Shown: positions 1 through 64,000 of the stretch, piece by piece | Layout of the letters: every line of letters starts with the position of its first letter | Position numbering within the stretch: the stretch's first letter is position 1 | NCBI RefSeq assembly: GCF_003259185.1 | Contig: NZ_QGMP01000001.1 | Coordinates: 682,001-746,000, forward strand | Source: Isoalcanivorax indicus | GTDB lineage: Bacteria; Pseudomonadota; Gammaproteobacteria; Pseudomonadales; Alcanivoracaceae | Reading direction: 5' to 3' | Length of the DNA stretch: 64,000 bases | Position numbers and translations under genes: made by a program | The notes under the pieces: model-generated | Databases searched by the model: none | Told to the model about the DNA's origin: nothing | What the model saw: the letters and a program-made list of their open reading frames with translations, nothing else

Positions 1-698
1 CTGCGCGATACCGTACCCAGCATGCCCCGCAACACCTTCATGGTGCGATAGAACGGATGATCGTGCAGCAGCGGATAGTTGTCGGTCAGGTACATGCCGC
101 CACCGTTGGCGGCCAGCGCCGCCCGCAAACGGACCCAGAAATGGTTGATGCTTTCCAGATCGAAGTAGTTGACCAGCCCCTCGGTGATCACCAGTAATGG
201 CTTGTCTGCATCAAACGATTCACGGATGACCGACTCCAGCGACTCGGGGCCTTCTGTGGTAAACGCATTCAGCGCCACCGCCTGATGCAAAGGGCTCAGA
301 GCATCCGCCTGCGCCAGCAGCTTCTGCTTGCGATCCGCCATGCCCGGCAGGTCAGCCTCGATATATTTCAACTGCGGATATTTTGCCGTGAAACGGCAAC
401 CGCGCGGCGACAACCCGCAGGCAATTTCCAGCACCTGCGTGACGCCCTCATCCTCGATGGCACGCGTGACCAGGTGATCGATCAGATGATGACGCTGCAA
501 CAGGAAGGTGCGGATATTGCCGCCGGCAATCTTGCCACCGATATATTCGAACGGCGCCAGCGCATGGTAATAGACGCTGCCCATGCGCGTGTGGAAGCTG
601 GGCGCGGACAAACCGTTGGCGGCCCAGACATGGCCGGTATACAGCGCTGTGAAACTGATGGAAGAGGTATCAGGCGAGTTCTGCGAATCGTTGCTCAT
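1..698 (-). CDS. Class I SAM-dependent methyltransferase, LCMT-like (partial, runs off the left edge)
   Basis: The reading frame opens at an ATG at 698 and stays open to the window edge, giving 232 codons without the C-terminus. The N-terminal part contains ALYTGHVWAANGLS. Around residues 85-95 is a SAM-binding motif I (VLEIACGLSPRG), followed by an acidic residue after a strand (YIEADLPGM) and a VITEGLVNYF segment typical of the leucine carboxyl methyltransferase-like / PPM family. These are stand-alone cytosolic enzymes that methylate small molecules or carboxylates; the substrate cannot be read from sequence. It is on the same strand as holA but separated by a 113-base gap. The fold call is fairly secure; the specific function is unknown. 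Confidence 0.75.
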   Translation of the reverse strand, partial: MSNDSQNSPDTSSISFTALYTGHVWAANGLSAPSFHTRMGSVYYHALAPFEYIGGKIAGGNIRTFLLQRHHLIDHLVTRAIEDEGVTQVLEIACGLSPRGCRFTAKYPQLKYIEADLPGMADRKQKLLAQADALSPLHQAVALNAFTTEGPESLESVIRESFDADKPLLVITEGLVNYFDLESINHFWVRLRAALAANGGGMYLTDNYPLLHDHPFYRTMKVLRGMLGTVSR

Positions 699-811
699 GG
701 TTATGAGAGCCGGGCAGTGGAAAGTCCCGAAAGGGTAGCAGCCCCGTGCCAGTGACGCACGGCCTCGCAGCAGGCCGACGGGGCCAATCGCACCAGGCCG
801 GCCTCTGCCTG

Positions 812-1804
812 TTAAACGGGACCGAGGGGGCGCCCGCACAGGCGCATGACCAGATTGGCCAGGTGCAGCCAGGGGTCTCCGGGCACCATCCCTTTCAGGG
901 TCTGGTCTGCCAGGGCCGCCTCGGCCAGCCCGCGATGCAGACTGTCTGCGCCCAGCTTGCGCGCCAGGCCCTCCAGCTGGCGAATCCGCTGCGGCGGCAT
1001 GCGGCCCGGGTCCTGCCCTGCGGTCATGGCGGCGAGCGCGCGGACATCGCGCGTCAGGGCCCACAGGATCACCGGCGCTTCGACGCCTTCGGTATGCAGC
1101 GTGTCGAGAATACGCAGCGCCCGCGGCAGGTCGCCGGCGGTAATGGCATCGCCCAGATCGAACGGGCTGAAGCGGCTGCTGTTGCCGACCGCTTCCTGTA
1201 TCTGTCCGGGCTCCACCGTGGCGCCGGGAAACAGCAGCGCCAGTTTGTCGATTTCCTGGGCGCAGGCCAGCAGGTTGCCTTCGCTACGCTCGCACAACAG
1301 CGCCAGCGCATCCGGCGTGGCGCTCAGGCCAGCCTGGCGCAGGCGGCCCTCGACCCAGCGCGGCAACTGTGCGGCCGGTACGGGCCAGATTTCCAGCAAC
1401 GCCCCGACACCGGTGACGGCCTTGACCCATTGGCTGTTCATGTCCTTGCGCCGGTCCAGCTTCGATGCCGTCAGCAGCAGCAGGGTGTCGGGGGCGGGGG
1501 TCTTGCACAATTGCACCAGGATTTCGCTGGCGGCCTTGTCCGGGCGTTTTTCGCCAAAGCGGATTTCGATCAGGCGTTGGCCACCAAACAGGCTCATGCT
1601 CTGTGCTTCGCTGTAGACACCGGGCCAGTCGATGCCGGTGTCACTGCTGAACAGGTGGCGCTCTTCGTAGCCTCGACCACGGGCGGTGCGGCGGATCAGA
1701 TCAGCGCATTCGCCCTGCTGGAACGGCTCGTCCCCTGCCACCAGATAAACCGGCAGCAACGCCTGATCCAGATGGCGTTTGAGCTGTTCCGGCTTCAGTT
1801 GCAT
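812..1804 (-). CDS. holA: DNA polymerase III subunit delta
   Basis: 330 residues, close to the usual length. The N-terminus (PVYLVAGDEPFQQGECADLIR in outline) is the hallmark of HolA, and the C-terminal helical collar-binding domain is present. Delta is the clamp-loader wrench that opens the beta sliding clamp; it has an AAA+-like fold without a functional Walker A, and none is seen here. The start ATG at 1804 shares one base with the lptE stop (TGATG), so it is translationally coupled to lptE. leuS-lptE-holA is the classical gammaproteobacterial order. Confidence 0.95.
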   Translation of the reverse strand: MQLKPEQLKRHLDQALLPVYLVAGDEPFQQGECADLIRRTARGRGYEERHLFSSDTGIDWPGVYSEAQSMSLFGGQRLIEIRFGEKRPDKAASEILVQLCKTPAPDTLLLLTASKLDRRKDMNSQWVKAVTGVGALLEIWPVPAAQLPRWVEGRLRQAGLSATPDALALLCERSEGNLLACAQEIDKLALLFPGATVEPGQIQEAVGNSSRFSPFDLGDAITAGDLPRALRILDTLHTEGVEAPVILWALTRDVRALAAMTAGQDPGRMPPQRIRQLEGLARKLGADSLHRGLAEAALADQTLKGMVPGDPWLHLANLVMRLCGRPLGPV

Positions 1805-2372
1805 CAGAGCGCGTCCCCGGCCTGCGGCGTGCTGTCCGGGCGCGGGGCCGCGCCCCGGTCGCCATTGGGCAGGGCATTGGTGTCCAGCAGATCATGGTCG
1901 ATCAACTGGCCGCTGACGGCATCCAGCTGCCGCAACAGTTGCCAGGTGGCATCCTCGAACATCTCCTGGCGGGTGGCGCGTTCTTCGTCACTGGCGGCCG
2001 TGGCGTTGGCGGCATCAAAGTTGAAATTGCGCACCAGGTTGATACGTCGGCTCGGTGTCCGGGTTTCGCCGTTACGGGAGCGCAGTTGCCAGTTGAAGCC
2101 GTAGCGCAGTTCGATTTCGGCCGCGCGGCCCTGGGCATCCACTGCCACCGTTCGCCGGTCCCAGCGTTCATTGAGAATCGCCAGGCGGCGCTCGGAATCT
2201 CCGTGCACGGCCACACCGCTTTCTTCCAGCGCCAGCTCGAGCCGCCGACGCAGTTCATAGCTGGGGCCGTCCAGCGTCAGGCTTTCCAGGGCCAGGTATT
2301 GCGGCGTGCCGCGCAACTGCCAGCCGCAAGCGGCCAGCAGCAGGGTGGCGGCGATCACCAGCAGCAGGCGCA

Positions 2373-2373
<1 letters not shown>
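1804..2373 (-). CDS. lptE: LPS-assembly lipoprotein LptE
   Basis: 189 residues from the ATG at 2373. A GTG one codon upstream (2376) is possible, but ATG overlapping the leuS stop is the natural choice. The N-terminus is a lipoprotein signal with lipobox LLAAC and lipidated Cys16, followed by GWQLRGT, typical of LptE/RlpB. LptE sits inside the LptD barrel in the outer membrane and helps insert LPS. The C-terminal tail is Pro/Asp rich and probably disordered. It lies between leuS and holA with start/stop overlaps on both sides, so all three are one transcript. Confidence 0.93.
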
Positions 2374-5508
<3,135 letters not shown>

Positions 5509-5525
<17 letters not shown>

Positions 5526-6993
5526 CTCGTCCGCGCCGCAGTCCGGGCAGGCACAGCAGTGCCGCCAGCAGCCACACCGGCCAGCCCCCCGTGCGCATAT
5601 AGGGCGTGCTGCCCGTCATCGGCACATAACCGCCCAACAGCAGATCACGCTCGAATTGCGGCAATCGCTCGCGCACCTGACCTTGTGGATCGACGATGGC
5701 GGTAATGCCGTTGTTGGTTGAGCGCAGCAGCCAGCGCCCGGTTTCCAGCGCCCGCAGGCGCGCCATCTGGAAATGCTGATGCGGCCCGGCAGAGGTGCCG
5801 AACCAGGCATCGTTGCTCACCGTAATCAGCACATTGCTGTCCCGGGCCCGGCGCGCCACCAGCTCCGGATAGAGCACTTCATAGCAAATGAAGGGGGAGA
5901 TGACCTGACCCCTGGCCAGCAGATTGGGCTGATCCGGATGGCCACGGGTGAAGCTGGACATGGGCAGGTCAAAGAAAGGAATTATGCCGCGCAGCAGGGA
6001 TTCCAGCGGCACATACTCACCGAAGGGCACCAGCTTCTGCTTGTGATAGGTGCCCTCGCCACCGTCGATCACCGCAATGCTGTTGAAGTAGCGCATGCCC
6101 GTGGGGCCGCCCGGCTCACGCATGGGAATGCCGGTGATCAGCGCGCCGCCCCGCTCTGCCAGCAAGGCCCCCTGTTCGCCAAGAAAGTCTGCGGCACTGT
6201 CGCGGAATTCCGTCAGGGCAGATTCTGGCCAGATCACCAGATGATCCGGCGGTATGCGTGCGCTCAGGTCGGCATAGATGTCACGGGTGGCGTGGCGCAT
6301 GCTCAGTTGCCAGCGCAGGTCCTGGGGAATGTTGCCTTGCGGCATGGCCACCGACTGTGCCTCGCCCGCGGGCGTGACAAAGCGCCCCGGGTCTGTTGCC
6401 AGACCGACGCCCCAGGCCACCAGCGCCAGCAGACCGGGCGCCCACAGCGGGCGCAGCCCGTGGCGCCGGTACAGCGCCAGGGTGCCCAGGGCCACGCCAC
6501 TGAGCACCGTGCCGAGGGTCAGCAGCCAGATGCCGCCCAGCGGCGCCAGTCCTGACAGCGGTGTGTCGATCATGGCATAACCGGCGTACAGCCACGGGAA
6601 GCCGGTCATCAGCCAGCCACGCAGGGCGTCCAGCAACACCCACAGCCCGGCGAACAACAAGGTGGCCGGGGCCTTGCCCAGGCGTGCGGTCAGCGCAAAC
6701 AATATGGCGGGGAACAGCGCCAGGAAGGCGGCGAACAGGGCGGTCATGGGGACCGCCAGCCACATCGGGGTGTGGCCGTAGTCATGCATGCTTACATGCA
6801 CCCAGGAGACGCCGTAACCAAACAGCCCGACGCCATAGAGCCAGCCACGCAGCAGGGCCTCGCGCACACGGGCCCCCTGCAGGGTGTACCAGGCCAGCGC
6901 AATGCTCACCAGCATCAGGGGCCAGAATTCGAAAGGCGAAAAGGCGAGGGGGTAGAGCAACCCGGCGACCAGGGCAAGACTTCGCATCAGCAT
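5509..6993 (-). CDS. lnt: Apolipoprotein N-acyltransferase
   Basis: 494 residues from ATG 6993 (an ATG at 6987 is equivalent; the frame extends to 7104 but that part overlaps the divergent gene). Several N-terminal membrane helices are followed by a periplasmic nitrilase-type domain. The catalytic triad is recognisable: Glu in WPESALTE, Lys in HKQKLVPFGEY, and Cys in FICYEVLYPE. Lnt adds the third acyl chain to lipoproteins such as the LptE, adaptor and OprM-type proteins of this window. In many gammaproteobacteria lnt directly follows ybeX/corC; here corC and lnt are about 3.4 kb apart, separated by a rhomboid-like gene, a repeat element and a zinc-finger membrane protein gene. Confidence 0.95.
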
Positions 6994-7035
6994 CAGGACA
7001 GCTTCGCTGTTATAGTCGGTTTGGGGGGGATCATA

Positions 7036-8445
7036 ATGAAACAGGTTTGCAAGTACCATCCAGGGGTGCGGGCTTACTGGTATTGCCCGCGTGACGGTAT
7101 TCATTTCTGCGACGATTGCGTGGCGGGCGAACCCGGCAGCGGTGCGCGCAGTTTGCTGACCAACAAACCGCTCGAAGCCTTGCCTTCAGCGCTGGCGCCG
7201 ATGCCGGCCTGGCAGTTGCTGCCCTGGTGCCTGCGCCAGGCGGTACAGCCACAGGCGCTGGCCTGGCTGTTGCCGCCGCTACTGGTGGCGGCGTTGGTTG
7301 CCGGTGAGCCGCTGTTCTGGCCGCTGGTGGCGCTCCTGTCCCTGGGCCTGGTGCATTACGGGGCCCAGCGGCTGAAGGCGCTGGCAGAAGGGCGTTACGC
7401 GCCCTTGCCGTGGTCCGCATTGAAAGACAATCCGGAATGGTCCCTGGCCTTCGTGCATGCCCTGCTGGCCTGGCCGCTGCTGGCGGCACCTGTGGGGCTG
7501 GGGGTCTGGTTGGGGTCTGCCGCCTTTCTGCCTGCACTGGCCGTGATCGGTGTGGGCCTGCTGATCATCATGCCGGTCCTGATCGAGTTGTTGCGGGGTG
7601 GCCATGCCGGGCGCGCCTTCAGCGGTGTGTTGCGGCCGCTGCTGGTGCCCGGGTCACAGGCCCTGATGGCCTGGCTGACCGTGCTGGGTGGCGCGGCACT
7701 GACGCTGGCACTGGGCTGGATGCTCGCGGACCTGTTGCCGCCCTGGCTCGCCGGGCCAGCGCTGGTCGCGCTTTGGGGGCTGACCTGGCTGGGCCTGACG
7801 GCGCTCGCCGGATGCCTGGCGGCGCAATGGCAGGATCTGCTGGAGTTGCCCACCCGCAGCCGTCAGCAACGCGAGTGGCGCCTGAAGGCGCGCCAGGACG
7901 AGACGCTGCGGCGTCAGCGCGTATTGCTGTGCGAAGGGCGCTACGAGAAGGTCCTGGCCAGTCTGCGCAGCCGCCTGGACAAACAGCCGACGTCGTGGCC
8001 ACTGAACGACGATCTGCACCGCCTGCTCATGGCCATGGGGCGCCATGACGAGGTGCTGGCCCAGGCGGAGGAGTGGCTGGCGGCCGCTATCAAGGCGGGC
8101 GAGACGCAGCGCTTGCCGGGCATGATGAACACGTTGCGTGAGCTGGACAGCCGTTTCCGGCCGGAGGATCCGCATCTGTGCGCGACGGTGGCCAGTGCGC
8201 TGCGTGCGGCGGGCGATGCCAAGGGGGCGCTGTGGATGCTGCAGGATCTGCACAAGCGGGCGCCGGACTGGCCGGGATTGGCGGACGCTTATCTGCTGCT
8301 GGCGCGCGTGCTGGCGGCGGATCTTGATCTGCCTGCCAAGGCGGAATCTTTCCTCAAGTATGTCGAGAGTCGTTTTCGGTTGCCGCAGCAGCGGGAGCAG
8401 GTGCAGGCGTGTCGGGCTGAGCTTGGGCTGGGTGGGGTTTCCTGA
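7036..8445 (+). CDS. Membrane protein with N-terminal B-box-like zinc finger and C-terminal TPR-like region
   Basis: 469 residues; the start ATG at 7036 follows GGGGGGA at 7023-7030. The N-terminus carries Cys5, His8, Cys17, His23, Cys25 and Cys28 in the spacing of a B-box-type zinc finger (CKYHPGVRAYWYC, then HFCDDC). A hydrophobic block follows (about residues 75-270), with roughly six membrane segments. The last 170 residues are helical and repeat-like (LLCEGRYEKVLASLRSRL, MAMGRHDEVLAQAEEWL), resembling TPR units facing the cytoplasm. No enzymatic motif is visible. It is divergent from lnt with only 42 bases between starts, and convergent with the rhomboid-like gene across the hairpin repeat. 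The specific function is unknown. Confidence 0.7.
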   Translation: MKQVCKYHPGVRAYWYCPRDGIHFCDDCVAGEPGSGARSLLTNKPLEALPSALAPMPAWQLLPWCLRQAVQPQALAWLLPPLLVAALVAGEPLFWPLVALLSLGLVHYGAQRLKALAEGRYAPLPWSALKDNPEWSLAFVHALLAWPLLAAPVGLGVWLGSAAFLPALAVIGVGLLIIMPVLIELLRGGHAGRAFSGVLRPLLVPGSQALMAWLTVLGGAALTLALGWMLADLLPPWLAGPALVALWGLTWLGLTALAGCLAAQWQDLLELPTRSRQQREWRLKARQDETLRRQRVLLCEGRYEKVLASLRSRLDKQPTSWPLNDDLHRLLMAMGRHDEVLAQAEEWLAAAIKAGETQRLPGMMNTLRELDSRFRPEDPHLCATVASALRAAGDAKGALWMLQDLHKRAPDWPGLADAYLLLARVLAADLDLPAKAESFLKYVESRFRLPQQREQVQACRAELGLGGVS

Positions 8446-8477
8446 TTCTGTTTATTTTCCATGCTGTTTCGTTGGGT

Positions 8478-8830
8478 GGTTATGGCCCTCGGGGGGCGGG
8501 TAAAGGGTTTCTGGACACGCCGTGAATACATCCATGTAGGCTCTCGTTCGGCATCCATGCCTCTCGAAGGTCCAGAAACCCTTTACCCGCCCCCCGAGGG
8601 CCGTCACGCGCAGCCCGCTTAAAAACTTCCAGCCAACTAAGGGTCTCGTTCTGGCGACTAGCTACGAAGTGGCGTTCGTGTCGTTGGCACTGAACCAAGG
8701 ACTCGGGGAGGGGTAAGCCCTTCCAGAAGTGTGTGAGGCAGGATGCCGAACGCAAGCCCCCATGGATGGGTTCACGGCGGCTTCTGGAAGGGCTTACCCC
8801 TCCCCGAGGCCGCACTACGGAGCACCCAGC
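8478..8830. repeat. Composite intergenic repeat, copy 1: two long hairpins flanking a conserved spacer
   Basis: This fills the 387-base gap between two convergent genes. Hairpin A has perfect 32-base arms at 8484-8515 and 8571-8602 (left arm begins GGCCCTCGGGGGGCGGG). Hairpin B has perfect 28-base arms at 8702-8729 and 8781-8808 (left arm begins CTCGGGGAGGGGTAAGCC). Both loops are about 50-55 nt and share the core CGTTCGGCATCC, in opposite orientation, so the unit is itself an inverted pair of related hairpins. The spacer from 8599 to 8668 aligns without gaps to the reverse complement of 51351-51420 (58 of 70 identical by eye). The second copy is at 51187-51543. No open frame here looks coding. 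Confidence 0.9.
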
Positions 8831-8832
8831 GG

Positions 8833-10293
8833 TCAGCCTGCAGCGCTATAAGCCTTGGCCTTGCTGAGCTGCCCGCGTGCGGTGAAGGCATCGGCGAGGG
8901 CGCGCAGGGCCTGTTGGTGGGCGGCGCTGTCCTGTTCGTCTTCCGGTTCTGGTAGTCCCGACAACAGCGCTTCGGCGTCGCTCACGGCATCAATGGCGGC
9001 GAAACGGGCGGCGAGTTGGCGGGCAGCGGGTGCGGGCAGAGTCAGGGCGTCGCCCCATGCCTCACGGGCCTCGCGCCAGTAACGATGTTGCTGGCGGCGC
9101 TGGTCGCTGTCGTCCACGGTCAGGCTCAGTAGCTCGCAGGCGGTGTCGGGCGGGCCGTCGGCGTTCAGTTTGTCGAGTTGGAACAGGCCGCTCAGGGCAT
9201 CGAATCGGGCGCGGGTCAGGGCGGCGGAAGGCGGGCTGTCGTCTTCAGCGTCGGTCCCGGTGTGCGTCAGTGCCCGGGTGAATTGCTGGCGGGCGTCGGC
9301 GAGGGCGAGCCTGCCCAGCGCCTCCCAGCCCAGCGTCAGGGCCTCGTTGACGTCAGCAGGCAGGCTGGCGGCCGGATCACCCTGTTCGGTCGCGCCGGGC
9401 AGGGCGTCCAGGCCGGGGAGGCGCACCAGTTGCACCAGCAGCAGCCCACTTGCCAGGCCGGTCAGCGGGCCGATCCAGTGTTGCCCGCTGGCCACCGTCG
9501 CGGCGGGCACCAGCAGCCAGGGCAGGGCGAAGACCGCAGCGGGCCACTGACGAGTGGCGCTGGCGGGAGATTTTCCGGGCATCAGCACCGGCACACGGCG
9601 CAGGCCAAAATAGCCCAGATACAGGCCGATGGCGGCGGAGACGAGAATCTGGCCGCCCGCCACCATGGTGTGATCCGGGCGCAGCAGCAGGGCGGTGAGC
9701 AACGCGGCCAGTATCCCGGCGGCGGGCCACAGGACCAGCATGCGGCGGCGACCCAGGGAGCCTTCCAGGGCCCAGGCCGGGAACAGCAGGGCCAGGGCGC
9801 AGACCAGCCACAACAAATAGTCAGGGCTGAGCAGATGCAGGGTCAGGAAGCTGGCCGGGCGGGGTTGTGCCGGGTTCAGGCCGGCCTGTTCGCGGGGCAG
9901 GGTGGCGGCCAGGTTGAGGAAGGCCGCCTTGTACTCGCGCCAGCGGCGTTTTTCTTCGGTGCTCCAGTAGCGACTGGTGTCTTCGTCGAGCATCGCATCG
10001 AAGGCGGGATCGAACGCCATGCGGTCAAACACGATGCGCGTGTCACCCGCAGCGCGCGCCTGTTCCAGATCATAGGCCCTGCGGATATCACCGTTCAGGC
10101 GCAGCCAGGACGCGTACACCGGCAGCTCTGCGTCGAGCAGGCCGCTGCCGACATAGTCTTTATGCAGCTGATCCAGGTGAGCGGGCTGGTCGCGCTGCCA
10201 GGTGAGCAGCAGGACAAGGCTGACCAGCAGCCAGAGATAGCAGAGCCACGGCAGGGATGCCGGGCCGGTATGGCGTTCCGGTAACGCAATCAT
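8833..10293 (-). CDS. Rhomboid-like intramembrane serine protease homologue with TPR-like C-terminal tail
   Basis: 486 residues. One N-terminal helix (about 12-30) leads into a long soluble segment, then a six-helix-like membrane core at about 155-300. Rhomboid landmarks can be placed: ALEGSLGRRRML before TM2, a serine in VSAAIGLYLGYFG at the position of the catalytic GxSG loop (the canonical glycines are altered), and a histidine in SGQHWIGPLTGLASGLLL matching the TM6 histidine. The C-terminal 180 residues are helical and TPR-like. It is 55 bases downstream of corC and probably cotranscribed. Whether it is an active protease or a pseudoprotease is not decidable by eye. Confidence 0.55.
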   Translation of the reverse strand: MIALPERHTGPASLPWLCYLWLLVSLVLLLTWQRDQPAHLDQLHKDYVGSGLLDAELPVYASWLRLNGDIRRAYDLEQARAAGDTRIVFDRMAFDPAFDAMLDEDTSRYWSTEEKRRWREYKAAFLNLAATLPREQAGLNPAQPRPASFLTLHLLSPDYLLWLVCALALLFPAWALEGSLGRRRMLVLWPAAGILAALLTALLLRPDHTMVAGGQILVSAAIGLYLGYFGLRRVPVLMPGKSPASATRQWPAAVFALPWLLVPAATVASGQHWIGPLTGLASGLLLVQLVRLPGLDALPGATEQGDPAASLPADVNEALTLGWEALGRLALADARQQFTRALTHTGTDAEDDSPPSAALTRARFDALSGLFQLDKLNADGPPDTACELLSLTVDDSDQRRQQHRYWREAREAWGDALTLPAPAARQLAARFAAIDAVSDAEALLSGLPEPEDEQDSAAHQQALRALADAFTARGQLSKAKAYSAAG

Positions 10294-10348
10294 GATGACT
10301 TCCCCCAGAGCGACCCCGTTCAGGGCCCACCGGCAGGAAGTCGGTCAT

Positions 10349-11218
10349 TCAGCCGTCTTCTGCCGGGATTGTTTCTTGTTCCTCGGGCGTCACCCGCAAC
10401 AGGCGGATGGTGCGCGCGTCGGCATTCAGTACAGTAAACCGGAAGCCGCCGAGAAGCACGGATTCGTTCCGTTCTGGCAGTCTGCCAAATTCCTGCATGA
10501 CCAGACCGCCGACGGTGTCAAATTCTTCATCACTGAAGGTGCTGCCGAAGTGCTCGTTGAAGTCTTCGATGGGAATCAGGGCCTTGACGGTGTACTCGCT
10601 GTTGTCGAGGTCCTTGATCAGGTAATCGTCATCTTCGACATCGGTTTCGTCCTCGATCTCGCCGACAATCTGCTCCAGCACGTCCTCAATGGTGACCAGC
10701 CCGGCGACGCCGCCGTACTCGTTCACGACGATGGCCATATGGTTACGGTTGTTGCGGAAATCCCGCAGCAACGAGTCCAGTCGTTTGGATTCGGGAATGA
10801 TGAACGCCTGGCGGATATGGTCCTTGATGTTGAAGCGGTCCATGCGGGCCGGGTCCAGCACCAGAGGCAGCAGGTCCTTGGCCAGCAGGACGCCGATGAC
10901 CTCGTCCGGATCGTCTCCCAGTACCGGGAAACGGGAATGGGCACAGTCGATGATGACCGGGAGAAAATCCTTCGGCGGGGTATTGGCGCGAATCGAGATC
11001 ATCTGGGCGCGGGGAATCATGATCTCCCGCACCTGCATTTCGGCCACCTGCAGGGCACCTTCGATGATGCCAAGCGTGTCCACATCGATGATGTCGCGAT
11101 CGCGCAGATCGCGCATCTTCTCGATCAGGGCTTCCCGGTTCTCAGGCTCGCCGGAAAAGAATTGCGTGATCCGGTCGAGCCAACTTCGGCCAGGGGTGTC
11201 GGAATGATCTTCCGGCAT
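10349..11218 (-). CDS. corC: CorC/YbeX family CBS-domain protein
   Basis: 289 residues. Tandem CBS domains cover roughly residues 65-185 (VREIMIPRAQMISI; VNEYGGVAGLVTIEDVLEQIVGEIEDE), followed by the CorC_HlyC domain at about 205-280. There is no DUF21 membrane domain, so this is the short cytosolic YbeX form, linked to Mg/Co efflux and ribosome homeostasis together with YbeY. It starts two bases after the ybeY stop, so the ybeZ-ybeY-corC operon is intact. Confidence 0.93.
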   Translation of the reverse strand: MPEDHSDTPGRSWLDRITQFFSGEPENREALIEKMRDLRDRDIIDVDTLGIIEGALQVAEMQVREIMIPRAQMISIRANTPPKDFLPVIIDCAHSRFPVLGDDPDEVIGVLLAKDLLPLVLDPARMDRFNIKDHIRQAFIIPESKRLDSLLRDFRNNRNHMAIVVNEYGGVAGLVTIEDVLEQIVGEIEDETDVEDDDYLIKDLDNSEYTVKALIPIEDFNEHFGSTFSDEEFDTVGGLVMQEFGRLPERNESVLLGGFRFTVLNADARTIRLLRVTPEEQETIPAEDG

Positions 11219-11220
11219 GA

Positions 11221-11745
11221 TTACTCCAGGTTCATCGGGGTCGGTGAGGATACCGGCTGGTAGGGATCAGGGATACCCAGCCCGGCCAGAATGGTCACTT
11301 CCAGTGCTTCCATGTCGGCGGCATCGTCGTCCGCCACGTGGTCATAGCCCAGCAGGTGCAGCATGCCGTGCACGACCATATGTGCCCAGTGATGGGCTGC
11401 CGGTTTGCCCTGCTCGGTGGCTTCCCGGGCAATAACCTCGGCACACAGGGCGATGTCGCCCAGAATCAGTTCGTCGCCGGGCAGATCCAGACCGTCCGGC
11501 ATCTCGAAGGGGAACGACAGCACGTTTGTCGGGCTGTCCTTGCCCCGGTAGGCCAGATTCAGGGCCTGGCTTTCGTCGGCGTCGATCAGGCGCAGGGTCA
11601 GTTCTCCCAGCGCACCGCCTGCGCCGGTGGCAGCGGCCCGGGCCCAGGCGTTCAGCTGCGCGTCATCGGGCAGGTCGGCACCGCACAGGCCGTCGCCGGT
11701 CACGGCGCGCTGTATCTCAACGCTCGGGTGTGTTGTCGCGTTCAT
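11221..11745 (-). CDS. ybeY: Endoribonuclease / rRNA maturation factor YbeY
   Basis: 174 residues from ATG 11745 ([12 protein letters not shown]); the longer upstream frame lies inside ybeZ. The diagnostic zinc-binding motif H-x3-H-x5-H is present as [15 protein letters not shown] at about residues 120-134. The upstream segment [15 protein letters not shown] is equally typical. YbeY acts in 16S rRNA 3' maturation and 70S quality control. The start overlaps the ybeZ end by 29 bases, consistent with translational coupling. Confidence 0.96.
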
Positions 11746-12700
11746 GGCGTTCGTAGGCTTCCACAATGCGCTGGACCAACGGGTGGCGCACCACATCGCG
11801 GCTGTCGAAACGGGTGATGCCGATGTCCTTTTCGCCGTCGAGCACGTCCAGCGCATGGACCAGGCCGGAGCGTTGATGGCGCGGCAGATCCACCTGGGTC
11901 ATGTCGCCGGTGATTACCGCTTTGGAACCGAAGCCCATGCGGGTCAGGAACATCTTCATCTGTTCCATGGTGGTGTTCTGGCTTTCGTCCAGAATGATGA
12001 AGCTGCCGTTCAGTGTGCGGCCGCGCATATAGGCCAGTGGCGCCACTTCAATGATGTTGCGCTCCATCAGCTTGGTGACCTGTTCGAAGCCGAGCATTTC
12101 ATACAGGGCGTCGTACAGGGGGCGCAGATAGGGGTCGATCTTTTCGGCCAGGTCGCCGGGCAGGAAGCCGAGTTTCTCGCCAGCTTCCACCGCCGGTCGC
12201 ACCAGCATGATGCGCTGCACTTCACCGCGTTCCAGCGACTCCACGGCGCAGGCCACGGCCAGCCAGGTCTTGCCGGTGCCCGCCGGGCCGATACCGAAAT
12301 TGATGTCGTGGCGGCGCACGCTGCGCACATAGTCTTTCTGGTGGGCGCCGCGCGGGCGCACGCGGACACGCCGGGTGCGAATCACCAGTTCATCGGTGGG
12401 GAACTCGACGGTGTTGTCTTCGGCCATGCCGGTGCCCTGCAGATGCAGATGCACCAGTTCCGGAGTGATGTCCTGACCTTCCCCGGCCTGGTCATACAAC
12501 ATGCTGACCACGTTCGACGCCGCCTCCACCGCAGCCAGGTCACCGGAAAAGGTAAACTCGTTGCCACGGTTGAAGATGTCGATGCCGAGACGTCGGGAAA
12601 TATGCTGGATGTTTTCGTCCAGCCGGCCACAGAGGTTGGCCAGGCGACGGGAATCGTAAGGCTCGAGGGCGAGCTTGCGCGATGCGACTTCGGTACTCAA
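11717..12700 (-). CDS. ybeZ: PhoH-like ATPase YbeZ
   Basis: 327 residues. Walker A is GPAGTGKT at about residue 140, and Walker B is [11 protein letters not shown]. The N-terminal region ([12 protein letters not shown]) is the KH-like part typical of YbeZ rather than of the PIN-fused PhoH2 group; a PhoH2 paralogue is present separately at 24705-26141. YbeZ partners YbeY in RNA metabolism. The usual upstream neighbour miaB lies beyond the sulfate transporter cassette, so this operon must have its own promoter in 12701-12818 or be read through from cysA; no clear promoter is visible there. Confidence 0.94.
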
Positions 12701-12818
12701 GACGGTGTCTCAGACCCCTGGGATAGTGATATTGAGTGCAGGATACCGCCAACCACCGGCCGCCGGAAGCCCGCCGCAGTGCTTGTCCGACATTCTGCCG
12801 CCTCGGTCCGGCCTGCGG

Positions 12819-13919
12819 TTACGGCGGTCCGGGTTCGATGACCGGGCCGAGGCCGCCATCGGCGGTGATCGACTGCAAACGTGTGGGCAGCAGGTAGAAC
12901 GGCTGCCGACGCTGCACCTGCAGGGCCAGATAGTCATCGCGCGGCAGCTCCACTTCCAGTGCATCGGCCTGCCATCCTGTGGGCGCCAGCTCCACTTTTA
13001 CCGTTGCACCAAATACGCTGACCTCCTCCACCTCCACCGGAAGGTGTGCCTCGGCACTGGGCCGATGAGCCAGGGTGGCCTCGTGCGGGCGCAGGTACAG
13101 GGTCAGGTTGCCCGCCGGGCACCCCAGCCCCGGGGGCAGGTTCAGCCAGGCCTGGCCGTTTTCCCAGCGCGGGCCATTGCAGGTGCCGGAGAGGGCATTG
13201 ATGTGGCCGAGGAAGTCGAACACGAAGCGGCTGGCCGGTTCTTCATAGACGGTGCGGGGCGGGCCGATCTGCTCCACCTGGCCCTGACTCATCACCACCA
13301 CCTGATCAGACACCTCCATGGCCTCTTCCTGATCGTGGGTCACGAAGACGCTGGTCACCGGAATCTGTTCATGCAGGCGCCGCAGCCAGCGGCGCAGTTC
13401 CTTGCGTACCTTGGCGTCCAGAGCCCCGAAGGGCTCATCCAGCAGCAGCACGGACGGGTTGACCGCCAGTGCCCGGGCCAGCGCCACGCGCTGACGCTGA
13501 CCGCCGGAGAGCTGCGCCGGGTAGCGCCGGGCCAGGTGCTCCAGTTGCACCAGTTCCAGCAGTTCACGGATGCGCGCGTCGCGCTGGTTCCGGCCGGGGC
13601 GTTGGGCGCGCGGCAGCATGCGCAGGCCGAAGCCGACGTTGTCGGCCACCGTCATGTGCCGGAACAATGCGTACTGCTGGAACACAAAACCGACCTTGCG
13701 CTGCTGCACGGGCAGGCCGGTGACATCGCGGCCATCGAACAGCACGTGGCCGCTGTCGGCTTTTTCCAGCCCGGCGATAATACGCAGCAGCGTCGTTTTG
13801 CCGGAACCGGACGGCCCCAGCAGGCCCACCAGCTCGCCACCCGTGAGGTCCAGGGAAATCGATGACAGCGCCTGATAGCTGCCGAAGGATTTACTGATCT
13901 TGTCGAGGGTAATGCTCAT
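12819..13919 (-). CDS. cysA: Sulfate/thiosulfate ABC transporter ATP-binding protein
   Basis: 366 residues. Walker [10 protein letters not shown] is at about residue 36, the ABC signature LSGGQRQR at about 138, and Walker [13 protein letters not shown] after it; the switch histidine follows in [12 protein letters not shown]-terminal TOBE-like region (about 240-355) matches CysA. It energises import of sulfate or thiosulfate with CysT and CysW. It is the last gene of sbp-cysT-cysW-cysA, four bases after cysW. Confidence 0.94.
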
Positions 13920-13923
13920 GGGA

Positions 13924-14772
13924 TCAGGCCTGTTCAGGTCGTGAAAGCGTATCGGTGTCCGCCAGCAGGCGGCGTTGGCGCCATTCCATAACGGATTTCA
14001 GCACCAGTGTGACCAGCGCCAGCAGGGCCAGCAGCCCGGCGGCGGTAAAGGCGCCCACGGTGTTGTAGTCCTGGTGCAACAGCTCCACATGCAGCGGCAG
14101 GGTGAGCGTTTGCCCCCGGATGGCGCCGGACACCACCGAGACGGCACCGAATTCCCCCACCGCCCGGGCATTGGTAATCACCACACCGTAGAGCAGCGCC
14201 CATTTGATGTTCGGCAGGGTGACATGGCGGAAGGTCTGCCAGCCACTGGCGCCCAGCAGCAGCGCGGCTTCTTCTTCCTCGCTGCCCTGGCTCTCCATCA
14301 GCGGAATCAGCACGCGGGCCACATAGGGGCAGGTCACGAAGATGGTGACCATGACAATGCCCGGCCAGGCGAACATCAACTGGATACCCTGATCGTAGAG
14401 CCAGCCACCGAAGCGACTCTCGATGCTGTAGACAATGAGATAGCACAGGCCCGCCACCACCGGCGACATGGCAAACGGAATATCGATAAAGGTGGTGAGC
14501 AGCTTGCGCCCGCGGAATTCGTAGCGGGTGACGCACCAGGCGAGCAGGATGCCGAACACCAGATTGACCGGCACGGTGATGACGGCCGCCAGCAAGGTCA
14601 GCCGGATGGCATGGCGCATGTCGGTGTCGGCCAGGTTGTGGGCCACCAGTTCCCAGCCCGCACCCAGTGCCTTGCTGAAGATCAGCACCAACGGCAGCAC
14701 CATCAGCATGATGGTCAGCGCGGCGGCCAGCAGGATCAGGGCCCATTGGGCCAGGTTGCGGGGTGTCTGCAT
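13924..14772 (-). CDS. cysW: Sulfate/thiosulfate ABC transporter permease CysW
   Basis: 282 residues with about six membrane helices. The cytoplasmic EAA loop that docks onto the ATPase reads [19 protein letters not shown]. The segment [18 protein letters not shown] is typical of CysW. It forms the inner-membrane channel with CysT. It starts three bases after the cysT stop and ends four bases before the cysA start, so the cassette is compact and surely one transcript. Confidence 0.93.
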
Positions 14773-14775
14773 GGC

Positions 14776-15633
14776 TCAGCCTCCCCGTATCCGTTTCAGG
14801 AAACGCCCTTGCCACAGCTGCACCACGAACAGCAGCACCAGCGAAGCCAGCAGCACCACCGAGGCAATGGCCGTGGCCGCAGGCGTGTCGTATTCCTGGA
14901 TGCGCACATAAATCATCAGCGAGGTCACTTCCGTTTCGAACGGAATGTTGCCGGCAATGAAAATGATGGCGCCGAATTCGCCGAGGCTGCGGATAAAGGC
15001 CAGTGAGGTGCCGGTAATCAGTGCGGGTCGCAGCTGTGGCAGCACCACATGCCAGAACGCCTGGCGGCTGCTGGCGCCGAGGGTGTGGGCGGCTTCTTCG
15101 TATTCGGGGCCGATATCTTCGAGTACCGGCTGCAGGGCGCGCACCACAAACGGCAGGCTGGTAAAGCTCATGGCAATAATGATGCCGGGAAAGGCATAGG
15201 CAATCTGGATACCCGCCATATCGAACCAGCGTCCGAGCCAGCCATTGGCGGCAAACAGGGTGGTCAGGGTGATGCCCGCCACTGCCGTGGGCAGGGCAAA
15301 GGGCAGGTCCATCAACGCATCCATCAGACTGCGGCCGGGAAAGCGATAACGCACCAGTACCCAGGCAAACAGCAGGCCGAGGACCGCATTGATCATCGAC
15401 GCCCAGAAGGCGGCGATGACGGTAATGCGGTAGGTGGCCACCACCCGGTCATCCAGAATGATGCTGCGGTACTCGGCCCAGGACATGTCCGAAGCGTGCA
15501 GAAGCAGTGCGGTCAGCGGCAGCAGGATGACCAGTGATACGAACAGCACGCTCAGCCCGAAACTGAGCGTGAAACCCGGCAGGACGGGGTGACGCGTGAA
15601 CAACAGGGCCCGCCCGGGCCGGGTAAGCTGCAT
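14776..15633 (-). CDS. cysT: Sulfate/thiosulfate ABC transporter permease CysT
   Basis: 285 residues and about six membrane helices. The EAA loop is EYEEAAHTLGASSRQAFWHV, and the first helix region LPGFTLSFGLSVLFVSLVIL is characteristic of CysT/CysU. Its ATG at 15633 overlaps the stop of the binding-protein gene (ATGA), which indicates coupled translation. With CysW it makes the heterodimeric permease. Confidence 0.93.
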   Translation of the reverse strand: MQLTRPGRALLFTRHPVLPGFTLSFGLSVLFVSLVILLPLTALLLHASDMSWAEYRSIILDDRVVATYRITVIAAFWASMINAVLGLLFAWVLVRYRFPGRSLMDALMDLPFALPTAVAGITLTTLFAANGWLGRWFDMAGIQIAYAFPGIIIAMSFTSLPFVVRALQPVLEDIGPEYEEAAHTLGASSRQAFWHVVLPQLRPALITGTSLAFIRSLGEFGAIIFIAGNIPFETEVTSLMIYVRIQEYDTPAATAIASVVLLASLVLLFVVQLWQGRFLKRIRGG

Positions 15634-16646
15634 CAGCGCCGGGCCTGCAACTGATCGAGGATGCCGTTACGGCCGAAGTGGGCGTCCTGAACTTCTTCCC
15701 AGGTGCCGAGAATGTCCTCGACGCGCAGCAGCTCTACGGGCGGGAACTGGTCGGCGGTGGCTTTCACCACGGCTTCGTCATGCACGCGATAGTTGAACTC
15801 GGTCAGCAGGGTCTGGATCGGCGTGCTGTACAGATAATTCAGGTAGGCGCTGGCCAGTTCGGCGGTGCCCTGTGCATTGGCCACGCGGTCCACCACGGCC
15901 ACCGGGAATTCGGCCATGATGCTGACGGGCGGGACCACGACTTCGTAATCCCCTTCGCCGTATTCCTTGCGGATATTGTTCACTTCCGACTCGAAGCTGA
16001 TCAGCACATCACCGATATTGCGCTCGGCAAACGTGACCGTGGCGCCGCGACCGCCGGTGTCGAACACGGCCACATTGCGCAGGAACTGGCGCACGTCCGC
16101 GCGGATTGCTGCGTCGTCGCCGTCATGGCGCTGATGGGCGGCCAGCCATGCGGCCAGATAGGTGTAGCGGCCGTTGCCTGAAGTGCGCGGATTGGGGAAT
16201 ACGATGCGCACATCCTCCCGGATCAGGTCGTCCCAGCTCTGGATGTTTTTCGGGTTGCCCTTGCGTACCAGGAAGGCCGTGGTGCTGTAGAAGGGCGATG
16301 CATTGTTGGGCAGGCGCTCCTGCCAGTCATCGGCCACAAAGCCACGCTGGCGCAGGGCGTCGATATCGGTGACCTGGTTGAAGGTCACCAGATCGGCGCG
16401 CAAACCCTGCATGATGGCCTGGGCCTGGCGCGAGGTGCCGCCATGGGACTGGTTGATGGTGACGCGCTCGCCGGTCTCTTCCAGCCAGTGCTGCTGGAAT
16501 TTCGGGTTGATGGCGGCGAATAGCTCCCGGGCAATGTCATAGGACACATTCAGCAGGGTCTGCTGGGCCTGAGCGGCGCCGCTGAAGGCCAGTGCCAGCA
16601 AGCCAGCGGCCGCGAATGCAAAACGACGTTGGTTGAACACGATCAT
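15633..16646 (-). CDS. sbp: Periplasmic sulfate/thiosulfate-binding protein
   Basis: 337 residues from ATG 16646, preceded by AGGAGAT; the open frame continues further upstream without features. A Sec signal peptide with likely cleavage after AQA (about residue 28) leads to a type II periplasmic binding protein fold: NVSYDIARELF near the mature N-terminus, NQSHGGTSRQAQAI, and NPRTSGNGRYTYLAAW. These are conserved anion-contact segments of Sbp/CysP. It is the first gene of the cassette, so its promoter in 16647-16778 controls uptake. Confidence 0.93.
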   Translation of the reverse strand: MIVFNQRRFAFAAAGLLALAFSGAAQAQQTLLNVSYDIARELFAAINPKFQQHWLEETGERVTINQSHGGTSRQAQAIMQGLRADLVTFNQVTDIDALRQRGFVADDWQERLPNNASPFYSTTAFLVRKGNPKNIQSWDDLIREDVRIVFPNPRTSGNGRYTYLAAWLAAHQRHDGDDAAIRADVRQFLRNVAVFDTGGRGATVTFAERNIGDVLISFESEVNNIRKEYGEGDYEVVVPPVSIMAEFPVAVVDRVANAQGTAELASAYLNYLYSTPIQTLLTEFNYRVHDEAVVKATADQFPPVELLRVEDILGTWEEVQDAHFGRNGILDQLQARR

Positions 16647-16736
16647 ATCTCCTGCCCGATCAAGGGGAATGCGATGGCTGCACACCTTAGCAAGGGCGTT
16701 AAATACCCGGAAATACTGAAATGGCGCTTCGATATT

Positions 16737-16752
16737 CCTTATGGGTATAAGG
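16737..16752 (-). promoter_or_regulatory. Inverted repeat upstream of sbp, candidate CysB activator site
   Basis: CCTTAT-N4-ATAAGG dyad. On the minus strand it continues into ATAAGGAATATC, which resembles known CysB half-sites. A possible -10 (TATTTA) lies about 40 bases downstream with no good -35, as expected of an activator-dependent promoter. The CysB assignment is inference from motif and context only. Confidence 0.4.
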
Positions 16753-16778
16753 CCCCTGCCCGGGGTTCAGGCCAGAGT

Positions 16779-18146
16779 TCAGACCAGAATGTCATCGCTG
16801 ACCGGGTCGGTGCCGCGCAGCGAATTGGCGTACGCCTGGGCGATGGTCACGGTGACGAACTGGCCGATCAGGCCGGGATCGTCGCAGGTGAAATTGACGA
16901 TCCGGTTGTTCTCGGTGCGGCCTTTCAGTTGCCCCGGGTCCTTCTTCGAGAAGCCGTCCACCAGTATCCGCTGGCGGCTGCCCACCATGCGGCGGCTGAT
17001 CTCCTGCGCCTGCTGGATGATGCGCTGCTGGAGAATGGCCAGGCGCTGCTTCTTGACCTCCATCGGCACATCGTCTGGCAGGTCGGCAGCGGGGGTGCCG
17101 GGGCGGGCGCTGTAGATAAAGCTGAAGCTGCTGTCGAAACCGACCTCGTGAATCAGCTTCATGGTGGCTTCAAAGTCGGCGTCGGTTTCGCCCGGGAAGC
17201 CGATGATGAAATCGGACGACAGTGAGATATCCGGGCGAATCTTGCGTAACCGGCGGATCTTCGATTTGTACTCCAGCGCCGTGTGATTGCGCTTCATCAT
17301 GGCCAGAATGCGATCCGAGCCGGATTGCACGGGCAGATGCAGATGGCTGACCAGTTCCGGTACCTCGGCATAGACGTCGATCAGCGCGTCGGAGAACTCC
17401 ACCGGATGGCTGGTGGTGTAGCGAATGCGGTCGATGCCGTCGATATCGCGGATCAGCAGGATCAGGTCGGCCAGATCCAGCGTCTCGCCCCGGTGGCCCT
17501 GGCCCCGGTAGGCGTTCACGTTCTGCCCCAGCAGATTGACCTCGCGCACGCCCTGTTCGGCCAGGTGACGGATTTCGGCCAGCACCGGGGCCACCGGGCG
17601 GCTCACTTCCTCGCCACGGGTGTAGGGCACCACGCAGAAGGTGCAGTATTTGGAGCAGCCTTCCATGATCGATACGAAGGCTGAGGGACCGTCCACACTC
17701 GGCTCCGGCAGCCGGTCGAACTTCTCGATTTCCGGGAAGCTGATATCGATGGCCAGGTGACGGCTCTGGCTCGCCTGGGTAATCAGGGCGGGCAGCCGGT
17801 GCAGGGTCTGCGGGCCGAAGATCACGTCAACGTAGGGTGCGCGCTCGCGGATGGCCTCACCCTCCTGGCTGGCCACGCAGCCGCCGACCCCGATGATCAG
17901 GTTCGGGTTGGCGTCTTTCAGGCGTTTCCAGCGGCCCAGCTGGTGGAACACCTTGTCCTGGGCCTTCTCGCGGATCGAGCAGGTGTTGAGCAGCAGCACG
18001 TCCGCCTCGTCGGCGTTGTCTGTGGGCGTCAGGCCGTGGCTCTGCTCCAGCAGGTCCAGCATGCGCGAGGAGTCATACTCGTTCATCTGGCACCCATGGG
18101 TCTGGATGTACAGTTTGCGCGATGTGGAAGGCGTGGTGGCGGACAT
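16779..18146 (-). CDS. miaB: tRNA-2-methylthio-N6-dimethylallyladenosine synthase
   Basis: 455 residues. The auxiliary [4Fe-4S] cluster cysteines are in [11 protein letters not shown] (Cys19), NTCSIREKA and GGCVASQEG. The radical-SAM CxxxCxxC is in [21 protein letters not shown] domain ([20 protein letters not shown]) ends the protein. MiaB thiomethylates i6A37 in tRNAs reading UNN codons. In relatives miaB leads directly into ybeZ; here the sulfate cassette lies between them. Confidence 0.96.
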
Positions 18147-18300
18147 GGCGTCGGACTACGCTGGTGGCTCGAGAGGGCGGCGATTATACCCCGTAGCCCC
18201 GGGGGGATGCCATGTATCACGGGGGCTGCGACAATATGCCCCATTGGCCCCGGGGCCTGGCAGCGCTATGGTAGCGCCGTCCTGACAGGAGACAGACGTA

Positions 18301-18891
18301 ATGAAGAAGCTTGTGCTGATGGCCGTAGCGGTGCTGCTGGTGCTGGCGGTGGTCGTGGCCTGGGAAACCACCCGTGAGCCGCCCCGTGAGCCGCTGCCGG
18401 TGAACACCCGCATGGGCGGGGACTTCACCATGGTGGACCAGAACGGTGAGACTTTCAGCAGCGACCAGCTGGCAGGCCAGGTGGTGCTGATGTTTTTCGG
18501 CTTTACCCATTGCCCGGATATCTGCCCGGCGACCATGGCGCGGATGGCGCAACTGTACAAGCAGCTGGAGGCCGGTGGCCATGGCGATGACGTGCAGGTG
18601 GTGTTTGTCACCTTTGATCCGGAGCGGGATACGCCCGAGCACTTGCGACAATATCTGGCCTGGTTCCACGAGGACTTTATCGGCCTGACCGGCTCCGACG
18701 AGCAGGTCGAAGAAATCGCCCGCCAGTACAGCGTGGTGTATATGCCGGTGGGTGAGGACAGCCAGGGCGGCACCGAGTTTGCCCACAGTGATTTTGTCTA
18801 TCTGATTGATCGCGAGACGCGGGTGCGCAAGCTGTACCCGGTGGATGCCGATCTGGAGGAGATCAAAGATGACCTGCGCACGCTGCTTTAA
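18301..18891 (+). CDS. SCO1/SenC family copper chaperone
   Basis: 196 residues. A single N-terminal membrane anchor (residues 4-22) is followed by a thioredoxin-like domain. The copper ligands are Cys71 and Cys75 in HCPDICP and the conserved His in the segment EFAHSDFVYLID (about residue 160). SCO proteins deliver or reduce copper for the CuA site of cytochrome oxidase subunit II; that oxidase is encoded at 51614-55965. The start has CAGGAGAC upstream. The gene overlaps the next ORF by 23 bases. Confidence 0.92.
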   Translation: MKKLVLMAVAVLLVLAVVVAWETTREPPREPLPVNTRMGGDFTMVDQNGETFSSDQLAGQVVLMFFGFTHCPDICPATMARMAQLYKQLEAGGHGDDVQVVFVTFDPERDTPEHLRQYLAWFHEDFIGLTGSDEQVEEIARQYSVVYMPVGEDSQGGTEFAHSDFVYLIDRETRVRKLYPVDADLEEIKDDLRTLL

Positions 18892-19315
18892 GCGGGGGCT
18901 TTACCTGCTGCTGGTGTTGCCCTGGTTGGCTTTTGCGGGCGAAATCGATGAGCCCGAACTGTTTATCGACAACATGTGGGTACGCGCCGTGCCGCCGGTC
19001 AGCAGTACCACCGCGGGCTACTTTACGGTGACCAACACCAGTGAGGTGCCGGTGACGCTGCTCGGCTTCACCACCGAGATTGCCGGCGCCGGTGAGTTGC
19101 ACACCATGGCAGCGCAGGAAGACGGCACCCGACGTATGCAGCGCCTGCGCAATGTGCCGATCCCCGCCGGTGAAACGGTGGAGTTTGCGCCGGGCGGCAA
19201 TCACCTGATGCTGTTCCGGCTGGCCAGGCCATTGGAGGAAGGCGAACAGGTGGAGCTGTGTCTCGAGTTTGATGCCACGGCCCCCTATTGCCTGCCCTTC
19301 GAAGTGCGTCGCTGA
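18869..19315 (+). CDS. PCu(A)C-type periplasmic copper chaperone
   Basis: 148 residues from the ATG at 18869, inside the end of the SCO gene. A Sec signal peptide (about 1-24, ending LAFAG) precedes the PCu(A)C fold with the copper motif H-x-M ... M ... H-x-M: ELHTM, then RRMQRL, then NHLMLF. These proteins load Cu(I) onto CuA together with SCO. Translational overlap with SCO supports a joint role in oxidase assembly. Confidence 0.88.
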   Translation: MTCARCFKRGLYLLLVLPWLAFAGEIDEPELFIDNMWVRAVPPVSSTTAGYFTVTNTSEVPVTLLGFTTEIAGAGELHTMAAQEDGTRRMQRLRNVPIPAGETVEFAPGGNHLMLFRLARPLEEGEQVELCLEFDATAPYCLPFEVRR

Positions 19316-19371
19316 CAGCGATATACCTGCCGGGGTAGATTCGTGGTGCCTGTCGCCATGAGTCTGTCCCC

Positions 19372-20379
19372 ATGTTCTTTTCGTTACGCCCCCTGATTTC
19401 CCCGCATCGTGCCTGGTCTGGTCTGTTACTGGTCGGGTGGCTGCTGTGCGCCCAGAGCCTGCACGCCGCCTGCCCGGTGGACGAGACGGTGCGGCCTTTG
19501 CCGGCACCCGCCGCCGACGAGTTGCTGGTGGCCAGCCAGAACCTGTGGAATGTCCTGGAGCCGGGTCGCAGCGGCCGTCATCGTCCGGACCCGGCGCAGC
19601 ATGAAGCCCGGCTGGAGGCGCTCGCGGACTACGTGATCACGGTACTGTCTGCGCCCCATGTGCTGGCGGTGCAGGAGGTGGAAACCCTGGCGCTGCTTGA
19701 AGCGCTGGCAGAACGCATCGAGGCAGCAGGCGGGCCGCAGTACCGCGTCTGGCTGGAGGAAGGGCATGATCCCTCCGGTATCGATGTGGGGGTAATGGTC
19801 CGCGCGCCGGTGGACGGGGTCACGGTGCAGCAGGTTTTCAAGGGCGAGCGCAATCTGGGCCACTGGCTGTTTCACCGCCCGCCATTGCATGTGCGGATCG
19901 AGAAACCTTTCGCCTTCGAAGTGCTGATCGTGCATAACCGCAGCGGTCATGGTCTGGATGATGCGCGCCGCAGCAGCCAGGTCCAGGCGCGTCGCCTGGC
20001 CCAGGCCAGGGCATTGCGCGGCTGGGCGCTGGCGCGGATCAGCGAAGGGGTGCCGCTGATGCTGATCGGCGATTTCAATACCGCGCCCGACCCGGACGGC
20101 TCCGGCACCCGCCACTACCACGAACCTTTCGATTATCTGGATCGCCCGCCGCTACGCAGCCACTGGTCCCGCGTGGCAGAAGAAGACCGCTTCACCTACA
20201 TCTTCCGCTGCCAGCGCCAGGCTATCGACCACGCCTTCCTGTCGCCGCGCCTGTATGCCCGCCTGCAGCGTGCGGCCGTGACGCGTGGCAATGCTGGCCG
20301 CTTCCGCACGCTGTATGACCATGGCGGCACACAGGTGGTGTCGGATCATGATGGCATTGGTGTGTATCTGAAAAAGTAG
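19372..20379 (+). CDS. Secreted endonuclease/exonuclease/phosphatase family protein
   Basis: 335 residues with an N-terminal signal peptide (cleavage near LHAAC, about residue 33). EEP-fold landmarks: SQNLWNVLEP at the start of the domain, the metal-binding Glu in AVQEVETLALLE, IVHNRSGHG, the catalytic GDFNTAPDPDGSG, and a final SDHDGIGVYL. It is probably a periplasmic or extracellular nuclease or phosphodiesterase. It stands alone, 56 bases after the copper chaperone gene, and may be in the same transcript. Confidence 0.82.
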   Translation: MFFSLRPLISPHRAWSGLLLVGWLLCAQSLHAACPVDETVRPLPAPAADELLVASQNLWNVLEPGRSGRHRPDPAQHEARLEALADYVITVLSAPHVLAVQEVETLALLEALAERIEAAGGPQYRVWLEEGHDPSGIDVGVMVRAPVDGVTVQQVFKGERNLGHWLFHRPPLHVRIEKPFAFEVLIVHNRSGHGLDDARRSSQVQARRLAQARALRGWALARISEGVPLMLIGDFNTAPDPDGSGTRHYHEPFDYLDRPPLRSHWSRVAEEDRFTYIFRCQRQAIDHAFLSPRLYARLQRAAVTRGNAGRFRTLYDHGGTQVVSDHDGIGVYLKK

Positions 20380-20398
20380 CCGGGGGGAGAGTAAGAAT

Positions 20399-20462
20399 CG
20401 GCCCCGCGAGACGAGCTGCTTGCAGGTAACAGCGAGGACCAGGGAGATGTCCCGCGGGGCCG
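20399..20462. repeat. Long-range hairpin downstream of the nuclease gene
   Basis: Ten-base perfect arms CGGCCCCGCG (20399-20408) and CGCGGGGCCG (20453-20462) enclose a 44-base loop, about 20 bases after the nuclease stop. There is no T-tract directly after it. It could be a terminator-like or 3'-protecting structure, or a structured RNA. Confidence 0.4.
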
Positions 20463-20577
20463 AAAGGGTGGGCATTCTACCTGTACGTGACGTGCTGTAC
20501 AGAAGATTTTCTCGCCCTGGGCAGAGTCTGCCGAAATTCTGTGTTGCTTTCGTGACACATGCTGCCTGTCAAACGAA

Positions 20578-20606
20578 GCGGCCACCCGAAGGTGGCCGCC
20601 GTTTTC
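20578..20606 (-). terminator. Intrinsic terminator of the TorF-like gene
   Basis: Perfect nine-base stem GCGGCCACC / GGTGGCCGC at 20578-20586 and 20591-20599. On the minus strand it carries a TTCG tetraloop and is followed by TTCGTTTG. It lies four bases beyond the gene's stop codon. The plus-strand reading ends in GTTTT, so it may act in both directions. Confidence 0.75.
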
Positions 20607-20609
20607 AGC

Positions 20610-21284
20610 TTAGAAGCTGAACTCGTAGCTGACCATGAAGGTCAGGTTGTCGTTAAGGTCGGTGTTCGCGTCCTTCTTGTCCACGATTTGCGAAGCAGTA
20701 AACACCAGACCGGGCAGAGCTTCGTAGCTCAAATCGAGGTGGGTGTACTGGCCGTCGCTGTCGTCGGTGTCGAAGTAACCTACCGCGATACCGAATTGCT
20801 CGTAGCCGTAGCTCAGGACGTAGTAGTTGTCCTTGTTTTTCTCTTTGCCGTCACCCCAGCCCAGATCGCCAACGCCGAAGAAGGCATCCAGACCGAAGCC
20901 CATATAGCCCAGAGACAGGTAGGCTTCCTGGAAGATGTTTTCACCCGGATCTACGGTGTACCAGTAGGACACGTAGCCGATGTCGAAGCTCAGGTCGCCG
21001 ATTTCGCCAGCGTAACCGCCGTACAGATCGTATTCGATACCCAGATCCTCAGCTTCTGAGGACGTCCAGAAACCAGCGTAGAAGCCGGAATCATGCTCGT
21101 AATCCAGGCCACCAAACACGACCCCACCGCTGGTGAGTGTCTGACCACGCCACAAGTACTGGCTGGCAATACCCAGGTTTGCACTGACTTCGGCAGTGGC
21201 CGTGGTCGGCACGACAGATGCTGCGCCGGCGACGGCGACGGCGAGCAGGGATTTCTTCATGGCAGATACGTATTTGCTTTTCAT
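20610..21284 (-). CDS. TorF-family putative outer-membrane beta-barrel protein (TIGR02001 type)
   Basis: 224 residues from ATG 21284, preceded by AGAGGG; an ATG at 21260 would give MKKSLLAVAVAG directly. The signal peptide ends near TATA|EVSANLG. The mature protein alternates aromatic and polar residues as in an outer-membrane barrel and ends in phenylalanine (VSYEFSF), the sorting signature. Start motif SANLGIASQYLWRGQTL is characteristic of this family, which often neighbours glnK-amtB and responds to nitrogen supply. A sigma-54 promoter and NtrC-like sites upstream support nitrogen control. Confidence 0.85.
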   Translation of the reverse strand: MKSKYVSAMKKSLLAVAVAGAASVVPTTATAEVSANLGIASQYLWRGQTLTSGGVVFGGLDYEHDSGFYAGFWTSSEAEDLGIEYDLYGGYAGEIGDLSFDIGYVSYWYTVDPGENIFQEAYLSLGYMGFGLDAFFGVGDLGWGDGKEKNKDNYYVLSYGYEQFGIAVGYFDTDDSDGQYTHLDLSYEALPGLVFTASQIVDKKDANTDLNDNLTFMVSYEFSF

Positions 21285-21380
21285 CCGATACAACCCTCTT
21301 GGTCCGTTTTCTGTTCGTAGCTGAACGTGTCTCGTAGCTGAAAGTGCCGACGGCGTGCCGTTGACAGCTGCGATGGATAA

Positions 21381-21396
21381 AGCACAGACCGTGCCA
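21381..21396 (-). promoter_or_regulatory. Sigma-54 promoter of the TorF-like gene
   Basis: On the minus strand the sequence is TGGCACGGTCTGTGCT. It matches the consensus TGGCACG-N4-TTGCW with one change, and with GG and GC exactly ten bases apart. The start point would be near 21370, about 85 bases before the ATG. Confidence 0.75.
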
Positions 21397-21460
21397 GCCT
21401 TGAAATGCTTTTTAAAACAGTGACTTGTTTGATGCGGAGGACGTGAGGGTCAGGGAGGTG

Positions 21461-21495
21461 CGCCCCGCAATGGTGCGCTGCGCTATTGTGGTGCA
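21461..21495. promoter_or_regulatory. Two NtrC-like enhancer sites
   Basis: Site 1 (21479-21495) reads TGCGCTATTGTGGTGCA, close to the NtrC dyad TGCACY-N5-RGTGCA. Site 2 (21461-21477), CGCCCCGCAATGGTGCG, is weaker. Their centres lie about 117 and 99 bases upstream of the predicted sigma-54 start, the usual enhancer distance, and are 18 bases apart. Confidence 0.6.
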
Positions 21496-21554
21496 AAAAG
21501 GAAGAATCATGATGGCGCCGTGACCGTTTCACGGCGCCGGGAAGGGCCTGGCGA

Positions 21555-22025
21555 TCAGGGGCAGGACCAACCTACGCGCCGGGCGTCGTCTACGGGATCG
21601 CCGTCAGCGGTCGTCACGCCGATGCCGCATACGCCGCTGTCCAGCATGAAATGCACCTGGTAGTGCTCGCCTGCGCGGGGGGTGAACTGCAGGGCTTCAC
21701 GGCAGCGGAAGTCCGTGGTGCCCCGCGTGCGCTTGCCGTGTCGCACGCCCAATGTCAGTGCATCACCAGCGGGCACGCTCACCGTCACGGCATCGTCCTT
21801 GCCGAGGGATTGATTGATTTCATGGAACACGCCGGCTTCAAACGGTACCGCTGCCAGCGCCCGGCGAGTGTTGCGCAGCTTGCCCTGGTCATCGCACACG
21901 GCGGGCTGGCCGGTCACGTTGTTGCTGGTAAACGTGACCTCGGCGGTGTCTGCGCCATAGGGGGCCTGATAATGGCTGCAGGCAGCCAGCAGGCACAGGC
22001 TGGCAAGGGCGGCGAAACGATGCAT
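21555..22025 (-). CDS. Hypothetical lipoprotein
   Basis: 156 residues. A lipoprotein signal with lipobox LLAAC (Cys16) is followed by SHYQAPYG; Ser at +2 predicts outer-membrane sorting. The mature part is beta-rich, with a central FHEINQSLGKDDAVTVSVPAGDALTLGV segment and a few cysteines (VCDD, FRC, GVCGIGV, SCP) that could form disulfides. I do not recognise the family. It is 270 bases upstream of, and on the same strand as, the TorF-like gene, but the sigma-54 control region between them suggests separate transcripts. Confidence 0.6.
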   Translation of the reverse strand: MHRFAALASLCLLAACSHYQAPYGADTAEVTFTSNNVTGQPAVCDDQGKLRNTRRALAAVPFEAGVFHEINQSLGKDDAVTVSVPAGDALTLGVRHGKRTRGTTDFRCREALQFTPRAGEHYQVHFMLDSGVCGIGVTTADGDPVDDARRVGWSCP

Positions 22026-22076
22026 GGGGGTAACTCCGGAGACGTCATGGAATGCAGCAGAGTCTAGGCCGATTCT

Positions 22077-23138
22077 CTAGCGCGCGCCATGCTCGGCGGG
22101 CTCAGTGAACCATTCCTCGATGGCCTGGCGGGTGCGCTCGGCGCGTTGATGGGGCAGCGGAATCCAGTTCTGCCAGTTGTCGGTGGCGGCGAGCAGAAAC
22201 TCGAACAGTGGCAGATGCTGGCGCAACACCCGGTGGTGGCGATGCGTGATCATGGGATTGAAGTAGCCAAAGAAATCGAGCATCTGTTTCGGGTTCTTGC
22301 GCACCCACAGCCATGAGCCCATTTCCAGTGTGAACGGCAGGAACGTGTGGTCAGGGTGGGTGTCGAGGGACTCGTCATAAAGAAAATCCCACAGATCGCC
22401 GTGCGTGGTGTAGTTCACCGATTGGGGTTCGATGAGGTAGGGATGATGGTAGGGGTAGGTCTGCTGTAACAGGCGTTTCAGCGTCAGCACCTCAGCGATG
22501 TGCGCGATCGGCCGGTGGCTGCGCGCATAGCAACACCACAAGCGGTCGCGCCGGCCGAAGCCGCTGTGGCAATCGACACTGAGTGAGAACGGGGCCGCCA
22601 ACAGACGCTCGCGCACCACCCGGATCACGGCCTGCGCCTCGGGTTCCATCGGCGCGCCGCGTTTGCCCCGATACCAGGGCAAGTGGCGACTGATGCGATG
22701 ACCGCCGACCAGAAAAGGCACCTTGCCCATGGCGTCGATGGGGGCGTTGCGCATCAGGTCCACGCCATTGGGATTACAGCGGGTGCGATGCCAGAGACCG
22801 CCGGGGTTGATCATCGGCATGAACACGATACGCACCCGGTCCAGCCGCTGGCGAAAGGCGGCATCCCATTGCAGGCGCTGCACCAGGGCATGCAGCCACG
22901 ACAGCAACACCTGGCTGCCGATCCGTTCAACACCGTGCACGCCGCCGAAGAACCCGATCACCGGCACCCCCGGGGCACGGCTCCCCAGTTCGATGACATG
23001 CACAGGCAGAGGCTGCCCCTGCGTCTCCAGTGTCAAGGCAATATCGTGCCGTAACCAGCGAGCGCCGTCGTGCAGCAGACGCTGCAACTGGATCTCTTCG
23101 GGCAAATGGCGCTGTAACAGGTAAAGCCGTTCTTCCAT
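22077..23138 (-). CDS. M14-family zinc carboxypeptidase-like protein
   Basis: 353 residues, no signal peptide. The zinc ligands of the M14 fold are visible as HGVE (in FFGGVHGVERIGS, about residue 70) and the downstream His in SVDCHSGFG (about residue 190). Substrate-binding INPGG and NPNGVDLMRN correspond to the conserved Asn-Arg segment, and the catalytic Glu is in TLEMGSW (about residue 275). It probably acts on a peptide or amidated substrate in the cytoplasm. A Pho-box-like direct repeat sits 46 bases upstream of the start. Confidence 0.8.
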   Translation of the reverse strand: MEERLYLLQRHLPEEIQLQRLLHDGARWLRHDIALTLETQGQPLPVHVIELGSRAPGVPVIGFFGGVHGVERIGSQVLLSWLHALVQRLQWDAAFRQRLDRVRIVFMPMINPGGLWHRTRCNPNGVDLMRNAPIDAMGKVPFLVGGHRISRHLPWYRGKRGAPMEPEAQAVIRVVRERLLAAPFSLSVDCHSGFGRRDRLWCCYARSHRPIAHIAEVLTLKRLLQQTYPYHHPYLIEPQSVNYTTHGDLWDFLYDESLDTHPDHTFLPFTLEMGSWLWVRKNPKQMLDFFGYFNPMITHRHHRVLRQHLPLFEFLLAATDNWQNWIPLPHQRAERTRQAIEEWFTEPAEHGAR

Positions 23139-23183
23139 GGCGCGGGCCGCAGGCGGGAAGGGTAGCCATATTGCGGCCGTGGC

Positions 23184-23201
23184 GTGACAGCGGCATGACA
23201 G
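23184..23201 (-). promoter_or_regulatory. Pho-box-like direct repeat facing the M14 gene
   Basis: On the minus strand: CTGTCAT-GCCG-CTGTCAC, two near-perfect seven-base PhoB repeats at the correct 11-base period. The linker is GC-rich rather than AT-rich. A CAATAT -10-like hexamer lies ten bases downstream. Confidence 0.5.
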
Positions 23202-23238
23202 TCCGGCCCGTCGCAGGCTTCATCATGCGGTGATAAAA

Positions 23239-23256
23239 CCGTCACCGCAGCGTCAT
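23239..23256 (+). promoter_or_regulatory. Weaker Pho-box-like repeat facing the NlpC/P60 gene
   Basis: CCGTCAC-CGCA-GCGTCAT matches the PhoB repeat at 6 and 5 of 7 positions. A TAGTCT -10-like element lies ten bases downstream (23267-23272). It points in the opposite direction to the stronger box at 23184. Confidence 0.3.
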
Positions 23257-23303
23257 GTGATCTGCCTAGTCTCGCCCTTGATGCACAGCAGAGCGAGCTT
23301 CAG

Positions 23304-24041
23304 GTGATCAGGTTGCTGCCGCAACGTCCACCTCTGAATCAGGCCGACCCCGACGGCCTGGTGTCCCGCTTCCGCACTGGCGATCTGTTGCTGTTTGCCG
23401 GTCGCGGACTGCCCAGCGACACCATTCGCTTGTTTACCCGCAGCCACTGGAGCCATGTCGGCATGGTGGTGTGCCTGCCGGATTACGATCAGCCCCTGTT
23501 ACTGGAAGCGACGGCTGGCGGTGATGCGCCGGATATTCGCACCGGCGCGCCTACGCCGGGGGTGGCGCTGGTGCCGGTGCGCGACAAGATCGAGGTTTAT
23601 GGCGGGGATGTGGCCTGGCGGGCCCGTCAGGGCGCGCCCTTGAGTCCGGCCCGCGAACGTATGGTCGCGCGTCTGGTGCGGCAGTTCAGCCATCGCCCCT
23701 ACAAGAACTTCATGCAGGCGCTGATGCGTGATCTGGTGACCGGCTTCCAGTTGCGCCCCGATCTGTCCGGCGTGTTCTGCAGTGAACTGGTGGCAGAGGT
23801 GTACCGGCGATTGGGATGGCTGCCACGGCATGATCGCAGCAGCGGCTATGTGCCCGGGCATTTCGGTTCGCAGCGGCTGCAATTACTGCACGGCAGCATG
23901 GCGCCGCCGGTGTTGCTCAAGACTGTGGCTCGCCTGGCGCCGGTCGCCGGTGCCGTTACAGCCAGCGCCGTGTCCGGGCGCGGAACGCCGTCCAGTCGGT
24001 CCCGAAACGGCGTGCATGGAACGCTTCCTCTGCTGCAATGA
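23304..24041 (+). CDS. Permuted NlpC/P60 (YiiX/YaeF-like) cysteine hydrolase
   Basis: 245 residues from GTG 23304, which overlaps the stop of an eight-codon leader frame (23281-23307). The catalytic order is permuted: the His comes first (SHWSHVGMVV, about residue 50) and the Cys second (SGVFCSELVAEVYRRLG, about residue 158), as in YaeF/YiiX. The opening segment FRTGDLLLFAG is typical. Such enzymes cleave amide or acyl bonds in lipids or peptides. The last 30 residues are low-complexity and overlap the convergent gene by 86 bases, so the natural C-terminus deserves checking. Confidence 0.75.
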   Translation: MIRLLPQRPPLNQADPDGLVSRFRTGDLLLFAGRGLPSDTIRLFTRSHWSHVGMVVCLPDYDQPLLLEATAGGDAPDIRTGAPTPGVALVPVRDKIEVYGGDVAWRARQGAPLSPARERMVARLVRQFSHRPYKNFMQALMRDLVTGFQLRPDLSGVFCSELVAEVYRRLGWLPRHDRSSGYVPGHFGSQRLQLLHGSMAPPVLLKTVARLAPVAGAVTASAVSGRGTPSSRSRNGVHGTLPLLQ

Positions 24042-24465
24042 CATGCCGGTCCATGACATACAGCACCGGTATCAGGGCAGCGAGCATGCCGCCGCTCTGC
24101 AGGCTGAAGGCGCAGGCGAGATGCAGCAGGGCAAAGCTCAGGTAAATCGGATTGCGGCTCAGGCGAAAGGGCCCGCCAGTAATCAGATGGCTGGCGGCCC
24201 GGTGCGGCATCAGTGTGGTGCGATGACGCAGGAACATCAGCAATGTCCACAGCAGCAGGCCCAGCGCCGGAAACACCAGTACCGTGGCCAGCAACGACCA
24301 GGGCGCGATATCCGGCAGGCCCAGGCCGAACACCTGATCCAGCGAGTAACCGATCAGCAGGCCGCCCAGGTGCAACAGGGGCGGCGGCGTCATCACCTGG
24401 GGGCGGTCGTCGGGCGACAGCCGTGGAGACGACTCATTTTCGGGCGGCTCTTTTTTTGACGACAA
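23956..24465 (-). CDS. Isoprenylcysteine carboxyl methyltransferase (ICMT)-like membrane protein
   Basis: 169 residues with about four membrane helices. The ICMT/PEMT signature is present: GGPFRLSRNPIYLSFALLHLA (about residues 95-115 in outline) and the C-terminal EEAFHARRFGTDWTAFRARTRRWL pattern. Bacterial members methylate unknown, probably lipid-like, carboxyl groups in the inner membrane. Its 3' end overlaps the NlpC/P60 gene on the other strand. Confidence 0.82.
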   Translation of the reverse strand: MSSKKEPPENESSPRLSPDDRPQVMTPPPLLHLGGLLIGYSLDQVFGLGLPDIAPWSLLATVLVFPALGLLLWTLLMFLRHRTTLMPHRAASHLITGGPFRLSRNPIYLSFALLHLACAFSLQSGGMLAALIPVLYVMDRHVIAAEEAFHARRFGTDWTAFRARTRRWL

Positions 24466-24605
24466 GGCAATGCACCAGATGGCCGGAACTGGCGCCTACC
24501 TTAGCGGAATGTCGCGGTGAGTTGTACCGCGCCGATAACCGGGTTATGTTTAGGGCAACTCCCGCCTTTGTGGGGGTGATCGCGATCAGCAATACCTTTA
24601 CCGAT

Positions 24606-24632
24606 CCGCCGAAACAGGGTTTCAACCGGCGG
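24606..24632. promoter_or_regulatory. Nested dyad upstream of the PIN-PhoH gene
   Basis: CCGCCG / CGGCGG arms enclose GAAAC-AGG-GTTTC (24611-24623), a perfect 13-base dyad that resembles fatty-acid-responsive PsrA boxes. Alternatively it is a simple hairpin or terminator. No promoter elements were found next to it. Confidence 0.3.
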
Positions 24633-24704
24633 TAAGGGGGTCGCGTCACTTCTGCAGCCGCCTGCCGTCACCCACTTCATCATATGGTCTCATGGGGGAC
24701 ACAC

Positions 24705-26141
24705 ATGGAAGAGCGCGCGGTTGCAGTCCAGGCAGTTCAATCAGTCCGCAGCAGCACCCAACTGGAAAAAATCTACGTTCTTGATACCAACGTCCTGATC
24801 CACGACCCCAACTCGCTGATGAGCTTCGAGGAGCATCGCGTGGTCATTCCGATGACCGTGCTGGAGGAGCTCGACAAGCTCAAGTCGGGCAAGTCGCACA
24901 TTGCCGCCGACTGTCGCGCGGCCATACGGCTGATCGACAGCGTGCTGGGTGCAGCGACCCCGGATGAAGTGGATGCGGGGGTGGCGATTCCGCGCGGCGG
25001 TGAGGCCCTGCTGGGCACCCTGTCGGTACTGATGCCACGGCCACGGGGCGAGGACGCCGGTTGCCTGCCGGAACACCTGAACGATAACCGCATCATCAAT
25101 GATATTGCGGCCATGAAATCCCGTGATCCGAGTCGGCGTTATGTGCTGGTGACCAAGGACATCAACATGCGCCTGAAGGCGCGCGCCTGCGGCATCGAAT
25201 CGGAGGACTACCACAACGACCAGATGGTGTCGGATATCCGTCAGCTGACGCGCGGCTATTTCGAGATGACGGGCTCCTTCTGGGATCGCATTCCCCAGGT
25301 GGAAACCGAACAACAGGGTGCCGAAACCCTGCATCATATTTCCCACGGGTTGCTGGTCAGTGAAGTGCTGGGAGAGGAGATCTATCCCAACCAGTTCATC
25401 ATTGATGAGCAGGGATTTGTCGGGCGCGTATTGAAGGTGGAGCAGGGCGTTGTGACGCTCCGGCATATGCCCCGTGAGCAGCTGCTGGACCAGCAGGCCT
25501 GGGGACTGCAACCCATGAATATCCACCAGGCCATCGCGCTGAACCTGCTGCTGGACCCCGATGTTCACCTGGTCACGCTGACCGGCGCGGCCGGCTCCGG
25601 CAAGACCATTCTGGCGCTGGCGGCGGCCATCGAGATGACCATCGAGCATCGGCGCTACAACAAGATCATCGCGACGCGCTCGACGCCGCCGCTGGCCGAG
25701 GAACACGGGTTCCTGCCGGGCACGGAGGAGGAAAAGATGGACCCCTGGCTGGGCGCCATCAACGACAATATCGAGGCGCTGCACCTGAATGACGAGAACC
25801 CCAACGGCAGCATCAACTATGTGAAGGAGCGCGCGAATATCCAGTTCAAGGCGCTCAACTACATTCGCGGGCGCAGCTTCCAGAAGTCCCTGATCCTGAT
25901 CGACGAGAGCCAGAACCTGACCCCGCATCAGATGAAAGCCATCGTCACCCGGGCCGGGGAGGGCAGCAAGGTCGTCTGTCTCGGCAATCTGGCGCAGATC
26001 GATACCCCTTACCTGAGCCCCACCAGCTCGGGGCTCACCTACATGACCGAGCGTTTCAAGGGCTTTGCCTTCGGCGGCTCGGTGCAGCTCAACGGTGTGC
26101 CGCGTTCTGTCCTGGCGGAATACGCCGAAACCCACCTCTGA
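24705..26141 (+). CDS. PhoH family ATPase with N-terminal PIN domain (PhoH2)
   Basis: 478 residues from ATG 24705, which is seven bases after GGGGGA; an in-frame ATG at 24684 is less well placed. The PIN domain runs over about residues 20-160 (YVLDTNVLIHDPNSL; DNRIINDIAA; VTKDINMRLKA), with acidic metal ligands. The PhoH ATPase follows: Walker A LTGAAGSGKT at about residue 295 and Walker B LILIDESQNLTP. The family is known as an RNA helicase-ribonuclease toxin-like protein in mycobacteria; its bacterial role is open. It is monocistronic here. Confidence 0.88.
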   Translation: MEERAVAVQAVQSVRSSTQLEKIYVLDTNVLIHDPNSLMSFEEHRVVIPMTVLEELDKLKSGKSHIAADCRAAIRLIDSVLGAATPDEVDAGVAIPRGGEALLGTLSVLMPRPRGEDAGCLPEHLNDNRIINDIAAMKSRDPSRRYVLVTKDINMRLKARACGIESEDYHNDQMVSDIRQLTRGYFEMTGSFWDRIPQVETEQQGAETLHHISHGLLVSEVLGEEIYPNQFIIDEQGFVGRVLKVEQGVVTLRHMPREQLLDQQAWGLQPMNIHQAIALNLLLDPDVHLVTLTGAAGSGKTILALAAAIEMTIEHRRYNKIIATRSTPPLAEEHGFLPGTEEEKMDPWLGAINDNIEALHLNDENPNGSINYVKERANIQFKALNYIRGRSFQKSLILIDESQNLTPHQMKAIVTRAGEGSKVVCLGNLAQIDTPYLSPTSSGLTYMTERFKGFAFGGSVQLNGVPRSVLAEYAETHL

Positions 26142-26152
26142 TTCTGTCCGAC

Positions 26153-26182
26153 CCGCCGCTGTGGGCTTGCTCACAGCGGCGG
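26153..26182. terminator. Strong stem-loop after the PIN-PhoH gene
   Basis: Eleven-base perfect arms CCGCCGCTGTG and CACAGCGGCGG enclose an eight-base loop, starting 12 bases after the stop codon. There is no T-tract, so intrinsic termination is not certain; it also separates this gene from the TetR promoter. Confidence 0.5.
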
Positions 26183-26195
26183 AAGCGGGTCAACG

Positions 26196-26248
26196 TTGAC
26201 AGGTCGGCTGTTTACGCTTCTAATTCGGACTGACGCGTCCGTCCGAAT
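26196..26248 (+). promoter_or_regulatory. Promoter and overlapping TetR-type operator
   Basis: -35 TTGACA (26196-26201), 17-base spacer, -10 TCTAAT (26219-26224). A perfect inverted repeat ATTCGGAC-N10-GTCCGAAT (26223-26248) begins inside the -10 and covers the start point, ideal for repression by the downstream TetR protein. Confidence 0.72.
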
Positions 26249-26257
26249 GGTGACAGC

Positions 26258-26902
26258 TTGAAAACCGATCCCTCCCCCGACGCTGTCGGGGACCCTCCCC
26301 GTCGTGCCCGCAAACCCGCCGAACAGCGCCGGGCCGAGATTCTGGCCGCTGCCGGCCCCATCTTTGCCGAGCACGGCTACCGTGCCACCGATGTGCAGCT
26401 GATCGCTGACCGCGCCGGGGTGGGCAAGGGTACGGTCTACCGTTTCTTCCCCACCAAGGAGGCGCTGTTTCTGGCCACCATGGCCGATCTGGTCGAGCGT
26501 CTGTCGAATGAGGTGGAAGCCCGGACGACAGGGATGGAAGACCCTTGGGAGGTGGCGTGTCTGTCGATTCGCAGCTATTTCGCGTTCTTCGAGCGGCACC
26601 CCGAGGCGGTGGAGCTGTTCGTGCACGAGCGGGCCGAGTTTCGTGATCGCTGCACGCCGGTCTATTTCGCCCACTCGGAAAGCCGCCGACAGCGCTGGGT
26701 CGATCTTCATCGGCAACTGGGTCTGACCGATGACACCTGGCCAACGCCCGAGCAGGCGGTCGACATGTTCGGGGACATGATGTTCGGCACCATTTTCGTC
26801 AATGCACTGGCGCCCCGGCGACCGCCGCTGACGGAGCGCGCCGAAGAAATGATTCGCCTTCTGGCCCGTATGCTGCGTCGTGATGACGCGCCGCCGGCCT
26901 GA
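26258..26902 (+). CDS. TetR/AcrR family transcriptional regulator
   Basis: 214 residues with a TTG start at 26258; the TTG overlaps the stop of a four-codon frame that begins ATG at 26247, and no in-frame ATG exists before the helix-turn-helix. The HTH lies at about residues 45-70 (VQLIADRAGVGKGTVYRFFPTKEALF), preceded by RRAEILAAAGPIFAEHGY. The C-terminal half is a ligand-binding all-helical domain. It is first in the efflux operon, and the operator-like dyad overlapping its promoter suggests autoregulation and control of the pump. Confidence 0.9.
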   Translation: MKTDPSPDAVGDPPRRARKPAEQRRAEILAAAGPIFAEHGYRATDVQLIADRAGVGKGTVYRFFPTKEALFLATMADLVERLSNEVEARTTGMEDPWEVACLSIRSYFAFFERHPEAVELFVHERAEFRDRCTPVYFAHSESRRQRWVDLHRQLGLTDDTWPTPEQAVDMFGDMMFGTIFVNALAPRRPPLTERAEEMIRLLARMLRRDDAPPA

Positions 26903-26924
26903 TATGCCAGCAGAGGACTGAGTT

Positions 26925-28103
26925 ATGCAAAGAGTTCGTGTTCATACCGGGGCTGCCCTGGCGCTTTCATCCCTGCTACTGGTGGCCTGCGGCAGCGCCG
27001 ACAACGGCCAGGGCGGTCAGCCGCCACCGCCCACGGTGATGGTGGTTGAAGCCCGCAGCACCAGTGTTGACGTGGAGCGTGACTATGCCGGCCGTGCCCG
27101 TGGCGCGCGCGAGGTACAGGTGCGCGCTCGTGTAGAAGGCATCCTGGAACGGCGGCGCTTCACCGAAGGGCAGGTTGTGGAGGCTGGCGAGGTGTTGTTC
27201 GAGATCGACCCCCAGCCGTTCGAGATTGCTCTCAAGCGGGCCGAGGCCGAGCGACAGGATGCCCGGGCCTCGCTCAATCAGGCGGAGCGCGAGTGGCGCC
27301 GTATCAACCGGTTGTTCGAGCAGAATGCCGTCAGTGAGCGCGAGCGTGACCAGGCCTTGTCCCAGCGCGAGCTGGCGCAGGCGCGGCTGGCGTTGACCGA
27401 AGCCAGTGTGGCCGATGCGCAACGCAATCTGGGCTATGCCGAAGTGAAGGCGCCGCTGGCCGGAGTGACCGGGCTGGAGCTGCTGCCGGAGGGTAGCCTG
27501 GTGGCGCCGGGCGATCTGCTTGTCACCGTGACTGAGCGTGACCCGATGCATGTGCGCTTTGCGTTGCCGGAGCGGGATGCCGCGCTGCAACGTCAGGGCA
27601 ACGGCGATCACGCGCGCCGGGCGACGCTGATCTTGCCGGGTGGCGATGAATATGAGCGAACCGGTGAGGTGAACTTTACCGACAGCACCATTGATGCCCG
27701 CACCGGCAGTGTCATGGCGCGCGCGGTTTTCCCGAATCCGGACGGCGTTATGGTGCCCGGCCAGTTCGTCCGCGTGCGTGTGGCCTTGCACTCGCTGGAT
27801 GAGGTGGTGCTGGTGCCGGAGACCGCCATAGGCCAGGGCCGCGAAGGGGTGCAGGTGTTCGTGGTGCGCGAGGGACAGGCCAGCGCCACCCCGGTGGCCG
27901 TCGGCCCGGTGATTCGTGGCCAGCAGGTCGTGCTGTCCGGGCTGGAGGCAGGCGATCTGGTGGTCGTCAATGGCCAGGTGATGTTGCAGGACGGCATGCC
28001 CGTGGAAACACAGAAGGTCGATACCGAGACGGCGCTTGATGAAGCCCGGCGCAGTGCCGTGGATGCGGAGCCGGATGATGCCGACGACAACGGGGAAGAC
28101 TGA
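26925..28103 (+). CDS. RND efflux periplasmic adaptor (membrane fusion) lipoprotein
   Basis: 392 residues. Lipobox LLLVAC with Cys22. The lipoyl-like halves flank an alpha-helical hairpin: [30 protein letters not shown], then a coiled-coil stretch (about 100-165), then [13 protein letters not shown]. The beta-barrel and membrane-proximal domains follow. The acidic C-terminus ([13 protein letters not shown]) is unusual. It bridges the RND pump and the outer-membrane channel. Its stop overlaps the pump's ATG (TGATG). Confidence 0.93.
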
Positions 28104-31100
28104 TGCTCAGATTCTTCATTGACCGGCCGATCTTTGCATCGGTCATCTCGATCATCATCGTGCTTGCCGGGCTGGCCGCCTTGCGCGCCCTGCCGGTGGA
28201 GCAGTACCCGGATGTGGTGCCGCCGCAGGTGGTGGTGCAGGCGGCCTACCCCGGCGCCAGCGCCGAGGTGTTGGCGGAGTCGGTGGCGGCGCCGCTGGAG
28301 CAGGAAATCAACGGCGTGGACAACATGATCTACATGGAGTCCAGCGCCACCGACGCAGGCAGTCTGCAGATCAATGTGTCCTTCGAAATCGGCACCGACC
28401 CGGATCAGGCGGCCATCAACGTCAACAACCGTGTGCAGGCCGCCATGGCGCGGTTGCCGCAGCAGGTGCGTGACCAGGGTGTCCGGGTGGAAGCACGGTC
28501 CACCAATATCCTGATGGTGCCGGTGATGTACTCGCCGGATGGCAGCCAGGATACCCTGTTCATCAGCAACTACGCCTTGCTCAATGTACTCGACGAACTG
28601 GTGCGTATTCCCGGTGTGGGGGATGCCTCGCTGTTCGGTGCGCAGGATTATTCCATGCGTATCTGGCTGAGCCCGGACAAGCTGGCGCAGTTTGATCTGA
28701 CGCCCTCGGACGTGGCGGCTGCGGTGCGCGAGCAGAATGCGCAGTTTGCAGCAGGGCGACTGGGGGCTGAGCCCGCGCCGGAAGATCAGGCGTTCACCTT
28801 TACCGTGACCACACGCGGCCAGTTGGCCGATCCCGGGGAATTCGAGCGCATCATCCTGCGCGCGGACGGTGACGGCAGCACCCTGCGCCTGGGTGATGTA
28901 GCCCGAGCGGAACTCGGCGCACAGGATTATTCCTTCTCGGCGACCTACAACGGGCAAGCGGCGGTGCCCATGGGGGTTTATCTGCAGCCCGGTGCCAATG
29001 CCCTGGACACGGCCACCGCCGTGCGCGAGACGCTGGATGGGCTTGCCGACCGGTTCCCGGAGGGGATTGCCTTTGCCATTCCTTACGACACCACCGAGTT
29101 TGTCGAAATTTCCATTCGCGAGGTGTTCATCACACTGATCGTTGCGGTGTTCCTGGTGGTTCTGGTGACCTTCCTGTTCCTGCAACACCTGCGGGCCACC
29201 CTGATTCCGGTGGCGGCCATTCCGGTGTCGCTGATCGGCACCTTCGCCGGCATGATGGCGTTCGGCTTTTCGGTCAACCTGTTGACGCTGTTCGGCCTGG
29301 TGCTGGCCATCGGTATCGTGGTGGACAACGCCATCATTGTGCTGGAAAACGTTGATCGCCTGATGCGGGAAAAGGGCATGCGTGCCCGCGAGGCATCAAT
29401 CGAAACCATGCAGCAGGTGGCAGGGGCGGTGGTGGCGTCGACCCTGGTGCTGGTGGCGGTGTTTGCGCCGGTCACCTTCCTGGGCGGTCTGACCGGCGAG
29501 CTGTATCGTCAGTTTGCCGTGACCATCGCCATTTCCGTGGTGGTCTCGGGTATTGTGGCGCTGACCCTGACGCCAGCCATGTGCGCGCTGCTGCTGGACA
29601 AGCAACCGCATGACGAACCGGCGTTCTTTCGCTGGTTCAACCGCGCCTTCGAGCGCCTGACCAACGGCTTCAGTCGGGCTGTGGATTTTCTGCTGGCGCG
29701 GGTCGTAATCGGCTGTGCGCTGTTTGCTGTGGTGATGCTGGTGGCCCTGTTCCTGATGAACCGCATGCCTTCCGGGCTGGTGCCGCAGGAAGATCAGGGG
29801 GTGGCGCTGGCGGTGGTGCAGTTGCCGCCGGTATCGGCGTTGTCGCGCACTGCCAAGGCCCGTGATGACCTGTCTGAAATGCTGCTGCAGATGGATGAAG
29901 TGTCGGACTTCACCGCCTTTGCCGGTTTCGACATCATTGCCGGCTCCCTGCGCAGTAATGCCGGGGTCGGCTTCGTCAATCTGGCCGACTGGAGCGAGCG
30001 CACTGGGCCGGGCCAGGACGCCCAGTCGCTGGCGGGCCGGATTATGGGCATGGGCGGTCAGATTCCCGAGGCTTTCGTGATTTCCTTCATTCCACCGCCG
30101 ATCATGGGGTTGTCCCTGACCGGCGGGGTCGAGGGCTATCTGGAGGTGCGCGGTGGCGCCACCCCGGCGGACATCGAACGCATCGGCCAGGAACTGATGG
30201 CTGCGGCCAACGACCGGCCGGAGCTGGTCAACGCGCGGATCACGCTGGACACCAACATTCCCCGTTTCACGGCGCAGGTGGATCGGGAAAAGGCGCGCGC
30301 CATTGGCGTTCCGATCAACCAGATCTTTGACACCATGCGCGCGACCTTCGGCTCGCTGTACGTGAATGATTTCACCCTGGCGGGGCGCAACTGGCAGGTC
30401 AATCTGCAATCCGATGGCGAGTTCCGCAGCAAGCCGGAAGATCTGAACCGGGTCTTCGTGCGCTCGGATTACGGCGAGATGATTCCGCTGAGTACGCTGG
30501 TGACGCTGGAGCGTGAACCGGGGCCGGACATCATCAACCGCTTCAATATCAACCCGGCGGCCAAGCTGCTGGCGGACCCGGCGCCCGGCTACACCTCTGG
30601 CGAAGCGAAGGCGGTCATGGACCGCCTGGCCCGCGAAATGCTGGACGGCAACAGCAGCATTGGCTGGGTGGGCGAAGCCTACCAGCTGGAAGCAGCAGCC
30701 GGAGCGGGCGGGCTGGCCTTTGGTCTCGGGCTGTTGATGGTATTCCTGATTCTGGCCGCTCAGTACGAACGCTGGACCCTGCCGCTGGCGGTGGCCTCGG
30801 CGGTGCCTTTCGGCGTGCTCGGCGCTGCGGTATTTTCCACGTTGCGCGGTTTCCCCAACGACATCTATTTTCAGGTGGGCCTGCTGGTGCTGATCGGCCT
30901 GGCGGCCAAGAATGCCATCCTGATCGTGGAATTTGCCGCCCAGAACCGGCGCGAAGGCATGTCCGGTTTCGAGGCCGCGTCCGCCGCCGCACGGCAGCGT
31001 TTCCGGGCCATCATCATGACCGCCATGACGTTCATCATCGGCTCCATGCCGTTGATGCTGGCCTCGGGCGCTGGCGCGGCCAGCCGCCAGGAAATCGGTA

Positions 31101-31228
31101 CCGTGGTGGTCGGCGGCATGATCGCGGCCAGTACCCTGGCCCTGATTTTCGTGCCCATGTTCTACCTGCTGATGGATCGACTCAGTAGCCGCCATCAGGC
31201 GCGCAAGGAGGAGGCCGGTCATGCGTGA
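28103..31228 (+). CDS. RND efflux pump, HAE-1/AcrB family inner-membrane transporter
   Basis: 1041 residues, full length, with 12 predicted membrane helices and two large periplasmic loops. It starts [19 protein letters not shown], the AcrB hallmark. TM4 reads [14 protein letters not shown]: Asp408 is kept but the second proton-relay acidic residue (AcrB Asp408 equivalent, here residue 409) is Asn. The TM10 lysine is kept ([14 protein letters not shown]). Substrates are unknown. Translationally coupled to both neighbours, it forms a TetR-MFP-RND-OMF operon. Confidence 0.94.
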
Positions 31229-32693
31229 GTGGTCAGGATGGGTGGCCGCCGTGGCGGGCGCCTCGATGCTGTGGCTGGCCGGGTGCACGGTGGGGCCGGA
31301 TTACGACGCTACCGGCATGGACCTGCCGGAAGCCTGGCCAGAGCATGCCTTGCTCTCGCCGGAAGAGACGGAGCACTGGCTCGACTGGTGGACGCACTTC
31401 GGTGATGCGGATCTGAACCATGTGGTGTCGCTGGCACTCGCCGATAATCCGGACGTGCAATTGCAGATCGCCCGGGTCAGCGAGGCTCGGGCGCGGCTGG
31501 GTTTCGCCCGGGCCGACAGGCTGCCCAGCCTCAGCGCCCAGGGCGATGCCGCACGCGAGCGGCAGTCGGGGGCATCGTTTCCGGTGCCCGGCTTCGGCGG
31601 GGTGCGTAATGCGTTCTCCGTCACCGGCGTACTCAGCTATGAACTGGATCTGTGGGGCCGGGTGGCACGCCAGCAGGAAGCGGCACGTGCGCTGCTGGCA
31701 CAGACCACCTTCGGTCGCGATGCCGTGCGTCTGCAGGTGATCACGGATGTGGTCGCCACCTATGTGAATCTGCGTACGGCGCAACGTGAGCTGGATATCA
31801 TGGCGCAGACGCTGGCCTCGCGGGAGCGCGCGGTGGAGATCGAACAGATGCGCCGTGATGCGGGGGAGTCCGATGAGTTGACCCTGCGCCAGGCCGAAGC
31901 AGAACTGGAAGGTCTGCGCGTGCGCCTGCCCATGCAGCGCCAGCTGGTGCATGAGCTGGAAGGTGCCCTGGCCGTCCTGCTGGGGCTGACCCCGGCGCAA
32001 TTGATGTCGGCGCTGGACTTCGGTGACGGTGACCTGAGCGATATCCTGTTGCCGCAGGCGGTGCCCGCGGTGCTGCCGTCAGCGCTGTTACAGCGACGCC
32101 CTGACGTTCGCGCGGCGGAGGCGGAACTGATGGCGGCGACGGCACAGATCGGTGTCAGTCAGGCGGCCCGGTTGCCGCAGGTCAATCTGAGTGCCTTTAT
32201 CGGCAGCGCGGCGATCGAGTCGAGTGACCTGTTTACCAGCGAGGCCGAAACCTGGGGTGTGGGGGCCTCTGTGGTGGCGCCGCTGGTGGACTTCGGTCGT
32301 CGCCGTGCCAATGTGGATGCGGCCCGCGCCGTGCGTGAACAGGCTGAAATCCAGTACCGGGCCACAGCGCTGGTGGCCTTCAACGAAGTACGCGATGCGC
32401 TGTCCCTGTACGACACCAGTCTGGAGCGCACGGCGGCAGCGGAACGCCAGGTGTCGGCACTGCGCCGTACCCGTGATGTGGCGCGCATGCGTTACGACGA
32501 AGGCTTCGTGGATTTCATCACCCTGCTGGATGCCGAGCGCGGACTGCTGGATGCGGAACTGGCCAGGGCCCAGGTGCGGCGTGACCAACTGGTGGCTACG
32601 GCCGGGCTGTTCAAGGCACTGGGCGGTGGCTGGAGCGATGACGCCAGTATGGAGGAAGTGATGGTGCCGCCGGGGGCCGCCGCAGGAGAGTGA
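31221..32693 (+). CDS. OprM/NodT-type outer-membrane efflux lipoprotein
   Basis: 490 residues. Lipobox LWLAGC with Cys22, then TVGPDYDA, the standard OprM start. Two repeats of the TolC-like fold are visible, with [24 protein letters not shown] in the first and [21 protein letters not shown] in the second, and the [18 protein letters not shown] helix between them. The ATG overlaps the end of the pump gene by eight bases. It completes a MexAB-OprM-like pump. Confidence 0.94.
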
Positions 32694-32732
32694 TCGCGGT
32701 TGGCGGCGGCAGGGGGCGGGCTGGCGTGAAAC

Positions 32733-32755
32733 GGGGCGCCGCCTGGCGGCGCCCT
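32733..32755. terminator. GC-rich hairpin between the efflux operon and rhlB
   Basis: Arms GGGCGCCG and CGGCGCCC (within 32734-32754) with a five-base loop, in the gap between two convergent genes. It lacks a long T-tract, so it is a probable rather than certain bidirectional terminator. Confidence 0.5.
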
Positions 32756-32766
32756 GTGTTGCGTGC

Positions 32767-34170
32767 TCAGGACTGGGGCGGTGTCTTGTTGTCCTGCTCG
32801 GCCGTCTCGGGTTCTGCCGTATCTGCGGCCTGTTCCGGGGCGGCTTCCGGCGTAGCGTTACGCTCTGGCGTTTCTTGCTCAGATTTGCCCTGCTCGGCGT
32901 TCTCCTGTGCGGGTTCCCGTGCGGGCTTGCCCTGTCCCGGGTTGCCGGGGGGCTTTTCAGTGAGCAGTTCCTCGGGCGGGTACTCGCAGTCCAGCTTCAT
33001 GCCGATGGCCTTCTCCAGCTCCGGCAGCAGGAACGCGTCGTCTTCGCAGGCGAAGCTGACCGAGGTGCCGCTGGCGCCAGCGCGACCGGTGCGGCCGATG
33101 CGGTGTACATAATCTTCCGGATCTTCCGGCAGGTTGTAGTTCACCACATGGGATATACCGTCGATATGGATGCCGCGTCCGGCGACGTCGGTGGCAATCA
33201 GCACCCGGACCTTGCCGTTACGGAACCGCTCCAGTGTCTTCAGACGCTGGTTCTGCGGCACATCGCCCGAGATCATGGCGGCATTCATGCCTTTCTTCTG
33301 CAAGCGTTCACAGACGCGCCGGGTGATATCGCGACGGTTGGCGAACACCATCACCTTGTCCAGGTTCTGTTCATTGATCAGGTTGTAGAGCAAGGCGAAC
33401 TTCTGCGACGTCTCGGTGATATAGACTTTCTGGTCCACGGTTTCGGTGGTGACCTGGGCCGGTTCGATCTCGACCACTTCAGGGTCCTGGGTCCAGCGTC
33501 GTGCCAGGTTCATGACGTCCTGGTTGAAGGTGGCGGAGAACAGCAGCGTCTGTCGGTATTCCGAGGTGGGCGTATTGCGGACAATGCGCTTCACGTCGGG
33601 GATGAAACCCATGTCCAGCATGCGGTCGGCTTCGTCCAGCACCAGCACTTCCACGCGGTCCAGCCACAGATCGCGGCGGGTGCAGAAATCCAGCAGGCGG
33701 CCGGGGGTGGCCACCAGGATATCCACCAGCGAGCGCTGCAGGCGCTCCTGCTGACGGTTGAAGTTCATGCCGCCGACCACGCTCATGACGCGCAGGTCGG
33801 TGTACTTGCACAGCACGCGCGCGTCTTTCTCGATCTGCAATGCCAGCTCGCGGGTGGGGGCGACAATGAGTGCACGCGGCTCACCGGCATAGCGTTTCAC
33901 CTCAATGGGGTGCTTGAGCAGGTCATTGATGATGGTGATCAGGAAGGCGGCGGTCTTGCCGGTGCCGGTCTGGGCACGGCCGATGGCATCGGCGCCAGCC
34001 AGGGTGTGAGTCAGCACCTGCGCCTGGATCGGCGTGGCGTACTGAAAACCCTGCTCGGCAATGCCGCGCATCAGCGGCAAGGCAAGGTCGAAATCATGAA
34101 AGCGGGTTTCCCCTTCTTTCGGTGCTACCGGGAATTGCTCCAGGCTCCAGCTCGTTTCGCTGTTAGGCAT
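32767..34170 (-). CDS. rhlB: DEAD-box ATP-dependent RNA helicase, RhlB-like
   Basis: 467 residues. All helicase motifs are readable: Q motif (FQYATPIQ), [56 protein letters not shown] and [10 protein letters not shown]. The C-terminal 70 residues are a Pro/Glu/Ala-rich disordered tail, a common site for degradosome or RNA contacts. RhlB versus another RhlE/SrmB-type paralogue is judged from overall motifs, so the symbol is tentative. It is monocistronic. Confidence 0.85.
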
Positions 34171-34295
34171 AAGGCTCTTCTGTTATTGCGTGGAAGCGCC
34201 ATTGTAGAAAAAATGCGCAGTGCAGGGGAACCTTTATTGTGACATCCGTACCCGACGGCGGTGAGGGCAGGCCCTCATCCGCCGCGGAGGCCGAC

Positions 34296-35135
34296 TCAGC
34301 TGCGCTTGCGCATCAGCTTCTGGCCGCTGATCATCAGCTTCTGGTACAGGGTCGGCATGGAGCGCTGCATCGTGTCGATGGCGTAGGCGTCACTGCCGAT
34401 CAGCACCCGACGCTTGTTGTTGCGAACGCCGTTGATGATGGTACGGGCGGCGTCGTCAGCGGTGGTCCGGAACATCTTCTCGAAGTCGGCGATGGCCTTC
34501 TCCGAATCGCTGCCGGTGATGTGCGAGACGTCGTTCATGCGCGCATTGCGGGCGATGTTGGTCTTGATGCCGCCCGGATGTACCGAGGTGCAGGAGACCT
34601 GACCGCCTTCGATTTCCAGCTCCATGCGCAGCGATTCGGTAAAGCCCCGTACCGCGAACTTGGCCGCATTATAGGCCGACTGGGTGGGCACCCCGATCAG
34701 GCCGAAGACGCTGGAGATGTTGACGATGTGACCGGCATCGGCCTGCTTGAGGTAAGGCAGGAACGCCTTGGTGCCATGCACCACACCCCAGAAGTTGATG
34801 CCCATCAGCCAGTCGAAATCCTCGTAGCTCATGTCCTCGACCGTTGCGCCCAGCGCCACACCGGCATTGTTGATGACCAGATGGACTTCGCCGAAGTGGG
34901 CGTACACGCGATCTGCGTAGGCATGGAAGGCGGCCCGGTCGGCCACATCCAGACGCTCGCTATGCACATCGGCGCCCTGGGCGCGCAGCGCATCAGCGAC
35001 CTCCTTGAGGCCGGTTTCGTTAACATCGGAAATGGCCAGGCGGCAGCCGGCGGCAGCCAGTTGCTGGGCCAGGGCGCGGCCAATGCCGGACGCCGCGCCG
35101 GTGATGACCGCTACGCGGTTATCCAGTACCTTCAT
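34296..35135 (-). CDS. Short-chain dehydrogenase/reductase (SDR)
   Basis: 279 residues from ATG 35135, preceded by CAGGAGAAATT. Classical SDR motifs: TGAASGIG (cofactor binding, residues 12-19), a conserved DVAD acidic turn, NNAGVALG, and the catalytic Ser in NISSVFG with YNAAK. The C-terminal 60 residues (ADFEKMFRTTADDAARTIINGVRNNKRRVLIG) resemble acetoin/steroid-type SDRs often found near lipid-metabolism genes. The substrate is unknown. Same strand as the downstream helicase and the upstream acyltransferase, but with gaps over 100 bases. Confidence 0.88.
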   Translation of the reverse strand: MKVLDNRVAVITGAASGIGRALAQQLAAAGCRLAISDVNETGLKEVADALRAQGADVHSERLDVADRAAFHAYADRVYAHFGEVHLVINNAGVALGATVEDMSYEDFDWLMGINFWGVVHGTKAFLPYLKQADAGHIVNISSVFGLIGVPTQSAYNAAKFAVRGFTESLRMELEIEGGQVSCTSVHPGGIKTNIARNARMNDVSHITGSDSEKAIADFEKMFRTTADDAARTIINGVRNNKRRVLIGSDAYAIDTMQRSMPTLYQKLMISGQKLMRKRS

Positions 35136-35286
35136 GCGGAATTTCTCCTGAATGATGCGACAAGCTGCTGAGTATAGCGGGGTGTCTGATGCAGAGTGTG
35201 CCAAATGTGACATTATTCGATGTCACAATTGGCCGTCCGGCCCCGGAGGCCGGTTATTTGTGCCAAGGTCGCGTTTCAGGTGCGCG

Positions 35287-36033
35287 TCAGTGCGGGCAGG
35301 CGGTCAGTTCGCGTTGGCCGGTGGCTGTCGCAATACGTTCGTGGCTCTCCTGCAGCAAGGCCTCCACGGCCTGGTCGGACGCGTCGCGGGCGGTCAGCGG
35401 GGGCAGGATATTCATGCTGATGTGTGCGGGGGAGAAACGCAGGGTGTCCGGGGGGAGCGCCGCGCGGGTGCCGGTCAGGCTGACCGGTAACACCGGCAGG
35501 TCCAGATCAGCGGCCATCCGGAAGGCTCCTTTCTTGAACGGGTGCAGGGTGCCGTCACGGCTGCGCGTGCCTTCGGGGAAGAAGAGGATGCTGGTGCCGC
35601 CGGCAATCTGCCGCTTGGCGGCATTGAGGCTGGCGATGGCCCGGTCAGGGTGTGACCGGTCGATAAAGATATGGCCCAGCGCCACGCAGGAAATGCCGAC
35701 CACGGGGATGCGCCGTACTTCCTGCTTGGCTACCCAGCGGATATCCATGCCGAGGTACCCGTAGAGCACCCAGATATCGATATGGCTCAGGTGGTTGGCC
35801 ACAACCACATAGCTTTGCCCGGGGCGGATGTGGTGGCTGCCCTCGATACGCACGGACACCCCGCAGAGGGCCAGGCCGATGCGTGACCAGGGCACGGCAT
35901 ACAGACGCCCGGCGCGGCGCGGGCCTATCAGCGGCGCCGTGGCCAGGCAGGCGATGCCCAGGATCAGCGTCACCAGCATCATGATCGGCATGAAGGCCAG
36001 CCAGATATACAGTGTGTAGACAAGTCTCGGCAT
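35287..36033 (-). CDS. PlsC-type lysophospholipid acyltransferase
   Basis: 248 residues from ATG 36033. Two N-terminal hydrophobic segments precede the acyltransferase core: NHLSHIDIW (H-x4-D active site, about residue 80), the FIDRS region, FFPEGTRSRDG (substrate-binding block III), and VLPVSLTGTRAALPP (block IV). It probably makes phosphatidic acid from lysophosphatidate at the inner membrane, or acylates a related lysolipid. It may be a second plsC paralogue. Confidence 0.88.
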   Translation of the reverse strand: MPRLVYTLYIWLAFMPIMMLVTLILGIACLATAPLIGPRRAGRLYAVPWSRIGLALCGVSVRIEGSHHIRPGQSYVVVANHLSHIDIWVLYGYLGMDIRWVAKQEVRRIPVVGISCVALGHIFIDRSHPDRAIASLNAAKRQIAGGTSILFFPEGTRSRDGTLHPFKKGAFRMAADLDLPVLPVSLTGTRAALPPDTLRFSPAHISMNILPPLTARDASDQAVEALLQESHERIATATGQRELTACPH

Positions 36034-36131
36034 TGCGCAGCTCCCCGGTCCTGCTCTCACCGTGCCTGAGGAGCATGATAACGCAGTGCTTCTGGCCACG
36101 CAGCGCGACGCACAGAATTGTTACAGACGTA

Positions 36132-36893
36132 TTATTCCACCGGGTCGGCAGGTCGGCCGGGGCCGCGCAGGTCCAGATAGTCGTAATACTGCCCCTGGTA
36201 TTCGGGCCGCAGCACGATGCGCCGCAGCCGATCCAGAGTGAAGTAGGGGGCGTCGCGCAGCAGGATGTTGGACAGCCAGGCCGGGATATAACCACCGGCA
36301 TCCATGATCAGCTGATAGGTCAGTTCGATCTCGTCGCCGCCGAGGAATTCCACTGCCAGCAAACCGTCCATTTCAGGGAAGCGCACATAGCGATCCGTGG
36401 GCGGCAGCAGTTCCGGGCGGTTGCGCAGGTGAATGGCCACGCCACCTTCAGGGCCGCCGGGCGCCTGAACCACATCGGCTTGCAAGACCGCTTCGCGGTT
36501 GGCCAGGGGCCACGGCAGATGGGTGGTGAAGCGCAGATAACGCAACAGGGGGGACTGCCGGTCGAATTCCTCGGCGCCGTCGACAAAGTGCAACCAGCGC
36601 GGGTAGCTGGCGTAATCTTCCAGCACAGCCACCATGGCGTACTGATCGCGCAACGTCATGCGCGTGACGCCGCGAAAGGTCTTCAGCCGCGAATCGTCGC
36701 GATGACGCATATAGACCTGGATATCGTTGCGGTCACTGACCAGACGCCAGCTGTCATCCAGATCACCCATGGCCGCAGGCGGATCGCCTGCGTGGGCAAG
36801 GCCAAGGCCGCAGACCAGACAGAGCAGCGCGCACAGCACCGCATTCAGCGGTCGGCGCGGCGCGATCGATGGCCCAAGGTGTGGCGGTTTCAT
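36132..36893 (-). CDS. Secreted START-domain (SRPBCC fold) lipid-binding-like protein
   Basis: 253 residues from ATG 36893. The signal peptide ends near LAHA|GDPP. The mature protein aligns in outline to START domains: WRLVSDRNDIQVYMRHRDDSRLKTFRG, a middle LEDYASYPRWLHFVDGAEEF, TTHLPWPLANREAVLQADV (the START W-P-x-x-x-R-D/E motif), and a C-terminal helix. Such periplasmic proteins are thought to bind hydrophobic ligands. It lies 98 bases upstream of the PlsC-like gene on the same strand. Confidence 0.78.
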   Translation of the reverse strand: MKPPHLGPSIAPRRPLNAVLCALLCLVCGLGLAHAGDPPAAMGDLDDSWRLVSDRNDIQVYMRHRDDSRLKTFRGVTRMTLRDQYAMVAVLEDYASYPRWLHFVDGAEEFDRQSPLLRYLRFTTHLPWPLANREAVLQADVVQAPGGPEGGVAIHLRNRPELLPPTDRYVRFPEMDGLLAVEFLGGDEIELTYQLIMDAGGYIPAWLSNILLRDAPYFTLDRLRRIVLRPEYQGQYYDYLDLRGPGRPADPVE

Positions 36894-37032
36894 GCAAGAG
36901 GCTCCTGATTGCCCCGGCACGGTTTGCTTGCCGCGCCGTCAATTCCGTTTGAGTCTGCGGTCGGGAAATGATTCCCGGCCCCGGACCGGCGCCGATTATA
37001 CGCGCTGGAGTGCAGACGGCGCAGACCGTTGG

Positions 37033-38808
37033 TCAGCCGGTGGGTGGCGGGGTCGGTGCCGGGCCCCGGCGCAGCGGTGCGGGTCTGCCCAGGTGGTAGC
37101 CCTGGGCGTAATCCACGCCCAGTTCGGCCAGCATGGCGAGTACGGCGGCATCCTCCACGCACTCGGCCACGGTCAGCAGGCGGAAGGCGCGAGCCACATC
37201 CACCAGCGCCCGGATCAGCACCCGGTGTTCGGCGTTGTCTTCCAGATGGCGAATGAAGGAGCCATCGATCTTGACGAAATCCACCGGCAGTTTTTTCAGG
37301 TAATACAGGGACGAGAAGCCGACGCCGAAGTCGTCCAGAGCAAACCGGCAGCCCTGCGCACGCAGGGCCTCCATGACCTTGACCGTGTTATCGATATCCG
37401 TCAGCGCTGCGGTCTCGGTAATCTCGAAAATCAGGGCGCCCGGGGCGACGCCGTGCCGCAGCATCGCCTGACGCACATGCTCGACCAGGTCCGGATTATG
37501 GAAAGACAGCCCGGAAAGGTTGACGGCCAGTGTCGACGCGGGCGTGGCGCTGCTGCCAATCAACCGGCAGGCCTGGTCGATGACGCGCTCGTCGAGCTGC
37601 TGGATCATGCCGCCCTGTTCGGCGGCGTTGATCAGGTTCTGCGTCGGTAACCAGCCGCCATGCCCGTCGCTGACCCGCAGCAGGGCTTCGTGGTGGCTGG
37701 TTTTTCCCGTGGTGACGTTGACGATAGGTTGGCCGTGCAGGGTCAGCGGCTCGCCAGCAATCAGATCGCGGACATGCTGTTCCCAGAAGACCCGCTCATG
37801 AATCCGGGCGCGGTGCAGATCGTCACCGTCGAACAGGCACCAGGCATTGCGGCCGATGCTCTTGGCCTGGTACATGGCGATATCGGCATTGGCCAGCAGG
37901 GCTTCGATCGTATCGCCGTGTTGGGGAAAGCGGCTGATGCCGATACTGGTGGTGACCGGCAGGCGTGTCAGCCCCCGGCCGATCGAGTGTGTCACGGTGA
38001 GACTGGCGAGGGCATTGCAGCACCGTTCGGCGGTGTCGCGGATGCGCGACATGCGGGTGGTGTCGAGCAGAATGCCGAATTCGTCGCCGCCGAGCCGGGC
38101 GATCACGTCTGACTGACGCAGATCAGCCCTTAATGCCTGAGCGACCTGCTGCAGCAGGCGGTCGCCGTGGTGGTGGCCGCCCAGGTCGTTGATGTCCCGG
38201 AACTGGTCCAGATCCAGCAACATCAGTGCGAAGCCGGTGCGTTCCCCAGCGAGTACGGCCTGTTGCCAGCGGCGGCCTTCTTCCAGGAAGCGGCGCCGGT
38301 TGAACAGGCCGGTGAGCGGGTCGTGGCTGGCAAGCCAGCCGATATGCGCCTCGGCGATGCGCTGATCGGAGATATCGAGGCCGATGGAGACGACACGGGA
38401 CTTGCCGCCCGCGCCGGAACGCCACAGGGTGTGCCACCAGGACAGCAGCAAGGTGTCTCCGCCTGGGCGGCGCAGTGCACTCTCATGGCGACACGCATGC
38501 TGCGTGCCCGCGGCGACACGCGCGAGTTCGGTGACGAGGGTGGCGGGCGGATCTTCCAGCAGGCTGGCAAAGGCGCGCCGCCGCAGACGCGTGGCCGGCA
38601 GGCCGCACAGCCAGCGGCCGTAGCGGTTCACCGACAGCAAGCGACCCTGGGCATCCTGGATCAGCACCACGATGTCTGCCGTGTCCTGCAGCAGGCGGCT
38701 GAAATCCTCCTGATCGGCAAGGCGGCGCGCCATGCGCATCGGGTCCTGAAGGACATCAGGATCGGAGCCCGCAGCTGCAAGCGCGGCCAGTTTCAGAGAG
38801 AAAGGCAC
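37033..38808 (-). CDS. PAS-GGDEF-EAL cyclic-di-GMP signalling protein
   Basis: 591 residues, no membrane helix. A PAS domain at about 38-155 precedes GGDEF (RLGGDEFGILL, about residue 255), with the I-site RQSD five residues before it. The EAL domain begins HHEALLRV and keeps the catalytic set: NLSGLS, FEITETAA, LDDFGVGFSSL, FVKIDGSF, ECVED and QGYHLGRP. Both synthesis and hydrolysis of c-di-GMP look possible. It is divergent from the Asp-box gene. Confidence 0.93.
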   Translation of the reverse strand: MPFSLKLAALAAAGSDPDVLQDPMRMARRLADQEDFSRLLQDTADIVVLIQDAQGRLLSVNRYGRWLCGLPATRLRRRAFASLLEDPPATLVTELARVAAGTQHACRHESALRRPGGDTLLLSWWHTLWRSGAGGKSRVVSIGLDISDQRIAEAHIGWLASHDPLTGLFNRRRFLEEGRRWQQAVLAGERTGFALMLLDLDQFRDINDLGGHHHGDRLLQQVAQALRADLRQSDVIARLGGDEFGILLDTTRMSRIRDTAERCCNALASLTVTHSIGRGLTRLPVTTSIGISRFPQHGDTIEALLANADIAMYQAKSIGRNAWCLFDGDDLHRARIHERVFWEQHVRDLIAGEPLTLHGQPIVNVTTGKTSHHEALLRVSDGHGGWLPTQNLINAAEQGGMIQQLDERVIDQACRLIGSSATPASTLAVNLSGLSFHNPDLVEHVRQAMLRHGVAPGALIFEITETAALTDIDNTVKVMEALRAQGCRFALDDFGVGFSSLYYLKKLPVDFVKIDGSFIRHLEDNAEHRVLIRALVDVARAFRLLTVAECVEDAAVLAMLAELGVDYAQGYHLGRPAPLRRGPAPTPPPTG

Positions 38809-38865
38809 GGAGTACCCCGCTATTGTTGTTGTTGCTGTTTTTGTTATGGGTCAGGGCGGGCTTTT

Positions 38866-38881
38866 TTTGAACTGGTTCAAA
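38866..38881. promoter_or_regulatory. Palindrome between divergent genes
   Basis: TTTGAAC-TG-GTTCAAA, a perfect 16-base dyad in the gap between the GGDEF-EAL gene and the five-gene block. It is operator-like; the regulator is unknown. Confidence 0.4.
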
Positions 38882-38984
38882 TTATCAGCGGGCCGGTGCC
38901 AGCACAAGTCCTTGCGTCGGCGCGGTCGGCTTGGAACACTCAGCGCCGCATTGCAACGGGATGAGAGGGGTGATGAGAGGGAGT

Positions 38985-40058
38985 ATGCGTAACAGGATCG
39001 TCCATCTCGGTATCGGCGCCTTGCTGGTATTGGGCTATTTTGCCGGTTTGCCGGGGTTCCTGTGGACCCCGGGAAGCGGCCTGGCGATCGCGCCAGTCAT
39101 GGTCACGGGCGATGCCGAGACGCCGCCCGCCTTGCCGCCGCAAACAGGGCAGCATGCTGCCTGGGTCACCGCTGACGACGGCATCACGCTGCTGTGGGCG
39201 CGGGGTGACGGGTTGTACGCCGCCCGCTGGGCGCCGGGTGAGGCGGCCTGGTCGCCGCCCGAGCCATGGCTGGATGCCGGGCTGGCCGGGGAGGGCTGGC
39301 TTGACGGGGGCTTTGTGCCCCAGCGTCTGGCGGACGACAGCCTGGCGATTCACTTCATTCAGCCGGGGCCCTTCCCCGCACTTGCCCGGCTTGAGCGGGG
39401 GGGCGACGGTCACTGGCGGCGCCACCGGGCCGGGCAGGTCCTGCCGTTGCCCGGGGGCGAGCCGACCCTGCGCGCGCCCGGATTGCCGCTGCGTGACGGC
39501 GGTCTCTGGATGACGGTGCAGGTGGGGGATCGCGAAAGCCTGTACGCCGTGTCGGCAGACGGGCGCCTGCAAGGGCGGCAGTTCCTGTCGGCACCTGGCG
39601 AGCAGATCAGCCTGCTGGCGGAGAGCGAAGCAGAGCTCCTGGCGCTGCTGGCGCCTGCGCAGCCGGGCCTGGCGCGCTGGCGTGCCAGTGCTGATCTGGG
39701 CCACCGCTGGACCCTGGCTGCGCCGCTGCAGGCCTTGGCCGAGGTCGCACCGGTGCCGTTGGCCGCAGTGCGTCTGGACGCACGTGATTGGGGGCTGGTG
39801 CGCAGTGATCCTTCAGGGCAATTGTTCTGGCATCGCAGCCGTGACGGCGGGCAGCAGTGGCTGGCACCGCAGGCGCTGGTGCGCAGTAGCGTCGCCTGCC
39901 TGCAACAGCAACCGCCAGCCTTGCACGGTGGGCGGGATGGCTTGCTGCATCTGGTCTATCCGCAGCACGACGGGACCCGGGAGGGAGATTGCCGACTGCA
40001 TTATCTGCCATTCCGCGTGGATGGCCGCGTGCTCAACCGGGAGTCGAACCATGAATGA
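38985..40058 (+). CDS. Membrane-anchored protein with Asp-box (sialidase-like propeller) repeats
   Basis: 357 residues from ATG 38985, preceded by GAGGGAG; in-frame ATGs at 38961 and 38973 are alternatives. An N-terminal hydrophobic helix (about 5-25) exports or anchors it. Two Asp-box motifs S-x-D-x-G-x-x-W are visible: SADLGHRW and SRDGGQQW (both in the C-terminal half), typical of sialidase-type beta-propellers. Catalytic sialidase arginines are not obvious, so a binding role is as likely. It overlaps the next gene by eight bases. Confidence 0.6.
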   Translation: MRNRIVHLGIGALLVLGYFAGLPGFLWTPGSGLAIAPVMVTGDAETPPALPPQTGQHAAWVTADDGITLLWARGDGLYAARWAPGEAAWSPPEPWLDAGLAGEGWLDGGFVPQRLADDSLAIHFIQPGPFPALARLERGGDGHWRRHRAGQVLPLPGGEPTLRAPGLPLRDGGLWMTVQVGDRESLYAVSADGRLQGRQFLSAPGEQISLLAESEAELLALLAPAQPGLARWRASADLGHRWTLAAPLQALAEVAPVPLAAVRLDARDWGLVRSDPSGQLFWHRSRDGGQQWLAPQALVRSSVACLQQQPPALHGGRDGLLHLVYPQHDGTREGDCRLHYLPFRVDGRVLNRESNHE

Positions 40059-40665
40059 ACTGGCGCCTGTTGTCATCGCTGGCCTGGTCTGGGCCGCTCT
40101 GGCGGCTGCGCTGCTGCGCCAGCGCACAGCGCTTGGGCAGCAACGCCGCGCGCTGGCGCACCTGCTGCTGGTGGCGGTCGGGCTGTCGCTGGCAGCCCTG
40201 CTGCAGGGCTGGTCCGGGAGTGTCTGGCTCGGACTGGGGGGGCTCAGCCTGACCAGCGGGCTGCTGGCGCTGGGTTTCCTGCTCATGCCCTGGTGGCCCG
40301 TGTCGGTGCCCCTGTTGCCGATGCAGGATCGGCGTATGCTGATTCTGGCCCTGCCGCCGCTGGCGGCCTTGCTCTGGTGGCCGCCGTTGGCGGGCATCAG
40401 CGGGGACCTCTGGGCGTTGGGCTTCGGTGACTTCCGGGTATCCACCGTGCTGCTGTGCGTGGGCCTGGGGCTGTGGGTGCTGCGTGCCTATGCGCTGTGC
40501 CTGTTGCTGGTGGCGGCGCAGTGCGGTTTTGCAGTGGGGCTGTTGCCGTCAGGCAATCTCTGGCACTACCTGCTGGACCCCTGGCTGGGCGTGGCCGCCC
40601 TGTTGTGGTGGGGCTGGCGGCTGTATCGGCCGGGTGGCCCGGCGGCACCGCCGCTGGCCTCCTGA
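40051..40665 (+). CDS. Integral membrane protein of unknown function
   Basis: 204 residues, about six membrane helices, very rich in Leu, Trp and Gly. No recognised motif; the hallmarks of exosortase (AxxCSG) are absent. The ATG overlaps the stop of the Asp-box gene (ATGAATGA), and it ends nine bases before the FemAB-like gene, so the three are translationally linked. Function unknown. Confidence 0.6.
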   Translation: MNELAPVVIAGLVWAALAAALLRQRTALGQQRRALAHLLLVAVGLSLAALLQGWSGSVWLGLGGLSLTSGLLALGFLLMPWWPVSVPLLPMQDRRMLILALPPLAALLWWPPLAGISGDLWALGFGDFRVSTVLLCVGLGLWVLRAYALCLLLVAAQCGFAVGLLPSGNLWHYLLDPWLGVAALLWWGWRLYRPGGPAAPPLAS

Positions 40666-40674
40666 GCGGTTTGC

Positions 40675-41733
40675 ATGGTGACCTATCCGTTCCTGACCGA
40701 GGCCTTTCTGGGCGCGCTGGCAGACACTGGGGCGATTGGCCTTGGTACGGGCTGGCGTGATCTGAGCTGGCGCGAGGACGGCGCGTTTTTGCCGTTGTAC
40801 GCGCGCAGTGATTCCCGCGGCGAGTTCGTGTTCGATCAACGTTGGGCCATGGCCTACAGCCAGCATGGCCTGCGCTACTACCCGCGCCTGCTGACGGCCA
40901 TTCCCTTTACCCCTGTGACGGGACCCCGCTGGCGGTTGCCCGAGGGGCGTGAGGCGGCAGACTGGCTGTGGCCGCGTCTGCAGGAGCAGGTCGCGGCCCA
41001 GCAGGCCAGCAGCTGGCATCTGCTGTTTCCCGATGACGCGACCCGCGCCGCCCTGTCGTCCCTGCCTCTGGCGGCGCGCCGGGCCTGCCATTTCCGCTGG
41101 TTCAATCGTGACTACTCGAGTTTCGATGACTTTCTGGCGGCGCTGATGTCACGCAAACGCAAGACGTTGCGCAAGGAGCGGGCACGGATTGCCGAGCAGG
41201 GGCTGACAGTGCAGCGGGCGGTGGGGCAGGCCATCCCGGCGCATTGGTGGGAGGCGTTCTACGAGTGCTATGCCCGTACTTATCTGGTGCGCGGGCAGCG
41301 GCCCTATCTGAGCCCGGCATTCTTTCGGGCGCTGGCCCTGCGCCTGGGGGATCAGTTGATGCTGGCTGCCGCGCTGCCGGGGACGTCGTCCGATGCGCCG
41401 CCGCTGGCCATGGCCCTGTACCTGTTTGATGACGATTGCCTGTACGGGCGCTACTGGGGCGCACGCCAGGACCTGGACGGCCTGCATTTCGAGCTGTGCT
41501 ATTACCAGGGCATCGAGTTTGCCATCGAGCGTGGGCTGGCGGCCTTCGATCCCGGCGTCCAGGGCGAGCACAAGCTGCTGCGCGGTTTCGAGCCGGTCAT
41601 CACCTGGTCGTTGCACTGGCATGCGGACCCGCGGTTCCACGATGCCATAGAGCGCTTCTGTGCCGCCGAGGGCGAGGCGGTCATGGCGTACCGCGACGAA
41701 GCGCTCAACTACCTGCCATACCGGCGCGGCTGA
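40675..41733 (+). CDS. FemAB/GNAT-like protein (DUF482 family)
   Basis: 352 residues. The family signature appears in order: an N-terminal half with VFDQRWAMAYSQHGLRYYPRLLTAIPFTPVTGPR, then HFRWFNRDYSSFDDFLAALMSRKRKTLRKERAR in outline, and the C-terminal ELCYYQGIEFAIERGLAAFDPGVQGEHKL. These are the blocks of DUF482 (often labelled peptidoglycan-biosynthesis FemAB-like or GNAT). The biochemical activity is not established. It is close-coupled to the preceding two genes. Confidence 0.82.
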   Translation: MVTYPFLTEAFLGALADTGAIGLGTGWRDLSWREDGAFLPLYARSDSRGEFVFDQRWAMAYSQHGLRYYPRLLTAIPFTPVTGPRWRLPEGREAADWLWPRLQEQVAAQQASSWHLLFPDDATRAALSSLPLAARRACHFRWFNRDYSSFDDFLAALMSRKRKTLRKERARIAEQGLTVQRAVGQAIPAHWWEAFYECYARTYLVRGQRPYLSPAFFRALALRLGDQLMLAAALPGTSSDAPPLAMALYLFDDDCLYGRYWGARQDLDGLHFELCYYQGIEFAIERGLAAFDPGVQGEHKLLRGFEPVITWSLHWHADPRFHDAIERFCAAEGEAVMAYRDEALNYLPYRRG

Positions 41734-41748
41734 GGCGCATCGGGCCGC

Positions 41749-41779
41749 TTGCCGTGCCCCCGGCAAAGCCCGCTATACT
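41749..41779 (+). promoter_or_regulatory. Candidate promoter of the CFA-like gene
   Basis: TTGCCG (41749-41754) and TATACT (41774-41779) with a 19-base spacer, 93 bases before the ATG. Spacing is long, so moderate to low confidence. Confidence 0.35.
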
Positions 41780-41871
41780 GATGCGGCTGCTGTACGCATC
41801 CGGGCAGTGGCTGCCTGCTGGCGGTCGAGATGCGTGGTGACACTTTCGACATGGACATGTGGGAGGTAACC

Positions 41872-43200
41872 ATGCCGCGTGATACCGCGAGTTCGATCAC
41901 CAGTCGCCGGCGCCAGAATGCGCTGGCGTTGCCCACCGGGTCCGGTGGCAGCAAGGGTGCTGCCCTGGCGCTGGAACGAAAATTACTGGTCTGGCTGCTG
42001 CGTATGGCCGGATCGCCCCCCGTTCGTCTTTGCCTGTGGGATGGCAGCACCGTAGGCCCTGCGCAGGCTGCACATACGCTGACCCTGCGGGATCGTGCCG
42101 CCTTTTACGCCTTGCTGCGTAACCCCAATATGGCTTTTGGTGATCTCTACGCCTGCGGCCGCCTTCAGGTCAGTGGTCGCCTGGATGACTTCCTGACCCT
42201 GCTTTACCCCTGCCTGGAAGCGGGGCGCCAGGCGCAACCCGCCTGGCTGTCGGCGCTGTGGCGCGACAGGGCGCCGCGCGGTGCCAGTGAGCAGGATGCC
42301 CGCCTCAACATTCATCACCATTATGACCTGGGCAATGCCTTCTACCGGCTGTGGCTGGACAGCGCCGCGATGCAATATACCTGCGCCTACTTCGAGCAGC
42401 CGGACTTCACGCTGGAGCAGGCCCAGCTGGCCAAGCTGGAGCATGTCTGCCGCAAGTTGCGCCTGCGTCCCGGGCAGACGGTGATCGAGGCCGGCTGTGG
42501 CTGGGGTGGTCTGGCCCGCTACATGGCGCGCCATTACGGTGTGCGGGTGCAGGCCTTCAATATTTCCAGTGAGCAGATCGCCTGGGCGCGCGAACAGGCC
42601 AGGCGGGAAGGCCTGGACGACCGCGTGACCTATATCGAGGACGACTACCGCAATATCGGCGCGGGCGGGACCGTGTCGCCGCCTTGTGATGCCTTCGTTT
42701 CGGTGGGCATGCTCGAGCATGTGGGGCCGGAAAACTATGCGGCGCTGGCGACCGCGATTCGTCGCGTGCTCGCGCCGACGGGCATCGGGCTGATTCATAC
42801 CATCGGCCGCAACCGGCCGGCACCGATCAATGGCTGGATCGAGCGCCGTATCTTCCCCGGCAGCTATGTGCCCAGTCCGGTGGAACTGATGCGCCTGTTC
42901 GAGGACGGTCACTTTTCGGTGCTGGATATGGAGAACCTGCGTCTGCATTACGCCACGACCCTGCGTCACTGGCATGACCGCTTCCAGGCCCATCGCGAGC
43001 AGATACGGGCGGAGTATGACGACACCTTTGTGCGCGCCTGGGAACTGTACCTCGCCGGTTCCACGGCGGCCTTCCAGACCGGCACGCTGCAGTTGTTCCA
43101 GGTGGTGTTCTCGCCCGCTGAATCGAATGCGGTACCCCGGCACCGTCGGGACCTGTATGCCGGTTCGGCACTGGATTCAGGAGGGGCGCCTCATGACTGA
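41872..43200 (+). CDS. Cyclopropane-fatty-acid-synthase-family SAM methyltransferase
   Basis: 442 residues from ATG 41872, four bases after a perfect GGAGGT. The SAM-binding motif is VIEAGCGWGGLARYMA (about residue 205). CFA landmarks are HHHYDLGNAFYRLWLD, MQYTCAYF, EDDYRN, SVGMLEHVG and HTIGR. It uses SAM to modify phospholipid acyl double bonds, giving cyclopropane, methyl-branched or furan-type products. Coupling to a GGR-like flavoprotein (eight-base overlap) hints at a branched or otherwise reduced product rather than a simple cyclopropane. Confidence 0.88.
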   Translation: MPRDTASSITSRRRQNALALPTGSGGSKGAALALERKLLVWLLRMAGSPPVRLCLWDGSTVGPAQAAHTLTLRDRAAFYALLRNPNMAFGDLYACGRLQVSGRLDDFLTLLYPCLEAGRQAQPAWLSALWRDRAPRGASEQDARLNIHHHYDLGNAFYRLWLDSAAMQYTCAYFEQPDFTLEQAQLAKLEHVCRKLRLRPGQTVIEAGCGWGGLARYMARHYGVRVQAFNISSEQIAWAREQARREGLDDRVTYIEDDYRNIGAGGTVSPPCDAFVSVGMLEHVGPENYAALATAIRRVLAPTGIGLIHTIGRNRPAPINGWIERRIFPGSYVPSPVELMRLFEDGHFSVLDMENLRLHYATTLRHWHDRFQAHREQIRAEYDDTFVRAWELYLAGSTAAFQTGTLQLFQVVFSPAESNAVPRHRRDLYAGSALDSGGAPHD

Positions 43201-44341
43201 GTCTGTGCAGGATCTGCTGATTATCGGTGGCGGGCCGGCTGGCAGTACCCTGGCCCGCGAGATGGCATCGCACGGCTGGCAGGTGCGCGTGCTGGACAAG
43301 GCGTCGTTCCCGCGCGACAAGACCTGTGCTGGCTGGGTGACCCCGGCGGTGCTGGAGGTGCTGGGTATCACCCCGGCGGAGTACGCCCGCGAGGGCAGGG
43401 TGCTGCAACCCATTCACGCGTTCAGCATTGGCCTCATGGGGCAGTCGGCCTGCACCAATGACCATGGCGCAGAGCCGGTCAGCTATGGCATCCGCCGCTT
43501 TGAATTCGATGATTACCTGCTCGCCCGGGCGCCGGTGGACAAGGTGCTCGGTGAGCCGGTGCGGGATATCCGCCGGGAGGGTGATCTGTGGTCGGTGAAC
43601 GGTCGTCATCGGGCGCGCTGGCTGGTGGGGGCGGGCGGGCATTTCTGCCCGGTGGCGCGCTGGCTGGGTGACGGGCCTGGCGGCCACGAATGTGTGGTGG
43701 CTGCCCGGGAGGCGGAGTTTCGCATGACGCCGGAACAGGCGGCGCGCTGCCCGATCCGGGGCGAGTGCCCGGAGCTATGGTTCTGCCGTGACCTGAAGGG
43801 CTATGCCTGGGTGTTCCGCAAGGGGGATTACCTGAATGTGGGCCTGGGACGCGAGGACAATCATCGGCTGGGCGAGCATCTGGAGGCGTTCGTGACCGCG
43901 ATGCAGGCCGAGGGGCGTTTGCCGGAGACGGACGCCCGGCACATCCGCTACAAAGGGCACGCTTACCTGCTTTACGGTCACGCCCAGCGTCCGCTGGTGG
44001 CGCCCGGCGTCTGTCTGATTGGTGATGCGGCGGGGCTGGCCTATACGCAGAGCGGGGAAGGTATCCGGCCAGCGGTGGAATCTGCCCTGATGGCGGCGGA
44101 AGCCTTGAAGCAGGCGACCACCGGCGCGGTGCTGTCCGGTTATGAGGCGGCCTTGCGGGCACGCTTCGGTCGGCGTGGCGATGAGGCGCAGGGGAGTGTG
44201 TCCGAGTGGTTTGTGGCCGATTGGTTGAAGGCCAGGCTGGCAGGACCGCTGATGCGCAGCCCCTGGTTTACCCGGCGGGTCGTGACGGAACGCTGGTTCC
44301 TGCACAGCGACACACCGCCACTGGCCCTGCGCAGTGCCTGA
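43193..44341 (+). CDS. FAD-dependent oxidoreductase, geranylgeranyl-reductase-like
   Basis: 382 residues from ATG 43193, preceded by AGGAGG. Dinucleotide motif LLIIGGGPAGSTLARE at residues 8-23, then VLDKASFPRDKTCAGWVTPAVLE (the region following the FAD ribose contact in GGR-like enzymes), and the C-terminal FAD motif CLIGDAAGLAYTQSGEGI at about residue 280. GGR-like flavoproteins reduce C=C bonds of lipids. It overlaps the CFA-like gene, whose methylated acyl intermediate is a plausible substrate (inference). Confidence 0.8.
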   Translation: MTESVQDLLIIGGGPAGSTLAREMASHGWQVRVLDKASFPRDKTCAGWVTPAVLEVLGITPAEYAREGRVLQPIHAFSIGLMGQSACTNDHGAEPVSYGIRRFEFDDYLLARAPVDKVLGEPVRDIRREGDLWSVNGRHRARWLVGAGGHFCPVARWLGDGPGGHECVVAAREAEFRMTPEQAARCPIRGECPELWFCRDLKGYAWVFRKGDYLNVGLGREDNHRLGEHLEAFVTAMQAEGRLPETDARHIRYKGHAYLLYGHAQRPLVAPGVCLIGDAAGLAYTQSGEGIRPAVESALMAAEALKQATTGAVLSGYEAALRARFGRRGDEAQGSVSEWFVADWLKARLAGPLMRSPWFTRRVVTERWFLHSDTPPLALRSA

Positions 44342-44364
44342 CGGTGGCGAGTGTGGCCGTCAGG
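44337..44364. terminator. Hairpin between convergent genes
   Basis: Perfect eight-base arms CCTGACGG (44337-44344) and CCGTCAGG (44357-44364) with a 12-base loop. It overlaps both convergent stop regions. No T-tract. Confidence 0.4.
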
Positions 44365-44731
44365 CCGCGCGTTCCCGGTGCCGGTCGAAATAGACCAGCG
44401 CCATGGTGATCAGATCGCGTACATCGCTGTCCGGGTGCGCGGGGTCCTTGGGGCCCAGTTCATCCGTGACATCCTCGAAGTCACCGTCCTGCGGGTCTGT
44501 CAGGTCAACAAAGTACTCGAATACGCGGCGATCCTGGGACACCAGGGTGCCGGAAAACACATCCTTGTCGAACAGGCCGATGCACGGGAACACCGCCCGG
44601 GCGATATCAACACCTTTCTCTTGCAGCCACTGCAGCAGGTCACTGCGGGCAATGTGATTGCGACGCACGGACTCCGTGGCCTGGGCGACGGCCTGCCAGG
44701 CGTTGCGTTCGCTGTCTTTCTGGAACTCCAT
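44360..44731 (-). CDS. Hypothetical protein
   Basis: 123 residues, soluble and acidic, no signal peptide. It starts MEFQKDSERNAWQAVAQATESVRRNHIARSDLLQWL in outline and contains an acidic middle (DLTDPQDGDFEDVTDELG). I do not recognise the family. Codon use matches its neighbours, and the ATG at 44731 follows AGGGGGAAC. It is convergent with the GGR-like gene. Confidence 0.6.
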   Translation of the reverse strand: MEFQKDSERNAWQAVAQATESVRRNHIARSDLLQWLQEKGVDIARAVFPCIGLFDKDVFSGTLVSQDRRVFEYFVDLTDPQDGDFEDVTDELGPKDPAHPDSDVRDLITMALVYFDRHRERAA

Positions 44732-44918
44732 ACTGGTTCCCCCTCGTTTCGCTTCCCTGTGTACTGTCTACATCCCGGCTTGTCTTGTGGTAGTGCACAT
44801 CAAGCCCCTGCCTGTCCGACTACCGGGAGGTATTTCCGGATAAGCGGTAGTTTGTCAGATCATGACGTGGCCGGAATTAGGACAATCGCCATGATTCGTG
44901 TAAGCCATGACGTACAAG

Positions 44919-46877
44919 TCAGTCTACATCTGTAAACAGTGGCGGCATCGGGCAATCCAGCAGCGTGCATACGGCTCGCAGCAGTTCTGCCTCGCCGACC
45001 TGCACCCGCTTGTCCGCTAGGACGATATCGGCGCAGGCGTCCACCACAGAGGCTTTCAGCAAGGGCATCAAGCCAGCCAGTTCCTCCAGTGCAGGTGCCA
45101 GGCGGGCCAGATTGCACGACGCCCGCGGCAGCAAGGTGCTTCCGGGTGGCAGCATCACGGCGCCCACCGCCGCAAACAGGGCGCTGGCCTGCTCATCACG
45201 CTGACCGCTGGCATGCACCATCGCCGAGAGCAGCACGCGCAGCGGCTCACCCACCGCACGCAGGCTGCGGTGACGCACAGGCTGGTTACGGGCCGCTCTG
45301 CGGTGCAGATGATCGCGCAGCAGATGCAGGAGCAGGAATTCAAACAGGGTCATGCGCTGATCGGCGCGGATCAGCGCCTCCAGCCGGCGCAACAAGGCAT
45401 CCTGCTCCGCCTGGGGTCGACGCTTGAGGACCGGAATGGCCATATCCACAAGCGGCAGACGCAGGCGTGTCCCCAGGGCCTGGATGGCGGGCACCAGGGC
45501 GGCCACTGCGGAGGCCTCGTTGTCCGGCAGCCCGAGTGCAGGGATCAGGCTGCCCGGATCGCTGTGACTGACGCTGGCGGCCAACGCGTAAATGATTCGC
45601 TCGGCCCCCTGGCCGTCGTGGACAACGTCCTTGAGCGCGTCCGGTACCGACTCCAGAATCCGGCGGGCGTAGCCCATGTGGGCGGGCGCCACGGTGCCGA
45701 CCTGGCTGGACAGTTTGCTGCCGGGCGCCAGCGCCGGGGCTGCGGCCTGTCCCGCATGTGCGGGGGCAAACCCGACAGGGGCCACGGTTTTGCTGCCAAA
45801 GGCGTCGTCGCTGAACAGGTCTCCCGCCGGGGTGGCGTTGGCCGCACGCACCTGGTCGGCAGCCCGGACCCGGGCCCGGGCGGGCCATTCCGGGCCGATG
45901 GCCGCCAGACGGGCGTCGATATCCGGGTGGGTGGCAAGCCACTGACGTAGCGAGAAACGCAGTGTCGGGGCGAAGCACATGTGGCTCATGTCTTCTGCCT
46001 GCGGGCTGTCGAGAAACGATCCCTCGCTGTTGCGGATACGAATCAGGGCATTGGCGATGCCGGCCGGATTGCGCGTGAATTGCACGGACGAGGCATCGGC
46101 CAGCAACTCGCGCTGGCGCGAGATGGCGGCCTTGATCAAACGGCCGAAGAAGAGCCCGATATAGCCAATGGCGGTCAGAGCCAGACCAAACGCCATGAGG
46201 GCCGCTATGCCGCCGCCATTGCGGCTGTTGCTGCGCACATACAGGCCGCGCCGGGCATTGCTGCGCAGCAGTATCTCGCCCACCTTGCCGATGGCGAGGA
46301 TGCCGGTCAGCACCGCCATCAGACGCAGGTTCAGGCGCATGTCGGCATTGAAGATGTGGCTGAACTCATGGGCAATCACCCCCTGCAGTTCATCCCGGTT
46401 CAGTTGTGTCAGCGTGCCGCGCGTGACCATGACGCTGGATTCGGTGGGCCGAAAACCGGCGACAAAGGCGTTGATGGCCTCTTCCTTGTCGAGCACGAAC
46501 AGCTGCGGTACCGGGATGCCCGAGGCGATCGCCATTTCTTCCACGACATTGATCAGGCGGCGCTCGTCGGCATCGTGGCTGGCCGGGTCGATCTGCCGGG
46601 CGCCCAGCAGGTTGGCCAATGCGGGGCCGCCGCCGCGCAGTTGCCAGAGCCGCACCAGGCTGCCGCCGACGACAACAAGCAGGGTGATGGCAGTGATCCA
46701 GGCGCTGGCCGGGGACAGCAGCCAGCCTGTCAGCGGAACCGGGGCGCCCAGCCACATCAGCCCGGCATAGATCACCAGGTTGACGGCGGCAGCCGTGAGG
46801 AGCACCGCGAGGGCGAAATAGAGCACGAGCAGACCGGTGCGGCGCCTGGCGCGGGCCTGCTGTTCAAAGAAGTTCAT
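44919..46877 (-). CDS. M48-family membrane metalloprotease (HtpX-like core)
   Basis: 652 residues. Two N-terminal membrane helices (about 15-80) precede a zinc protease with the motif VIAHEFSHIFNADMRL (HExxH, about residue 165); two further helices follow (about 180-245) and then the third ligand region RELLADASSVQFTRNP. The C-terminal 300 residues are soluble helical, beyond the HtpX core. Pairing with LemA is a conserved arrangement of these proteases, suggesting envelope protein quality control. It is 17 bases after lemA. Confidence 0.88.
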   Translation of the reverse strand: MNFFEQQARARRRTGLLVLYFALAVLLTAAAVNLVIYAGLMWLGAPVPLTGWLLSPASAWITAITLLVVVGGSLVRLWQLRGGGPALANLLGARQIDPASHDADERRLINVVEEMAIASGIPVPQLFVLDKEEAINAFVAGFRPTESSVMVTRGTLTQLNRDELQGVIAHEFSHIFNADMRLNLRLMAVLTGILAIGKVGEILLRSNARRGLYVRSNSRNGGGIAALMAFGLALTAIGYIGLFFGRLIKAAISRQRELLADASSVQFTRNPAGIANALIRIRNSEGSFLDSPQAEDMSHMCFAPTLRFSLRQWLATHPDIDARLAAIGPEWPARARVRAADQVRAANATPAGDLFSDDAFGSKTVAPVGFAPAHAGQAAAPALAPGSKLSSQVGTVAPAHMGYARRILESVPDALKDVVHDGQGAERIIYALAASVSHSDPGSLIPALGLPDNEASAVAALVPAIQALGTRLRLPLVDMAIPVLKRRPQAEQDALLRRLEALIRADQRMTLFEFLLLHLLRDHLHRRAARNQPVRHRSLRAVGEPLRVLLSAMVHASGQRDEQASALFAAVGAVMLPPGSTLLPRASCNLARLAPALEELAGLMPLLKASVVDACADIVLADKRVQVGEAELLRAVCTLLDCPMPPLFTDVD

Positions 46878-46894
46878 GGTGGCTCAGCCCGGGC

Positions 46895-47485
46895 TCAGAA
46901 GCTGACCTTGGGTGCCTGTCGCGCCTCAGGGTTCTCGATATCCAGCAGGCGTGCGGCGGTGAAGCTGCCGAACAGGCCGGCGATGAAATTGTTCGGGAAT
47001 TGCTCGCGATAGGTGTTGTATTCCATGACCATGTCATTGAACGCCTGGCGGGCGAAGCTGATACGGTTTTCCGTCGAGGTCAGCTCTTCCATCAACTGGC
47101 TCATGGTCTGGTTGGCCTTGAGGTCGGGGTAGTTCTCTGACACCGCAAAAAAGTTGGCCAGCGAGCCGGACAGCATGGTCTCCGCCTGCCCCAGCGCACT
47201 GATGGCGCCCGCATCGTCGGGTTTGGCACGGGCTGCCTGGCGGGCACCCGCAGCGCGGTTGCGCGCTTCGGTCACCTGGGTCAGCGTCTCGCGCTCGTGG
47301 CTCATGTAAGCGCGGGCGGTTTCCACCAGATTGGGCACCAGATCGTGCCGACGTTGCAGCTGCACATCAATTTGCGCAAAGGCGTTCTTGAAGCGGTTCT
47401 TGAGGGCCACCAGGCGATTGTAGATGGCGATGATGAACACCACGATCAACGCCAGTATCCCCAGAAAGATCAGCGTGCCAGTCAT
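46895..47485 (-). CDS. lemA: LemA family protein
   Basis: 196 residues. One N-terminal membrane helix (about 3-22), then the LemA helical domain: YNRLVALKNRFKNAFAQIDVQLQRRHDLVPNLVETA in outline, SENYPDLKANQTMSQLMEELTSTENRISFARQAFND, and the NNFIAGLFG segment. It faces the periplasm. Function is not settled; the association with M48 proteases is recurrent, as here. Confidence 0.93.
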   Translation of the reverse strand: MTGTLIFLGILALIVVFIIAIYNRLVALKNRFKNAFAQIDVQLQRRHDLVPNLVETARAYMSHERETLTQVTEARNRAAGARQAARAKPDDAGAISALGQAETMLSGSLANFFAVSENYPDLKANQTMSQLMEELTSTENRISFARQAFNDMVMEYNTYREQFPNNFIAGLFGSFTAARLLDIENPEARQAPKVSF

Positions 47486-47565
47486 TGTGTGCCTTCCCCG
47501 TATATTTTTATCGGATCAAGACTAGCGCAAGTTGGCCGGGCTGCACAGTGCGCGGTGCGCAGGTT

Positions 47566-48462
47566 TCAACTGCCCGAGATCACCCCGATGGGCAGGTAGT
47601 GATCCACCAGCAGCGCGCCGAACAGCACGAACAGATAGGTGATCGAGTAGCCGAAGGTTTTCATCGGTGTGCGCGGGTCATCGCCGAACCGTAACTGCAT
47701 GGCGTGGAACAGGAAAATGGCACCCAGCACCACGGCAGTCGCCAGATAGATCAGACCGCTCATGCCGGTGAGGTAAGGCAGCAGTGACGTGATTACCAGC
47801 AGGATGGTGTAGTACAACACGCTGCTGCGGGTGAAAGGGATGCCGTGGGTGACCGGCAGCATGGGGATTTCGGCCTTGGCATATTCGTCGCGGCGATGGA
47901 TGGCCAGTGCCCAGAAATGCGGCGGCGTCCAGACGAAAATGATCAGCACCAGCAGCCAGGCATAGGGATGCAGTTCCCCGGCGACCGCGGTCCAGCCCAA
48001 CAGCGGCGGAATGGCGCCAGCCAGACCGCCGATAACAATGTTCTGCGGCGTGGCGCGTTTCAGGTACAGCGTATAGATGAAGGCATAGCCGACAAAGCCG
48101 AACAGGGTCAGCAGCGCGGTCAGGCGATTGACCAGTTGATCCAGCACCAGCATGGACAGCGCTGCCAGCACGATCGCGAAGGCAATGGCAGAACGGGTAT
48201 TGATGCGGCCGGTGACGATGGGGCGCTTCTCGGTGCGCGCCATCATGGCGTCGATCTTCTGGTCCATGATCTGGTTGATGGCGGCTGACGCCATCATCGC
48301 CAGGGCCAGCCCGAGGGTGGCCGGCACGAGTATCGACACCGGCACCATGCCGGGCGGGTCCGTGGCCAGGAACATGCCCGCGACGGCCGTGACCATCAGC
48401 AGCACCACCACGCCGGGCTTGGTCAGGGCCAGATAATCGCGCCAACCTGCCGATTCAGGCAT
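47566..48462 (-). CDS. cyoE: Protoheme IX farnesyltransferase (haem O synthase)
   Basis: 298 residues with about nine membrane helices. The prenyltransferase motif NQIMDQKIDAMMARTEKRPIV (N-x3-D-x3-D, about residue 65 in outline) and the second motif WTPPHFWALAIHRRDEYAKAEIPMLPV are present. It farnesylates haem B to haem O, which CtaA then oxidises to haem A for the cytochrome aa3 centre. Its ATG overlaps the ctaA end by eight bases. Confidence 0.95.
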   Translation of the reverse strand: MPESAGWRDYLALTKPGVVVLLMVTAVAGMFLATDPPGMVPVSILVPATLGLALAMMASAAINQIMDQKIDAMMARTEKRPIVTGRINTRSAIAFAIVLAALSMLVLDQLVNRLTALLTLFGFVGYAFIYTLYLKRATPQNIVIGGLAGAIPPLLGWTAVAGELHPYAWLLVLIIFVWTPPHFWALAIHRRDEYAKAEIPMLPVTHGIPFTRSSVLYYTILLVITSLLPYLTGMSGLIYLATAVVLGAIFLFHAMQLRFGDDPRTPMKTFGYSITYLFVLFGALLVDHYLPIGVISGS

Positions 48463-49498
48463 CTGTCTGTCTCCGTTCCGGTTTGACGTTCACGGCTCTG
48501 AGGAACAGCACCACGGCCACCAACAGCGCAATGGCGCCGAAGTTATGCGCCACAGCGACCTTGAGCGGCACCATGAACACGATATTGCTGACGCCCAGCG
48601 CGAACTGTACCAGTAGCAGCCCCCCTATCACGAGGCCGAAATTGCGGAACAGGGTGCTGCGAGCCCGTCGTAGTACCAGCAGCGCCAGCAGTCCCACCAC
48701 CAGCAGGGTGACGATGGCGCCGAAGCGGTGCATGACATGAATGGTGGTGCGGGCATCGTTCTCCAGCACGCCGAACTCGTAATCCTCACCGTCATGGTCA
48801 TGGCCAAAGAAGGTAAAGGCATCACTGAAGTTGAGATGGTCGCGCCACCCCTGCTCACAAATCGGCAGCTCGGTGCAGACCACAGCGGCGTAGTTGGCGG
48901 TGGTCCAGCCGCCGAGCGCACTCTGCAGCATGACGACGGCCAGAGCGGCGATGCCCAGCGGTTTCAGCACGCGCACATCGCAGTCATTGCGGAACTGGGG
49001 CCAGTCATACAGGCGAGCCGTGTGCCAGCACAACAGGATGGCCGTGGTGAAACCGCCCATCAGATGCAGCATCACGATGGTGGGTTGCAAGCCCATGGTG
49101 ACCGTCCATTTGCCCAGGATCCCCTGGGCGATGACCAGCACCAGCAGCACAGTGGGCAGGCCGGTACGCTGCTGCGGGTGAGCACGATTGCGCCAGGCCA
49201 GCACCGTCATGATCAGGATCAGCAACCCCAGCGCGCTGGCAAAGTAGCGATGCACCATTTCAGGAATGGTCTTGAACGCGTCGCGATAGGTGCCGGGTTC
49301 CACCTCATTGGTGCCCGCCACGTAAGCGTGCGCCTTGCGCACATCCATATGGCCGTAGCAGCCTGGCCAGTCCGGACAGCCCAGACCGGCATCGGTCAGG
49401 CGAGTCCATGCGCCCAGGATAATGACGGTGGCGACCATCAGTACGGAAGCCACGGCGAGACGGCGTTGCCAGATCAACGAACGATTCACAGTCGACAT
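48455..49498 (-). CDS. ctaA: Haem A synthase
   Basis: 347 residues, about eight membrane helices. CtaA/Cox15 landmarks: WTRLTDAGLGCPDWPGCYG near the N-terminus, MVHRYFASALGLL and MLHLMGGFTTAILL with haem-ligand histidines, and IHVMHRFGAIVTLL in the second half. It converts haem O to haem A. It lies in the order SURF1 - hypothetical - ctaA - cyoE. Confidence 0.95.
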   Translation of the reverse strand: MSTVNRSLIWQRRLAVASVLMVATVIILGAWTRLTDAGLGCPDWPGCYGHMDVRKAHAYVAGTNEVEPGTYRDAFKTIPEMVHRYFASALGLLILIMTVLAWRNRAHPQQRTGLPTVLLVLVIAQGILGKWTVTMGLQPTIVMLHLMGGFTTAILLCWHTARLYDWPQFRNDCDVRVLKPLGIAALAVVMLQSALGGWTTANYAAVVCTELPICEQGWRDHLNFSDAFTFFGHDHDGEDYEFGVLENDARTTIHVMHRFGAIVTLLVVGLLALLVLRRARSTLFRNFGLVIGGLLLVQFALGVSNIVFMVPLKVAVAHNFGAIALLVAVVLFLRAVNVKPERRQTDA

Positions 49499-49504
49499 AC
49501 AGGG

Positions 49505-50116
49505 TTACCCTACCAGTGAGCCTTTCAGGGTGCGCTTGAGATCATCACGGATCTTGTCCGCCTCCAGCAGCACGGCATCCATGTCTTCATGGGTGGGGTA
49601 CCACATGAAGATCATGCCGTCCGGGCTGATCAGGAAGATATGATGACTGGCGCTGTCGGAACTGCTTTCCATCGCGGGGGGCAGCAGGGTGTCGATCTTG
49701 TCGGCGGGGCCGTCGATCTCCACCATGCCGGCGACATTCTCGTCCAGGAATGCGCGCAACTCGGCGTTCGGGGGGGCGGTATGAATGATGAGGCGGCTGA
49801 CGCGTGAGGCGTCGCGATCCAGCGATCGCTCCAACTGACGCATCAGGTAGAAAAGACCGTTCTTGCAGGCGGTATCGCAGGTGCCATCCGCGATGTAACC
49901 CAGCCACCACTGACCACGGGTGTCCTTGTTCGTGTACGGCGCGCCGTCACGGGTCAGCCCCAGATCATCGATGTCGACGTGGGGCACGATCAGGGTGCCC
50001 TGGTTCAGTTTGGGCAGCTCATCGACATTGATCAGGAAGCGCCCTGTCACGAAAAAGGCGATGAAAACGCCGAAGATCAGCCCCAGTATTATGAAGTTCT
50101 TGGTCCGTTCCTGCAT
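49505..50116 (-). CDS. Oxidase-cluster membrane-anchored protein, thioredoxin/SCO-like
   Basis: 203 residues from ATG 50116 (an ATG at 50131 inside the SURF1 end is an alternative; neither has a strong ribosome site). One N-terminal helix (about 8-26), then a soluble domain with a C-x3-C motif (TCDTACKNGLFYLMRQL), placed like the SCO copper motif, and FLISPDGMIFMWYPTHED at the end. Lying between SURF1 and ctaA, it probably helps oxidase assembly. No published function is known to me. Confidence 0.72.
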   Translation of the reverse strand: MQERTKNFIILGLIFGVFIAFFVTGRFLINVDELPKLNQGTLIVPHVDIDDLGLTRDGAPYTNKDTRGQWWLGYIADGTCDTACKNGLFYLMRQLERSLDRDASRVSRLIIHTAPPNAELRAFLDENVAGMVEIDGPADKIDTLLPPAMESSSDSASHHIFLISPDGMIFMWYPTHEDMDAVLLEADKIRDDLKRTLKGSLVG

Positions 50117-50123
50117 GATTGAC

Positions 50124-50870
50124 TCAGGCATCGATGTGCGGGTTGTCAGTTTCGCGACGGCGGAAACTGATGGCGACGAAAAAGATCACCACGGCGGCGG
50201 CCATGGCAAACCATTGCACGGCATAAGCGTGGTGACGCTCTGGCCCCATTACCGGGTCATGCCAGACCCGGGGCAGCTGTTCACCCTGCTCAAGCGTGGC
50301 GCCGGGGGCCACCCTGAGCTCGAACGGCGCCAATTCTACCCCAAGCAGCGGGGAAAGCACGTCCATTTCCACTTTCTGCAGCCGAAGCGGCCATGACGGG
50401 TCGGTCAGGTCGTCTTCGGCCAGCACGAAGGTGCGCGGACTATAGACATAGCTTTGCCCCTGCACCGTGACGTGGCCGTCGATGGCAGGTATCTCGGGCA
50501 GCAATGCGCGATCCCGGCCGCGGGGCAACCAGCCGCGATTCACCAGCAGCCAGTCGCCTTCATCGGTGTGTAATGGTGTCAGCAGGTGGTAGCCCGCGAT
50601 GCCGTCGAGCATGCGATTATCCAGCAGGATGTTGTGCCGGTTATCAAAGCGACCCCGGACTTCGAGCGGGTAGTTATGGGGATCGGCTTTCACGGCCAGG
50701 GAGGCCATCGACTGATACCCTTGCTGTATACGTGTGGCCAGGTCGCTCGCCAGCGTGCGTTTTTCTTCTGCACGGGAAAGCTGCCAGAAGGCGGCTTGCA
50801 GGCATACGGCAGCGACCACAAGCGTGGCAAGCAAGCCGATCCAGCTTGGACGAAACCTGCGTGCAGTCAT
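50124..50870 (-). CDS. SURF1-family cytochrome oxidase assembly protein
   Basis: 248 residues. Two membrane helices near the termini (about 12-30 and 218-238). SURF1 hallmarks: LEVRGRFDNRHNILLDNRMLDGIAGYHLLTPL in outline, LLVNRGWLPRGRDR, and the C-terminal HAYAVQWFAMAA segment. SURF1 helps deliver haem A to subunit I. Divergent from the DUF2909 gene. Confidence 0.93.
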   Translation of the reverse strand: MTARRFRPSWIGLLATLVVAAVCLQAAFWQLSRAEEKRTLASDLATRIQQGYQSMASLAVKADPHNYPLEVRGRFDNRHNILLDNRMLDGIAGYHLLTPLHTDEGDWLLVNRGWLPRGRDRALLPEIPAIDGHVTVQGQSYVYSPRTFVLAEDDLTDPSWPLRLQKVEMDVLSPLLGVELAPFELRVAPGATLEQGEQLPRVWHDPVMGPERHHAYAVQWFAMAAAVVIFFVAISFRRRETDNPHIDA

Positions 50871-50919
50871 GATCCCTGGCCCTTAAAATAGGGCGCTCAT
50901 TGTACACAAGGTAGGCGTT

Positions 50920-51180
50920 ATGTGGTGGTTAAAGGTCCTGATCCTGCTTCTGGTCGCTGCGGCGGTGGTGTCGCTGTTCCGGGGGCTGGCGGCGCTGATG
51001 CGCAGTGATGGCCGTGACAAGGGCACAGCACGGGCGCTCACCTGGCGAGTGGTGTTCTCTGCGGCGGTGTTCCTGCTGCTGGTGGTCTCGACCTGGATGG
51101 GCTGGATCGCGCCCCATGACGTGAATCCTACCCTGCGCGATGGCGTTCCTATCGAGCAGCCGGCCGGAGGTGGGGAGTAG
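50920..51180 (+). CDS. Twin transmembrane protein, DUF2909 family
   Basis: 86 residues, two membrane helices (about 2-20 and 43-63) joined by a short charged loop RSDGRDKGTARALTWR. DUF2909 proteins are regular members of gammaproteobacterial cox clusters, between coxC and SURF1. Function unknown. In this window it is the plus-strand gene that converges on the cox operon across the hairpin repeat. Confidence 0.8.
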   Translation: MWWLKVLILLLVAAAVVSLFRGLAALMRSDGRDKGTARALTWRVVFSAAVFLLLVVSTWMGWIAPHDVNPTLRDGVPIEQPAGGGE

Positions 51181-51186
51181 GTGGCT

Positions 51187-51543
51187 GGACGGGGCGCTTC
51201 GTAGCGCGGCCTCGGTGCGGGGTAAGCCCTTCCAGAAGCCGCCGTGAACCCATCCCTGGGGGCTTGCGTTCGGCATCCTGCCTCACACACTTCTGGAAGG
51301 GCTTACCCCGCACCAAGGCCTCAGTTCAGTAGCCACTGCAAGCTCAGCGCTTCGTAGCTCGACGCACGAACCAGACTTTCGGTTGGCTGGAACTGTTTAA
51401 CCGGGCTGCGCGTGACGGCCCTCGGGGGGCGGGTAAGGGTTTTCTGGACCTTCGAGAGGCATGGATGCCGAACGAGAGCTTACAGGGACGTACTTGCAGC
51501 GTGTCCAGAAAACCCTTACCCGCCCCCCGAGGGCCATAACCAC
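51187..51543. repeat. Composite intergenic repeat, copy 2 (inverted relative to copy 1)
   Basis: Hairpin C: arms 51208-51238 and 51290-51320 (31 bases, one mismatch; left begins GGCCTCGGTGCGGGG). Hairpin D: perfect 32-base arms 51417-51448 and 51504-51535 (left begins GGCCCTCGGGGGGCGGG). Reverse-complemented, C matches hairpin B and D matches hairpin A of 8478-8830, with the spacer aligned (51420 down to 51351). Where stem bases differ between copies, both arms usually change together. It lies between two convergent genes, as copy 1 does. Confidence 0.9.
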
Positions 51544-51568
51544 CAGAATCCGAAGAATGGCAGAAACA

Positions 51569-51595
51569 AAAAAGGCGCCTCGAAGGCGCCTTTTT
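51569..51595. terminator. Bidirectional intrinsic terminator of the cox operon
   Basis: AAAAAGGCGCCT (51569-51580) and AGGCGCCTTTTT (51584-51595) form a perfect stem with T-tracts on both strands. It lies 18 bases past the coxC stop. Confidence 0.9.
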
Positions 51596-51613
51596 CAGAT
51601 CGGTGCAGAGGCC

Positions 51614-52501
51614 TTACAGCCAGTACACCGTGATGAAGAGGAACAACCACACCACGTCAACGAAGTGCCAGTACCAGGCCGCCGCTTCCCAGGCAAAGTT
51701 GTTGCCGTCCAGATGGTGACGCTTCACCACACGGAAGAAGGTGACGATCAGGAAGATACTGCCGATGATCACGTGGATACCGTGGAAGCCCGTCATCAGG
51801 AAGAACAGCGAACCGTAGATGCCAGCGTCCAGCGTCAGGCCCAGGTCGCGATACGCGTGAACGTACTCGTAACCCTGCACACCGGTAAAGATCAGCGCCA
51901 GAATGATGGTGGCACCCTGGAAGATCAGCGTCTTGCTGCGATCGCCCGCCAGCAGCGCATGGTGCGCAATGCTCAGCGTAATGGAGCTGGTGATCAGGAT
52001 AGCGGTATTGATCATCGGCAGACCCCAGGCGCCCATGGCCTGAGTGGTACGACCGTCCGGCGTGGTCGTCACCGGCCACATGGCCTGGAAGTCCGGCCAC
52101 AGCAGCTCATGCGTCATTGCTCCGATGCCTTCGCCACCGAGCCACGGCACGATCAGCCAGCGAGCGTAGAACATGGCACCGAAGAACGCGCCGAAGAACA
52201 TGACTTCCGAAAAGATGAACCACAGCATGCCCTGGCGGTACGAGCGATCGAGCTGATCGCTGTGCAGGCCACCGATGGACTCCTTGATGGTGTCACGCCA
52301 CCAGCCGAACAGGCAGGCGATGATCCACAGCACGCCGATGGTCAGCACGATGCCGCCCATGCTCCCCTCGTTGCCGCCCACCCCGGTGCTCTGCTGGATG
52401 AAGTTCCCGCCGCCGATAGCGATCAGGAACAGGCCCACCGAGGAAAGCAGCGGCCAGGGGCTGCTCTCGGGCACGTAATATTGCGTTGTTTTCTCTGCCA
52501 T
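51614..52501 (-). CDS. coxC: Cytochrome c oxidase subunit III
   Basis: 295 residues, about seven membrane helices. Subunit III motifs: WFIFSEVMFFGAFFGAMFYARW and the C-terminal GFHGIHVIIGSIFLIV ... WYWHFVDVVWLFLFITVYWL pattern. Last gene of coxB-coxA-ctaG-coxC, 24 bases after the ctaG stop. Confidence 0.95.
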   Translation of the reverse strand: MAEKTTQYYVPESSPWPLLSSVGLFLIAIGGGNFIQQSTGVGGNEGSMGGIVLTIGVLWIIACLFGWWRDTIKESIGGLHSDQLDRSYRQGMLWFIFSEVMFFGAFFGAMFYARWLIVPWLGGEGIGAMTHELLWPDFQAMWPVTTTPDGRTTQAMGAWGLPMINTAILITSSITLSIAHHALLAGDRSKTLIFQGATIILALIFTGVQGYEYVHAYRDLGLTLDAGIYGSLFFLMTGFHGIHVIIGSIFLIVTFFRVVKRHHLDGNNFAWEAAAWYWHFVDVVWLFLFITVYWL

Positions 52502-52525
52502 GCCGGATTCTCCTGAAACCTGTTT

Positions 52526-53104
52526 TTAAGGCGCCTGGCGAGCGGCAACCTCGCCTGCACTTGCCCTTTCGGTAATATCGTAAAGCGTATAGGACAGGGT
52601 AATGGTATTGACGCTGCGCGGGATAGCCGGATCCAGATAGAAGATCATCGGCATCACTTCTTCGGCGTTGGCCTGCAGAGGCTGCTGATCAAAGCAGAAG
52701 CACTGGGTCTTCTTGAAATGAGTCGCAGCCTGGCCCGGTACCAGCGAGGGAATCGCCTGGCCCACCATGTCCTCACCGGTGCGGTTGCGTACCCGGAAAT
52801 TGACTGCCTTGATTTCGCCCGGATGGACGCGCACGGAGCGTTCCATCGGTTCGAAATCCCAGGGCATGCCCTGGGCAGAGCGGGTGACGAACTGTACCAG
52901 CACGCTTCTGTCCTCATCCTTCTGCATGCCCTCAGGGACTTCGACGATGGGCACACTGTTGGTGCGCCCACCGATCCCCAGAGCCTCGCAAACGGCGTAA
53001 TAGAGGGGCGCCAGTGCGTAGGCGAAACCGAACATGCACACCACGGCTATCATCAGTTTGGTGATGGAGCGACGGTTCACTTTGCTCAGTCTGTCTTCGG
53101 CCAT
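52526..53104 (-). CDS. ctaG: Cytochrome c oxidase assembly protein CtaG (Cox11)
   Basis: 192 residues. One N-terminal helix (about 14-32, FAYALAPLYYAVCEALGIGG), then an immunoglobulin-like domain. The copper ligands are in QCFCFDQQPL (CFCF motif, about residue 135). It loads CuB into subunit I. Between coxA and coxC as in most Proteobacteria. Confidence 0.95.
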   Translation of the reverse strand: MAEDRLSKVNRRSITKLMIAVVCMFGFAYALAPLYYAVCEALGIGGRTNSVPIVEVPEGMQKDEDRSVLVQFVTRSAQGMPWDFEPMERSVRVHPGEIKAVNFRVRNRTGEDMVGQAIPSLVPGQAATHFKKTQCFCFDQQPLQANAEEVMPMIFYLDPAIPRSVNTITLSYTLYDITERASAGEVAARQAP

Positions 53105-53140
53105 GTTGCCCTCCTGTTACGTCGAGGATGTCTTGAAAAA

Positions 53141-54727
53141 TTACTTCACTACCGGCGGTGTATCGAAGGTGTGGAACGGTGCCGGGGACGGTACCGTCCA
53201 CTCCAGGCCGTCCGCGCCTTCCCACACTTCGTCGGTGGCTTTCTCGCCCTTCTTGAGGAAGCACGCCTTGATCAGCACCCACAGCAGGAACAGCTGGGAA
53301 ATGCCGAACCAGAAGGCACCGATACTGATCCACCAGTTGTAGTCGGCAAACTGCAGGGCATAGTCCGCATAGCGGCGCGGCATACCGGCCAGGCCGACAA
53401 AGTGCATCGGGAAGAACAGCAGGTTCACAGAGATCAGCGAGCTCCAGAAGTGCACTTCACCCCAGAACTTGTCGTACATCACGCCGGTCCATTTCGGCAG
53501 CCAGTAGTAGACCGCAGCGAACATGGAGAAGATGGCGCCCGATACCAGTACATAGTGGAAGTGGGCTACAACAAAGTAGGAGTCGTGATACTGGAAGTCG
53601 ACCGGGGTGATGGACAGCATCAGACCCGAGAGGCCACCGATGGTGAACAGGATGACGAAGGCAATCGCCCATTTCATCGGCAGTTCAAAGGTCAGTGAGC
53701 CGCGCCACATGGTGGCCACCCAGTTGAACACCTTCACGCCGGTCGGTACCGAGATCAGCATGGTCATGTACATGAAGAACAGCATCCCGGCCAGCGGCAT
53801 GCCCACGGTGAACATGTGGTGCGCCCAGACGACGAACGACAGCAACGCAATGGAGGCGGTCGCGTACACCATGGAGGCGTAGCCGAACAGCGGCTTGCGG
53901 GCGAAGGTCGGGATGATCGCGGAGACCACGCCGAACGCCGGCAGGATCATGATGTACACCTCGGGGTGCCCGAAGAACCAGAAAATATGCTGGAACAGGA
54001 CCGGGTCACCGCCACCGGCGGCATCAAAGAAGCTGGTGCCGAAGTGGCGATCGGTCAGCATCATGGTGACTGCACCAGCCAGTACCGGCATGACGGCAAT
54101 CAGCAGGAAAGCAGTGATCAGCCAGGTCCAGACGAACAGCGGCATCTTCATCATGGTCATGCCCGGGGCGCGCATGTTCATCACCGTCACGATGACGTTG
54201 ATGGCGCCCATGATGGAGGAGATACCCATCAGGTGGACCGAGAGAATGAAGAAGTCGGTGGACGCCGGGCCATAGGTGGTGGACAGCGGCGCATAGAAGG
54301 TCCAGCCGAAGTTCGGTGCCGGCGGATTGCCCGGGCCGAAGGCGCTCATCAGGACCGAGCCGATCAGGATCGCGAAGGCGAACGGCAGGATCCAGAAGGA
54401 CCAGTTGTTCATGCGCGGCAAGGCCATGTCTGGCGCGCCGATCATCAGCGGAATCATCCAGTTGGCCAGGCCCACAAAGGCCGGCATCACGGCGCCGAAC
54501 ACCATGATCAGACCGTGGGTGGTGGTCATCTGGTTGAAGAAGTCAGGGTCTACGACCTGCATGCCGGGGTACATCAGCTCTGCGCGGATGACCATGGCCA
54601 GAAGGCCGCCGACCAGGAACATGGCGAAGCTGAACCAGAGGTACAGCGAGCCGATGTCCTTGTGGTTGGTGCTCAAAAGCCAGCGGCGCCAGCCGGTCGG
54701 GGCGTGATGCTCGTGATGGTCTGCCAT
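53141..54727 (-). CDS. coxA: Cytochrome c oxidase subunit I
   Basis: 528 residues, twelve membrane helices. Haem a, a3 and CuB ligand regions are recognisable: the first His in TTTHGLIMVFGAVMP, WFFGHPEVYIMILPAFG (CuB His-Pro-Glu-Val-Tyr), VWAHHMFTVGMP (CuB His-His) and AHFHYVL near the a3/a ligand pair. This is the A-type haem-copper oxidase. It is 14 bases downstream of coxB. Confidence 0.97.
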   Translation of the reverse strand: MADHHEHHAPTGWRRWLLSTNHKDIGSLYLWFSFAMFLVGGLLAMVIRAELMYPGMQVVDPDFFNQMTTTHGLIMVFGAVMPAFVGLANWMIPLMIGAPDMALPRMNNWSFWILPFAFAILIGSVLMSAFGPGNPPAPNFGWTFYAPLSTTYGPASTDFFILSVHLMGISSIMGAINVIVTVMNMRAPGMTMMKMPLFVWTWLITAFLLIAVMPVLAGAVTMMLTDRHFGTSFFDAAGGGDPVLFQHIFWFFGHPEVYIMILPAFGVVSAIIPTFARKPLFGYASMVYATASIALLSFVVWAHHMFTVGMPLAGMLFFMYMTMLISVPTGVKVFNWVATMWRGSLTFELPMKWAIAFVILFTIGGLSGLMLSITPVDFQYHDSYFVVAHFHYVLVSGAIFSMFAAVYYWLPKWTGVMYDKFWGEVHFWSSLISVNLLFFPMHFVGLAGMPRRYADYALQFADYNWWISIGAFWFGISQLFLLWVLIKACFLKKGEKATDEVWEGADGLEWTVPSPAPFHTFDTPPVVK

Positions 54728-54741
54728 GTTGCGCGCCTCCG

Positions 54742-55965
54742 TCAGTTCTGCACGTCGTCAGGTTGGATCAGATCGCCTGTTTCGTTACCGAACGCATTAC
54801 GCTGGTAAGTGACCACGGCGGCGATCTCCTTGGGTGACAGCTGCGCCCGGAAGGCTGGCATGGCGCCACGGCCCCGGAGCAGGATGTCGATATTTTCTTG
54901 CTTGCGGTCGGCGTCCACCATCAGGGCGGACTGCTGGAAGCTCGGGAACATGCCCTGGCCCTGGCCCTGAGCGCCGTGGCACATGGCGCAGGCGCGATCA
55001 TAGATCGGCTTGCCCATTTCCATCGCCTCGTCGACGCTGGCGAACGGGGTCATGTCCGGACCGTCGGCAGCCGCAGCCTGTTGTTCGGCCAGCCACTCGG
55101 CAAAGTCTTCCTGCGACTTCACTTCCACCTCGATGGGCATGAAGGCATGCAGACGGCCACACAGCTCGGCGCACTGGCCACGGAATATGCGGCCAGCCTG
55201 CTCTTCCGGTACCAGGGTCCAGGCTTCGTTGACGAAACCGGGAATGGCGTCCTTCTTCCAGCCGAAGTCCGGTACCCAGAAGGAGTGGATGACGTCATCG
55301 GCGGTGATCAGGAAGCGGACTTTCTGGCCTGCAGGGATGACCAGGCGGTTGTCTACTTCGATCATGTAGTTGAAGACGTCTTCGTTATCCCGGGTCAGGG
55401 GCACACGCTCCTGGCCGACGCGCTCCTGATAGGAGCCCACCGGGAACAGGCCGCCGCTGAGGATCGGGCGCTGCCAGACTTCCGGGGGCGTGGCCAGGTC
55501 ACTGAAGAAGCCGACATTGATGTCGTTGTCGTCTTCATAGGCCAGGTACTCGTAATGCCAGCGCCACTGGGAGCCGGTGACCTTGACGGTCAACGCGGAG
55601 TCGCTGGTGTCCTCCATATTGATCAGCACGCGAGTGGCCGGAATGGCCATGCCGATCAGGATGAAGAACGGAATCACCGTCCAGACCACTTCCAGTACCA
55701 CATTCTCGTGGAATTTGGCGGGTACCGGATTTTTCTCTTTGCGGTGGGCAAAGACGGACCACATGATCAGGGCGAACACCAGCACGCCGATAAGGGTCAC
55801 GATGCCGAGGATGATCATGTGCAGGTCGTAGACGTCCTGACTGACCGCCGTGACCCCGGGGCGCAGGTTGAGGTCGGATCGTTCGGTCCAGTCAGCAGCC
55901 GCCACGCCACTGAGCATCAGTGTCGTGAGCAGCGTGGCTGCACGGTGGAACAGTGTAGACTGCAT
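54742..55965 (-). CDS. coxB: Cytochrome c oxidase subunit II with fused cytochrome c domain (caa3 type)
   Basis: 407 residues: signal peptide (ends near VAAADW), two membrane helices, a cupredoxin domain with CuA ligands (HSFWVPDFGWK, then FRGQCAELCGRLHAFM with C-x3-C and the following His), and a C-terminal cytochrome c with CAMCHG (about residue 335) and distal Met in GAMPAF. The fused cytochrome c marks a caa3-type enzyme. First gene of the operon. Confidence 0.95.
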   Translation of the reverse strand: MQSTLFHRAATLLTTLMLSGVAAADWTERSDLNLRPGVTAVSQDVYDLHMIILGIVTLIGVLVFALIMWSVFAHRKEKNPVPAKFHENVVLEVVWTVIPFFILIGMAIPATRVLINMEDTSDSALTVKVTGSQWRWHYEYLAYEDDNDINVGFFSDLATPPEVWQRPILSGGLFPVGSYQERVGQERVPLTRDNEDVFNYMIEVDNRLVIPAGQKVRFLITADDVIHSFWVPDFGWKKDAIPGFVNEAWTLVPEEQAGRIFRGQCAELCGRLHAFMPIEVEVKSQEDFAEWLAEQQAAAADGPDMTPFASVDEAMEMGKPIYDRACAMCHGAQGQGQGMFPSFQQSALMVDADRKQENIDILLRGRGAMPAFRAQLSPKEIAAVVTYQRNAFGNETGDLIQPDDVQN

Positions 55966-56364
55966 TACGTAGGCTCCCTGTTTTCCCCAGCGGCTGCCTG
56001 GGCGGGCAGACGCATGTTATCGCCGGTTTAGGTGCGGCACCTGGAAAGCGTTTCAGGATGATGCGCGTGGGGCCCTTGCCGGCCCGTGAAGAGGTCCCCG
56101 TACCCCTCGGCGTGCTGCAGATCAGGGGATGATCATTTTTTCGCCAAGGTGGGCAAGTGCAATAAAATCAACCACCTGGGGCACCAGAGGTCATCACAGC
56201 ACTGCCCGGGGTGCGGCAAATTGCCCCACGGTGCATTGTGGGCGCTAACTCTAGTCATTCGAGGTGGCAAAGTCCAGCCGAAGTGCAGGGTTTTCAGTCA
56301 CCTGCGCGCAATGCCTATGCTATGCTTGCCGCCCCCTGACACAGACGTTCTTGAGATCACAGTA
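55966..56364. other. 399-base intergenic region between the cox operon and the DUF1820 gene
   Basis: No convincing gene. On the minus strand a GATAAC -10-like hexamer lies about 50 bases before coxB. On the plus strand TTTCAG (56292-56297) and TATGCT (56316-56321), 18 bases apart, may serve the DUF1820 gene. A dyad lies at 56211-56229. The region must hold divergent promoters. Confidence 0.4.
56211..56229. promoter_or_regulatory. Palindrome in the coxB upstream region
   Basis: GTGCGGCAAATTGCCCCAC: a 19-base dyad around GGCAA-A-TTGCC, with one mismatched pair. Operator-like; regulator unknown. Confidence 0.3.
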
Positions 56365-56703
56365 ATGTCCAGCTCGCGCCAGATCTATCGGGTCATCTTC
56401 CACAATCAGGGTCAGATCTACGAGATCTATGCCACCCATATCTACCAGAGCGATCTGCATGGGTTCATAGAGGTCGAGGAGTTCCTGTTCGGGGAGCGGG
56501 CCAGCATGGTGGTTGACCCCTCGGAAGAGCGGCTGAAGAGCGAATTCGCCGGGGTGCAGCGTTCCTTCATTCCCATGCATGCGGTGATCCGCATCGATGA
56601 AGTGGAGAAAGAGGGCGTGGGGAAGATCACCGAGGCGGGCCAGACGGGCAACATCCATGCGTTCCCGCTGCCCATCGGGCCGGGCCCGAAAAGCGGCCGC
56701 TGA
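56365..56703 (+). CDS. DUF1820 family protein
   Basis: 112 residues from ATG 56365; the frame continues upstream but without similarity. Conserved opening YRVIFHNQGQIYEIYATHIYQSDLHGFIEVEEFLFG in outline and a basic, Pro-Gly-rich tail are the family pattern. It is a small soluble protein of unknown function. Monocistronic, divergent from coxB. Confidence 0.85.
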   Translation: MSSSRQIYRVIFHNQGQIYEIYATHIYQSDLHGFIEVEEFLFGERASMVVDPSEERLKSEFAGVQRSFIPMHAVIRIDEVEKEGVGKITEAGQTGNIHAFPLPIGPGPKSGR

Positions 56704-56720
56704 GCGGTCCGGCCATCAGG

Positions 56721-57029
56721 TCAGGGCGTCAGGATGTCGATGACCACCCAGCTGTCCAGCACCAGTCGCACCACGCAACCATCCAGATAGATATCCCGTG
56801 TGCCCCGGGCAGGCTGACTCAGGCTGTTGGCCAGCCGCAACGGTACATGACGACCGCGTGCCAGCAGAGGTCTGGACAGGGGTTGTCTGAAGCGCACCTG
56901 CTGCAGCCATTCCGGCGGCTGGAAGCGTACGGCCAGATAGTTGCGGAAGACGAGTTTGTCTTCTGGTGTGAATGCCATCAGCTGCAGGCCATCCTGTAGC
57001 AACTGTCGGCGAAGAGGCTGTGCATTCAT
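56721..57029 (-). CDS. Small protein related to the downstream-encoded secreted paralogue
   Basis: 102 residues from ATG 57029, no signal peptide. The N-terminal AFTPEDKLVFRNYLAV and C-terminal CVVRLVLDSWVVIDILTP resemble RFSAGERALLSSGL and QVVRLAVPTRQVLDVLTLG in the gene at 57172-57600. The ending is remotely like RcnB/CigR-type domains. I do not recognise it otherwise. Confidence 0.55.
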   Translation of the reverse strand: MNAQPLRRQLLQDGLQLMAFTPEDKLVFRNYLAVRFQPPEWLQQVRFRQPLSRPLLARGRHVPLRLANSLSQPARGTRDIYLDGCVVRLVLDSWVVIDILTP

Positions 57030-57171
57030 GATCGACACTCCCTGCGACCTCTGGCCACGGCTGGCCAATTCACATTATGAGCGGGTGGGCGCTTGCCGGG
57101 TTCCGGTTCTGCAGGTAAAAGCCGCGAAATGAGAGGTGGGTCATGTCGGCCATGTGCGGGGCGTCATGCGG

Positions 57172-57600
57172 TCAGCCCAGCGTCAGGACATCCAGCACCT
57201 GGCGGGTCGGCACCGCCAGGCGCACGACCTGATGGCCGATCAGCAGGTCTCGCTGGTCCGGGCTGTCGTGGCCGAGCGCCGTTTGCAGGGTGGCAGGCAG
57301 GGTGCGCGCGGAAAGCAGATCCTCAGGCGACAGGCGGTCGCCGGGTTGCAGGGGTGTCCGCCGATGCGCGTCGGCAAACACAGCGCCGGTGCGCGGCGTT
57401 TCGCGCAGGCCGCTGCTCAGCAGGGCCCGTTCCCCGGCGCTGAAGCGCGAGATTTCCGGTGCGCTGCCACCGTCCGCCGCGATGGTGACGGTGCCGTGCT
57501 GGCTGGCGCCATCGGTACGCTTGCCATCGGCGACCACGGGCTGGCCAAGCCAGGCCATGGCGGTAATGGCGAGAAGACTGTTGCGGGCCAGCTTTTTCAT
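57172..57600 (-). CDS. Secreted small protein, remotely RcnB/CigR-like
   Basis: 142 residues. The signal peptide ends near PVVA|DGKRT. A middle GERALLSSGL region, then LQPGDRLSPEDLLSARTLPATL (a LP-x-x-L pattern) and a C-terminal IGHQVVRLAVPTRQVLDVLTLG, the ending typical of RcnB/CigR-like periplasmic proteins. Related to the protein at 56721-57029. Function unknown. Confidence 0.55.
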   Translation of the reverse strand: MKKLARNSLLAITAMAWLGQPVVADGKRTDGASQHGTVTIAADGGSAPEISRFSAGERALLSSGLRETPRTGAVFADAHRRTPLQPGDRLSPEDLLSARTLPATLQTALGHDSPDQRDLLIGHQVVRLAVPTRQVLDVLTLG

Positions 57601-57676
57601 GGCGAATCATCCACGGCTGCGAGGAATGCGGTTATCGTGAAGACCACAATGTCGGCCAGCAGTTCATCTGCGGGTA

Positions 57677-58402
57677 TCAGACCAGGGCGATCATGCGTAG
57701 CACCAGCAGACTGATCAGCACCGTAAGCAGCGTCGAGGCGAGGGTGCCGATCAGGACGTATTCGGCAAAGGCCCGCTGGTCCATCTGGCGGAAGCGGGCG
57801 AACCCCTTGGCAGCGAGCACGAAGGCAATGACGTTGTAATTCTGTGCGGCGACCAGAATGGCGTACATCAGCCAGCGCTCCATCAACCCGATCATGCGAC
57901 CGGCATTGTATTCCTGCTGGTCAATAACGGTGTCGCCGGGCGGGTCCGCATCGTCATGACGTGGTGCCAGCCCGGACCAGCGCAGCAGACTGCGAATCGG
58001 CAGGTTGGCTTCGTGGGCCACCAGCAGAAAGCCCAGCAGCACCCAGCCCAGTTTATAGAGGGTGTCCGGGTGGAGCCCGGTCAGGGCCAGCAGCCACGCC
58101 AGGACGGGCCCGGTCGGTGCCGCAGATTGCAGCCCGATGGCTGGCAGTAGCACGACAAACAGGCCGAGCAGGCGCCATTCATTGAGGCCGCGCTCTGGCA
58201 GCAGTCGTTCGGCACCCCAGAGCCCCAGCAAGGCGAGCGGCAGCATGCCAAGCAGCATGGCCAGCGACGGCGAACACACCAGCGCCGTGACACAGAGCAG
58301 CACGGACAACAGCAGCAGCGGCAGTGTCGGCAGGCGGCCATCGTGACGCAGATGCGTCAGTCGGCACAGCAGGTAGATGATCAGGAAGCTGAAAACAGCC
58401 AT
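57677..58402 (-). CDS. DUF3307 family membrane protein
   Basis: 241 residues, about seven membrane helices. The mid-region AAPTGPVLAWLLALTGLHPDTLYKLGWVLLGFLLVAHEANLPIRSLL in outline and the C-terminal DQQEYNAGRMIGLMERWLMYAILVAAQNYNVIAFVLAAK segment are the DUF3307 signature. It begins one base after the satD stop, so the two are cotranscribed. Function unknown. Confidence 0.82.
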   Translation of the reverse strand: MAVFSFLIIYLLCRLTHLRHDGRLPTLPLLLLSVLLCVTALVCSPSLAMLLGMLPLALLGLWGAERLLPERGLNEWRLLGLFVVLLPAIGLQSAAPTGPVLAWLLALTGLHPDTLYKLGWVLLGFLLVAHEANLPIRSLLRWSGLAPRHDDADPPGDTVIDQQEYNAGRMIGLMERWLMYAILVAAQNYNVIAFVLAAKGFARFRQMDQRAFAEYVLIGTLASTLLTVLISLLVLRMIALV

Positions 58403-59059
58403 TTACAACCGTCGGTTGATGAGGGTGGTCAGTGTCCGGAACAGCGTGATGACATGTTCCAGTTCGCCGGCTCGCATATTCTTGTACACGGCCTGCTCAC
58501 TCATGCCAAGCCGGGTGGCAATGGTCGTCACGCTGTCACCGTGCAGTCGCGCGGTCAGCACGGACAGGCGTGACGGTTTCCATTTACCGAGGTGGTGGCC
58601 AAGCAGGCCCACGGTGCCAGTCACCAGCGTGTCGAGCTGGGGGTCGGGTGATTCGCCGGTATGCACGATCGCCAACCGTTCATCGGCCGCCTTGAGATGC
58701 TCGATGGCTTCGCGGGCAGCATGAAAGGCAGGGCCGTCCATGCCAATGGCCTGGTCCGGGTTCACCGGGGTGTCGAGCGCGCCGGTGGCCAGTGCAAAGC
58801 GCAGTTGCACCGGATGCAGCGCGCCCATCACCGTGATGATATCGGCGAGCGCCCTGTCGGCACGGGTCATGACGGCCTGGAATTCATCGCCGAGCGTGAT
58901 GGTGTAGGGGGAGACCAGCAGATCCGGGGGGGCGGCAGCGTTCAGGGTGGTCAGGGTATCCTGCAGTCGCGTCTGCACAGCCTGCCGGTCAGGCAGGTGT
59001 CGCGAGTCCTGGATGTCGGCAATCAGGACCAGGTACCGGGTGTGGTCTGGCGAGGTCAT
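58403..59059 (-). CDS. SatD family protein with C-terminal helix-turn-helix
   Basis: 218 residues. The N-terminal domain YLVLIADIQDSRHLPDR, ITLGDEFQAV and LRFALATGALDTPVN matches the SatD family (a cyclase-like fold). The C-terminus is an HTH: LHGDSVTTIATRLGMSEQAVYKNMRAGELEHV in outline. It has almost no leader: the ATG at 59059 is three bases from a palindrome. Two identical-arm palindromes cover its promoter, suggesting autoregulation. It pairs with DUF3307 downstream. Confidence 0.82.
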   Translation of the reverse strand: MTSPDHTRYLVLIADIQDSRHLPDRQAVQTRLQDTLTTLNAAAPPDLLVSPYTITLGDEFQAVMTRADRALADIITVMGALHPVQLRFALATGALDTPVNPDQAIGMDGPAFHAAREAIEHLKAADERLAIVHTGESPDPQLDTLVTGTVGLLGHHLGKWKPSRLSVLTARLHGDSVTTIATRLGMSEQAVYKNMRAGELEHVITLFRTLTTLINRRL

Positions 59060-59062
59060 GAC

Positions 59063-59107
59063 TAAACCATAGTGGTTTAATTATTGGAAGTAAACCGATA
59101 TGGTTTA
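59063..59107 (-). promoter_or_regulatory. Twin operator palindromes upstream of satD
   Basis: TAAACC-ATAGT-GGTTTA (59063-59079) and TAAACC-GATAT-GGTTTA (59091-59107), arms identical, centres 28 bases apart. An AATAAT -10-like hexamer lies between them on the minus strand (59080-59085). Likely binding sites of the SatD HTH or another dimeric regulator. Confidence 0.7.
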
Positions 59108-59165
59108 TTTGCGCTGCGACGTGGCGTTCGGCAGGGCGGGCCGGTTCGATCAGGCGGGTTTGATA

Positions 59166-59242
59166 TGGTGGCTACGGGTGGACTTGAACCACCGACCCCA
59201 GCATTATGAGTGCTGTGCTCTAACCAGCTGAGCTACGTAGCC
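59166..59242 (-). tRNA. tRNA-Met (CAT)
   Basis: On the minus strand GGCTACG pairs with CGTAGCC, the anticodon loop is CTCATAA, the TPsiC arm holds GTTCAAGT, and the CCA end is encoded. 77 bases including CCA. The seven-base acceptor and regular D and T arms indicate elongator Met. Confidence 0.97.
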
Positions 59243-59307
59243 ATTTTGGAGAGCGCGAATTCTCCGGCAGGGGCGTGGCCCTGTCAAGCCCTGCCAGAGA
59301 CGCGTTG

Positions 59308-60399
59308 TCAGACGTTGAAACGGAAGTGGATGACGTCGCCATCCTTGACCACATATTCCTTGCCTTCCAGGCGCCATTTCCCGGCATCCTTGGCACCTTG
59401 CTCGCCATGACAGGCCACATAGTCGTCGAACGCCGTGACCTCGGCGCGGATGAATCCTTTCTCGAAATCGGTGTGGATCACCCCTGCAGCCTTCGGGGCT
59501 GTGGCGCCGACGGGCAGCGTCCAGGCGCGCACTTCCTTCTTGCCGGCGGTGAAGTAGTTGTGCAGTCCGAGAAGGCTGTAACCCCCGCGGATGACACGAT
59601 TCAGACCAGGCTCTTCCATGCCCAGATCGGCCATGAATTCCTGCTTCTCGTCGTCATCCAGTTCGGCGATTTCGGATTCGATCTTGGCGCAGATCGGCAC
59701 TACCACGGCCTGCTCGCTGTCGGCCAGCTCACGCACGGCGTCAAGCAGCGGGTTATTGTCGAAGCCGTCCTCGTTGACGTTGGCGATATACATGGTGGGC
59801 TTCAGCGTCAGCAGGTTATAGGAGCGCAGACGTTTCAGTTCATCGTCGTCCAGCGCGACGCTGCGGGCGGGGTGGCCTTCGTTCAGCGCGGGCAGCACCT
59901 TCTCCAGCACGACGACCAGCGCGGCGGCATCCTTGTCCTGGCCCTTGGCGGCTTTCTGCGCGCGTAGCAGTGCCTTTTCCACGGTTTCCATGTCCGCCAG
60001 CGCCAGCTCGGTATTGATGGTGGCGATATCGTCCAGCGGTGCCACCCGGCCCGCCACGTGGACAATATTGTCGTCCTCGAAGCAGCGCACCACGTGGGCG
60101 ATGGCTTCGGTCTCGCGGATATTGGCGAGAAACTTGTTGCCCAGCCCCTCGCCCTGGGAGGCGCCGGCTACCAGGCCGGCGATATCGACAAACTCCATGG
60201 TGGCAGGCAGTACCCGCTCAGGATTGACGATGGCGGCCAACTGGTCCAGTCGCGGGTCCGGTACCGGGACAACGCCGGTGTTGGGCTCGATGGTGCAGAA
60301 CGGGAAATTCTGGGCTTCGATGCCGGCCTTGGTGAGCGCATTGAACAGGGTGGACTTGCCCACATTGGGCAGGCCGACAATACCGCATTTGAAACCCAT
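59308..60399 (-). CDS. ychF: Redox-regulated ATPase/GTPase YchF (OLA1 type)
   Basis: 363 residues. G1 GLPNVGKST (residues 8-16), [11 protein letters not shown]3 [17 protein letters not shown], and a C-terminal TGS domain ([30 protein letters not shown] in outline). YchF binds ATP rather than GTP and contacts the ribosome. Between pth and tRNA-Met, the usual neighbourhood except for the inserted GST gene. Confidence 0.97.
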
Positions 60400-60578
60400 G
60401 AAACTGCTCCCCGTAGGTCGGGCCGGTTGGTCAAGGGGCGCAATGCTACTGAAAGTCGCCGGACGGCGCCACCGGCGCGGGTGTGGATTGGCCCTGATGA
60501 CGATTGACCGTGGCGCCCTTGCCGTGGCGGTGTGGCGTGGCGCTTCTAGACTGCACCCATATCAGTCAGGAGAGCTCC

Positions 60579-61361
60579 ATGCCGGCGACACGCGTGCTGT
60601 ACCAGTTTCCGATTTCCCATTATTGCGAGAAGGCGCGCTGGCTGCTGGATCACAAGGGGCTCGCCTACACCGAGCGTAACCTGCTGCCGGGTCCGCACCG
60701 TCTGTTTACCCGTGCCCGGGCGGGCGTCAACACCTTGCCGGTCTTGCGGGACGGCAAGCGCCTGGTGGGGGATTCAACGCGGATCGCCTATTACCTGGAC
60801 AAGTACTACCCGAACAATCCGCTGGTCCCGGACGATCCGGAGCAGCGTCAGCAGGTGATTGAGCTGGAGCAGCAGTTCGACCGCTATGGCGTGCATGTGC
60901 GCCGCTGGCTGTACGGCCAGCTGCTGGGGCGGCCCGAAGTCATGCAGGCGATGTTCGGCCCCTATCGCCTGCCCGGCATGGTGCAGCGGCTGCTGGTGCC
61001 GGTCACGGAAAAAGGTGTGGCGCGCCTGTACCGCATCAGCGCCGAGCCGGTGGCGCATTCTTTCCAGCGCCTGCAGGAAGGGCTGGCGCTGATCGAGAAG
61101 CGTATCCGGGGAAATGCATCACGTTATCTGGTGGGGCAGCGTCTCACGCTGGCGGATATCACGGCGGCGTCACTGTACGCGCCCTTGTTCATGCCGCCGG
61201 GCACGCCCTGGGCGTTCATGCCGGAAGCACGCATGCCGGCCGTGTTTCGCGAGCAGTCTGCCGTGCTGCGATCGCAACCGGCGGGGCAGTGGGTGATGCA
61301 GCGTTACGAGCGGGACCGTCAGGCGGCAGCGGTGTTGCCTGACGAAGCCATGGTCATGTAG
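60579..61361 (+). CDS. Glutathione S-transferase family protein
   Basis: 260 residues from ATG 60579, preceded by CAGGAGAG. N-terminal thioredoxin fold: [32 protein letters not shown] in outline (Cys about residue 16), [25 protein letters not shown]-terminal all-helical domain with [22 protein letters not shown]. Oddly placed between ychF and pth and facing the other way. Its end overlaps pth by eight bases. Confidence 0.88.
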
Positions 61362-61944
61362 CGCGAAAGCCGTTCAGCTGGTTCATCGCCTGATCAATCT
61401 CGCCACGCACGATCTCACCGGTATAGCGTAGCGCCTCATCAATGGCGCGTTCGATCCGTTCCCGGTCAGCGGGGGCGGGTTTGCCCAGCACATGGGGCGT
61501 TACCAGGTCGGCGCTGCCAGGATGGCTGATGCCGATCCGCAGGCGCACGAAATCCCGCTGGTTGCCGTGTTTGCTGATCATGTCGCGCAATCCGTTGTGG
61601 CCGCCATGGCCGCCACCTTTCTTCAGGCGCACGACGCCTGGCGGCAGGTCCAGTTCATCATGGGCCACGAGAATCTGTGTGATCGGAATACGGAAGAAAT
61701 TGGCGAGTGCGGCGGTGGCCTGGCCACTGCGGTTCATATAGGTGGTGGGGATCAGCAGGCGGACGGTGTCGCCGCCAGAGGTGAAGTGGCCGGTGAGGCC
61801 GAAATACTTCTTTTCTTCGGAAAGTGAAACGCCCTGGCTTCTCGCCAGGGCGTCCACATACCAGGCACCGGCATTGTGGCGGGTGTCCGCATACTGTGCG
61901 CCCGGATTGCCCAGGCCAACGATCAGTCGTATCGGATCCGCCAC
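61354..61944 (-). CDS. pth: Peptidyl-tRNA hydrolase
   Basis: 196 residues. The sequence opens [25 protein letters not shown] with the catalytic His and Asn, and continues with [12 protein letters not shown], the [27 protein letters not shown] block and [12 protein letters not shown]. It recycles peptidyl-tRNA. Eleven bases after rplY, so in one operon with it. Confidence 0.97.
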
Positions 61945-61955
61945 AGTCCTGCCTG

Positions 61956-62597
61956 TCAGTCTTCTTTGCTTTCTTCGCCGTCTTCGCCGTCTTCAGCGTC
62001 ATCCACAGCGCCGCCTTTCGGAGCGTGTACGGCGGCTACCGGCAGGTCATGGTCGTCGCCATGGCTCAGGGCTACCAGCTCAACGCCTTTCGGCAGTTTC
62101 AGGTCAGACAGGTGTACCACCTGATCCAGGGCCACGTTGGCCATATCGACCTCGATGAACTCGGGCAGGTGCTGCGGCAGGCAGCTGACTTCCACTTCGG
62201 AAGCATTGTGGTTGATCTTGCCGCCCTGCTGCTTGACGCCCACGCACTTGTCTTCGTTCAGGAAGTGCAGCGGAACCTGCATGGTGATCTTGTGGGTCTT
62301 GTCCACGCGCAGGAAATCGCAATGCATCGGCGTGCCTTTGGCCGGATGGCGCTGCAGGTCACGCAGCACAGCCTGCTGCTTCTTGCCGTCAACATCCAGC
62401 GTCAGGACGTGGCTGTAGAAGGCTTCGTTTTCCAGCGCCTTGACCAGTTCACGCAGTTCCAGGGTGACCATCTGCGGGGCAGTGCTGCCGCCGTAGATGA
62501 TGCCCGGGATGCGGGCTTCCAGACGACGCAGGCGGCGGCTCGCACCTTTCCCCACATCGCTGCGGCCCTCTGCATGCAGCAAAAAATCATTGCTCAT
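61956..62597 (-). CDS. rplY: 50S ribosomal protein L25/general stress protein Ctc
   Basis: 213 residues, the long Ctc form with an N-terminal L25 domain ([33 protein letters not shown] in outline), a C-terminal beta domain ([22 protein letters not shown]) and a Ser/Glu/Asp-rich tail. It binds 5S rRNA. Between prs and pth, the canonical order. Confidence 0.96.
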
Positions 62598-62689
62598 GGG
62601 TGAATCTCCGGTATGTCCCTGACGGGCCCTGCGACCAGGCCTGCCGGGAGGTTTGGTTAAAAAGGGGGCGCATTATCTATCGGCGCACT

Positions 62690-62725
62690 GCAAAAAGCCA
62701 GTGCTGGCGGGGCTGCAGCCCCGCC
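62690..62725 (-). terminator. Tandem hairpins after prs
   Basis: GGCGGGGCTGCAGCCCCGCC (62706-62725) is a perfect 20-base dyad; next on the minus strand GCCAGCACTGGC is followed by TTTTT. Two adjacent stem-loops with a T-tract form a good terminator for prs. Confidence 0.7.
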
Positions 62726-62755
62726 GGGTCCGGGCTTGCGTCTGATGAGCCGGGG

Positions 62756-63715
62756 TCAGACCAGCTCCAGCCGGTCGAACATGGCGGACAGGGATTCCTC
62801 GTTGTTCACCCGGCGGATGGTTTCCGCCAGCATCGGCGCCAGCGACAGCACCCGGATGCGGCCCGAGTCACGCGCGGCGGTGGACAGCGGGATGGTGTCG
62901 GTGACCACCAGCTGGTCGAGTTCGGAATCCTTGATGTTGCTGATGGCGGCCCCGGAAAGCACCGGGTGGGTGCAGTAGGCCACGACCTGTCTGGCGCCGT
63001 GTTCCTTGAGGGCCTTGGCGGCCTTGCACAGGGTGCCGGCGGTATCCACCATGTCGTCCACCAGAATGCAGGTCCGGCCTTCCACTTCACCGATGATGTG
63101 CATGACTTGCGACTCATTGGCCTTGGGGCGGCGCTTGTCGATGATGGCCAGGTCGGCGTCGTTGAGCTGTTTGGCCAGGGCGCGGGCGCGCACTACACCG
63201 CCCACATCCGGGGATACCACCATCATGTCTTCGTAGTTCTGGCGCTCGATGTCCGCCACGATCAGCGGCGTGGCGTAGACGTTGTCCACAGGAATATCGA
63301 AGAAACCCTGGATCTGATCGGCATGCAGGTCAACGGTCACGACCCGGTCGATGCCGACGGTAGTGATCATGTCGGCCACCACCTTGGCGGTGATCGGCAC
63401 CCGGGCCGAGCGTACCCGGCGATCCTGGCGGGCGTAGCCGAAGTAGGGCATGACCGCCGTGATCCGGCCTGCGGAGGAGCGCCGCAGGGCGTCCGCCATG
63501 ACCAGGATTTCCATCAGGTTGTTATTGGTGGGGTTGCAGGTGGACTGGACAATGAAGACGTCCTTGCCGCGCACATTCTCATGAATGTCGATGGCCACTT
63601 CGCCGTCACTGAAGGTGCCCACATCGGCGGCGCCCAGCGGAATGTTCAGCTGGCGAACCATGGCCTGGGCCAGTTCGGGATTGGCATTGCCGGTAAAGAT
63701 AACGAGTTTGGACAC
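62756..63715 (-). CDS. prs: Ribose-phosphate pyrophosphokinase (PRPP synthetase)
   Basis: 319 residues. [17 protein letters not shown] start, [43 protein letters not shown] in outline, and the PRPP-binding motif [17 protein letters not shown] near residue 220. It makes PRPP for nucleotide, His and Trp synthesis. It precedes rplY in the same direction. Confidence 0.97.
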
Positions 63716-63882
63716 TGGCGCTCCCCGGGGATCGTGTCGATGTTGTCAGTTTCTTAACGGGGACAACGCAGGGGATGACGCTGATGCAGGTAGCGGCGGG
63801 CCGGCGCTGTCGTTTCCTGATCTGCCAGCGGGCGCCTGGGGCAGCCGTCACCGGCATGATCAATCACGTGACTGTGAATTAG

Positions 63883-63958
63883 TGGCTGGGGTACCAGGAC
63901 TCGAACCTGGGAATGACGGGATCAAAACCCGCTGCCTTACCAACTTGGCTATACCCCA
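63883..63958 (-). tRNA. tRNA-Gln (TTG)
   Basis: On the minus strand TGGGGTA pairs with TACCCCA, the anticodon loop is TTTTGAT (anticodon TTG), the T-loop is GTTCGAGTC, and CCA is encoded. 76 bases. It sits upstream of prs as in related gammaproteobacteria. Confidence 0.97.
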
Positions 63959-63961
63959 ACG

Positions 63962-64000
63962 CTAACCGTTGTCGCAGTGCGAAGCGGTGGCCGCATCCAG
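63962..64000 (-). CDS. ispE: Probable C-terminal end of ispE (partial)
   Basis: The last 12 codons and TAG stop (63962-63964) of a minus-strand frame that enters the window at the right edge. ispE upstream of tRNA-Gln and prs is the expected order; the 12 residues alone cannot prove it. Confidence 0.4.
   Translation of the reverse strand: MDAATASHCDNG

Follow-up and report, generated by a model that had tools for sequence, protein, structure and literature searches.

We describe a dispersed, multi-copy family of paired hairpins in the genome of Isoalcanivorax indicus, which probably (about 60%) represents outward-facing, CsrA-binding RNA hairpins at the 3' ends of genes, related to the Rfam family TwoAYGGAY. 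Members share a common structure, covarying stems, wobble pairs biased to one strand, a fixed geometry and a place near gene ends, in a genome that carries csrA; we infer transcription of the hairpins, binding by CsrA and, as its effect, either titration of CsrA or marking of the transcript.

The window analyzed (64,000 nucleotides; contig NZ_QGMP01000001.1 of RefSeq assembly GCF_003259185.1, forward-strand positions 682,001 to 746,000) holds two copies of the element, at 8478-8830 (copy 1) and 51187-51543 (copy 2), described in a prior sequence-only reading as end-to-end inverted repeats. Reverse-complemented copy 2 was identical to copy 1 in 306 of 357 columns, with 4 gap positions (BLAST E value, 1.8e-120), and that reading's figure of 58 identical positions out of 70 in the spacer (51351-51420) was reproduced. 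Each copy consists of hairpin A (33 bp) and hairpin B (31 bp) with 96 nt between them (Table 1), and the two hairpins of one element are inverted relatives of each other with similar tips of ~50 nt. The stem of hairpin A was fully paired (33/33) in both copies and that of hairpin B at 30/31 positions in each. Stem differences between the copies had been said to appear in both arms and to keep pairing; this held for four pairs, which differ on both sides and stay Watson-Crick (hairpin A, AT to GC and GC to TA; hairpin B, GC to TA and AT to CG), but not for two others, which differ on one side only. A single exception had been named, in a "hairpin C"; there is one in each copy, at different pairs: copy 1 has an A·G mismatch and copy 2 a G·U wobble, as read on the GGA-loop strand.

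Table 1. Features of the two element copies and the surroundings of copy 2 (window coordinates)
Feature	Position	Strand	Description	R1 match
Copy 1 hairpin A	8484..8602	-	Perfect 33-bp stem; tip 8508-8578	
Copy 1 hairpin B	8699..8811	+	31-bp stem with a single A·G mismatch; tip at 8720-8790	
DUF2909 gene	50920..51180	+	Pfam PF11137, E 2.5e-19; 3' end towards copy 2	
Copy 2 hairpin B	51208..51320	-	31-bp stem, arms 51208-51238 and 51290-51320, 30/31 paired, G·U on - strand	
Copy 2 tip B	51229..51299	-	Two mini-hairpins, loops AGGAU (5 nt) and AGGGAU; folded	G000:C1:733229-733299, 86.5 bits
Copy 2 spacer between hairpins	51321..51416	.	96 nt	
Copy 2 hairpin A	51417..51535	+	Perfect 33-bp stem, arms 51417-51449 and 51503-51535	
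Copy 2 tip A	51441..51512	+	Two mini-hairpins, loops AUGGAU and AGGGAC; folded	G000:C1:733441-733512, 78.8 bits
Terminator-like hairpin	51568..51596	.	Flanked by an A run and a T run; between copy 2 and COX3; read from sequence	
Cytochrome c oxidase subunit III (COX3) gene	51614..52501	-	Pfam PF00510, E 1.1e-57; 3' end towards copy 2	

As proposed earlier, copy 2 sits between convergent genes, which Pfam identified as DUF2909 (+) and COX3 (-). Inspection found no T-run after hairpin A or B of copy 2, so neither has the form of an intrinsic terminator, and a terminator pattern scan of 1 kb around copy 2 found none in the element, its only site lying inside DUF2909; that scan was not sensitive, because it missed the terminator-like hairpin next to COX3. 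Termination as a role of the copy 2 hairpins thus has little sequence support. Judging from its form, transcripts from either side could end at the terminator-like hairpin, and COX3 transcripts probably stop there before reaching the element; near-identical inverted repeats of this hairpin occur in genomes G005 and G001. No promoter was found in the copy 2 spacer (scan of 50800-51800).

Family members were collected with R1, a covariance model of the tip plus the inner 10 bp of the stem, built from 28 diverse sequences. It gave 73 matches in the own genome, grouped into 53 places; a BLAST search of the 3.44-Mb genome with the element gave 144 pieces at 40 places (hand count). On the GGA strand, the tip folds into two mini-hairpins with GGA loops, mainly ATGGAT, AGGGAT, AGGGAC, and ATGGAC, plus shorter AGGAN forms, and the mini-hairpin stems change in step (TAC, CCC, GGC, GCC, and GAC, with their complements). 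Among 173 distinct tips of other genomes, 156 and 164 had loops of the form A(N)GGA(N), which R1 itself favors. In alignment A1, helix 1 was picked for pairing and tips for two GGA loops, so that tip-covariation and loop counts lean accordingly.

This layout resembles the published CsrA/RsmA site, for which the SELEX consensus is RUACARGGAUGU with loops mostly of 6 nt, the RsmE structure shows an ANGGAN hexaloop, and a single dimer can span two sites at distances of 10 to 63 nt, with an optimum above 18 nt (PMC7652899). The copy 2 tips show the same ANGGAN loops, short stems, and permitted distance, with one 5-nt loop (AGGAU) in tip B; the GGA-to-GGA distance, counted by eye, is 23 nt start to start in tips A and B. 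There is one copy of csrA in the own genome, and the gene was found in 35 of 37 genomes searched. Several loci (L005/L043, L011/L044, L093, L110) carry an insert of ~77 bp (GTGAGACAAGCG...) in a GGA loop, which breaks the GGA motif; the stem arms of L110 no longer match, while those of L005 are intact as a pair. L092, a Pseudohongiella contig, carries another insert, comparable in size and position.

Rfam TwoAYGGAY (RF01731) matched the own genome at C2:39312-39430 with 51 bits against a cutoff of 43; of the seven places listed, this was the only one to pass, and the six weaker ones coincided with D-type partner hairpins. At the same place R1 scored 90.1 bits, which links the passing copy with the window tips. 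RF01731 did not list copy 2 at E values up to 10, and at the gathering cutoff Rfam found two tRNAs and nothing else in the whole window. The window copies are therefore filed as relatives of TwoAYGGAY rather than members, as they do not reach its 43-bit cutoff. Strict AYGGAY occurs in one of the four loops of copy 2 (AUGGAU; the others are AGGGAC, AGGAU, and AGGGAU). TwoAYGGAY was reported in 2010 (PMC2864571), and its description includes tandem G·A pairs and an outer stem of poor conservation (PMC4333381). Both traits are present here, with GA opposite GA in mini-hairpin 1 of most A1 rows (by eye) and about 80 stem clusters. The two families also have in common two terminal GGA loops on one strand and gammaproteobacterial hosts. 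Unlike TwoAYGGAY, as far as the consulted descriptions of it go, the window family often has G at loop position 2 and occurs tens of times, with many of its copies arranged in outward-facing pairs. A link to CsrA had already been made for the family, as binding was predicted for TwoAYGGAY in 2014 from motif matches (PMC4333381); what is added here are the dispersed pairs, the free-but-paired stems, the strand bias, and the spread. Among the papers listed, literature searches on CsrA with repeats or sponges showed no dispersed CsrA-site repeat, and searches by element sequence strings showed nothing relevant. Weak Rfam microRNA matches were taken as long-hairpin artifacts.

The family was found in 20 of 46 Alcanivoracaceae genomes, in 153 of 390 sampled genomes of the order Pseudomonadales (68 of 142 genera), in 64 of 369 genomes of a sample of the class Gammaproteobacteria, and in 28 of 398 genomes of a phylum sample, where all 28 belong to the same class (the 370 nonmatching genomes are given without class breakdown); these counts are lower bounds, owing to strict filters and few candidates per genome. 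Copy numbers are likewise lower bounds, since the 40-genome searches scored 12 or 13 candidates each (108 in the Alcanivoracaceae search). A plasmid search gave no match to the family.

Fifty of the 53 places in the own genome are bordered by two called genes, which are convergent at 21 places, tandem at 25, and divergent at 4, against 7, 43, and 6, respectively, for the 56 neighboring gene pairs of the window, all by a simple gene caller that misses some genes. All 20 R1 pairs in the own genome face outward (-+), as do all 38 opposite-facing pairs in other genomes, where 8 further neighbors have the same direction. Because pairs face outward, transcription arriving from either side reaches the GGA-sense hairpin only after the other one; this hairpin is distal for incoming transcripts in every opposite-facing pair, an arrangement that a plain 3' untranslated region role does not predict. 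Descent of all pairs from a single ancestor, or processing in two ordered steps, may possibly explain the outward geometry.

The COX3 match was present in six of seven genomes of the genus (G002 had none). There, the pair is also found in G005, where its spacer contains a REP-like insert, while G001 has two other hairpins, G003 has a single hairpin with partly unmatched arms, and G006 has no element. A second, REP-like repeat with a GTAG tag (GTAGGCTGGGCTGAGCGCAGCG...) was seen in the spacer between hairpins at L018 and L347 (COX3 site).

The sequence-only reading had proposed that pairing itself is maintained. Because R1 uses only the inner 10 bp of the stem, the next 20 bp make an independent test, for which 276 rows were reduced to 230 by dropping identical ones and to 215 by dropping those with a missing flank or an insert. 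Arms matched their own partner at 19.14/20 positions in the own genome (n = 69) and at 17.49/20 in other genomes (n = 146), whereas combining arms from different copies gave 12.86 and 8.05, respectively, which supports the proposal in both sets. At least 17 of the 20 bp were paired with the own partner in 66/69 and 109/146 cases, respectively; mixed arms reached 17 in 160/684 cases in the own genome, because copies there share stems, and in 11/1,453 in other genomes, which is the stronger control. With G·U counted as paired, stems of at least 28 bp made up 95.7% in the own genome (n = 69) and 84.9% in the others (n = 146) against 5.8% for mixed arms; median stem length was 34 bp in the own genome (31 to 34 bp plus a second hump at 37 to 39) and 31 bp in the others (mode, 30 to 31). 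At 30% difference, stem arms form about 80 clusters (79 or 83 by count).

Alignment of genomic copies with a covariation check, as had been suggested, ruled out chance-level pairing: among 28 diverse tips, 16 of 23 pairs had double changes, and the covariation score was 0.392 against at most 0.138 for slid partners. In this alignment helix 1 was just 80.6% paired, attributed to some rows being out of register by one base; the "further pair types" measure was weak (reached by 13 of 500 shuffles). The outer 20-bp arm comparison is cleaner than the 28-tip covariation and the loop counts. Within 14 clusters of at least three members, taking the majority pair of a cluster as the starting state, 143 double changes were counted against 46 deviations to non-Watson-Crick pairs.

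Two causes had been offered for maintained pairing, selection on structure or gene conversion between the arms, and the type of wobble bears on them. A strand-blind DNA process should give as many G·U as A·C on a named strand, since the same wobble reads as G·U or as A·C depending on the strand. On the GGA strand of other genomes, we counted 76 G·U and 15 A·C (P = 5e-11; 2,420 cells, 121 distinct stems), and in the own genome 11 and 2 (P = 0.02; 1,000 cells, 50 stems), excluding identical stems and those with fewer than 15/20 paired (3/69 own, 21/146 others); by cluster, G·U was in excess in 37, A·C in 5, and equal in 41 (P = 4e-7). In the 14-cluster count, G·U exceeded A·C by 7 to 0 among changes from A-T pairs, so that C-to-T decay alone would not give the bias; in that count, 19 G·U derive from G-C pairs, four of them by two changes. 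Selection on RNA structure is supported by this excess: the GGA strand is probably the one read as RNA, because wobbles there are far more often G·U than A·C, and the bias suggests that the element is transcribed. Against the RNA reading, other mismatches (71 in other genomes, 9 in the own) are about as common as G·U.

Copying from arm to arm, through hairpin-templated repair or template switching, would keep the palindrome perfect with no selection at all and would account for nearly perfect stems, for the 87 transversions among the 143 double changes (56 were transitions), and for three hairpin B stem pairs changed on both sides together at L132, the orthologue of copy 1 in another Alcanivorax. 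As the sole cause it is very improbable, given the strand inequality above where it predicts equality, and arm repair is not universal, because the arms of some recombinant copies do not match (L110, L202). Stepwise selection by way of G·U is in turn an incomplete account, because transversion double changes cannot pass through G·U. Of 18 orthologous candidates, 17 were inspected, the remaining one being a second contig of an inspected site; several pairs changed together at these sites, or the hairpins were different, and in L113, at copy 2's own site, one T-A pair had become C-G through a change in each arm. The stems probably stay paired through RNA selection, while arm-to-arm copying or whole-hairpin swapping may supply the changes, and the free-but-paired stems form a natural data set for separating the two. 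A DNA-level mobile repeat of the REP/BIME or MITE type, whose hairpins a transposase would recognize as DNA, with RNA binding incidental, is an unlikely reading, with these points for it: 53 dispersed places, opposite-facing pairs of fixed geometry, a COX3 site that is empty in one relative and holds different hairpins in two others, patchy presence (20/46 family genomes), and a position mainly behind genes that REP dimers share (PMC3733652). It meets two obstacles, namely that no transposase gene with these ends was found, the Y1 genes in 5 loci being unflanked, and that a strand-asymmetric G·U excess and conserved GGA loops are unexpected from double-stranded DNA. The long, nearly perfect stems and the position near stop codons (21 of 50 convergent against 7 of 56 window gene pairs, by crude gene calls) would also suit a sequence-blind RNA hairpin at 3' ends that acts as an exonuclease barrier, an RNase III cleavage site, or an insulator of convergent genes, with no part for CsrA; that account is quite improbable, as it leaves unexplained why the tip of ~50 nt, with its two GGA loops, persists across genera when the stem sequence does not.

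A CsrA-binding 3'-end RNA module would combine these properties as follows. A stem of ~30 bp, free in sequence as long as pairing is kept, carries a tip of two small hairpins whose GGA loops, mostly ANGGAN and 23 nt apart, are laid out in a way that suits one CsrA/RsmA dimer. Because the pair lies mostly just behind stop codons, a read-through transcript from either side would carry one GGA-sense hairpin, making the hairpins candidate CsrA-binding modules near gene ends that could titrate CsrA or tag the transcript. Speculatively, the long, near-perfect stem could be a sequence-blind feature, for example an RNase III substrate that frees the tip. The CsrA sponges known so far are, for the most part, the products of a small number of dedicated RNA genes. 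A tentative and rather doubtful extension is a scattered Csr sponge, in which dozens of gene ends would release CsrA-binding tips, cut free by the sequence-blind stem, so that genome-wide read-through would set the level of free CsrA, and in which the elements would be an old, still-turning-over gammaproteobacterial repeat family. If true, many transcripts together would determine the titration of this global regulator, and one class of repeats in bacteria would gain a function.

Known systems resemble the family in part. CsrB/RsmZ-type sponge RNAs likewise have several GGA hairpin loops at a spacing that suits a CsrA dimer (PMC7652899), whereas the window family consists of dispersed two-site units near gene ends, not one multisite gene; the PrrB_RsmZ model (RF00166) gave no match in the own genome. 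Four relatives in Alcanivoracaceae (L194-L197) had weak RsmZ-like matches (29.1 to 33.2 bits; cutoff, 44). In another genus of that family, L215 (1354-2718; also L054 and L069) holds six direct copies of a 227-bp unit (89% matches). Every unit contains a single tip, all in one orientation, making a tandem array that is CsrB-like in form. RsmU of Xanthomonas (PMC7694677) and rrA/rrB/rrF of Escherichia coli (PMC8144298) are RsmA/CsrA-interacting RNAs derived from the ends of genes or operons; unlike the window family, RsmU is a single locus, rrA/rrB/rrF are three nearly identical copies, and the parts of these papers drawn on describe them without a long covarying stem. An sRNA survey of Alcanivorax dieselolei that included an intergenic CsrA-sRNA scan found two other CsrA-related sRNAs and, in the portions consulted, reports no dispersed family (PMC9788540), which would count against the CsrA reading if that strain carries the family. 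Outside support comes from Pseudomonas putida, whose three Rsm proteins, RsmA, RsmE, and RsmI, all pull down intergenic regions at ISPpu8 or its putative insertion sites, one such Rsm-bound ISPpu8-site region being a long palindrome (PMC7937890); the window family also has small inserts in a GGA loop, a likeness drawn from the published description only.

Like the GTAG and CGTC families of REP/BIME, the elements are intergenic palindromes with opposite-facing dimers, and REP dimers lie mostly behind genes, between convergent or unidirectional ones (PMC3733652). Unlike these 20- to 40-bp repeats, the window hairpins are ~115 nt long with a conserved ~50-nt tip, and they show neither the short palindrome with a GTAG/CGTC tag nor, in the five loci examined, the RAYT link of REP/BIME. 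A Y1 transposase match was present in 25 of 37 genomes; a RAYT/Y1 transposase as the mover was rejected, as the Y1 genes in the five loci examined were not flanked by family hairpins. Other palindromes (GGGGTCAGGTC...; GGGGTCAGGTCTCACATTTC...) lie 1.5 to 2 kb from Y1 genes in L188 (2100-2203) and L190 (1845-1945), and their start resembles GGGGWSAS, the published terminal inverted repeat motif of TIRYT elements. In the own genome, contig C3 begins within an element and contig C6 both begins and ends within one. The contig ends L102 (4178-4383) and L131 (1-268) are near-perfect palindromes of 79 and 110 bp, respectively, around the tip, perhaps assembly fold-backs at family hairpins.
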